From an uncultured bacterium (lineage in GTDB: Bacteria; Bacteroidota; Bacteroidia; Bacteroidales; CAIWKO01), in assembly GCA_903862465.1 (NCBI GenBank), contig CAIOYH010000184.1, positions 1 to 40,711 on the forward strand: 40,711 nucleotides of DNA. Reading direction: 5' to 3'. Below the pieces are notes generated by a model. The model saw only the letters and a program-made list of their open reading frames with translations, made no database searches and was not told where the DNA came from. The position numbers and the translations under genes were made by a program. This document shows, one piece after another, positions 1 through 40,711 of this stretch. The number at the start of each line of letters is the position of its first letter. Position 1 is the first letter of the stretch.

Positions 1-123
1 GGAGCATATTTTGAAAAAGTTAATGACAAACTAGTCCTAAGGATAGCTCTTAATAAGAAAAGAAGAGCGTGGTTTTCTGGATTGTGGAATTATGGCAAAG
101 AGTATGATTTCCCCTTTCAATAA
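1..123 (+). CDS. C-terminal fragment of a hypothetical protein cut by the window edge (…VLRIALNKKRRAWFSGLWNYGKEYDFPFQ*)
   Basis: Open frame 1 from base 1 to TAA at 121-123; start lies outside the window. Confidence 0.5.
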   Translation, partial: GAYFEKVNDKLVLRIALNKKRRAWFSGLWNYGKEYDFPFQ

Positions 124-262
124 TCTAATGCGGAATCTGGGATTAAGTCATTCGGATACTGTGTGTGCGGGACAGGCTGTTGGTCATCCATGGTGGAGGG
201 TTGACATAAACCCCTCATTTATAGTGCTTCGGGGATAAACTACTATACACAAAGGGCGATGA

Positions 263-470
263 AGTAGATATTATGCGCACTTGACTAAATATTATGGACA
301 CTTAAGTAAATATTATGGACACTTGACTAGATATTTTGCTCTCTTAAGTAGATATTATAGACACTTGACTAGATATTTTGCTCTCTTAAGTAGATATTAT
401 GGACGCTTGACTAGATATTTTGCTCTCTTAAGTAGATATTTTGGACACTTGACTAAAGATTACGAATCGA
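263..470. repeat. Tandem repeat array 1, 21-bp period with alternating 42-bp higher-order unit (agatattttgctctcttaagt / agatattatggacacttgact)
   Basis: About 9 consecutive 21-nt units read directly; alternate A/B types; intergenic. Confidence 0.95.
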
Positions 471-581
471 GAATTTAATAAACAGTTCATTTACAGCCCA
501 TAAGATTGACAGGTAAAAAATCGTTCTCTTAATTGGTGAAAGGATTAGCGTTGGGTATGTATGGTCGGGAGGCTTCAATAA

Positions 582-743
582 TTGAAAAGGGATTTAGGCA
601 GCGCCAAAAAGATAGAGGTGGCAGAAGTGGGAATCACTGCCGAACTACTGCCTTATGTTAATGGGGTGTATTCAATGATTTTCAATAGATATGCTGTTGA
701 AAACAAATCAATATACTTTAATAAATTTATCAGAATAGATTGA
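582..743 (+). pseudogene. Possible degenerate T9SS C-terminal sorting-domain relic
   Basis: Reads LKRDLGSAKKIEVAEVGITAELLPYVNGVYSMIFNRYAVENKSIYFNKFIRID*, resembling T9SS tails (LPNGVY…KFIKV); a neighbouring frame upstream reads MYGREASIIEKGF, suggesting a frameshift; no start codon context. Confidence 0.35.
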
Positions 744-2360
744 CTCTTTAGTTTCTATGAGTACGGTGTAAACTCCGTTGGGCAGGTTTCCGGTATTTAT
801 CTTCAGATTGGTAGATGTACTAAACGTATCCGTATATACCTCTTGCCCCATGGTGTTATAGATTTTTATTATAGCATTTTGCGTAGCCATATCCGTTAGG
901 GAAACATACAGAACATTGGCACTTGGATTGGGATATAGATTCATTTTGGTTATTGCTTTTACGGGCGGAACATTCAAAGTGGAGCAATCGCCAATGGTAT
1001 AGCTGAACGCCACTTCGCGGTTGTGATGGACGCCGCTTAGGGTGTCGATGGGCAAATAGGCGCGCACAAAGTCAACTTTGACACAAACGGGCGAAACCGT
1101 AACGCGCAAATGTCCGGAGCCACCAATGGTGTCGGCGGTGTAAGCATCGGCATTTGCCACCATACCTATCTCGTAAGTGGAATCTGATGGCATGGGCACT
1201 TCCTGATAAATGACACCGCCCAACTCCTCATGGGCGAACAAATGGTCGTGGCCCTGAAAGAAAATATTTACACCATTGTCCACAAACAATTGATGAATGG
1301 GTTTTGCCCATCCGGGACGTTTGGTGGTGAAACCAAAGGTGGTTCCATTATTTTCGTAGCCTCCCCACTCGTAGAAATGCGCTTGCACAGCACCACCTCT
1401 GCCTTCGCCGCTCACATGATGGGCAAAAACAAATTTATATTGCGCGGTGCTGCCTTCGAGGGTGTTCTTTAACCATGTATATTGCGGCAAACCGATGGTC
1501 CAATCCCATTTAACAGGCTTTTCGGTAGTGTCGTTATCATAGCGGTAAACATCCATCACCACAAACAAGGCATTTCCCCAAGTCCATGCGTAGTAGTTTT
1601 CCGGTTGCCCCATGCCATACCCTTCGTGAAGGGTGTCGCCGGTGTAAAAACTGTTGGGGACAGGGTTGGCAAAATATTTTTTACGTGCCAAGGTTGCGTA
1701 AATGCCTAAATTGTTGGGAGGGGTTTGCAATAAGTAATAGCGTTTCTCGCCTTCGTGGTTTCCAACGCAGAAATAATAGGGAATGGAATGACAAATGCTG
1801 CCTAATAAGGGACGATAGACCTTGTGCAAGGAATCGACCTGAGCGGATGTGATGGTGAAAGGATTATGATCGTCGCCATAGGTATCGCCCATGTCAATCA
1901 TAAAGTCAGGATGGTCGGCGGCTTGATTGGCAAGGGCAATTTTGTATTCGTTTTCGCAACCCTTTTTATCGTAAAGATGTACATCGGCTTCCACGGTAAA
2001 GGTGAAGGTGCTGCCTACAGCGCGTTGGGTGTAGAAACTATGCTCTGTTCCCATCAAATAGGTGCCTACACCCGTTTGGCGATAGCGTGTGCGATAATAA
2101 TATTTGGTGTTGGGTTGCAGATTTGTCAAATCAATATGATTGGGAATGTTCACAACATTGGTTATAGGCGTGGTGCTTTGGGAATAGTTGCCTGAAATGG
2201 TTCCGTATTCGGCATATACATCCACATGTTGATTGAATAAAAGGCTTAGGTTGATGGAAACATCGGTGGGTCTGCCTAAGATTTCGGAATAGGTTTGACT
2301 GTATCCATAATTTAACCCCAATAGGGTAAAAAACACAATAAGTTTGAAGATTGTTTTCAT
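708..2360 (-). CDS. Secreted metallophosphatase (purple acid phosphatase-like, N-terminal FN3-like domain) with T9SS type A sorting domain
   Basis: Signal peptide; motifs DMGDTYGDDH, GNHEG, FAHH, GHDH; C-terminal LYPNP…NLPNGVYTVLIETKESIYSDKFIKVY. Confidence 0.88.
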   Translation of the reverse strand: MKTIFKLIVFFTLLGLNYGYSQTYSEILGRPTDVSINLSLLFNQHVDVYAEYGTISGNYSQSTTPITNVVNIPNHIDLTNLQPNTKYYYRTRYRQTGVGTYLMGTEHSFYTQRAVGSTFTFTVEADVHLYDKKGCENEYKIALANQAADHPDFMIDMGDTYGDDHNPFTITSAQVDSLHKVYRPLLGSICHSIPYYFCVGNHEGEKRYYLLQTPPNNLGIYATLARKKYFANPVPNSFYTGDTLHEGYGMGQPENYYAWTWGNALFVVMDVYRYDNDTTEKPVKWDWTIGLPQYTWLKNTLEGSTAQYKFVFAHHVSGEGRGGAVQAHFYEWGGYENNGTTFGFTTKRPGWAKPIHQLFVDNGVNIFFQGHDHLFAHEELGGVIYQEVPMPSDSTYEIGMVANADAYTADTIGGSGHLRVTVSPVCVKVDFVRAYLPIDTLSGVHHNREVAFSYTIGDCSTLNVPPVKAITKMNLYPNPSANVLYVSLTDMATQNAIIKIYNTMGQEVYTDTFSTSTNLKINTGNLPNGVYTVLIETKESIYSDKFIKVY

Positions 2361-2409
2361 TGGTTTCGATTTTGAGTTGATATGATTATTGGTTTATTGA
2401 TTTATCAGG

Positions 2410-2527
2410 AGTTCTATAAATTGCTTTTTCATCGTTGGACTTCAATTTTTAAAATGCTCATTTACATTAGTAAACTCCGCTTTTAAAAATCTTGTCCGCC
2501 TCGAAAAATCTAATTTTTAGAACCCCT
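2410..2527 (-). repeat. Dispersed ~118-bp intergenic repeat, copy A, just upstream of the 708..2360 gene
   Basis: ~92% identical by eye to 6301-6419: ttctaaaaattagatttttc..ggcggacaag..tttttaaaagcg..gtttact….gtaaatgagcatttttaaaaatcgaag..caacgatgaaaaagcaattt. Confidence 0.9.
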
Positions 2528-2662
2528 CTTATGATTTTACTATACTAAGGTCTGTTTTGTTGAAAATGGTAGGATTTGAGTAAAAAACCTTCATAACGCA
2601 GAATAACTGATATTTAGATTACATATTATAAAGTTTAAATAATTCCAAACATAGTTTGAAAC

Positions 2663-2778
2663 GGATTTCACGAAGCCTAACTTGCATTTCATGGAGCCTA
2701 ATTCAGATTTCACGAAGCCTAACTTGCATTTCACCGAGCCTAACTTACGTTTTATGGAGCCTAACATGGATTTTGATG
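2663..2778. repeat. Tandem repeat array 2, 21-bp period (gatttcacgaagcctaacttg / catttcatggagcctaattca)
   Basis: 5+ units starting at 2663, 2684, 2705, 2726, 2747; begins 12 bp past the stop codon of the 2790..4460 gene. Confidence 0.92.
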
Positions 2779-2789
2779 TTATTACGGTT

Positions 2790-4460
2790 TTATTGTTTGA
2801 CGATTTTGAGTGTTTGAATGGCACGGTTCGCTGTTATTTTCAGGAAGTAAATTCCTTGTGTGAGGGAAGAAAAGTCTTGTTTTTCAATATTGGTTCCTTG
2901 CCACATAACTTTGCCTATCACGTTGGACAGTTCATAGGTTTCCTCACCTGTTTTATTGGTCATATTAATTTTATTGGTGAATGGATTCGGATAGCATTGC
3001 ATGTTTGATGACTTATTTGTGTAGGATTGAACTCCAATCGGACTCAATTCTATCACGTCGCCGGGCGTCAAAATGTGTCCTGTAAAGCCTGCATAGGTGG
3101 TTGGATAGCGATACACTCTAAACACGGAATTCATTTTCTCTTCGGGACGGACGGGATTGTTCGGGATAGTATCTCCTTGAATCAAGGGACCTGTATTGTC
3201 TGTTGGGCTCACATATTTCCATACGATTTGTCCGGCAGCAGTAACTTCGTAAAAGGTACCAAAAGGACCTGCATCTATCAAGGTATTGCCATTTGGCAGA
3301 CGTTGAGCACCTGAAATATCATGAGCAAAAACGGTATCGGGGGATGTCAAAGAATAGCTCCATGCGAAGTTGGTTGGTGCGAATGCTTGTCCGGTAGTAT
3401 ATGCATAATTTCCACTGACATCAACGGGAGGCGTGATTTCGTCTACAGTTGAATAATTGCGATTGACACCATTATTAAAACATAAAAGATTGCCGGCTCC
3501 CGGGCAGTCAGATTTTATCCATTCTACATCGTGTTGTTCAAAATATTTTTGGTTTGAAGTATTTCCGATTCCATAACATAATGGATTGCCCCAACGATAT
3601 ATCAAATCGCCACCTTTACCTCTGATTCCACCTGCATGAGAAGCCGATTGGGCGGTTGTAGTGCTATGGTCAACCACCCACAACTCGCTGTTGCCACGCA
3701 CACTCATAACAATTTGGTCGAAAGCTGCATTGTAGTCAATACAATTCATGTGATTCCAAAACAGAGGTTTGGTCCTGTGGTCGCCGGCGCAATCAATTAG
3801 TTCAGGATGGGCACTTGGAACCCCGTAATTTGATTTTGTTGCATCATGATTTTGAACCAAATGATCCCACACATGCCATTGCCAAACGACGGTTCCACCG
3901 GTTGGATAGGTAGGTTGGATTTCAATGATACAATCGGGTAAAATAAATCCTTTTTGATGTACATCAGACTGAAACGTAGCTGTGTCAAATCCTGCAGCTT
4001 CCACTTCTGCCAAAGTCTTTTTTTCGACCACTAGCATGATGATGTTTCCGTTGGGCAACTTTTTAATATCATGATGTTGCATATAAGTAGAAGTGGAATA
4101 ATCCATGCTCCATACCAAATTATCGTCCCAATCGTATTCTTCAATTCTGCCGCCTTCACCACCACCTGTGCCGAGGTTTCCTTGCGTCATGCAGGTGCGT
4201 AACAGATGTCCATTTTCTAATAAATAAACCGCTTGACCGGGCGCATAGGTGCTGTGAGTCCATTCGTGCAGCTTTTGTCCTTTGTTATTAATCAAATAGG
4301 TCATAGTGTTTTGCTTGGGAGCGAACAAGGTATAACCTTTGAAAGTTTGGTTTGTGTCGTTAATCAACACGCCTAATGTTTGTGCATGTAAGCCAATTAT
4401 ACTAGCATTAGTTAGTATAATGATACATACAAGGGTTGAGATAATTTGTTTTGTTTTCAT
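2790..4460 (-). CDS. Arylsulfotransferase (ASST)-like secreted protein with T9SS sorting domain
   Basis: GYTLFAPKQ…TYLINNKGQKLHEWTHS…HHDIKKLPNGNIIMLV…SAQRLPNGNT-type repeats; C-terminal CYPNPFTNKINM…QGIYFLKI. Confidence 0.8.
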   Translation of the reverse strand: MKTKQIISTLVCIIILTNASIIGLHAQTLGVLINDTNQTFKGYTLFAPKQNTMTYLINNKGQKLHEWTHSTYAPGQAVYLLENGHLLRTCMTQGNLGTGGGEGGRIEEYDWDDNLVWSMDYSTSTYMQHHDIKKLPNGNIIMLVVEKKTLAEVEAAGFDTATFQSDVHQKGFILPDCIIEIQPTYPTGGTVVWQWHVWDHLVQNHDATKSNYGVPSAHPELIDCAGDHRTKPLFWNHMNCIDYNAAFDQIVMSVRGNSELWVVDHSTTTAQSASHAGGIRGKGGDLIYRWGNPLCYGIGNTSNQKYFEQHDVEWIKSDCPGAGNLLCFNNGVNRNYSTVDEITPPVDVSGNYAYTTGQAFAPTNFAWSYSLTSPDTVFAHDISGAQRLPNGNTLIDAGPFGTFYEVTAAGQIVWKYVSPTDNTGPLIQGDTIPNNPVRPEEKMNSVFRVYRYPTTYAGFTGHILTPGDVIELSPIGVQSYTNKSSNMQCYPNPFTNKINMTNKTGEETYELSNVIGKVMWQGTNIEKQDFSSLTQGIYFLKITANRAIQTLKIVKQ

Positions 4461-4487
4461 AAGGTTGAATTTATTATAGTGTATATA

Positions 4488-6281
4488 TTAATGTATATAA
4501 ATCATCTTTTTACATAATTGGACATTGTTGGCTTTCAATACATAGAAATATGTTCCGCTTGGAAGCCTCATGCCGTTATCATTTGTGCCATCCCATTCGA
4601 CGGTATAATTTCCCTGCGAGTAATTTTTATTCAGCAGCGATTTTACTTGATTGCCTGAAAAATCATAGATAACAACATTAATATGTTTATACTCGGAGAT
4701 ATTGAATGCGATAGTAGTTTTATCTGAAAAAGGATTGGGATAATTTTGATTCAGGATGTCCTCGGGCGTGATGTAATCATCGCTGGGTTCTTTGCCCGTG
4801 AGGTCTGCGGGAGTGTAGTAATCAGGTGTAGCGCTTGTCATGGTGTTGCCGGGAGTTAAATCATGACCTGCTAATGCAGGATGGTCGCTAGTGTAACGAT
4901 ACGCGCGGAACACACCATTATAGGTAGGATAGTTATCCACTTTAATCTTCTTGATACCATCACGTGTCATTGGATTTATATATTCCCAAACGATGGAAGT
5001 ATCGGAAGGTTTCACTTCAAAGAAATGTCCGTCGTTCATGGAACATATCATGGTGTTGCCATTTGGCAAACGTTGTGCACTCGAACCAATAGTACTATAG
5101 AAAGACGTATTGTTTTTACTCGAAAATGTCCAAACAATTTGTTTCGAGACATTCTTTTTTTCTTTCATCAGATTTGCATCGGGCGAATTCACTATGGTAT
5201 AACCCGCATCCGGTGGATTGACAAAGGCTCCTGTATTTGTTCCTGAAGAATTCAAATATGGATTAATTTCAACAATATAGGATTGAGGGGTTAGTTCGAA
5301 CAAGTTTTCGGCATTATTGAATATCATGAAGTTTCCGGCGCCCGGGAGTCCCGGTTTTATCCATTGTATGTCGTGCGAACCACCCAATTGTTTTTGCCCG
5401 GCAGTTGCCTTTTCCCAATTTGCCAAAACCGAAGGAGGACTTCCACGATCATATTTGGCTGGGTCGCCAAAGCGGTATTTAAAATCTCCCAAACTGCTTG
5501 CCGCAAGTGTAATGCTGCTATCGGGATCGTTGGGCATAAAGGTATTGCCATGATCAATCACATAAAACTCGCCATGCACAGAATTAATGACAATCAAATC
5601 TAAACCTTGATTATAATCTAAGGAATTGCAATGTATCCAATCGCTTTTTACGGGATTGCCCGTAATATTCAAATCTATCCTTCCCGGGGTGTTGACAATA
5701 ACGCCATAGGTAGGCAGGGCAGGATACATATCTTGAACCACATGATTGAAAAACCACCATTCCCAAATCACAGTTCCTGCTCTGTTTACCTCAACAATGC
5801 AATCCATTTGAGGATTCGTATAGGTTTGAGAGGCATCGCATCCTGCTGCCAAACATTGAGCCGAAGTCAAATCTTTATTTGCAATAAAGATAAAGGTGGA
5901 ATCGCCCAACTTTGTATTATATATCTTTGCAAAATCGTGATGACCATGATAATTGGTTCTAGTTTCGGTATATTCCCAAACGATATTGCCATTCCAATCC
6001 AACTCACGCCATACATTTTGATTGCTTGGATTTCCGCCTACGGCATCTAATATGGTTCCTGCTTCTGTAAATCGAGGGTTAGTGCCAATGTTCCATGTGT
6101 GCACCACATGACCTTCCATATCTATTAAATAGGAAGTTCCTCGTGTGCCAAATAAGGTGTAACCATTGTACGCATTGGCTTCATCCCAATAGCGCGTTTC
6201 GGTTTTCACCATAAAACTTTCTTGGGCAATAGCAGCTATTGTCCAAAAGATAATGCTTGATAATAGAATTAGTTTTTTCAT
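4488..6281 (-). CDS. Arylsulfotransferase (ASST)-like secreted protein, paralogue of the adjacent gene, with FlgD-like/T9SS C-terminus
   Basis: GYTLFGTRGTSYLIDMEGHVVHTWNIGTNP…SAQRLPNGNTMIC; C-terminal NYPNPFSDKTTIAF…DGTNDNGMRLPSGTYFYVLKANN. Confidence 0.8.
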   Translation of the reverse strand: MKKLILLSSIIFWTIAAIAQESFMVKTETRYWDEANAYNGYTLFGTRGTSYLIDMEGHVVHTWNIGTNPRFTEAGTILDAVGGNPSNQNVWRELDWNGNIVWEYTETRTNYHGHHDFAKIYNTKLGDSTFIFIANKDLTSAQCLAAGCDASQTYTNPQMDCIVEVNRAGTVIWEWWFFNHVVQDMYPALPTYGVIVNTPGRIDLNITGNPVKSDWIHCNSLDYNQGLDLIVINSVHGEFYVIDHGNTFMPNDPDSSITLAASSLGDFKYRFGDPAKYDRGSPPSVLANWEKATAGQKQLGGSHDIQWIKPGLPGAGNFMIFNNAENLFELTPQSYIVEINPYLNSSGTNTGAFVNPPDAGYTIVNSPDANLMKEKKNVSKQIVWTFSSKNNTSFYSTIGSSAQRLPNGNTMICSMNDGHFFEVKPSDTSIVWEYINPMTRDGIKKIKVDNYPTYNGVFRAYRYTSDHPALAGHDLTPGNTMTSATPDYYTPADLTGKEPSDDYITPEDILNQNYPNPFSDKTTIAFNISEYKHINVVIYDFSGNQVKSLLNKNYSQGNYTVEWDGTNDNGMRLPSGTYFYVLKANNVQLCKKMIYIH

Positions 6282-6300
6282 ATTGCTGATTTATTTACGG

Positions 6301-6419
6301 GATTCTACAAATTGCTTTTTCATCGTTGGCCTTCGATTTTTAAAATGCTCATTTACTTGAGTAAACTGCGCTTTTAAAAACCTTGTCCGCCTTGAAAAAT
6401 CTAATTTTTAGAACCCCTC
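6301..6419 (-). repeat. Dispersed ~118-bp intergenic repeat, copy B, upstream of the 4488..6281 gene; overlaps the stop codon of the 6408..8693 gene
   Basis: Near identical to 2410-2527; contains inverted repeat TTTACT-CA-AGTAAA. Confidence 0.9.
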
Positions 6420-8693
6420 ATTAATTAATATCATTTTTTTTGTGATGAGTTGATTGTCGAATTGCATTTTGCACATATAAATTCCGTTAGGATAATTCTT
6501 AGCATTCCATTGATAGCTATGGAGTCCGCCAGATAATGTTTCATTTACCAGCGTGGTTACCAATTGCCCAAGTGGGTTATATATACTTAATGTAACATTT
6601 TTAGCTTCCGAAAGGGTAAATTGAATCGTGGTAGCAGTGGTAAAAGGGTTCGGAAAGTTTTGGTATAGTTGAATACCTGATGGGGAATTTCCTTCATTAT
6701 TATTTATGCTCGTTAAAGAACTATCATATTTTCTGGCGACTCTAAACCCGATATGATAATAGGGATGATTAGGGTCTTGAGGTCCACGGTAATAGGATGG
6801 ATTACGATTGGATATGCGAGAGTGTCCATCATTTTTAGCGGAAACCATAAGCCCATTATACCAGTTTCCCCCACGCATGCCACGATATGGTTTCCCATCG
6901 GGCATAATAAAACCTGTCGTTGGACCTGTTGGGTTATCAAAAGGACTGGTGCTATAATACGTTTGACCGTACCAATCGTTGATTAGTTCCCATGCATTGC
7001 CTTGCATATCATACAACCCATAACCATTGGCACCATCTAAGGTTTGGAAAGAGGTGGCTGTTGAGAGCCAGTTGTAATCGGATTTTTGTTTTAAAGTTCC
7101 ATTGTAGAATCCGGCGGGCGTTGTATAAGGATACAATGCGATGTTGGTACTTTCGTAGGGGTCGCCTGAGTTGGGTAGGTTTGCCCTTGTGGGTTCAATA
7201 CTATCGCCGCAGGCATAATTATAATAAGGGCTAGTATGTCCACCTCTTCCTGCCCATTCCCACTCAGCTTCAGTTGGGAGACGATACCCATTCTTGGTGA
7301 AGTCGCAGCTCCATGTGGTGAGATTATAACATTCGTTTAATCCGTTTTGCCGACTCAGCCAATTGCAGAATGCCGCATCGCCAAACCACATACTGCCTAC
7401 CACAGGATGATAAGCACGGAAGTCAGAAATAGTAAAAATAGTGCCATCATATTTTATGCTGTAATAGGAAGCAGTTTTATTTAATAAACAATATACATCC
7501 GTACCACCATGGGCATAAACAGTGTCATTTCTAACTTCTATCAAGCCTGCGAGCAAGCAAGAATTCAAAAATGAAACATACTGTTGGTTGGTTGTTTCCG
7601 TTCTTGACATATAAAAAGAATCTACTTTAACGGAATGTAAAGGGGTTTCGTCGCTTGGATGTCCCGGGTCAACGAAGCCAAAATGGTCGCCCATGCTAAA
7701 GGTATCAGCAGGAATCAAGGCATCTGAAAAGAAGAAATCATTGTTATCTAATCCACCTCTAACCAACAATACATAATCTTTAACGGTTTTGTTATGATAA
7801 GAAACTATGCCATAGCCCGTATGAATATCCCAAGCCTGTGTGGGCGTGTTATACATGCTGGTTGATGACCAAAAATTCCCTGTTTGAATGCCTGTAAAGA
7901 AAGTGTTATCAAATGAAGGGTTCATTTTGTTCACTATGTTCAAAGATTGCAGTTCTTTTATATTCGGTATTCTCCAATCTGTTTTTCCTGCTAAGGAAAA
8001 TGTATTAGCATAAGCCAATGCTTGTTCCCACGTCATGGAATCCTCGGCTTGATTTTTTTGCCAAACTAAGCCCGTATAATTATCTTTAATGGTGCCATTA
8101 CCAACATCCGTGAAATGTGGTACAGAAAATGTGGTAGTTATTGGGGTACGAACGGCTCTGACATGAAATCTCTTATTTCCCCCGGCGCTTACAGTTTCCG
8201 TTTTAGGATGTGCGCCAATGCCTCCGCCTGAATTGCATGCCCATATTTTGGTTGTATCGTCCACACGTTTTTCACTTGTCCACCAATAGTCAGCAAGTGT
8301 CTTTTTAAAATAAACTGTATCGAGCGCAGGATTGATATGATTGAAATGATGGATGCTAAACAGCTCAATGGAAGTTGGCAAACGCCAATCTGTGTATCCT
8401 GCTAAGACAGAATTGTTGCAATAGGTTTTAGCATTCTCATAGGTCATTTCTCCTCCATCTATTTTTTGCCACATCAAGCGGGTGTTGTTATCCGTAATGG
8501 TTCCATCTCCATTATCTGTAAAAGATAGAGGATTGATAACAATATCTGCATCTTCGCCATGCGTAGTCGTATAGCTTGTATTCTGTCCTGTTTCGGGGAG
8601 TTTAAAGGGAAGTAGTTTTTGAGCTTGAATGCTCGAAACCGATAATCCTATACATATTGTCAGAATTAGCTTTTTTAAGGTAGTCTTCTTCAT
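6408..8693 (-). CDS. Secreted protein with two DUF1566 (Lcl C-terminal-like) domains, a formylglycine-generating-enzyme (FGE-sulfatase/SUMF1-like) domain and a T9SS tail
   Basis: Two copies of F(T)D.G.GTI.DN.T.L.WQK…DWRLP…EL; YRLPTEAEWEWAGRGG…GLYDMQGNAWELINDWYG…RGGNW…GFRVAR; C-terminal LYQNFPNPFTTATTIQF. Confidence 0.87.
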   Translation of the reverse strand: MKKTTLKKLILTICIGLSVSSIQAQKLLPFKLPETGQNTSYTTTHGEDADIVINPLSFTDNGDGTITDNNTRLMWQKIDGGEMTYENAKTYCNNSVLAGYTDWRLPTSIELFSIHHFNHINPALDTVYFKKTLADYWWTSEKRVDDTTKIWACNSGGGIGAHPKTETVSAGGNKRFHVRAVRTPITTTFSVPHFTDVGNGTIKDNYTGLVWQKNQAEDSMTWEQALAYANTFSLAGKTDWRIPNIKELQSLNIVNKMNPSFDNTFFTGIQTGNFWSSTSMYNTPTQAWDIHTGYGIVSYHNKTVKDYVLLVRGGLDNNDFFFSDALIPADTFSMGDHFGFVDPGHPSDETPLHSVKVDSFYMSRTETTNQQYVSFLNSCLLAGLIEVRNDTVYAHGGTDVYCLLNKTASYYSIKYDGTIFTISDFRAYHPVVGSMWFGDAAFCNWLSRQNGLNECYNLTTWSCDFTKNGYRLPTEAEWEWAGRGGHTSPYYNYACGDSIEPTRANLPNSGDPYESTNIALYPYTTPAGFYNGTLKQKSDYNWLSTATSFQTLDGANGYGLYDMQGNAWELINDWYGQTYYSTSPFDNPTGPTTGFIMPDGKPYRGMRGGNWYNGLMVSAKNDGHSRISNRNPSYYRGPQDPNHPYYHIGFRVARKYDSSLTSINNNEGNSPSGIQLYQNFPNPFTTATTIQFTLSEAKNVTLSIYNPLGQLVTTLVNETLSGGLHSYQWNAKNYPNGIYMCKMQFDNQLITKKMILINEGF

Positions 8694-8717
8694 GGTTTTT
8701 GTTCTTTTTTAATATAT

Positions 8718-10415
8718 CTATTTAGCTATGGTTATTTTAAACACACTCGAATTCACTCCATCATTTACTTTTACAAAATACATACCCGAAGCTACATCTG
8801 TAATATTCAATTGTAATTGTTTATTTCCTTTCAACAATTCTTCTTCAGCAACAACCGCTCCTGTTATTGTTAGTAGTTCTGTGTGCCTATTATAATCTTT
8901 AGTCATATTCGATTCGATAATTAAACTATTGGATGTAACAGGATTGGGATAAACCGTAATGATATTATAATTACTGCCTTGATTTGGTATATATAAATTG
9001 GTGGAGTCGTAGCAATTTATCAAGCCGATATGATAGGTTTCCGTGATATCTTTGTTATGTAAACTTGAGGTTTCCTGCGTTGGCAAAGCCGCGCGAACGT
9101 AATCAAGAGTTATCCCTGTTGGGGAAACATTCACACGCACATGTCCTGAATTGGGTTTGAGAACACCGTTCACATAACCATAAGTTGCTGCTTGGGGAAT
9201 ATTATTAAAGTTCGGTAAACTAGGTTGAGGCAATTCCTGATAGAGCAAACAATCCAATTCCTGTTTGCCATAAAAATGGTCGTGACCGTGAAACACTATC
9301 GTTACTCTGTTTTTGGTCAATAGGTCTTTTATAGGTTTATACCATCCGGGTCGATTGCTTGCCCAGCCATCGGTGCCGTCTTTGTTTTTCCCGCCCCATT
9401 CGTAATAAGGAGCTTTTTCTATGCCACCTCTTCCAAGATAATCTCCTCCCACCAAATTATGAATGAATACAAATTTGAACTTCGCTGTTGAGGTTTCCAA
9501 AGTAGTTTTCAACCAATCGTATTGTGGTTTGCCCAAACTCCATCGCCAACAGGTCAAACTGTCGGGTTTGGGCGTTGTGTTCCAAAATGGATCGAGCACC
9601 ACAAAGAGCGCATCGCCCCAAGTCATAGCATAATAGGCTTCACGTTTGCCAACAAAATTATTGTTGGTGGTGTCGCCCGTATAGAAAGCATCGGGTTGGG
9701 GATTGGTGTAATATTTTTTGCGATATTTGGTGTCCCAAACTGCAACATTATTAGGACTATTGTTCAAATACCATCCTTCTTCGCCTTCATGATTGCCCAA
9801 AACCAAAAACAAAGGTACACTATGACATTCCGATTGATAAAAGGAACGCAGCAATTTACATCTATACGGGATGGTATCTTCGGGAACAAAACCCTGACCA
9901 TTATTCAGTTTATCCGTCATAAAATTATCCCCCATATCAATCATAAAATCAGGTGCATCTTCCAACTGATTCTTCAAACATAAACGATATAAAGCCGTGT
10001 CGGACGAAGCATCCAAATGGGGGTCAGCTTCTATCACGAAAGTGAATGATTCGCCCGAAGGACGTGCTGTGTGGAAGGTGTGTTCTGCCCGACTTATCAC
10101 TGTTGTGCCGCTTGGTCTGCGATATTGCAGCTTATAATAATATTGTGTGCTTGGTGTCAGATTTGTTACGGTAATAACCTCTACCGCTTCCCCAACAGAA
10201 TCGGGAGCTACTAATTGCCATGCTGTATGACCTGTATAACTTCCGCTTGTAGTTCCGTACGATACTCTCGCTTCCACCACCGAATCAAATATGGCTTCTA
10301 CTGTCATACTTGTGTTGGTAGGTCTGCCGAGTATTTCAGCTCCTGTGATATGCTGACTAAATGCATAAAGATTTACGAGGGATAAAAGGATTGCCAATAG
10401 TGAGTTTCTAATCAT
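8718..10415 (-). CDS. Secreted metallophosphatase with T9SS sorting domain, paralogue of 708..2360
   Basis: AEILGRPT…DMGDNFM…GNHEGEEGWY…FIHNLVGGD…GHDHFYG; C-terminal VYPNPVTSNSLIIES…GMYFVKVNDG. Confidence 0.88.
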   Translation of the reverse strand: MIRNSLLAILLSLVNLYAFSQHITGAEILGRPTNTSMTVEAIFDSVVEARVSYGTTSGSYTGHTAWQLVAPDSVGEAVEVITVTNLTPSTQYYYKLQYRRPSGTTVISRAEHTFHTARPSGESFTFVIEADPHLDASSDTALYRLCLKNQLEDAPDFMIDMGDNFMTDKLNNGQGFVPEDTIPYRCKLLRSFYQSECHSVPLFLVLGNHEGEEGWYLNNSPNNVAVWDTKYRKKYYTNPQPDAFYTGDTTNNNFVGKREAYYAMTWGDALFVVLDPFWNTTPKPDSLTCWRWSLGKPQYDWLKTTLETSTAKFKFVFIHNLVGGDYLGRGGIEKAPYYEWGGKNKDGTDGWASNRPGWYKPIKDLLTKNRVTIVFHGHDHFYGKQELDCLLYQELPQPSLPNFNNIPQAATYGYVNGVLKPNSGHVRVNVSPTGITLDYVRAALPTQETSSLHNKDITETYHIGLINCYDSTNLYIPNQGSNYNIITVYPNPVTSNSLIIESNMTKDYNRHTELLTITGAVVAEEELLKGNKQLQLNITDVASGMYFVKVNDGVNSSVFKITIAK

Positions 10416-10496
10416 GCTTTTTCTCTAGTTTGTTTAACGGGAGTTCTCTTAAGTTTTTTTTTCTTTTATATTTTACACATAAAATACTTTTTACCC

Positions 10497-10994
10497 TTAT
10501 TTCTGTGGCGCATCATTGGGTTTGTCGGGTTTAAAATAATCGCGAATTTCTTTCACCATAACTCCAAATTTTTCTAATTGAGTTTGATTACAAATCGTTT
10601 TAAACTCTTTTGCTTGTTCAAAACGCATCATCTCCATGCTAAATTCATTGTCGGCAACTTTACGAGCCAATGACTTTACGAGTTCCTCATCTGTGTTTTT
10701 ATTAAACATAGATGTATTCATGGAATCTCTTTCCTGACGTATGGCGTGCTCTATGCTCTTTTCCTTTTCAAAATATTTGGTTCTAAGATTTCTGACTTGT
10801 TCAAATTGCTGTTGCGATAAATCTAATTCTTTTTGTAAAATAGTGGAGGCATCCTTTTGAACCTTACATTGCAAAGGTTTTCGAGGACGAAAAATAACAT
10901 CTTTACATACAAAAAAACCTATTGAAACAATATTAAGAACCGTAAGAAAGACAACAATGCGTATCAGCATCTTCTTTTGAGCAATTATATCCAT
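10497..10994 (-). CDS. CpxP/Spy-like (LTXXQ-type) periplasmic protein with N-terminal TM anchor
   Basis: N-terminal TM helix, LDLSQQQFEQVRNLRTKYFEKEKS… helical Q/E/K-rich body typical of the Spy/CpxP/ZraP superfamily. Confidence 0.65.
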   Translation of the reverse strand: MDIIAQKKMLIRIVVFLTVLNIVSIGFFVCKDVIFRPRKPLQCKVQKDASTILQKELDLSQQQFEQVRNLRTKYFEKEKSIEHAIRQERDSMNTSMFNKNTDEELVKSLARKVADNEFSMEMMRFEQAKEFKTICNQTQLEKFGVMVKEIRDYFKPDKPNDAPQK

Positions 10995-10996
10995 GG

Positions 10997-11305
10997 CTAA
11001 CGATTTATTGATGTTGGATTTATTAAAAACTCGGATGAAATTACTTTTAGGTCGCTGTTGCGCTGTGAAGGGTGTTTATCTCCTGAAATCATCGAACCCA
11101 CAATAACGCCTATGTTGATTAGGACAACAAAAAATAACATCACAACAAATTTGTTTTGCCGCAACATAGAAGGTGAATGCGCTTTGCCTTTCGCTATTTT
11201 ATCTAGCAACGATAATTCCCAAGCGGCTGAAACCTCCATAGGTTCTATTGTTTCGAAGGCATGGAGCGTTTCCGAAACTTTATATTTTACTTCTGATTCT
11301 TTCAT
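10997..11305 (-). CDS. Small single-TM protein, candidate anti-sigma factor
   Basis: Immediately downstream of ECF sigma gene; cytosolic ~50 aa then TM helix FVVMLFFVVLINIGVIVG. Confidence 0.5.
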   Translation of the reverse strand: MKESEVKYKVSETLHAFETIEPMEVSAAWELSLLDKIAKGKAHSPSMLRQNKFVVMLFFVVLINIGVIVGSMISGDKHPSQRNSDLKVISSEFLINPTSINR

Positions 11306-11354
11306 GTATGTTATATTTGACGATTAAATTTAAAGATTATGACGCGGCAAAGCA

Positions 11355-11936
11355 TTATTTTTTCAGAATTCTTTCTAATTCATCGCTCACATGTGTCTTT
11401 GCGCGATACAAAAGGGATGCCACCGCCACGGTTGTTGTACTTAAAACATCTGCTATTTCTTCATGACTATAGCCTTCTATTTTGCTGAGCGTGAAGGCTA
11501 CTCTTTGGTTGTCGGGCAATCTGTTTAAGGCGTGCATCACCAGTTTCATATTCTCATTTTCCTGAATATGTTTGTCGGGCATGCTGCCTCCTGCCAACCA
11601 ATTCGCCACATCCTCCAAATGAAATAGCTTGCCAAGGGAACTTATCCGCCGCTTGCGATTTTGTCGTTTCAACTCGTCTAAACTTTTGGTAACGGCTATT
11701 CTATAAATCCATGTAGAAAGCTGTGCATCACCCCGAAATGAATGTAAGGATTCGAACACCTCTATAAAAACCTCTTGAGAAATATCTTCTGCATCCTGTT
11801 TATCCAACAAAAAACGATAACAAATGTTCAGCACCTTACTAGAATACAACGCGACCAACTGCGCAAACGCAGTTTTATCCCCTTTCTTCAATTTTTCTAA
11901 TAGATTTGCTTCAGTCATCATTAAATATATACACAT
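11355..11936 (-). CDS. ECF-subfamily RNA polymerase sigma factor
   Basis: YRFLLDKQDAEDISQEVFIEVFESLHSFRGDAQLSTWIYRIAVTKSLD (region 2) and LPDNQRVAFTLSKIEGYSHEEIADVLSTTTVAVASLLYRAK (region 4). Confidence 0.93.
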   Translation of the reverse strand: MCIYLMMTEANLLEKLKKGDKTAFAQLVALYSSKVLNICYRFLLDKQDAEDISQEVFIEVFESLHSFRGDAQLSTWIYRIAVTKSLDELKRQNRKRRISSLGKLFHLEDVANWLAGGSMPDKHIQENENMKLVMHALNRLPDNQRVAFTLSKIEGYSHEEIADVLSTTTVAVASLLYRAKTHVSDELERILKK

Positions 11937-12154
11937 GAAATGGAATTTACCCTAATTGATACATTATTTAAAAGTGAGGTGGATTACATTGTCATTAGGT
12001 CATTAATGGTCATTAGGTCAGCCCGATACTGTGTGGGCGGGACATGAGTGGGAGCTTCTACCGAACGGGGTTGGATTTGGACTAAACTGTAGCATGCTAT
12101 AACATAACAAGCTGTTCTGCTGCATTATCATCATAATGCACTGCGACTACACAT

Positions 12155-12371
12155 TGAATTGTAGCATGATTGAATTGAATTGTAGCATCAGAACATTAAT
12201 GTGTAGCATCAGAACATTGAATTGTAGCATCAGAACATTAATGTGTAGCATCAGAACATTAATGTGTAGCATCAGAACATTGAATTATAGCATCAGAACA
12301 TTAATATGTAGCATCAGAATATTAAAGTGTAGCATCAGAACATTGAATTGTAGCATCAAAATATTGATTCA
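12155..12371. repeat. Tandem repeat array 3, 21-bp period (gaattgtagcatcagaacatt / aatgtgtagcatcagaacatt)
   Basis: 10 consecutive 21-nt units; the first 5 nt toggle between gaatt and aatgt-type; located between divergent sigma factor and mcrB. Confidence 0.96.
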
Positions 12372-12465
12372 ATCATGCGCAAATTTAATGTTTAGGCGGG
12401 TAATAACGATATACCGCCTTTCATAAAAATAAAAACTTCATACTACCATTTACAGATATAATTTC

Positions 12466-12473
12466 TATCTTTG
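12466..12473 (+). promoter_or_regulatory. Putative Bacteroidota -7 box TATCTTTG of mcrBC
   Basis: TAnnTTTG consensus 18 bp before ATG at 12492. Confidence 0.55.
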
Positions 12474-12491
12474 CTAAAAAATTCAAAAGCA

Positions 12492-15400
12492 ATGGCGTCA
12501 GAAAATAATAACAATTCACAACTAATAAATGGTTCCAACTCGATTCAACAGGAAGACCCCGTGAAGGCTATGATTGAAGGATATAAAAATGTTTTGGCAA
12601 CGAAGCGTTTAGACAACGAAGTTTATAAATGGGAATTGGTGAATGAATTTAAGGGACGACCTAATACGGATGCCCCCGATTTTACTAAAGAGATTAAAAG
12701 CATTAAGTTTAGTAATCTCATTTATGCTATGGGGGTTGCCGTTATTAACCATATTGCTAGAGAAAAGCCCGAGGAATTAAGAGTTCTTTTTAAATATCTA
12801 TTTGATAGCAGTAAAGATTTACCTGAGCGGTTCGATTTTTTTAAGGAGGAATCCTTGAAGCTTTACAGATCCTTAGGCGAAACCTTAAGTCATCATCAGG
12901 ACGAAAGAACAATAGCCACCTATTTGACATACCACAATCCACAGGAATATACATTTTATAAATCTTCTTTTTACAAAGCATATTGCAAGCTTCTAAATAT
13001 AAAAGAAGCAGGGAAAAACAAGAAATATGCTCACTATTTGGCGCTACTAAAACAACTCATTGAAAAATATATTGAACCTGATGCAGCATTAATCAATCTC
13101 GTGAAAATTATCATCCCTGAGTATTATGATGGGACGAATCATTTGCTTTTGGCTCAAGATATCCTATATGAAATGCTAGAAAATAAAGAACAAAACGATT
13201 ATTGGGTTTTTCAAGGGAACCCTAAAATATATGATATTGTAGGGGCATTAAATGATAATGAATTAAATGCTTGGCGCGTTAAAGCACATGAGGATAAGAT
13301 AAAACAAGGCGATAAAATTATTTTATGGGTTACGGGAAAAGAACCGGGCTGTTATGCGCTTGCTGAAGTAACTTCGGAAGTATTTGAAGGATTAGACGAA
13401 GAACCCGAATTAAAATACTACACCGAAAACAGTGTAAATGAAGTTGCGAAACGAGTGAAAATAAAAATCACTCATAATTTGGCGAACAATCCAATTACAA
13501 AGGAGCAAATTGAAAGTGAAGCTGAGTTAGCAGATTTAAAAGTTGGAAACCAAGGGACCAATTTTGTTGCCACCAAAGAGCAATATGATACATTGTTAGA
13601 TATTATTAGTTCTAAAAGTAGCAGTGCTTATGTGGCTGTTAAAAAAAACCTTGATCAGGATAAACTAAAATCATTTCTAGCAATTCTACGTGATTTTATT
13701 AAAGCAAATAGCCTTTATCCAAATGACGAAAGATTAAGCTTTAATGTTCGTAAAAATAAAAACCGACTTGTGTTTTTAATAGGAAATCGATACAGCTTTA
13801 GCATAAATAAATTAAATAATAAAACCATGTTTTCGTTTATTTCCAAGGAGGTTTTGTCTAAAGAATATGAAGATTTTAAAAGCCCCTTAGGTGTTATTGA
13901 AGCACATTGGAATATTATTGAAAATTTAAATGGGTATGAAAATAATATTAATGAAGGTCTTTTAACTGAGCTGGAAAGATCAAATAAATGTGCGTTTAGA
14001 AAATATACCAATCAAGATTTTATTAATGATGTTTATCAAATTACTAGTCCTATGAATCAGAATCAAACATCTCAAGAGAATTTAAAAATTGAATTTATTG
14101 ATTGGCTTGTAGCAAATCCTACAAGTAATTACTTTACCAATGATAAACAAAGAATAGAAAAAGCTTTAGATCAATATAACTCATATTTTGATGAGGATAT
14201 TTATAATTGCTCTATTGATAATTTTGATACAATCCTTAGAATTTTAGATAAAACGCTGTATCAAGACACAACAAATCGTTTTTTAGAATTTAGTAAAGGA
14301 AATAGTAGTCACCAACCTAGAGCTATACTTGGAGAACAAAACTATATGAAATTCCTTAAAGAAAAATTTGCTTATCAACCCAAGGTCGCATTAAACATCA
14401 TCCTTTATGGTCCTCCCGGAACAGGAAAAACGTACAAAACTATTTTTAAGGCAGCCGAAATAGTTGAAAATAGAAAAATTGAAAACTTTGAAGAAGCTAA
14501 GCGTATTTTTAACGACAAACTCAACTCGCAAATTGAATTTATTACGTTTCATCAAAACTATAGTTATGAAGATTTTATCCAAGGATTAAGACCTGATGTT
14601 GAGAATGAAGGAAGTTTAAGTTTTGAAAGAAAAGATGGTGTTTTTAAAAGAATTGCAGATAGAGCTTTGAATAATATCAAAGAAAGTGAGAAAGTGCCGG
14701 AGGAAATCAGCAAATCAATTGCTTTTGTTAATGCTTTGGAAGCTTTAAAAGATCAAGTTATAGAGGCAAAAAATCCAATAAAAATCAACGAAACTGCCTA
14801 CTTTATTGCGGCGGAAGATGACGCTTTCAGATATACTGCCGATAATTGGACACTAAACGATAAAGGGTTTAATGGATTCAGAATGAAATATTCTGACTTA
14901 ATAAAGTTTAATGATGCTAATGTACAAACGAGAAAAGATATAAAGGAATTAAGTAATGTTTCGGGATTAGCCAAGCAACACGCATCTTATTTTATTAAGA
15001 CCTTTGAAATAATAAAAGGATTGGTATCTAATGAAGCTCTTAAAATAAAAGTAGTTACAAGAAATAACTATGTTATCATTATTGATGAGATAAATAGAGC
15101 CAACATTTCTAGAGTGTTTGGAGAGCTTATCACTTTGATTGAACCTGATAAGCGTTCTCATGGGTCCGTACCTCTTAAATGCACTTTGCCATCAGGTGAA
15201 GATTTTATTGTTCCGTCTAATCTCTACATAATAGGCACCATGAATACGGCAGATAAATCCATAGCGCTTTTGGATATTGCTTTGAGAAGACGTTTTGAAT
15301 TTGAAGCTATGTATCCCGATTATGATTTGGAAGGCATTCGTGATACTGAAATCTTAAAGAAGATAAATACAGAAATTATAAAACTGAAAGGATATGATTT

Positions 15401-15590
15401 TCAGATAGGACATTCCTATTTTATGGAATCTAAGGATGATCCTTACAACTTGGTGAAACGAATGAATAAGAAAGTGATTCCTCTTTTGTTGGAATACTTT
15501 ATGAATAATAAAGAGGAAGTTGAAAAGATTATCAAAGCCGCGGGATTAAATCTGAAAGTTGGCAGTTGGCCTCTTGAAATAACGGAATAG
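12492..15590 (+). CDS. mcrB: McrB-type AAA+ GTPase/ATPase with an internal EVE (PUA-like) domain; ORF-track start at TTG 12471 probably too early
   Basis: EVE: DYWVFQGNPKIYDIVGAL…AWRVKAHEDKIKQGDKIILWVTGKEPGCYALAEVTS; Walker A GPPGTGKTY; Walker B VIIIDEINRAN; IIGTMNTADKSIALLDIALRRRFEF. Confidence 0.92.
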   Translation: MASENNNNSQLINGSNSIQQEDPVKAMIEGYKNVLATKRLDNEVYKWELVNEFKGRPNTDAPDFTKEIKSIKFSNLIYAMGVAVINHIAREKPEELRVLFKYLFDSSKDLPERFDFFKEESLKLYRSLGETLSHHQDERTIATYLTYHNPQEYTFYKSSFYKAYCKLLNIKEAGKNKKYAHYLALLKQLIEKYIEPDAALINLVKIIIPEYYDGTNHLLLAQDILYEMLENKEQNDYWVFQGNPKIYDIVGALNDNELNAWRVKAHEDKIKQGDKIILWVTGKEPGCYALAEVTSEVFEGLDEEPELKYYTENSVNEVAKRVKIKITHNLANNPITKEQIESEAELADLKVGNQGTNFVATKEQYDTLLDIISSKSSSAYVAVKKNLDQDKLKSFLAILRDFIKANSLYPNDERLSFNVRKNKNRLVFLIGNRYSFSINKLNNKTMFSFISKEVLSKEYEDFKSPLGVIEAHWNIIENLNGYENNINEGLLTELERSNKCAFRKYTNQDFINDVYQITSPMNQNQTSQENLKIEFIDWLVANPTSNYFTNDKQRIEKALDQYNSYFDEDIYNCSIDNFDTILRILDKTLYQDTTNRFLEFSKGNSSHQPRAILGEQNYMKFLKEKFAYQPKVALNIILYGPPGTGKTYKTIFKAAEIVENRKIENFEEAKRIFNDKLNSQIEFITFHQNYSYEDFIQGLRPDVENEGSLSFERKDGVFKRIADRALNNIKESEKVPEEISKSIAFVNALEALKDQVIEAKNPIKINETAYFIAAEDDAFRYTADNWTLNDKGFNGFRMKYSDLIKFNDANVQTRKDIKELSNVSGLAKQHASYFIKTFEIIKGLVSNEALKIKVVTRNNYVIIIDEINRANISRVFGELITLIEPDKRSHGSVPLKCTLPSGEDFIVPSNLYIIGTMNTADKSIALLDIALRRRFEFEAMYPDYDLEGIRDTEILKKINTEIIKLKGYDFQIGHSYFMESKDDPYNLVKRMNKKVIPLLLEYFMNNKEEVEKIIKAAGLNLKVGSWPLEITE

Positions 15591-15591
15591 C

Positions 15592-16956
15592 ATGACTACG
15601 AATCTCTACGAATTTCAAAACAAACAGGAATTTACAGGCTCTTATCAGGGCTTGGAGGAATTTTTGGATGAAATTTGGCGTAAAAGAGAGAAGTCAACTT
15701 ATTTCATGGAGGAAGATACGGAGAAAACAGAGGTGCAACAGTTCTTGCAGTTCATCCATAAAACCAAAGAGATTAAGTCGAATAAATATGTAGGTGTTAT
15801 TCATTTCGAGGGCAACAGAATTAATTTGTTTCCCAAAATATTTTTCGACAATACGAGAGATGCTTCACAAGATACCCAAGCTATACACAATCATATTTTA
15901 TGGTGGCTAAGTTATTGTCGGAAAATAAAATTCCCGAATTATCAAACTTCTCTTGGTAGCACCAAAAGTGATTTCTTTGAGATATTAATCTATCTGTTTT
16001 CAAAATATACGACAGAATTATTATCTAATACGGTTTATCAACAATATGAAGAAATAGACCAAGAGTTATCGTTTATAAAAGGACGTTTAAATACGAACGA
16101 CTATATCAGCGAGAACTTATCGAAAGGCAGATGGCATAAGTTAAACTGCACTTATGACGCATTCGTGATTGATAATTCGTTCAATAGAATCATCAAGTAT
16201 GTTGCAACATTGCTTTATAATGCTACGAAAACTGCGGACAATCAAAGAAATCTCAGAGAAATATTATTTATTCTTGATGAAGTAAGCGATGTTAAAGTAA
16301 CGGCTAAGGACTGTCTTAAAATTCAATTCAATCCGTTTTTGGGCGACTTTGAAACGGTTCGGGATTATTGCTATTTGTTTTTAAACAATAGTATTTCGTT
16401 GGATTATAAAAATGATTTGAAACTGTTTGCTTTTTTGTTGCCGATGGAATATGTGTTTGAAGATTTCATCTTTGGATTTATTGAAAAAGAAATTGAACAA
16501 GTTAAAACTTTATCGCAACTTCGAACAACGTATTTGGATACGAAGAAGTCATTTTTATTAAAACCCGACTTGTATCTAAAGATTGGCGAGAAAAATGTTA
16601 TTGCCGACACCAAATACAAAATCATTTATAGTGACATACATGATTCAAAGAATGGCATTTCGCAGAATGATTTGTACCAAATGTTAGCATACAGCGTTAG
16701 ATTCAAGGTGGAGGAAATCATCTTGTTTTATCCTGACACGATAAATAACTATCAAGAACAGGAAAACGAAATCATCATAAAAGACGCATTGGCAGACGAG
16801 ACGGAAATAAGCATCAAAACCTTTCAATTGCCAATCATCAATCGGCAATTGTTTGAGCAGGAATCTATCGAAAATATTGAATTAAAGAATTTGTTTAAAG
16901 AAACGAAATGTAAATTAAAAGAACGATTAGAAGCAATTCTGATTCCGTTCGTTTGA
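15592..16956 (+). CDS. mcrC: McrC-family restriction subunit with PD-(D/E)xK nuclease motif
   Basis: Immediately downstream of mcrB; LLKPDLYLKIGEKNVIADTKYK catalytic motif; ITK-type N-terminal domain (VGVIHFEGNRINLFPKIF). Confidence 0.88.
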   Translation: MTTNLYEFQNKQEFTGSYQGLEEFLDEIWRKREKSTYFMEEDTEKTEVQQFLQFIHKTKEIKSNKYVGVIHFEGNRINLFPKIFFDNTRDASQDTQAIHNHILWWLSYCRKIKFPNYQTSLGSTKSDFFEILIYLFSKYTTELLSNTVYQQYEEIDQELSFIKGRLNTNDYISENLSKGRWHKLNCTYDAFVIDNSFNRIIKYVATLLYNATKTADNQRNLREILFILDEVSDVKVTAKDCLKIQFNPFLGDFETVRDYCYLFLNNSISLDYKNDLKLFAFLLPMEYVFEDFIFGFIEKEIEQVKTLSQLRTTYLDTKKSFLLKPDLYLKIGEKNVIADTKYKIIYSDIHDSKNGISQNDLYQMLAYSVRFKVEEIILFYPDTINNYQEQENEIIIKDALADETEISIKTFQLPIINRQLFEQESIENIELKNLFKETKCKLKERLEAILIPFV

Positions 16957-17026
16957 GAACACATTAGGGTCAGGATGGAACCTGATCCCAATACAAATAA
17001 TAAACACAGACCAAAAAAACCAAGCC

Positions 17027-17165
17027 CCCGTTCGGCAGAGGTTCCATCTCTGTCGCCCTTATCCGTTTAGGCTCTGTCTAATTTCCCGTTCCGCCGCTTG
17101 TAGGGGCGTTTTGCAAACGCCCTTTTACCTCCTAATCTGCAAGATTTCCAAAATCTAGCAGATTT
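17027..17165. repeat. Dispersed palindromic intergenic repeat (copy 1; inverted copy at 24083-24215, related partial copy at 28905-28960)
   Basis: cgttcggcagaggttcc..ctctgtcgccc.tat…ggctctg(c/t)ctaattt…aaacgcccttttacctcctaatctgcaagatttccaaaatc.agcagattt shared with the reverse complement of 24083-24215. Confidence 0.85.
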
Positions 17166-17384
17166 CCTCACCCAAAAAAGCCTAAACGTATCTATTATAT
17201 CCTGCCCTGTTATTGCCCCTTTTTAAGGGGTTGGGGTTCTAACATCAACCGCAAACGCCCTTCTCTCAATTGACCTCCTTGTGCCCCTTGTGCTTTTTCC
17301 TTTGTCCTGTCCCGCACCGAACCTATCCCGTATTGAAAGTCGTGAGGTCGGGAGCAACTTGTGGTAAAAAAAAATTTAAAAAAA

Positions 17385-17900
17385 AACCCGAAAATCAAAT
17401 CTCGTTTCCCGAAAATCAAATCTCGTTTCCCGAAAATCAAATCTCGAAACCCGAAAATCAAATCTCGAAACCCGAAAATCAAATCTCGTTTCCCAAAAAT
17501 CAAATCTCGTTTCCCGAAAATCAAATTTTGTTTCCCGAAAATCAAAACACGTTTCCCGAAAATCGAATCTCGTTTCGCGAAAATTAAATCCTCTATGACA
17601 AAATGTCAGTCCATTTCTCCGAAAATCAAATCTCGTTTCCCGAAAATCAAATCTCGAACTGCGAAATTCAAATCTCGTTTTGCGAAAATCAAATCCTCTA
17701 TGACAAAATGTCAGTCCACTTCCCCGAAAATCAAAAATAAAAGTCGAAAATCAAATCTTGTTTCCCGAAAATCAAATCTCGATTCCCGAAAATCAAAACT
17801 CGTTTCACGAAAATCAAATCTCGAAACCCGAAAATCAAAAATAAAAGTCGAAAATCAAACGTCGCATCGCGAAAATCAAAAATAGAAGTCGAAAATCAAA
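17385..17900. repeat. Tandem repeat array 4, 21-bp period (cccgaaaatcaaatctcgttt), about 24 units with some 20-bp variants
   Basis: Repeated (c)gaaaatcaaatctcg(ttt/aaa)ccc; two 42-bp variant blocks containing ctctatgacaaaatgtcagtcca; aaaataaaagtcg variants are 20 bp. Confidence 0.97.
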
Positions 17901-18109
17901 AGTTGTTTGCGTTTCTTATTTAATTTCAACATTTATATTTCTGAATTGCCACCCCTCGTTCGGCTTATGCTGTGCCTAATTGTCATCAATTCGGACTGCG
18001 CCTCCAAGTCGCCCCCCGCCTATTCTCTTTAGGTTAGTAAGTAATCTGCCAAATGAAACAATAATTCTTTACATTATTGTGTTCTATATAAACAAAAAAA
18101 CAAACACCT

Positions 18110-18331
18110 ATGAAAACAAAAGTAAACCTTATCATCCTTGTAGCCCTGACCCTCGCCATGGCAGTAGCAGCCTGTGGTTCTGCTGAGAAAAAAACCACCA
18201 CAAACGAACAAGTGGCAGCCAAAAAAGCCTATCAATGTCCCATGAAATGCGAAGGCGACAAAACCTACGACAAAGCAGGCAAATGTCCCGAGTGTAAGAT
18301 GGATTTGGAAGAGAAAAAGGCTGTGAATTAA
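18110..18331 (+). CDS. Small lipoprotein with heavy-metal-binding (CPMxC…GKCPECxMDL) domain
   Basis: Lipobox AVAACGS; YQCPMKCEGDKTYDKAGKCPECKMDLEEK. Confidence 0.8.
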   Translation: MKTKVNLIILVALTLAMAVAACGSAEKKTTTNEQVAAKKAYQCPMKCEGDKTYDKAGKCPECKMDLEEKKAVN

Positions 18332-18390
18332 ATCCAAAGCGGGTTCCTATAGGCATTCACCGTACAAAATGACGGCGTTGTTCTTTGGTG

Positions 18391-18412
18391 GGGACATGCC
18401 ATGGCATGTCCC
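18391..18412. repeat. Perfect 22-bp palindrome GGGACATGCCATGGCATGTCCC between convergent genes
   Basis: Sequence equals its own reverse complement. Confidence 0.9.
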
Positions 18413-18460
18413 TACGGCAATTCTCCCCATCATCGATGTTTCGACGTCCGATTATTCTCG

Positions 18461-19009
18461 TTACAAAATCGCTACAATTTCTTCATTCTTCGGTTCCCAA
18501 GCACCGGTTTCGTTCGACACAATGAACTGACGGTTCACGTCTTTGGTGTCAATCACTTTCATGCCATTCAAAGGCGGCGCATAAAAATGGAGCGTCACCG
18601 AATGGATGTCGGTTGGGTTTTCGATGCGATGATAAATCCCTTTTGGAACTTCCACAAAATCCCCATTCGATAAAGGAATAGTGGCAATGTGATGATAGTC
18701 GCTATCGTAAGCCACATTGTTGCCACCATCGGTGAGCACATAAACCACGCCAAACGAATTGCCATGATCGTGAATGTAGCTGCTTTGTTTCGGTTTCCAA
18801 TTCATCAAAATGGCTTCGAAGTTCTCACTTCTGAAAATCACATTTCTGCCATAAGGCAAATCTTCGGGATACAACAAATCGCCTTTCAGTTCATCCATCG
18901 TAAAGATAAAATCTTTCAGAATCGGAATCAATTCCGCGGGCTGTTGGATGTTGTTTTTGTTTTCGGTAAACAGCTTGTCAATTGCTGTTAGTTTTTCAAT
19001 TTTGGTCAT
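18461..19009 (-). CDS. Cysteine dioxygenase-family cupin protein
   Basis: FEAILMNWKPKQSSYIHDHGNSFGVVYVLTDG…VPKGIYHRIENPTDIHSVTLHFYAPPL. Confidence 0.82.
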   Translation of the reverse strand: MTKIEKLTAIDKLFTENKNNIQQPAELIPILKDFIFTMDELKGDLLYPEDLPYGRNVIFRSENFEAILMNWKPKQSSYIHDHGNSFGVVYVLTDGGNNVAYDSDYHHIATIPLSNGDFVEVPKGIYHRIENPTDIHSVTLHFYAPPLNGMKVIDTKDVNRQFIVSNETGAWEPKNEEIVAIL

Positions 19010-19169
19010 ATTATTTCGGTTAATGGTACTATTAATTTATTTTTGTTTTTTGATGCAAAGGAATTAAAACGTAGGTGTACACAGATTTATTCTTTTCAAT
19101 TTAGATATCCTTATGAGCTTGAACTTTTTTAGATAAAAGTATTCGCTTTATCAGAGATATATTTATGGA

Positions 19170-19853
19170 TTAGCCAATAAGCAATCCTTCGATGCGTACT
19201 TTGTAGCTTCCATCTTTTAATTTCGTTACGGCATTCACCAATCCACTGTGGCGCCATTGCAGCATACAACGACGTGGGAGAAACCAATAGCGAACACCTA
19301 TTTTGATGTCTTCTTTAGTTTCTTTTATAATGCCTTCGTAGGCTTGAGAAACATAATACCCGATGTCAACAAAACCTTCAGCGCGAGGACGCAAAGGACC
19401 TGTTACGTTCCAATTGATAACACCATTGCGAGCATCCACCGACGAAACCACGCCACAGTGGGTGATAGGACAACCGCACGACATGCCCATCGGACGACCA
19501 ATCATCACATCGCCTTTTTTCACACCAAGTTCTTTCACAAGAGTTGGATTGTAAGGCAATATGGTTTCCTTTGGACCGGGTTCATCAGGAAAGCAATCTA
19601 AAATGAAATCGAAATCACGTTTCAAATTGTCTTTCCAACCGAGTTTGTCGCCCATGCCCATGCCTTCTTTTGCACAGATAAAGCAGTCGGTTGTATCTTT
19701 TTTGTCTTCAATTTTGTCGGCAATGTGAATGCATTTTTTTAATTCATCTTCACCCTTATCCACCATAGCGGCAAAATCTTCACAGGTTTTGTATCCACAG
19801 GCTGCACAATCTAATTTTGGCAGCAATTCCATTGTTTTTGTTGTTGTTTCCAT
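19170..19853 (-). CDS. 4Fe-4S cluster-binding protein (N-terminal CxxCxxxxC FeS motif) of unknown function
   Basis: LPKLDCAACGYKTCEDFAAMVDKGEDELKKC; further conserved-looking GMSCGCPITHCG and WFLPRRCMLQWRHSGLVN. Confidence 0.75.
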   Translation of the reverse strand: METTTKTMELLPKLDCAACGYKTCEDFAAMVDKGEDELKKCIHIADKIEDKKDTTDCFICAKEGMGMGDKLGWKDNLKRDFDFILDCFPDEPGPKETILPYNPTLVKELGVKKGDVMIGRPMGMSCGCPITHCGVVSSVDARNGVINWNVTGPLRPRAEGFVDIGYYVSQAYEGIIKETKEDIKIGVRYWFLPRRCMLQWRHSGLVNAVTKLKDGSYKVRIEGLLIG

Positions 19854-19856
19854 AGT

Positions 19857-21038
19857 TTACTTATTTGAAAAAATTGATTTTAGTTGTAATATTTTTGTTT
19901 CTAAAGTTTCGATAAAATAATTGATGTCTTCTTCGGTATTAAAGCGTCCTAAACTTAATCGAACGGCTCCACGTGCCTCGAATGGGTCTTTGCCGATGGC
20001 TTGCAACACATGGGATGCGCTTTTCGTGGTGTCGTTGTTGGAACATGCCGATCCGGCTGACACAGCAATGCCTTTTTCGTCGAGCAACAACAAAAGCCGA
20101 ATCGTTTCGCCTTCCAAGCCGCTGATGCCGAAATTCAAATTGTTCGACAAACGTTGGGTCATACTTCCATTCACATAAAAGCCTTCAAACCTATTGTCTA
20201 ACTCTCGAATAAGTTTATCTCGGAGTGATGTGATGCGTTTGATTTCCGTTGGAAGTTCTGCCATGCATAACTCGGCAGCTTTCGCAAAACCGGCAATCCC
20301 TGCTATATTCTCTGTGGTGCTGCGCAAACCGAATTCTTGTCCGCCTCCATGAAACAAAGGCATAATGTTGGTGTTCTTTTTCACAAATAAACATCCCACA
20401 CCTTTTGGACCGTAGATTTTATGCGCATTCAATGACATTAATGTAATATGCTGCGCCACGACATCTATCGGAACTTTCCCAAAAGACTGACAAGCATCCG
20501 TATGAAAATAAACATCACGCTCCTGACATAGCCTCCCGATTACTTCTATCGGCTGAATGGTCCCAATTTCATTGTTGGCATGCATCACCGAAACCAAAAT
20601 AGTTTTCGGATTAATCATGCGACTCAGTTTATCCAAGTCAATCAAGCCATCACTGTCCACTGATACGTATGAAACAAAAAATCCTTGCGTCTCCAACCAT
20701 TTGCAGGTATTCAAAATGCAATCATGTTCGATAGCCGAAACGATGATATGATTTCCTTTACTACGGTTTGCAAAAGCGATACCTTTCAGCGCAAGATTGT
20801 TTGATTCGGTTCCGCCCGAAGTAAAAATCAGTTCATCGCTTTGCGCATTTATACCACTTGCTAAGGAAGAACGCAACTCGTCCAAAGACTGTTTGGCTTG
20901 CGTCCCAAAAGAATGTAGGCTCGAAGCATTCCCATAAACATCTTTAAGATAGGGAAGCATGCTTTCGAAAACCCTACTGTCTAATTGGGTGGTTGCAGCA
21001 TTATCGAAATAGATTTTCCGGGTGTTATTCTCCGACAT
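19857..21038 (-). CDS. Cysteine desulfurase (NifS/IscS family); start likely ATG at 21038 (MSENNTRKIYFDNAATT)
   Basis: YFDNAATTQLD…FTSGGTESNNLALKG…MHANNEIGTIQPI…DACQSFGKVPID…SLNAHKIYGPKGVG…SAGSACSN. Confidence 0.92.
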   Translation of the reverse strand: MSENNTRKIYFDNAATTQLDSRVFESMLPYLKDVYGNASSLHSFGTQAKQSLDELRSSLASGINAQSDELIFTSGGTESNNLALKGIAFANRSKGNHIIVSAIEHDCILNTCKWLETQGFFVSYVSVDSDGLIDLDKLSRMINPKTILVSVMHANNEIGTIQPIEVIGRLCQERDVYFHTDACQSFGKVPIDVVAQHITLMSLNAHKIYGPKGVGCLFVKKNTNIMPLFHGGGQEFGLRSTTENIAGIAGFAKAAELCMAELPTEIKRITSLRDKLIRELDNRFEGFYVNGSMTQRLSNNLNFGISGLEGETIRLLLLLDEKGIAVSAGSACSNNDTTKSASHVLQAIGKDPFEARGAVRLSLGRFNTEEDINYFIETLETKILQLKSIFSNK

Positions 21039-21726
21039 AGAAAAGATCGTTTTCCATAGTACGCAGCACTCCGAAGTGATTTTTTGCGCCAATTTCTTTC
21101 TTGCCTACGCAAATGGTACAAGTTCCAACGGGTGGATTTCCTTTCAAAAACATCGGATGTTCTATATCTTTCGATTTTAAGATGTCGCGCACAATAGGAT
21201 CAATGCCTATACCGTACAAGGCATTACTTTCCACCACGGTAATACCTTTGGCAGCCTCGAGTATTCTGTAGCGGAACACTTCACGCTCAGCTTGCGACAC
21301 CAAATCAATCTTGGTGATCACACTGATATCGGCTAAGGTAAGCATCGGACCAATTTTCCGTGGCAGATTCATGCCGCTTGTAGCTTCGAGAACCACGATA
21401 CCCAAAGAGTTTTCGATATAAGGAGAACATCTCAGACACAGACCTGCCGTTTCAACAAACAGATATTCGGCACCTTGTTGTTCTGCCCATTCCACCACTT
21501 CATCTAACACCACCACATTGCAATGGTCGGGACAAAGCTCGCCGGAATATATTTTCTTGGTGGGGATGTTAAACTCATTGCGCAACACCTCATCTTCATC
21601 GGCATAAAGCACATCTATTTTTAAATAAGCAGGTTTCAAACCTTTTTTCTGAACTCTGCGAATTACTTGTCTTATGACTGTTGTTTTGCCGCAAGTGGGC
21701 GGTCCTGCAAAAATTATTAATTTCAT
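21025..21726 (-). CDS. CobW/HypB-like P-loop GTPase with C-terminal CTICVGKK motif
   Basis: IIFAGPPTCGKTTVIRQVI; VVLDEVVEW; FVETAGLCLRCSP; ITKIDLV; GTCTICVGKKEIG. Confidence 0.75.
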   Translation of the reverse strand: MKLIIFAGPPTCGKTTVIRQVIRRVQKKGLKPAYLKIDVLYADEDEVLRNEFNIPTKKIYSGELCPDHCNVVVLDEVVEWAEQQGAEYLFVETAGLCLRCSPYIENSLGIVVLEATSGMNLPRKIGPMLTLADISVITKIDLVSQAEREVFRYRILEAAKGITVVESNALYGIGIDPIVRDILKSKDIEHPMFLKGNPPVGTCTICVGKKEIGAKNHFGVLRTMENDLFYVGE

Positions 21727-21765
21727 CGGATTCTATGTATTTATGTTATGATTAATTAAAAGTGA

Positions 21766-22614
21766 TTAGTTGGCTTCAACACCATTGGTTTTTCTTCTGT
21801 TGAGATATATCTGATAGCTTGTCGCCAAATCTTTTATCTGTTCGCTAAAAATCTGATCGGTGATTTCTTCGCCGGCGCGGATGCGTTTCCTGAATTCAAG
21901 CATCACATCATCAATTTTTTTCAAGCCTAAGGCTGCCATCTTCTCTTCGGCGTTGGTGGTAATCATCTTTTGCATCGCGCCGTTTCTCATTATGATTCTG
22001 AAATCAGACAAAAGGGCGATGCGAGGATCGTGAGTAACGAACACAAATATCTTATCATATTTCTTCAACAGTTTAAGCGCTTTGGTGCGATGAATGCCTG
22101 CATTTTCAATTTCATCTAATAAAATAATAGGTGAGTTGCCAATAATTACCGCATCGGCAATCAACAGCGAGCGCGTTTGTCCGCCCGAAAGTTCGGTCAT
22201 AGCAGTTTCACGTATGATAGCTTCCCCGGTCAACTGATTCGCAAAGTCGAGTGTCTCTTCAATCATCTGCTCTGATTTTTCCGAACCGCGGATTTTGGCG
22301 TGAATTTTCAAAAATTCGCCAACAGGCAAGTCGGATAAAAAATTGGTATGTTGCGAAATAAGCGCGATAGGGTGTTTGGAGGGGTCGAATGAAAAGTCTT
22401 CGGCAATAGGCTCATCATTAATCAATATTTGACGCTCTGATGGGGTGTTGCAATTTGCAAAAAGTTCGATGTCGTTTATTAGGGTGGTTTTGCCACATCC
22501 TGTGGGACCAACGATACTGATGATATCGCCCATTTTAAGCTCAAAACGCTCAACTTTCTCGCGGGAGCCATCCTTTCCGATGCCTCCAATAATAGTTATT
22601 TTATTAATTTCCAT
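21766..22614 (-). CDS. ABC-type ATPase (no adjacent permease)
   Basis: GPTGCGKTTLIN (Walker A), ELSGGQTRSLLIADAVIIGNSPIILLDEIENAG (signature and Walker B), FVTHDPR. Confidence 0.85.
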   Translation of the reverse strand: MEINKITIIGGIGKDGSREKVERFELKMGDIISIVGPTGCGKTTLINDIELFANCNTPSERQILINDEPIAEDFSFDPSKHPIALISQHTNFLSDLPVGEFLKIHAKIRGSEKSEQMIEETLDFANQLTGEAIIRETAMTELSGGQTRSLLIADAVIIGNSPIILLDEIENAGIHRTKALKLLKKYDKIFVFVTHDPRIALLSDFRIIMRNGAMQKMITTNAEEKMAALGLKKIDDVMLEFRKRIRAGEEITDQIFSEQIKDLATSYQIYLNRRKTNGVEAN

Positions 22615-22646
22615 GACTTGTTTTTATATGGTTAAAAAAATTTCTG

Positions 22647-22654
22647 CAAAATTA
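22647..22654 (-). promoter_or_regulatory. Putative -7 box TAATTTTG for the ABC/GTPase/NifS/FeS operon
   Basis: TAnnTTTG on minus strand, 32 bp upstream of the ATG at 22614. Confidence 0.45.
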
Positions 22655-22678
22655 CTACAATAGTCTATCAAATTAGTG

Positions 22679-22686
22679 TACTTTTG
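22679..22686 (+). promoter_or_regulatory. Putative -7 box TACTTTTG for the Crp/Fnr gene
   Basis: TAnnTTTG on plus strand in the divergent intergenic region. Confidence 0.4.
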
Positions 22687-22770
22687 CATGGAAGTTTTTA
22701 CCCACCATGATTAAATTTTTAATGTTTTGGTATTTATTTTTATATTAACCTGTTTTAAATCTCTGTTTAT

Positions 22771-23460
22771 ATGTCTATTGGAGGAATATCTCAATACAAC
22801 ACGTGGCTGAAAAAGCTATCGCTGCAATTCATTTCGGAAAAGGATTTCGATAGAATTGACAAGACTTCTGTCACTTTGAAATTCAAAAAGGGCGAAGTTA
22901 TCCTCAAGCAAGGTAATCAACCGACGCATGTGGCTTTTTTACAAAGCGGCATCGTAAAATTTAATTTTGAAAGTGAGGGGGACAAAAATACCATACTTAC
23001 TATAGTGTCGGCGCCAAGGATATTGGGGGGTGCCAATTTGTTTTATAAAGACAATAATTTGTTTTCGATAATTGCGGTAGAGGAGTGCGAGATTATTTTG
23101 ATTGATTCCGATGTGTTGCTCGATTTGATGAGCAACAACGGGAAGTTTGCCGTGGTGCTCTATCAAATTGCTTCGGATATGTTTAAGAAGTCTATTTTCA
23201 ATTTTATCAGTTTGGCAAACAAACAAAAAGAAGGACGGATTGCCGACATTATCTTGTATCTTTCGGAAAATGTGTATCACAATGCCGAGTTTAATTTGGC
23301 TTTGACACGGAAAGAATTAGCCGAATTTGCCTGTTGCTCTGCCGAAAATGTGATCATGACCTTATCGAAATGGCAAACCGAAAAGATTATTACCATGACG
23401 GGGAAGCAGTTTGCGATTAAAAATATGGAGAAGCTGAAACAAATTAGTAGGGTGGGTTGA
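22771..23460 (+). CDS. Crp/Fnr-family transcriptional regulator
   Basis: cNMP-like domain FKKGEVILKQGNQPTHVAFLQSGIVKF; HTH LALTRKELAEFACCSAENVIMTLSKWQTEKII. Confidence 0.9.
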   Translation: MSIGGISQYNTWLKKLSLQFISEKDFDRIDKTSVTLKFKKGEVILKQGNQPTHVAFLQSGIVKFNFESEGDKNTILTIVSAPRILGGANLFYKDNNLFSIIAVEECEIILIDSDVLLDLMSNNGKFAVVLYQIASDMFKKSIFNFISLANKQKEGRIADIILYLSENVYHNAEFNLALTRKELAEFACCSAENVIMTLSKWQTEKIITMTGKQFAIKNMEKLKQISRVG

Positions 23461-23564
23461 TTTTTCTTTGAGGAGTTTGAAGAACGATAAGGGAGGTTTT
23501 AGTGACTTTATAGTCGGGGCGCGACTTGGATGCACCACAATAGACACAATAGAACACAATAGTT

Positions 23565-23602
23565 TTAGTCGGGGACGCGACTTGGAGTCGCACTCCGACT
23601 TG
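23565..23602. repeat. Imperfect hairpin agtcggggacgcgact-tgg-agtcgcactccgact, with a second half-copy at 23510
   Basis: AGTCGGGGACGCGACT pairs with AGTCGCACTCCGACT; agtcgggg(a)cgcgacttgga occurs twice within 60 bp. Confidence 0.7.
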
Positions 23603-23714
23603 CAGGATGCATTAGATTATGCAGTCGTATCATGGCTTTGATCCATACTACGACTATTTATGTGATGAGGGAAATAAAAACTGAATATTGATTTTCACGT
23701 CAGCATAAAGGGGA

Positions 23715-23955
23715 GAAGCATCACAGTGATGCAGAGAAGCGCCACAGTGATGCAGAGAAGCGTCACAGTGATGCAGAGAAGCGCCACAGTGATAAAGAGA
23801 AGCGCCACGGTGATAAAGAGAAGCGTCACGGTGATGCGGAAGAGCGTCACAGTGATACAGAGAAGCGTCACAGTGATGCGGAAGAGCGTCACAGTGATCC
23901 GGAGAAGCATCACAGCAATGAGGAAGAGCGCCACAGTGATGCAGAGAAGAAAAGT
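23715..23955. repeat. Tandem repeat array 5, 21-bp period (cacagtgatgcagagaagcgt)
   Basis: Units start at 23722, 23743, 23764, 23785, 23806, 23827, 23848, 23869, 23890, 23911, 23932. Confidence 0.97.
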
Positions 23956-24082
23956 AGTGATTTTGAGTTCGGATAGCTTGTTTTATAATTAGTTAGCATT
24001 GGAGAAACTTGATAGTTGTGGTAAAGGATTTTTCTTTAATTTCGAAGAACGATAGATTGAATATGATTTTTTGAGCATAGAA

Positions 24083-24215
24083 ATCTGCTGGATTTTGGAA
24101 ATCTTGCAGATTAGGAGGCAAAAGGGCGTTTGCCCCCTACCATAGCCTAGAACCAAATTAGGCAGAGCTCAAAAAGATATGGGCGACAGAGGCGAAACTT
24201 CTGTCTAATGGAAAC
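24083..24215. repeat. Inverted copy of the dispersed repeat at 17027-17165
   Basis: Reverse complement aligns through gcctcctaatctgcaagatttccaaaatc and ctctgtcgccca.atc. Confidence 0.85.
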
Positions 24216-24247
24216 AAAAAATGGCAAATTAATCGGTGGTTTTCTTT

Positions 24248-24529
24248 TCATTTAAACCTCATGCTTGTATCATCTTCAAAAAAATAGATTTCAGCAATTT
24301 TGTTTTGCTTGATTACGGTGCCTACAAAAGAGCCAAATGTATCTATTTCTATGGTTTCTTCATCGTGCTCATCCACCACATGCCAACTGTTGATATGGAT
24401 TTCGGTGGCATCGTCATCTTGTTTAAAATAGCCGATGAGCATACCGATTATGCTAGTGTTATCCTTCAATGTGATTTCAACTTTACGGTTGATAATGGCT
24501 GTATATTTTTCGTAAAGCTGTAATGACAT
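24248..24529 (-). CDS. Small protein with possible LSm/SH3-barrel-like fold; start likely MSLQLYEKY at ~24529
   Basis: VEITLKDNTSIIGMLIGYFK…GSFVGTVIKQNKIAEIYFF; upstream ORF start would overlap kup. Confidence 0.5.
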   Translation of the reverse strand: MSLQLYEKYTAIINRKVEITLKDNTSIIGMLIGYFKQDDDATEIHINSWHVVDEHDEETIEIDTFGSFVGTVIKQNKIAEIYFFEDDTSMRFK

Positions 24530-24533
24530 ATCT

Positions 24534-26504
24534 CTATTTCTGTTTTTCATTTCGCATCAACTGAATGTTCGTAATAGGATTATATACTAATGGTACTTGT
24601 TCCACCACCACATCACTTTTGTCGAGACCAAAAGCTTTTTTGTCGCTTTGACCTAAGCGACGCAACATAAAATAGGCATTCATCAACATGCCTTCTCTTA
24701 ATGCAAATTCATTTTCGACCGAAACAAACTTTTCAATAACCACAAATTTAAAATCGGGCTCAGGGTTATATTTGGTTGAACCATCGGGGCGAATGTGGAG
24801 ATTCAACTCTTTGTTAGCAACCAAATCTTGCACTATTTTCTTAAAGTACAATTCGGCACGAGTTTTAACTCTAAAACCAATATTAATGGTAATTTTAATA
24901 ACTTTGTTTTCGATTAATTCAGAAACTTCATAGGTGAGTGTGTAAGGATTTTCGGTTCTGTTTATATGCACAAACCAATAAACATCCGAGCGTTTGGGCT
25001 TTTTCGAAAATATGGATTTGATGATTTTCTCTTCAATTTCGTGGCGATTGTTTGCCTTGGTCAGATAGATTAAATGGGTGGAGAATTTGGGAATAGTATC
25101 ATCTTTACTTAATTCTTTTATGCGTGCAACAAATTTTCCAAGGTCAACAAATTTGATAAAACGGTTGTTTATCTTGCGAGCATAATACCAAGTGTACATG
25201 GTCATGAATATAAATAGTTCGAAAAATAAGAACATCCAACGTTCTTTAATCTTCACCACATTGGCAATAAAAAATGAAGTTTCGACGGTTGCAAACACCA
25301 ATAATAATGCAATGACTACATATTTGTTCCATTTGAGTTCGTAAATCAAGAAATACGAAAGTAGGATGGTGGTCATCATCATAGCAATGGTGATTGAAAA
25401 GCCATAAGCAGCTTCCATAGAGGCAGAGGTTTGAAAATATAAAATCATCAAAATACATCCTATCCAAATAATAGTGTTGATACTTGGAATATAGATTTGT
25501 CCTTTCAAATCTGTTGGCTGACGTAGGGTTACACGAGGCCAAAAATTTAAATTCATGGCTTCGCTAATCAGTGTAAAACTTCCGCTAATCAGCGCTTGAG
25601 ATGCAATGATGGCGGCGGCTGTGGCAATCATGATACCCGGAATCAGAAACCAATGTGGAATGATTTCGAAAAACGGGTTACGTCCCATTAATGTAGGTTG
25701 TCCTTGTTGCATCAACCATGCTGCCTGTCCTAAATAGCTTGCCACTAAACTTATTTTGACGAAAATCCATGTGATACGTATGTTTTTGATGCCGCAATGT
25801 CCCAAATCGGAATATAGTGCTTCGGCTCCTGTGGTACATAAAAACACGGCTCCCAATAACCAAAAGCCATGCGGATAATGAACCAATAAATTGTAAGCAT
25901 AATGCGGACTTAATGCCTTCAACACTTGAGGATGTAAGCCTATTTGATTTATGCCAAAAATAAATAACATTCCAAACCAAATCACCATCATGGGTCCAAA
26001 GAATTTTCCAATGGCTTGCGTACCGAAACGCTGAAAGAAAAACAATAAAGATATTATGCCCAAAACAATTAAAATGGTTAGACGATTCCCGGGGATAATA
26101 GTGTTTTCTAAACCTTTCACCATGCCCAAACCTTCAATGGCGGAAGCAACTGTGATGGGTGGGGTGATAATGCCATCTGCTAATAGGGTTGTGGCACCGA
26201 GGATGGTAACGATTACTAACTTTTTACTATGTTTTCGAACTAGTGCATATAATGAGAAAACACCGCCTTCACCGTCGTTATCAGCTTTTAGCGTTAGCCA
26301 AATATATTTTACTGTGGTTTGAAACACTAGTGTCCAAAATATACAGGAAACTCCCCCATACACCAAATTGAAATCAATAGGGCGCTCGCCTATAACTGCT
26401 CGCAAAGCATATAAGGGACTCGTGCCTATATCGCCATAGATGATTCCTAGAGCTACTACTAGCGAGGTGATTGTAACTTTTTTAAATCCTGAATTTGTTG
26501 CCAT
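24534..26504 (-). CDS. kup: KUP-family potassium uptake protein
   Basis: ALGIIYGDIGTSPLYALRAV…LWGAVFLCTTGAEALYSDLGHCG-like motifs, ~12 TM helices, C-terminal soluble domain. Confidence 0.93.
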   Translation of the reverse strand: MATNSGFKKVTITSLVVALGIIYGDIGTSPLYALRAVIGERPIDFNLVYGGVSCIFWTLVFQTTVKYIWLTLKADNDGEGGVFSLYALVRKHSKKLVIVTILGATTLLADGIITPPITVASAIEGLGMVKGLENTIIPGNRLTILIVLGIISLLFFFQRFGTQAIGKFFGPMMVIWFGMLFIFGINQIGLHPQVLKALSPHYAYNLLVHYPHGFWLLGAVFLCTTGAEALYSDLGHCGIKNIRITWIFVKISLVASYLGQAAWLMQQGQPTLMGRNPFFEIIPHWFLIPGIMIATAAAIIASQALISGSFTLISEAMNLNFWPRVTLRQPTDLKGQIYIPSINTIIWIGCILMILYFQTSASMEAAYGFSITIAMMMTTILLSYFLIYELKWNKYVVIALLLVFATVETSFFIANVVKIKERWMFLFFELFIFMTMYTWYYARKINNRFIKFVDLGKFVARIKELSKDDTIPKFSTHLIYLTKANNRHEIEEKIIKSIFSKKPKRSDVYWFVHINRTENPYTLTYEVSELIENKVIKITINIGFRVKTRAELYFKKIVQDLVANKELNLHIRPDGSTKYNPEPDFKFVVIEKFVSVENEFALREGMLMNAYFMLRRLGQSDKKAFGLDKSDVVVEQVPLVYNPITNIQLMRNEKQK

Positions 26505-26597
26505 AATAGTATTTTTTTGAAATGCAAAAAAACACTATTTGGCATTAGTAAAATCTAAAAATTATAGCGGATTATATAAAGAAATTATAAAGAGGGA

Positions 26598-27275
26598 TTA
26601 GTTGAAACGATAGCCTACGCCACTCTCGGTAATGATATGGCGTGGGATGTTTGGATTGTCTTCTATTTTTTTGCGAAGCGTGCCAATAAACACACGCAAA
26701 TATTGTGTTTCGGTTTGGTAGCCCACGCCCCAAACCTCTCTTAATATAAACTGATGCGTCAAAACTCTACCTTCATTTCGAGCAAACAAACACAATAGAT
26801 TATATTCTGTTGATGTGAGTCTGAGGATGCATTCGTTTTTCGTAACCACTCTCGAGACAAAATCAATTTGAAGGTCGTCCATCACGAATATGCTTTTGGT
26901 GTCATCGGTATTATTTCTTCGGATACACGAGCGCATACGCGCCAAAAGCTCATTGACTCGGAATGGTTTCGTCAGGTAATCCGTTGCGCCATTGTCCAAA
27001 GCCTTCACGATGTCCTCCTCACTATTTTGTACTGAAAGAATAATGATTGACTTATTATACCACGTTCTTAAATCTTTTAATACTTCATGTCCACTTCTGT
27101 CAGGCAAACCAATGTCCAACAAAATAAGTTCCGGTGGATGGTTGGCTGCCATAAGCACTCCGTCTTTGCCGGTTTCGGCTTGCCATACTTTATATCCGTT
27201 GCTTTCGAGATTAATTTCAAGCAATTTGCGAATTTGTGGTTCGTCGTCAATGATAAGAATTTCGGCTTTATTCAT
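26598..27275 (-). CDS. KdpE-like OmpR-family response regulator
   Basis: Receiver ILIIDDEPQIRKLL…LILLDIGLPDRSGHEVL…DYLTKPF; winged helix LTSTEYNLLCLFARNEGRVLTHQFILREVWG…GYRFN. Confidence 0.9.
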   Translation of the reverse strand: MNKAEILIIDDEPQIRKLLEINLESNGYKVWQAETGKDGVLMAANHPPELILLDIGLPDRSGHEVLKDLRTWYNKSIIILSVQNSEEDIVKALDNGATDYLTKPFRVNELLARMRSCIRRNNTDDTKSIFVMDDLQIDFVSRVVTKNECILRLTSTEYNLLCLFARNEGRVLTHQFILREVWGVGYQTETQYLRVFIGTLRKKIEDNPNIPRHIITESGVGYRFN

Positions 27276-28332
27276 TTTTTAAGTGATTGATATACGATAT
27301 TTCGGTAGGAATCGTAATGGTGAATTTCGCGCCATGCGGTTTGATGTTTTCTAAAACGATTTTACCACTATGGGCTTCCGTAAACCCTTTGGCAATAGAT
27401 AGACCAAGCCCTGTGCCGCCCGTCTTTGAATTTGGTAAGCGATAAAATTTGGCAAAAACATTTTGAATTTCACTTTCAGGAAAGCCATGTCCGTTATCTG
27501 CCACCGTCATGATGAAATTGGTATCGGAAACCGCAACGCTAATAGTAATGGTTGAATCAGCAGGGGTATATTGCAGCGCATTATGGATAAGGTTTTGCAA
27601 TATCTGCTCCACCAATCCGCCATCCAATTTCACCAAGGGTATGTTTTCTTCAGCATCAAACGCTAGCGTATGTTTGCTATTCTCAACTTGCAACTTTTGA
27701 AGTACCGCATAAATGAGTTCGTTTGAATCGCACCAATCAAGATTCAGCTTGATGGTGCCTGTTTCGAGTCGGCTCATGTTAAGCAGGTTGTTTACCTGAC
27801 GGTTTAAACGTGTGGTGGCAATATCAATTTCTGAAAGCAATTCTGTTTGGTTGGCGGGCGAAAGTTTCTCTCGATTTTCTTTCAGGGTGTCAACGGCTCC
27901 AATGATGGTCGCAATGGGCGTACGCAATTCGTGCGAAAGCGAATTCAATAAGGTGTTATATAACCGTATCGTCTTTTCTTTTTCCTCCTTGTCGCGTGCC
28001 TTTTTTTCTGCTTCGCGAATTTTTGACGTCAAAACAATATTGACCAATGCAATTAGAAAATACATCAAAAACATCAAGGCGTCTTCGGTGTCGGCAATAT
28101 GAAACGTAAAAGTAGGCGGTATAAAAAAGAAATTCCAAACAAAGGCACTCAACACGGCAGCAATCAACACGGGCATAATATCAAACACCATAGCCAACAA
28201 CGACACCGCCACCAAGAGCAAGAGCGCAACCACTTTGTAGCCAATCACGCCCGTGGCAGCATAGCATCCCAATGATATAAGGCTTATCAACAATATGCTG
28301 ATGGCATATTGAAATCCCTTTGAAAATTTCAT
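27268..28332 (-). CDS. KdpD-like sensor histidine kinase lacking the N-terminal KdpD/Usp domains (DUF4118 TM domain + HisKA + HATPase); start likely ATG at 28332
   Basis: FVWNFFFIPPTFTFHIADTEDALMFLMYF; NSLSHELRTPIATIIGA; LIHNALQYTP; GTGLGLSIAKGF; TACCTTTG at 28374-28381 lies inside the longer ORF. Confidence 0.85.
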   Translation of the reverse strand: MKFSKGFQYAISILLISLISLGCYAATGVIGYKVVALLLLVAVSLLAMVFDIMPVLIAAVLSAFVWNFFFIPPTFTFHIADTEDALMFLMYFLIALVNIVLTSKIREAEKKARDKEEKEKTIRLYNTLLNSLSHELRTPIATIIGAVDTLKENREKLSPANQTELLSEIDIATTRLNRQVNNLLNMSRLETGTIKLNLDWCDSNELIYAVLQKLQVENSKHTLAFDAEENIPLVKLDGGLVEQILQNLIHNALQYTPADSTITISVAVSDTNFIMTVADNGHGFPESEIQNVFAKFYRLPNSKTGGTGLGLSIAKGFTEAHSGKIVLENIKPHGAKFTITIPTEISYINHLKNE

Positions 28333-28535
28333 TTTAGCTGTTTTCCTGAACACGTCTTTTTTAAATTTGAAGCCAAAGGTAATCATTTATTTTTTCTTAT
28401 CTGCATATCATTACAGGATATTTTTTCTTTGCACCCATTCAACAGCCTTTTTCTTGATTGATTTTTCTTTGAGGAGATTGAAAAACATAAGGGGAGGTTT
28501 TGCGAACTATGAACTCGCAACTAATTTGGGCGCAT

Positions 28536-28600
28536 CCCCCCGTGAAAAACGGGGGGTCGGGCTTTTCGCTGCTAGTCCTCGCGCCGCGAAGAAGCGGCGC
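28536..28600. repeat. GC-rich double-hairpin intergenic element
   Basis: CCCCCCGT-GAAAA-ACGGGGGG (28536-28556) and GCGCCGC-GAAGAA-GCGGCGC (28581-28600), both perfect stems. Confidence 0.9.
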
Positions 28601-28689
28601 TGTGGGCTATTCGCTACAATCCCTTGCGCTCCGTCTCAGGCTTCTAGCGGTCTGCCAAAGGACTGTTTTCCCTAAAAACACCGCCAAAA

Positions 28690-28895
28690 TTGTTTCGGAA
28701 GCCTTTGTCAAAAACAACCAACCCCTTCCGAAAGGTTTCGGATGCCATTGACAAAAACAATCAACCCCTTCCGAAAGGTTTCGGATGCCTTTGACAAAAA
28801 CGATCAAGCCTTCCCGAAAGGTTTCGGATGCCTTTGACAAAAACGATCAACCCCTTCCGAAAGGTTTCGGATGCCTTTGACAAAAACGATCAAAA
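28690..28895. repeat. Tandem repeat array 6, 43-bp period with palindromic core CCGAAAGGTTTCGG
   Basis: ccgaaaggtttcgg at 28728, 28771, 28814, 28857 and partial tttcgg at 28693; consensus ccgaaaggtttcggatgcctttgacaaaaacgatcaacccctt. Confidence 0.95.
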
Positions 28896-28907
28896 ACTTT
28901 CCCTGTT

Positions 28908-28931
28908 CGGCAGAGGTTTCAACCTCTGCCG
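28908..28931 (-). terminator. Perfect 11-bp stem hairpin downstream of tgt, possible terminator
   Basis: CGGCAGAGGTT-GA-AACCTCTGCCG on the minus strand, ~25 bp after the tgt stop; no immediate U-run. Confidence 0.45.
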
Positions 28932-28953
28932 TTCATATCTTTTAAGGCTATGC

Positions 28954-30084
28954 CTAAATTCTATTATCAAGCCGCCCCACCATTTCTTTTTTCCAAGAGG
29001 CAAAGCTACCCTCCACGATATGTTTTCGAGCTTCTTTCACCAACCATAAATAAAAAGCAAGGTTATGTTGGCTAGCTATCATGGCGCCCAACATTTCGTT
29101 GGATATAAATAGATGGCGAAGATAGGCTTTAGAGTAATGAACATCCACATAGGAATACGCCTCTTCATCTATGGGTGAAAAATCATGTTTCCATTTTTCG
29201 TTATGGATATTGATGCGACCGTTTTTGGTGAACAACCACCCATTGCGCCCGTTGCGAGTGGGCATCACACAATCGAACATATCCACCCCGAGGGCAATGC
29301 CTTCTAAGATATTGGTAGGCGTTCCGACCCCCATCAAATAGCGCGGTTTGTCTTTTGGCAAAATGCTACAGACCAACTCGGTTATTTCATACATCTGTTC
29401 GGCAGGTTCGCCCACGGATAGTCCGCCAATGGCATTGCCATCCCGCCCGTGGGAAGCAATGGTTTCGGCGGAAATGCGCCGCAAATCTTTAAACGTACTG
29501 CCTTGCACAATGGGAAAAAGCGTTTGCTCATAGCCGTACAATGCCTCCGTTTCGTCAAAACGTTTGCAACAACGCGCCAACCAATCGTGTGTCATCTTCA
29601 TCGAGTCGGCAGCATATTTATACTCGCAGGGATAATGCGTACATTCATCGAACGCCATAATGATGTCGGCGCCTATCTTGCGTTGAATATCCATCACAAT
29701 TTCGGCAGTAAAGGTATGCTTGGAGCCATCAATATGCGACTGAAACACCACGCCATCGTTCTTAAATTTGCGAATAGTTTTGAGGGAATACACCTGATAT
29801 CCGCCGCTATCGGTCAAAATGGGTTTGTGCCATCCATTAAATTTATGCAGTCCACCGGCTTCTTGCAAAACATCGAGCCCGGGACGTAGGTATAAATGGT
29901 AGGTGTTTCCCAAAATAATTTGGGCTTTTATGTCTTCTTCCAAATCTTTTTGATGGATAGCCTTCACGGTTCCGGCGGTTCCAACAGGCATAAAAATAGG
30001 GGTTTCTATGTTGCCATGAGCGGTTTCTATCAGCCCTGCTCGGGCAGATGTTTGGGTGTCTTGGTTTGTCAATGTAAATTTCAT
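28954..30084 (-). CDS. tgt: tRNA-guanine transglycosylase (queuine tRNA-ribosyltransferase)
   Basis: MPVGTAGTVKAI…ILGNTYHLYLRPGLD…TDSGGYQVYSL…GGLSVGEP…YLMGVGTP…FDCVMPTRNGRNG. Confidence 0.96.
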   Translation of the reverse strand: MKFTLTNQDTQTSARAGLIETAHGNIETPIFMPVGTAGTVKAIHQKDLEEDIKAQIILGNTYHLYLRPGLDVLQEAGGLHKFNGWHKPILTDSGGYQVYSLKTIRKFKNDGVVFQSHIDGSKHTFTAEIVMDIQRKIGADIIMAFDECTHYPCEYKYAADSMKMTHDWLARCCKRFDETEALYGYEQTLFPIVQGSTFKDLRRISAETIASHGRDGNAIGGLSVGEPAEQMYEITELVCSILPKDKPRYLMGVGTPTNILEGIALGVDMFDCVMPTRNGRNGWLFTKNGRINIHNEKWKHDFSPIDEEAYSYVDVHYSKAYLRHLFISNEMLGAMIASQHNLAFYLWLVKEARKHIVEGSFASWKKEMVGRLDNRI

Positions 30085-30088
30085 TTTG

Positions 30089-30096
30089 CAAAGGTA
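30089..30096 (-). promoter_or_regulatory. Putative -7 box TACCTTTG of tgt, 4 bp from the ATG (leaderless mRNA candidate)
   Basis: TAnnTTTG at 30096-30089 on the minus strand; ATG at 30084. Confidence 0.5.
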
Positions 30097-30173
30097 AAGA
30101 GTTATTCACATTAAACAACATCAAAAAGTTTATAAGTTTTTTTTTTGCATCATCTGTAATTGCACATTTAATG

Positions 30174-30181
30174 TAATTTTG
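30174..30181 (+). promoter_or_regulatory. Putative -7 box TAATTTTG of the glycosyltransferase gene
   Basis: TAnnTTTG overlapping the ORF-track GTG start at 30181. Confidence 0.45.
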
Positions 30182-30198
30182 TGTCAGAAAACTTATGT

Positions 30199-31344
30199 AT
30201 GATTTTTGAATTGTTTTTAGCTGATAATCTTCAGTTGTATTTGTATTATGCACTATTAGGGGTGTTTATACTGCAATTGGTATATTTCTGGGGATTCTTC
30301 TCAACCTTTTCTTTTTACAAAAAAAAGCCTGCAGTTGTCAATCAATTACCGGTTTCTGTCGTGATATGTGCCCGCAACGAATATTATAATCTTGAAAAAA
30401 ACCTTCCGTTGATACTCGAACAAGATTATCCCGATTTTGAAGTCATCGTTGTGAACGACCAATCGGATGATGACACCATCGGTTTGTTGAACGATATTTC
30501 CCGTCAGTATCCCCATTTGAAAGTCCTACATATTGAAGAAAATAAGAATTTCTTTCAGGGAAAAAAGTTTCCGCTTTCCTTAGGAATCAAATCAGCCAAA
30601 AACGACATTGTTTTGTTGACCGACACAAATTGCTATCCATCGGGCAAGAATTGGATTAATCGAATGCAATCTCATTTTGCAAATCCAAAAGTCAAAATTG
30701 TGTTGGGTTATGGAGGATATAGTACACAAAAGGGCTTGCTTAACAAACTTATTCGTTTTGATACGATACATACTGCCATGCAGTATTTTTCGATGGCGAA
30801 AATCGGTTTGCCTTTTATGGGTGTTGGCAGAAACCTCGCCTATCGGAAAAGTTTTTTTCTTGACAAAAAAGGTTTTGTGAGTCATTTACAAATTCGTTCG
30901 GGCGATGATGATCTTTTTGTAAATAATAATGCCACACGAAAGAATACAAAAATAGAATTTTCGCACGAAAGCCATACGATATCCGAACCGGAGACAAGCC
31001 ATTCGGCATGGAATTTTAAGAAGGTATATTTGGCATCAACAAAAAAAATGTACAAATTCAAACACAAGATTATATTGCTGTTATTTCCGCTTAGTACCCT
31101 TCTTTTTTATGGCTTATCAGCAACAATGATTGCTTTTTACACGAACTTATATACTATTATTGTTGTAGCAGCGTTGTTATTTATACGGTTATTGAGTCAA
31201 CTTATTATAACAAAAAATACGATGCTTCGGTTGAAAGAAAAGAATTTTTTACTAATTTCGCCCTTTTTTGAGTTATATTTTATTGGATACAATTTGTATG
31301 TCAGGTTTTCGAGCATGACAAAACGGCAAAACGGATGGAAATAG
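30199..31344 (+). CDS. Family 2 glycosyltransferase with C-terminal TM helices; start likely ATG at 30199
   Basis: PVSVVICARNEYYNLEKNLPLILEQDYPDFEVIVVNDQSDDDT…LLTDTNC…GVGRNLAYRKS. Confidence 0.88.
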   Translation: MIFELFLADNLQLYLYYALLGVFILQLVYFWGFFSTFSFYKKKPAVVNQLPVSVVICARNEYYNLEKNLPLILEQDYPDFEVIVVNDQSDDDTIGLLNDISRQYPHLKVLHIEENKNFFQGKKFPLSLGIKSAKNDIVLLTDTNCYPSGKNWINRMQSHFANPKVKIVLGYGGYSTQKGLLNKLIRFDTIHTAMQYFSMAKIGLPFMGVGRNLAYRKSFFLDKKGFVSHLQIRSGDDDLFVNNNATRKNTKIEFSHESHTISEPETSHSAWNFKKVYLASTKKMYKFKHKIILLLFPLSTLLFYGLSATMIAFYTNLYTIIVVAALLFIRLLSQLIITKNTMLRLKEKNFLLISPFFELYFIGYNLYVRFSSMTKRQNGWK

Positions 31345-31943
31345 TACCACATCTTACGGAAAAAGCACAACGTGATTACAAGCTAGTTCAGCTTGCCATT
31401 ACGCATGGAGACCAAAAGGCTTATGCTGCTTTGCTGGGGTACTATAAAGATGCCATTTACTTTATGTTGTTAAAGATGACCAACAACCCTGACGATGCGG
31501 ATGATTTGACGATAGAGGCTTTTGGACGAGCATTCAAAAAGTTGGATCAATATACACCCGAATTTGCTTTTAGCACCTGGCTTTTTAAGATAGCTTCCAA
31601 CAATTGTATAGATTTTATACGTCGAAAGAAAATGGATTTGTTGTCCATCAACAAAACTTATGACGAGGAAAGCGGCACCGAAATGGCGCATAACCTACCG
31701 TTTCATGGTCTTGACCCCGAGGAAAAGTTTATAGAAAAAGAAAAAATAAAATTAATGCGCGAAGTGGTCGAAAAGCTCAAACCACATTATCGCACACTCG
31801 TTCGACTTCGTTATTTTGAAGAATTGTCTTACGAGGAAATAGCGACGCAAATGAATTTGCCGTTGGGAACCGTGAAAGCTCAATTGTTCAGAGCACGAGA
31901 ATTCTTATATAATATAATGAAAAACGTAGAAGGCTCTATTTAA
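31335..31943 (+). CDS. ECF-subfamily RNA polymerase sigma factor
   Basis: NPDDADDLTIEAFGRAFKKLDQYTPEFAFSTWLFKIASNNCIDFIRRKK; LVRLRYFEELSYEEIATQMNLPLGTVKAQLFRAREFL. Confidence 0.93.
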   Translation: MEIVPHLTEKAQRDYKLVQLAITHGDQKAYAALLGYYKDAIYFMLLKMTNNPDDADDLTIEAFGRAFKKLDQYTPEFAFSTWLFKIASNNCIDFIRRKKMDLLSINKTYDEESGTEMAHNLPFHGLDPEEKFIEKEKIKLMREVVEKLKPHYRTLVRLRYFEELSYEEIATQMNLPLGTVKAQLFRAREFLYNIMKNVEGSI

Positions 31944-32731
31944 TCTTTGGCCGTTTTGCTCACCATATTCGTAATTTCTACGAATTGAGCCACACTTAAT
32001 TGTTCCGCCCTTTTACTAAATAGCTCTGCAGCCAAAAAGATTTTATCAATATTGAATGAACTTAGCGCATTGCGTAATGTCTTCCGTCGTTGATTGAAGG
32101 CAATTTTGACAACTTGCGCAAACAGTTTTTCATCGCAGTCCAAGGCTGCCACCGTGTTTCTTTTCAGGCGAATTACTGCAGATTTTACTTTGGGTGGTGG
32201 ATAAAACACATCCTCATCCACGGTAAATAGGTATTCTATATCATAAAATGCCTGCATGAGTACGCTTAAAATACCATAATCTCTTGAACCGGGACCTGAA
32301 GCTATGCGCTTTGCCACTTCTTTTTGAAACATGCCTACCACTTCGGAAATCTGATTTCTGTAGTCAAAAACTCTAAATAATATTTGACTTGAAATGTTAT
32401 AAGGAAAATTGCCAATCACGGCAAATGGTTCAGTAAAGAAATCTGAAATGTGGAATTTTAGAAAGTCACGATGAAGGATATTTAAACTGAGTTCGGGGAA
32501 TTTCTCATTCAAATATTCGTAGGCTTCATTATCTATTTCAATTAAAAATGTTTCAAACTTCGGAGATTTTATCAGATATTTTGTCAAGACACCGGTGCCG
32601 GGTCCGATTTCTAAAACCTTTTTATAATTGTGATGCAATGTCAAACTTTCCGTAATTTGGAAAGCAATTTCTTCATCTTTCAAGAAGTGTTGACCTAAGT
32701 ACTTTTTAGGCTTTACGAAAGTTTTCATCAA
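31940..32731 (-). CDS. rsmA: 16S rRNA (adenine(1518)-N6/adenine(1519)-N6)-dimethyltransferase
   Basis: KKYLGQHFLKDEEI…VLEIGPGTGVLTKYL…VIGNFPYNISSQILF…FNQRRKTLRNAL. Confidence 0.95.
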   Translation of the reverse strand: MMKTFVKPKKYLGQHFLKDEEIAFQITESLTLHHNYKKVLEIGPGTGVLTKYLIKSPKFETFLIEIDNEAYEYLNEKFPELSLNILHRDFLKFHISDFFTEPFAVIGNFPYNISSQILFRVFDYRNQISEVVGMFQKEVAKRIASGPGSRDYGILSVLMQAFYDIEYLFTVDEDVFYPPPKVKSAVIRLKRNTVAALDCDEKLFAQVVKIAFNQRRKTLRNALSSFNIDKIFLAAELFSKRAEQLSVAQFVEITNMVSKTAKD

Positions 32732-34593
32732 TTGATTTTGTCGCCACGTAAGGCGCGGAAACGTTTCCGAGCATCCACAACAAAAATGCTTCCGGGATAA
32801 TCGGTCAGAAGCTTTTGGTAATACTCCATGGCGCGAGAGGGGTTCTTAAATTGGTTGTCATTGAGCTGCCCAAGTAAAAACAAAGCATCGTCTGCGAGAA
32901 TATCATCGGGGTAAAAATTGACTAATTTCACCAACAAACTGTCCGCGTCCTCATATTTTCCTTGCCGAATTTTAATTTGAGCCTTTTTATATAACACATC
33001 ATCAAAAAGCGGATGGTATAAGCCAAGCATATTGATGGAATCTAATGTTACCAACGCTAAATCTTCTTTGTTTTGAAACAATAATAAATCAGCGCGAGCA
33101 AATATCTTCAAGCCCGTAAAACTACTATCTGCATCAAGATTGTCGCCAATAAGCAGTGCAAGCTCCATAGCATCATTGGCAATTAATTTGGCAGTGGCAG
33201 CTTTCAACACATCCAATTGCGCTTTCGCAAATTCAAACTCATTGATATAATAATACAATTTTGCGTTTTTAAATTTGGCATCAAACCCCACCACATCATT
33301 TTTAAAGGCTTTCTCCACCTGAGAGTACATCAAACTTGCCTCCCAAACATCACCCGTGAGCAAAAGAATGTTGCCAAGTTCTATTTTGCATAAAGCAATC
33401 TGATCGGCAGAAACGTTACGATATTGGATAGCTTTTTGAAGCAATTCTGTAGCTTGGTCGGGTTTGTGTAAATAAAAGGCTTGTAGATGTGCAAGATTTT
33501 TTATCAACTGCAAACCATAATCAGTTTCATCATTCACACTCAATAGGTCGTAATACTCTTTTTCAAGGGATTCAATTTCGGTGATGTTGACATTCGAAAC
33601 ACTCGTTATTTTCATGTATTTCGTTTGGAGTTTTTCAACCAAACTCGTCTGATAATACATGGACATCACACCTTTCTTCGTGATAACATAATCGTAGCAA
33701 TCTATCGCTTCGTTATAAAAACTATTGGAAGCGGCAATTCTTGCAAGGGAAACGAGCCTTCCGCCATCTTCACTAAAGCGTTTGTCAATGGCTTTTGCCT
33801 GAACAATGGCAGCGACAAACTCTTTTTCCTGAATAAAATACCACAGCAGTAATACGGGATAGGATTTGATGTCCGGCTCCTTTTTAATGCGTTGCAATAA
33901 GGTGGATTTGAACAAATCGTTTTTGGTGTTCTCCGCATCGTCTAACAATAAATCTTGGAATTTGGATTCAATACGATCTAATTCGTCGGGGTTGGAATTC
34001 ACGTAATCGAAATACTGATTGATTGCTGACTGAAAATCGCTCTTTTTTAAATAAATTTCCGCAAGTTCAAGATTGAAACTATATGAGTTCTTCATTAGTT
34101 TTTGTCCTTGCTCGTAGGCTTTCAGCGCATAGTTTGTTTGATTGCGGATAAGGAAAGCGTTTGCCAACAGTATCACTTCATCTTTATCAGCAGTTAGCGA
34201 TTTAATGGCTGTTTCAAATTGTTTTTTTGCGTTGTCTTGGCTTTCTTCAGCCACATAAACCGAGCCCAAATCAACCAGAAGAGAAAGGTTCTGCGGCTGT
34301 TTTTTTATCAGTTTCGAAATAGTTTTTTCAGCTTTCTTATAGTCCTTAATCTCGAGCAAGCAGTTGTAGTAATAGTCATATATAAAAGGTGTGGGGTTTT
34401 TGCTATACAAGTCTTCGAACAACAACACAGCCTTATCATACTCTTTATTCTGATAATATTGAATGGCGAGCTGTTCGTTCGTGTTGGTCTGACTGAAGGC
34501 TGCAGCACCTGTAATAAAAAACAAGAGCAGCCCGAATCCTAAGGAAAATTGCCGACGGGTAAAAATCATACTGTTTTTCTTCGTGCTATCCAT
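32728..34593 (-). CDS. Tetratricopeptide-repeat protein with signal peptide
   Basis: AIQYYQNKEYDKAVLLFEDLYSKNP…; C-terminal YYQKLLTDYPGSIFVVDARKRFR. Confidence 0.8.
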   Translation of the reverse strand: MDSTKKNSMIFTRRQFSLGFGLLLFFITGAAAFSQTNTNEQLAIQYYQNKEYDKAVLLFEDLYSKNPTPFIYDYYYNCLLEIKDYKKAEKTISKLIKKQPQNLSLLVDLGSVYVAEESQDNAKKQFETAIKSLTADKDEVILLANAFLIRNQTNYALKAYEQGQKLMKNSYSFNLELAEIYLKKSDFQSAINQYFDYVNSNPDELDRIESKFQDLLLDDAENTKNDLFKSTLLQRIKKEPDIKSYPVLLLWYFIQEKEFVAAIVQAKAIDKRFSEDGGRLVSLARIAASNSFYNEAIDCYDYVITKKGVMSMYYQTSLVEKLQTKYMKITSVSNVNITEIESLEKEYYDLLSVNDETDYGLQLIKNLAHLQAFYLHKPDQATELLQKAIQYRNVSADQIALCKIELGNILLLTGDVWEASLMYSQVEKAFKNDVVGFDAKFKNAKLYYYINEFEFAKAQLDVLKAATAKLIANDAMELALLIGDNLDADSSFTGLKIFARADLLLFQNKEDLALVTLDSINMLGLYHPLFDDVLYKKAQIKIRQGKYEDADSLLVKLVNFYPDDILADDALFLLGQLNDNQFKNPSRAMEYYQKLLTDYPGSIFVVDARKRFRALRGDKIN

Positions 34594-34607
34594 ATTGCTT
34601 GCAGAAA

Positions 34608-35159
34608 TTAATGTTTTTTCTTGGATTTGTGTTCCCGAATCAGATTCATCAAATAGGGTTGAACCGTATCGAAGTTTTTCATTTGAGAATTCACCTGATT
34701 CACATTATTCATGATTTTTGCTTTCAGGTCGTACACCGAGCGATATTCATCTGTAAAGAACTTATCGAAATCTTTTCCTTTCAGCAATTTCTTTTCAACA
34801 TCATGTTTGAGGTCTTCGAGTTGCTTTTTGGAGAGCTGTAATTCTGCCCTAAAAAAATCGTAGCTTAACGACATGTTTTTAAATGGTTTTCTCACATTCT
34901 GAAAGGCACAAATGTATTTCCAACTTTCGTCGGTCCGCACTTCGGGAAAATGTTTTGATACCGTATCGTTGGTCACCTTATACAAGCGGTATCTGTTCTT
35001 TACCGAGTCAATGTTGATTTGTTTTAATTTGATATCAACCGTATCAAGTACTTTATACAAACTGTCTATTTTCGAAATCTGCTTAGCCCTTTTTTCATTG
35101 CTACATGAAAATAACAGCACGGAACAAACAAGGATGATAGAAAAATAAACGGTTTTCAT
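34608..35159 (-). CDS. Hypothetical lipoprotein
   Basis: Lipobox VLLFSCSNE; start likely MKTVYF at 35159. Confidence 0.65.
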   Translation of the reverse strand: MKTVYFSIILVCSVLLFSCSNEKRAKQISKIDSLYKVLDTVDIKLKQINIDSVKNRYRLYKVTNDTVSKHFPEVRTDESWKYICAFQNVRKPFKNMSLSYDFFRAELQLSKKQLEDLKHDVEKKLLKGKDFDKFFTDEYRSVYDLKAKIMNNVNQVNSQMKNFDTVQPYLMNLIREHKSKKKH

Positions 35160-35170
35160 ATACATATATA

Positions 35171-36442
35171 TTAATTGATAATCTCAAACCCCGTATAGCT
35201 GATGAGCGCTTTCGGGATTACAATTCCCGCTTCGGTTTGATTGTTTTCGAGCAATGAAGCTACTATTCTTGGTAACGCTAAAGCACTTCCGTTTAGTGTA
35301 TGCGCCAAGTTAATTTTGCCGTCGTCGCTCTTGTAGCGAAGCTTCATCCTGTTGGCTTGATAGCTTTCGAAGTTAGACACGGAACTCACTTCGAGCCATC
35401 TTTGTTGTGCCGCCGACCACACTTCCATGTCGTAGGTCAACGCCGATGTAAAACTCATGTCACCTCCGCAAAGTTTCAACACGCGGAATGGAAGCTCAAG
35501 CTTGCGAAGCAACCCGCACACATATTCGCGCATCTCTTCCAAGGTTTCGTAGGATTTGTCGGGATGTTGAATCTGTACGATTTCCACTTTATCAAACTGA
35601 TGGAGTCGGTTCAAGCCTCTGACGTCTTTGCCATAGGAGCCGGCTTCCCTGCGGAAACACGCCGAATATGCCACATTCTTTATCGGAAAATCTTTTTCTT
35701 TCAAAATCATATCGCGATACAAATTCGTCACGGGCACTTCTGCGGTTGGGATTAAATACAAATTATCAATCTGCGCATGATACATTTGTCCGTCTTTGTC
35801 GGGCAATTGTCCTGTGCCATACGCTGACGCTTCGTTCACCATCAAGGGGGGCTGAATTTCAGTGAAACCTGCTGCCACGGCATTATCTAAAAAGAAATTG
35901 ATTAATGCCCGTTGCAAACGCGCGCCTTTACCTTTATATACAGGAAAGCCCGCCCCCGTGATTTTGTTGCCCAATTCGAAATCAATCAGGTTATATCTTG
36001 CCGCCAAATCCCAATGGGGCACGGCTGACTCAGCCAATTCGGGCATTTTGCCTTCGGAATACACTATCTCGTTATCCTCGGGAGTTTTGCCCGGTTTGAT
36101 GGAACTATGAGGCGGATTGGGCAATTGCACCAACAAGCCATTCAAAGTTGATTCCAAACCATTGAGTTTTTCTTCCAAATCTTTCGCGGTCTTTTTCAGT
36201 TCCACGGTGGTTTCTTTGAGTGCATTGGCTTCTTGAGCCTTGCCCGACTTGAAAAACTCGCCTATCGTTTTGGCTATTTTGTTCGATTCGGCGAGGTTAT
36301 CATCCAAGGTCTTTTGCGTGAAGCGACGTTCGTCGTCACATTTCAGGATTTCGTCCACCAAGCTTTTTGCGTTATAGTTTTTCAATGCCAATCGTTCGAT
36401 GATTGCTTGTGGATCGTTGCGTAATATGCTTAATTGTATCAT
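35171..36442 (-). CDS. serS: Serine--tRNA ligase
   Basis: Coiled-coil N-terminus; TEIQPPLMVNEASAYGTGQLPD…LIPTAEVPVTN…FRREAGSYGKDVRGLNRLHQFDKVE…EVSSVSNFESYQANRMKLRY…LNGSALALPR. Confidence 0.97.
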   Translation of the reverse strand: MIQLSILRNDPQAIIERLALKNYNAKSLVDEILKCDDERRFTQKTLDDNLAESNKIAKTIGEFFKSGKAQEANALKETTVELKKTAKDLEEKLNGLESTLNGLLVQLPNPPHSSIKPGKTPEDNEIVYSEGKMPELAESAVPHWDLAARYNLIDFELGNKITGAGFPVYKGKGARLQRALINFFLDNAVAAGFTEIQPPLMVNEASAYGTGQLPDKDGQMYHAQIDNLYLIPTAEVPVTNLYRDMILKEKDFPIKNVAYSACFRREAGSYGKDVRGLNRLHQFDKVEIVQIQHPDKSYETLEEMREYVCGLLRKLELPFRVLKLCGGDMSFTSALTYDMEVWSAAQQRWLEVSSVSNFESYQANRMKLRYKSDDGKINLAHTLNGSALALPRIVASLLENNQTEAGIVIPKALISYTGFEIIN

Positions 36443-36490
36443 AGCGTAATTTTTTTCTGCAAAAATAATTGAAATAATGAATAGGGGCTC

Positions 36491-36529
36491 AAAAAAAATC
36501 TCCGATCACAAGAGTAACCGGAGATTTTT
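36491..36529 (-). terminator. Rho-independent terminator after rpmA
   Basis: Minus strand AAATCTCCGGTTACTCTTGTGATCGGAGATTTTTTTT: stem AAATCTCCG/CGGAGATTT then T8. Confidence 0.8.
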
Positions 36530-36547
36530 AAAGAAAATATGTCTTTA

Positions 36548-36856
36548 TTAATTTTGAACGATTTCTTCTTGCTCCATCATTTGAACCATTTCTTGTTGTT
36601 CCATCATAGGAATGATAGATACATAAGAACGTGCATCTTTTTTCTTTTTGAATTCAACGATGCCGTCAACCAATGCAAACAAGGTATGATCTTTGCCAAT
36701 GCCCATGTTTAAACCGGGGTGATGTAGCGTGCCTCTTTGACGAGCAATGATGTTGCCTGCCATAGCGAACTGTCCGCCATATATTTTTATACCTAAGCGT
36801 TTACTGTGCGATTCGCGACCGTTCGTCGAACTACCCGCACCTTTTTTGTGTGCCAT
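36548..36856 (-). CDS. rpmA: 50S ribosomal protein L27 with M/E/Q-rich C-terminal extension
   Basis: [65 protein letters not shown]. Confidence 0.97.
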
Positions 36857-36883
36857 ATAGAATTAATTTATTAAAGTTTATAA

Positions 36884-37195
36884 CTAAGCATTAATCGCTT
36901 CTATCTGAATTTTGGTCAGATATTGACGGTGGCCATTTGATTTTTGATAGCCTTTTCTTCTTTTTTTCTTGAAAACAATTACTTTATCACCTTTCAAATG
37001 GGAGAGGATTTTTGCCGAAATCGTAGCGCCTTCCACACGGGGAGCGCCTACGGCAACCTTGCCTGCATTTTCGATGAGTAATACTTTGTCAAAAGTAACG
37101 GATGAGCCTTCTTCGCCTTCTAAACGGTGAACAAATACTTCCTGTTCTTTTTCTACTTTGAATTGTTGTCCTGCTATATCAACTATTGCGTACAT
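36884..37195 (-). CDS. rplU: 50S ribosomal protein L21 (start [12 protein letters not shown] at 37195)
   Basis: [29 protein letters not shown]…[31 protein letters not shown]; -7 box TATCTTTG at 37230-37237. Confidence 0.96.
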
Positions 37196-37287
37196 TGTAA
37201 AGATTTTAACGTTTTTAAAAAATGGACTGCAAAGATACACCTTTTTTTAATACCAACTAATTTTGTTGTGATTATTTTTCACTTTTT

Positions 37288-37665
37288 TTATTTGGAGGGG
37301 GGATTTATTTGGGAGGAAATGGGGGTTTGGGCTTGTTGGAACAAGCGACTTGTATATGATGTTAATAATGAAAATTGCACGCCACGATGCAACTTCACAC
37401 GATAGCCAACCGAAATAATAACATCTAAATTATAAAACACTACGGGCTTGTCAGAATTTGTAATATGCATTTTTTGCATATTGCTTTCTTTATCCAATTC
37501 GCCTTCAGCAAAAACATTTTTTATATGTCGGGAAATAACAGATTGGTCGCGCTGAAACAAGCTTACGATTTGTTCCTGAGTAAGCCATACCGTTTCGTTT
37601 TCAAATCGGGTTTGAATCTTGGTGTGTCCGTCGTCGGTTTGATAGATTAATATTTCAGAACTCAT
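37288..37665 (-). pseudogene. Truncated RhuM-family (virulence/DNA-binding) protein remnant
   Basis: MSSEILIYQTDDGHTKIQTRFENETVWLTQEQIVSLFQRDQSVISRHIKNVFAEGEL…FYNLDVIISVGYRVK matches the RhuM N-terminus; ORF stops at 125 aa after losing family similarity. Confidence 0.65.
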
Positions 37666-37677
37666 ATTCTTTTTTTA

Positions 37678-37868
37678 CAAAGATATAAATTATTTTTCAT
37701 CCATAGCCCATCAATCAGCAACAACCACCTTTTTCGTCTCCACAAATTTCCCATCCAAGCTCACGCGCAGAAAATAAAACCCGGTGGCTATGCCCGCCCT
37801 ATCCAATGTGATTTTGTTGCAGTCTTTATAGGATTTTTGTTGAATGATTTTGCCTTGCAGGTCTATGA
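37678..37868 (-). repeat. 191-bp duplication copy 1: orphan T9SS C-terminal coding fragment plus promoter
   Basis: Gapless ~97% match to 38860-39050 (offset 1182 bp); encodes IDLQGKIIQQKSYKDCNKITLDRAGIATGFYFLRVSLDGKFVETKKVVVAD*. Confidence 0.93.
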
Positions 37869-37873
37869 TGCAT

Positions 37874-37955
37874 AACGTTTAGCAGCCTTGCTGCGTGCAC
37901 TCAAAGATAATACTTTTAATGTTAGGTTTTAATCGCATGCAGCAAGGGTGTTGTT
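37874..37955 (-). other. Long imperfect hairpin, attC-like candidate directly after the TonB/MORN gene
   Basis: Arms 37881-37898 and 37935-37952 (18 bp, one mismatch, two G·T), 36-nt loop; flanking AAC (37874-37876) could pair with GTT (37953-37955); minus strand ends CGTTATGC. Confidence 0.35.
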
Positions 37956-37964
37956 TGCAGTAGT

Positions 37965-38762
37965 TTAGTGCAATTTAAATGTTATTGGCAAATTTATCTG
38001 TATTTTGACAGGCTTACCCTCTATACGACCCGGTTTCCATTTCGGCATGATACTTACAACATCAACAGCTGCACTATTAAGAAGTATATCAACACCTTTC
38101 ACAATTTTAATATCCTTTATTCTTCCTTTTTCATCAACAACAAATGAAACATAAACGATACCCTGTATTCCTCTTGCCCATGCTTTCTCAGGGTAAATCA
38201 AATTATCGGTCAAAAACTTTTTCATTTTTTGTTCTCCTCCTTTGAATTCAGGCATTTCTTCTTGTGCAAAGTAGGCTGTATCGGTCCCTGCATTAGTAAA
38301 GCAATTACCTGATAACTGTAACCCTTTAGAATAGTTTTCAGATCTTTTCAGTTTTCCGTCAGGGTAATAGTATAATGCATTCCCGTCTATTTTACCGTCA
38401 TCAATAAAACTCCTCGTATAATACAATTGACCATTTGCATAATATTGATTCCATGTCCCACTTCTTTTGTTATTTGTGTATTTGCCTTGACTTTTCAACT
38501 TTCCATTTTCATCGAAATAACAATAGTCGCCCACTTTAAATAAAGAATCATTCGAAAGACTATAACCTGTCATTTGAATTACACCGCTTTTATAATGATC
38601 AATAACTTTAAATCCTAAACTATCTTTTGATTGCAGCCGATAAAAAACAGCTTTGTCTTTTGTGGTTTTATGCCAAAACTCGTTGAACCAGATTGTATCC
38701 TGCCCTGAAACTCTTAAGAAAGAGAATAGTATTGAGATTGCTATAATTGTTCTTCTTTTCAT
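37965..38762 (-). CDS. MORN-repeat protein with TonB C-terminal domain; start likely MKRRTIIAIS at 38762
   Basis: YFDENGKLKSQGKYTNNKRSGTWNQYYANGQLYYTRSF…YYPDGKLKRSENY; QGIVYVSFVVDEKGRIKDIKIVKGVDILLNSAAVDVVSIMPKWKPGRIEGKPVKIQINLPITF. Confidence 0.85.
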   Translation of the reverse strand: MKRRTIIAISILFSFLRVSGQDTIWFNEFWHKTTKDKAVFYRLQSKDSLGFKVIDHYKSGVIQMTGYSLSNDSLFKVGDYCYFDENGKLKSQGKYTNNKRSGTWNQYYANGQLYYTRSFIDDGKIDGNALYYYPDGKLKRSENYSKGLQLSGNCFTNAGTDTAYFAQEEMPEFKGGEQKMKKFLTDNLIYPEKAWARGIQGIVYVSFVVDEKGRIKDIKIVKGVDILLNSAAVDVVSIMPKWKPGRIEGKPVKIQINLPITFKLH

Positions 38763-38859
38763 TTTAATTACTGCTAACTTATTTATTGCCCCCAGTCCAT
38801 TTGTAAGCGTTTGTAAATGCATATAAGGCTTTTCATTTTCATGGTTTATAATATAGGTG

Positions 38860-39050
38860 CAAAGATATAAATTATTTTTCATCCATAGCCCATCAATCAG
38901 CAACAACCACCTTTTTCGTCTCCACAAATTTCCCATCCAAGTTCACGCGCAGAAAATAAAACCCGGTGGCGATGCCCGCCCTATCCAAAGTGATTTTGTT
39001 GCAGTCGTGATAGGATTTTTGTTGAATGATTTTGCCTTGCAAGTCTATGA
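38860..39050 (-). repeat. 191-bp duplication copy 2, in the 3' end of the propeller gene and its downstream promoter region
   Basis: See copy 1. Confidence 0.93.
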
Positions 39051-40323
39051 GGGATAGGTCGAGGGTTTGGTAGGTTTTGTCGAAGGAGATTTGGGTGGAG
39101 GTGGAGAAGGGGTTGGGATATATTGTAATTCTATTATCTTTTGGTAATGAATAATCATTTATTCCAGCGACATTTCCGCTTTCGTTTGTTTTAATCAAGT
39201 AAATATCATCTGCATTTCCGAAACTACTTGTTTTTCCAGTTATTATATATCCATTATCAGATGTTTGTTGGGCACAGCTACCCCAATCAACCCCTGTGCC
39301 GCCGAAAGTTCGTGTCCATAGTGTATCTCCTACCATATCCGTTTTTATAATATATACATCTTCATTGCCATTTCCAAAACTATTCGTAGATCCAGTGATA
39401 ATATATCCTAAATCATTAGTTTGCTGAGTAATTTGACCCCATTCATCATTTACACCGCCGTATGTTTTCATCCAAATTTCTTCTCCGTAACTCTGCAATT
39501 TGCACATAAAAATATCGTACCCACCTGCACCATAACTATTTGTAACACCAGAAATCATTATACTTCCATCACTTAATTCTAACGCTGAAAAACCCCAATC
39601 ATCACCTGAACCTCCTATTACTTTAGTCCAAAGTGTATCTCCACTAATATTTGTTTTTATTAAAAAAATATCTTTTGTATTACTTACAAATGTAATTGAA
39701 GTAGTGCCTGTAATTAAAAAGCCTCCGTCATTTGTTTGAATAATATTAGAACCCAGATTACTAATTTTTTTCTGGTACGTTTTAGTCCAAAGTGTATCGC
39801 CTAGTTCATTTATTCTAATTAAATAAATGCTACTTGATGCACTACCATAACTTGTTGTATTACCTAGTAGAGCAAATCCATGGTCAATTGTTTGTAAAAT
39901 AGCAGTACAATCATCATAGTTGTTACCCCCATAATTTCGCGTCCATAAAGTATCCCCGTTTTGATTTATTTTAATACAATATGCATTATAATCAGGCAAG
40001 TCAAAGCTACTTGTAAGTCCTCCGATAATGTATCCATTATCATAAGTTTTTTTAAGAGCAGTTGTTTGATCATCCCCTAGTCCTCCATAAGTTTTTGTCC
40101 AAACAGAATTGCCCAAACCATCTGTTTTGATAATATAAATATCGTGACCACCAGCTCCATAACTTTGTGTATATCCTGATATTATATATCCGCCATCTTC
40201 TGTTTGAAATACATAATTGCCGTGTTCATCACTGGTTCCTCCATAATGCTTTTCAAACATTATTTGCGAATAAACAAAAACACTTGCCAATAAAAAAGAA
40301 AAAGAAAGTATCAATTTTTTCAT
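38893..40323 (-). CDS. Secreted seven-repeat beta-propeller-like protein with T9SS type A sorting domain; start likely MKKLILSF at 40323
   Basis: Seven ~52-aa repeats D.GYII.G.T.SYG.G..DIYLIKT...GDTLWTKTYGG; C-terminal IYPNPFSTSTQISF…GFYFLRVN. Confidence 0.85.
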   Translation of the reverse strand: MKKLILSFSFLLASVFVYSQIMFEKHYGGTSDEHGNYVFQTEDGGYIISGYTQSYGAGGHDIYIIKTDGLGNSVWTKTYGGLGDDQTTALKKTYDNGYIIGGLTSSFDLPDYNAYCIKINQNGDTLWTRNYGGNNYDDCTAILQTIDHGFALLGNTTSYGSASSSIYLIRINELGDTLWTKTYQKKISNLGSNIIQTNDGGFLITGTTSITFVSNTKDIFLIKTNISGDTLWTKVIGGSGDDWGFSALELSDGSIMISGVTNSYGAGGYDIFMCKLQSYGEEIWMKTYGGVNDEWGQITQQTNDLGYIITGSTNSFGNGNEDVYIIKTDMVGDTLWTRTFGGTGVDWGSCAQQTSDNGYIITGKTSSFGNADDIYLIKTNESGNVAGINDYSLPKDNRITIYPNPFSTSTQISFDKTYQTLDLSLIDLQGKIIQQKSYHDCNKITLDRAGIATGFYFLRVNLDGKFVETKKVVVAD

Positions 40324-40400
40324 ACCCATATTTTTTAAATGTACACTATACCTTATTACATACTCGCCTCTTTTCATTTGGCAGTATATAAATATAGGGA

Positions 40401-40408
40401 CAAAGGTA
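40401..40408 (-). promoter_or_regulatory. Putative -7 box TACCTTTG for the beta-propeller gene
   Basis: TAnnTTTG upstream of the gene on the minus strand. Confidence 0.4.
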
Positions 40409-40461
40409 TGGAAAATTATAATGCAAAGAAATATTTATTCTTATACATTATAATATATATC

Positions 40462-40513
40462 AAAAAAAATCACTCAATCGCTCATCTGATGAAGGATGGC
40501 GACTAAGTGATTT
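40462..40513 (-). terminator. Rho-independent terminator after the right-edge gene
   Basis: Minus strand AAATCACTTAGTCGC…GCGATTGAGTGATTTTTTTT: 15-bp imperfect stem followed by T8. Confidence 0.75.
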
Positions 40514-40542
40514 CGGTTTTTTCTGTGATGGGCAACGTGGTT

Positions 40543-40711
40543 TTAGCTGATGTTTTCGCCCACAGGTCCTGTCCACAGACCGTTGCGGTCGGGACGTTTG
40601 GTGTTGATGAAGCGTGCAAAACATTGAAAATGGTTGCCGCCATGGTCCACGCCAAAGTTCATTTGGAAGATGGCTTTGGTCGAAATTAATGTCTTGGCAC
40701 CATCTTCAGGA
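40543..40711 (-). CDS. C-terminal fragment of a protein cut by the right window edge (…PEDGAKTLISTKAIFQMNFGVDHGGNHFQCFARFINTKRPDRNGLWTGPVGENIS*)
   Basis: Open minus-strand frame to the edge, TAA at 40545-40543, followed by a terminator. Confidence 0.6.
   Translation of the reverse strand, partial: PEDGAKTLISTKAIFQMNFGVDHGGNHFQCFARFINTKRPDRNGLWTGPVGENIS

Follow-up and report, generated by a model that had tools for sequence, protein, structure and literature searches.

Metal-binding GTPases of the UreG and HypB kind act in nickel insertion during the maturation of urease and [NiFe]-hydrogenase. The PF04060 domain, an N-terminal four-cysteine [4Fe-4S] domain, occurs in the large subunit of the corrinoid iron-sulfur protein and in RnfB. 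In the ISC, NIF and SUF assembly systems a cysteine desulfurase is linked to a scaffold, and assimilatory sulfate reduction employs CysDNC, CysH and siroheme reductases. We analyzed a 40,711-nucleotide stretch of Bacteroidales DNA (the window) that contains an operon with elements of these systems. No description of the unit was found in Pfam, NCBIfam, PDB or the literature. Its features are as follows.

21766..22614, minus strand: soluble ABC-type ATPase of 282 aa, the operon's first gene (PF00005, E=2.5e-17)
21025..21726, minus strand: predicted UreG/HypB-type metal-binding GTPase of 233 aa (PF02492, E=7.6e-13)
19857..21038, minus strand: NifS/IscS-type cysteine desulfurase, an optional member (PF00266, E=3.8e-81)
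19170..19853, minus strand: FeS protein, the probable working enzyme (PF04060, E=5e-11)
18461..19009, minus strand: cysteine-dioxygenase-like (CDO) cupin, a neighbour outside the conserved unit (PF05995, E=1.3e-7)
22771..23460, plus strand: divergent Crp/Fnr-family regulator (PF00027 and PF13545)
22615..22770, no strand assigned: intergenic region with the divergent promoters of the ABC ATPase and Crp genes (ORF map)
22663..22678, minus strand: operator-like element CACTAATTTGATAGAC, which many Bacteroidales share ahead of the ABC gene

A conserved three-gene core

The ORF map and Pfam profiles place every gene named in the first-pass annotation where it had been drawn, and the window contains no known RNA element. 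The run of ABC ATPase, GTPase, NifS and FeS protein consists of real genes, and its arrangement is beyond chance since the gene order is kept across phyla with short gaps. Across loci the median gap is 9 bp between the ABC and GTPase genes and 0 bp between the GTPase and NifS genes. The mechanical ORF for NifS starts at a TTG at position 21092, but the likely start is the ATG at 21038, and with this start the gene overlaps the GTPase stop by exactly the 14 bp described earlier. The protein is a desulfurase with intact catalytic residues (HKIYG, with the PLP lysine, and SAGSAC in the Cys loop), scoring 472 bits against TIGR03402, under the cut-off of 531.

We identified 80 loci with a core of ABC ATPase, UreG/HypB-type GTPase and PF04060 FeS protein in Bacteroidales, Omnitrophota, Planctomycetota, Acidobacteriota, Gallionellaceae, methanogens and others. 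The hosts are anaerobes, both bacterial and archaeal, from many phyla. Where the sequence leaves room upstream, the ABC gene always adjoins the GTPase gene (76 of 76 loci), and the FeS protein is found in 74 of the 76 loci with room. The earlier proposal of a dedicated, undescribed unit is thus borne out: in these loci the core genes are together almost without exception, and independent occurrence was not seen. The proposed core of four genes contracts to three, as NifS is present in only about 57 of the 80 loci, including most of those in Bacteroidales. As first noted, the cluster holds no scaffold gene. In this it differs from the ISC, NIF and SUF systems, whose desulfurases are linked to IscU, NifU or SufB; two SufB/D proteins are encoded on other contigs of the same genome.

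The GTPase and its ABC partner

The GTPase passes the PF02492 cut-off, and its nucleotide-binding domain and metal-site cysteines place it in the UreG/HypB kind, in agreement with its original description as CobW/HypB-like. Profile comparison matches it to UreG (4hi0, E=1.5e-10) and HypB (4lps, E=1.7e-8), with which it shares the family and the P-loop, and it aligns with UreG 4hi0 and 5xkt around the CPH metal site, which corresponds to its own Cys-Pro-x-His. The protein carries LCPDH, GLCLRC and CTIC motifs, and Cys65, His68, Cys97, Cys100, Cys203 and Cys206 are invariant in 82 sequences. We do not assign it to HypB or UreG because its scores fall far below the equivalog cut-offs (41 vs 121 bits for TIGR00073 and 33 vs 204 for TIGR00101). 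Unlike UreG and HypB, it has extra invariant CxxC pairs (97/100 and 203/206) and a soluble ABC ATPase as its constant partner, and the core unit has no urease or hydrogenase gene. The invariant Cys-Pro-x-His at the predicted metal site fits a role in metallocentre maturation.

The ABC ATPase does not appear to be part of a transporter. It had been described as lacking a permease, and indeed no permease ORF lies beside it in the window and none is common across loci.

A distant GTPase, 38% identical, occurs with an ABC partner in other Bacteroidota, beside TonB, FecCD, Peripla_BP_2 and SBP_bac_6 genes. A description of these type 2 clusters (SBP_bac_6/DUF1858, TonB, FecCD) was likewise not found. 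They share the GTPase-ABC pair and the main Cys/His set with the core. Their proximity to TonB/FecCD uptake genes would suit a module for metal acquisition or handling with only an indirect link to sulfur. However, no FeS protein accompanies the type 2 pair, whose third partner is SBP_bac_6; its neighbours differ, and no uptake genes common to the type 1 loci, those of the window's kind, were seen. We regard such a module as improbable, the least favoured of the explanations given here. Plasmid searches returned a type 2 GTPase in Fusobacterium only and no match to the FeS protein.

The FeS protein

The FeS protein consists of an N-terminal PF04060 [4Fe-4S] domain (Cys16, 19, 24 and 41) and a C-terminal beta domain (residues ~72-227) with six invariant arginines and invariant Cys128, His132, Cys196 and His202. 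Conservation of the latter four predicts a second, 2Cys/2His metal site. The C-terminal domain was modeled with a pLDDT of 92.5, and neither this model nor that of the full-length protein has a PDB match at E<=0.001; the fold is apparently unassigned. While the N-terminal domain is shared with the corrinoid iron-sulfur protein and RnfB, the C-terminal domain is unrelated to them by sequence or fold search, and the core unit has no corrinoid or Rnf partner.

The first-pass annotation viewed the operon as a maturation machine for an unknown metalloenzyme. The invariant Cys-Pro-x-His of the GTPase fits a maturation role, but there is no need to invoke a separate enzyme: with both an invariant [4Fe-4S] motif and the second 2Cys/2His set, the FeS protein may itself be the client enzyme of the GTPase/ABC pair. 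That GTPase, ABC ATPase, NifS and an FeS carrier or scaffold instead serve a separate metalloenzyme, the FeS protein not being an enzyme, is consistent with the conserved metal-site residues and with NifS as a sulfur donor in most Bacteroidales loci. However, NifS is dispensable, and apart from regulators no enzyme gene is common to most of the 80 loci, so a separate client would be unlinked almost everywhere. We consider this arrangement unlikely.

Association with sulfur assimilation

Probed sulfur genes lie within 3 kb of the core in 18 of the 80 loci and are not found there in 62. They make up 31 of 408 genes within 3 kb compared with 10 of 458 further out (Fisher p=1.8e-4), and the enrichment persists when the probe sequences are removed (22 of 399 vs 9 of 457, p=0.006). 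The core is followed by CysC-CysD-CysN in L080, by a sulfate-binding protein in L081, by CysK-CysE in L031 and by CysE-CysK in L218. ATP sulfurylase (L083) or CysN/CysD (L094) is arranged tail-to-tail with the core, and a sulfatase family adjoins it in L088, L094 and L101. Given these neighbours and the Rrf2-family regulators found in 35 loci, a link of the core unit to sulfate/cysteine assimilation is fairly well supported.

One way to account for this link is a supply of Fe-S clusters or persulfide in sulfur starvation. Here the FeS protein would store or pass on the clusters or sulfur that NifS makes and, with ATP or GTP driving their release, feed cysteine and cluster synthesis at low sulfide. 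NifS, CysE/CysK, cystathionine lyase and Rrf2 regulators among the neighbours are compatible with such a function, as are SufC/SufB-looking genes seen by eye near the Methanocella core. However, the genome of the window already has SufB/D, and cores without NifS stand beside sulfate-activation genes (L080, L083 and L094), which suggests that the sulfur comes from oxidised compounds and not from cysteine. We therefore doubt this supply function.

The explanation we prefer, though tentatively and at clearly less than even chances, is that the ABC ATPase, GTPase and FeS protein work together as a single unit in sulfur assimilation. The conserved Cys/His site of the GTPase would hold a metal. Together with the soluble ABC ATPase, which would hydrolyse ATP, the GTPase would load or activate a further centre of the FeS protein at Cys128/His132/Cys196/His202. 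NifS, where present, would be the sulfur source for the FeS protein clusters. The matured protein would receive electrons via its N-terminal [4Fe-4S] domain, and its substrate would be an oxidised form of sulfur, at a step after sulfate activation and before cysteine synthase. Taken most specifically, it would reduce sulfite (or APS/PAPS) in a siroheme-independent reaction.

As in assimilatory sulfate reduction, sulfate-activation and cysteine-synthase genes are involved, adjoining the core in some loci, and the genome of the window encodes CysC, CysD, CysN and, away from the core, an APS-reductase-type CysH. However, neither this genome nor the core proteins include a siroheme sulfite reductase (NIR_SIR, PF01077), and none of the core proteins is homologous to CysH, CysI or any other reductase. 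PF01077 is absent from all 20 other Bacteroidales carriers examined and from 32 of 41 carriers overall, although the carriers are metagenome bins and absences may be gaps; the remaining nine do contain a PF01077 protein. Sulfate-activation genes adjoin the core in three carriers (G316, G319 and G328), and in these CysH, AprA and siroheme reductase were not detected.

This elimination proves little because most relatives without the core also lack siroheme reductase. In the window's own order (149 genomes) PF01077 is rare anyway, with ten genomes carrying it and seven the core; the overlap is zero, but only about 0.5 would be expected. At least about 60 genomes have an APS/PAPS-reductase-type match but neither PF01077 nor the core. 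There must therefore be a further, unrecognised route, which leaves the argument weak. No common alternative sulfite reductase was seen beside CysH in 20 relatives without the core. A bolder reading, which we hold unlikely and less probable than the general sulfur-assimilation role, would make the FeS protein an assimilatory reductase for sulfite (or APS/PAPS) that works without siroheme and has a new fold. The GTPase and ABC ATPase would then be its dedicated GTP/ATP-driven pair for metallocentre maturation, and the system would have been exchanged horizontally between anaerobic bacteria and methanogens.

If the unit does reduce sulfite or (P)APS, cysteine could be made from sulfate with no need for siroheme, which would help explain some anaerobic Bacteroidales that are expected to make sulfite yet encode no sulfite reductase that can be recognised. 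Whatever its reaction, the unit is a widespread and undescribed metalloprotein system driven by NTPs, and with three to four genes it is small enough to be tested in a laboratory strain.

Regulation and the downstream neighbour

The divergent Crp/Fnr-family gene is present as annotated, and Crp-family genes occur in 39 Bacteroidales loci. Coupling to oxygen through this regulator, as had been suggested, is unsupported for the window. Comparison of cysteine positions in 39 relatives shows that its Crp lacks the cysteines with which FNR binds its [4Fe-4S] cluster, an N-terminal CxxC...C and one distal Cys, and we reject Crp-dependent oxygen sensing here. These cysteines are missing throughout the window's Crp clade but present in most other Bacteroidales copies, and related loci do carry an FNR-like regulator.

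The operator-like element was compared in the regions upstream of the ABC gene from 35 loci. In relatives it is a dyad, for example GTCTACCAATTTGGTAGAC in L035, and it is mostly the sole convincing site in a genome. A wider regulon around this motif was rejected, as extra matches per genome were about as frequent as with a reversed control and none lay beside sulfur genes.

The CDO-like gene, listed with the operon in the first-pass annotation, is present 160 bp downstream of the FeS gene but is not a member of the conserved unit. Homology between the window and the sister locus L031 ends at the end of the FeS gene, and in L031 CysK-CysE stands in the position of the CDO-like gene. A CDO gene also adjoins the core in L048 and L061.

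Organization and distribution of the core

All six genes named in the first-pass annotation are present in the window, which comes from a 4.2 Mb genome (96% complete, 230 contigs) that belongs to the Bacteroidota, judged by its relatives:

Starts 22771, divergent from the minus-strand run, Crp-family gene
22614-21766, minus strand, ABC ATPase, first in transcription order
21726-21025, minus strand, GTPase, second in transcription order
ATG at 21038 to 19857, minus strand, NifS-type desulfurase, 14-bp overlap with the GTPase gene
19853-19170, minus strand, FeS protein, fourth in transcription order
19009-18461, minus strand, cysteine-dioxygenase-like cupin, after a 160-bp gap behind the FeS gene

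Using the window GTPase as a query against 84,980 species genomes, we identified 80 loci (67-99% identity). Some 50 are from Bacteroidales or close kin, and the remaining hosts are Schekmanbacteria, Acidobacteriota, Planctomycetota, Omnitrophota, Elusimicrobia, Syntrophaceae, Gallionellaceae, one Patescibacteria bin, Methanocella and Methanoregulaceae. Across their neighborhoods the fixed unit is ABC-GTPase-FeS: the ABC ATPase occurs in all 76 loci with room for it and the FeS protein in 74 of these 76 (exceptions L032 and L042). The four-gene core originally proposed therefore holds for three genes, whereas NifS is found in about 57 of the 80 loci and is absent from most non-Bacteroidales loci and from the archaeal loci. 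The data give no support to the dioxygenase as a member of the unit. Short intergenic gaps support the organization of the core genes as operons. Four Bacteroidales loci (L043, L044, L045, L061) have a gene for a HydE-like radical SAM protein, placed either between the NifS and FeS genes or immediately behind the latter. Two other Bacteroidales loci have a PBP_like_2 (PstS-like) binding protein gene in the vicinity of the core (L218:17242-18195 and, by eye, L219:7798-8754).

The core is patchy within the source genome's own order, where 7 of 149 genomes carry it, one with a split gene. Archaea fall at three places in the GTPase tree and Planctomycetota at two or three, which is consistent with horizontal transfer but is not proof of it.

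Protein components

The GTPase can be aligned to both UreG and HypB, its LCPDH falls on the CPH metal site of UreG, and six Cys/His positions are invariant in the window's form of the GTPase (type 1). The protein may work like HypB or UreG; however, it is assigned to neither since it scores far below both equivalog cut-offs. The catalytic residues of NifS are present.

The N terminus of the FeS protein is a PF04060 domain whose closest PDB relatives are the corrinoid iron-sulfur protein and RnfB. The C-terminal half corresponds to no Pfam family and is modeled as a mostly beta domain (mean pLDDT 92.5), with no match to PDB structures at E<=0.001. Among 73 sequences Cys16, 19, 24, 41, Cys128, His132, Cys196 and His202 are unchanging, as are Arg79, 120, 157, 188, 201 and 220; Cys57/Cys60 are approximately 75% conserved. 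Because this Cys/His/Arg set is invariant, we predict that the protein has another metal site and a surface that binds anions.

In the best-supported reading, the UreG/HypB-like GTPase and the soluble ABC ATPase would serve the FeS protein, which is itself probably the metalloenzyme. The earlier proposal of a maturation machine is kept in part; the data do not support a separate client enzyme.

GTPases at approximately 38% identity retain the same main Cys/His set and the ABC partner, and lack the FeS protein. These second, distant pairs (L111-L118, L214-L216, L220) adjoin SBP_bac_6 genes (some with DUF1858), often with TonB, FecCD and Peripla_BP_2 genes. The GTPase and its ABC ATPase thus make up a module that can be reused, the third partner differing between at least two alternatives. 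The distant pair is also often beside a uroporphyrinogen-III-methyltransferase-like gene, and it occurs in Fusobacterium vincentii too.

Association with sulfur assimilation

The best-supported reading is that the core is an undescribed, widely distributed sulfur-assimilation unit, and we consider a role in that process likely. Sulfur-assimilation probes match 31 of the 408 genes that lie no more than 3 kb from the core and 10 of the 458 at greater distance (p=1.8e-4), with the probes taken from these same loci and related loci not independent; without the probe source sequences the counts are 22/399 and 9/457 (p=0.006). The clearest cases, which also include L041, L055 and L057, are:

L080, core-CysC-CysD-CysN
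L081, core-sulfate-binding protein
L083, ATP sulfurylase convergent with the core, confirmed by PF01747
L094, CysN/CysD convergent with the core
L031, core-CysK-CysE
L218, core-CysE-CysK

The O-acetylhomoserine sulfhydrylase and CysK-like genes near the core in Omnitrophota also count among the clearest cases. A sulfatase family gene adjoins the core in L088, L094 and L101. Regulators of the Rrf2 family, the superfamily of CymR and IscR, are found in 35 loci.

The source genome encodes CysC-CysD-CysN (L175) and a CysH (L174) bearing the CC...CxxC motifs of APS reductases, and so should make sulfite. A search for PF01077, the siroheme sulfite reductase family, found no protein in this genome or in any other of the 21 Bacteroidales genomes with the core that were examined; the family is missing from 32 of 41 core-bearing genomes overall, and nine carry it alongside the core. 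In three genomes with sulfate activation genes beside the core (G316, G319, G328), CysH, AprA and PF01077 were looked for and none was detected. This pattern would fit a core that reduces sulfite or (P)APS without siroheme. However, PF01077 occurs in just 10 of the 149 genomes of the source order, where at least roughly 75-80 have an APS/PAPS-reductase-type match among the matches listed, counted by hit length, and most genomes among those listed lack both PF01077 and the core. The lack of PF01077 is general in this order and another route must exist; absence alone therefore cannot assign sulfite reduction to the core. As the chemistry of the core, sulfite or (P)APS reduction without siroheme is rather unlikely in our view. 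No gene common to the CysH neighborhoods was seen in 20 loci from core-less genomes of the order. By eye, an AprA-looking flavoprotein ORF adjoins CysH in one core-less genome of the order (L186:9032-10936).

Regulation

An operator-like element is common to many of 35 Bacteroidales upstream regions. It forms a clear dyad in L035, GTCTACCAATTTGGTAGAC, and in the window lies at 22663-22678, CACTAATTTGATAGAC. Regulation of the core looks local, because scans of nine genomes find the element essentially only at this promoter. Most neighboring Crp proteins have FNR-type cysteines, whereas the clade of the window protein does not, and the suggested oxygen sensing through this regulator finds no support.

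Other features of the window

Several tandem arrays, at 262-462, 2664-2773, 12151-12369, 17387-17903 and 23713-23949, differ in their units but have a period of 21 bases (and multiples). Two of them flank the operon, and the contig carrying CysH (C15) seems to start with similar repeats. Two arylsulfotransferase-like (PF05935) proteins, which bear type IX secretion tails, and an adjoining FGE-sulfatase/Lcl_C domain protein are encoded at 2790-4460, 4488-6281 and 6408-8693. A McrBC-type restriction pair lies at 12471-16956, with an EVE domain on the McrB-like protein.
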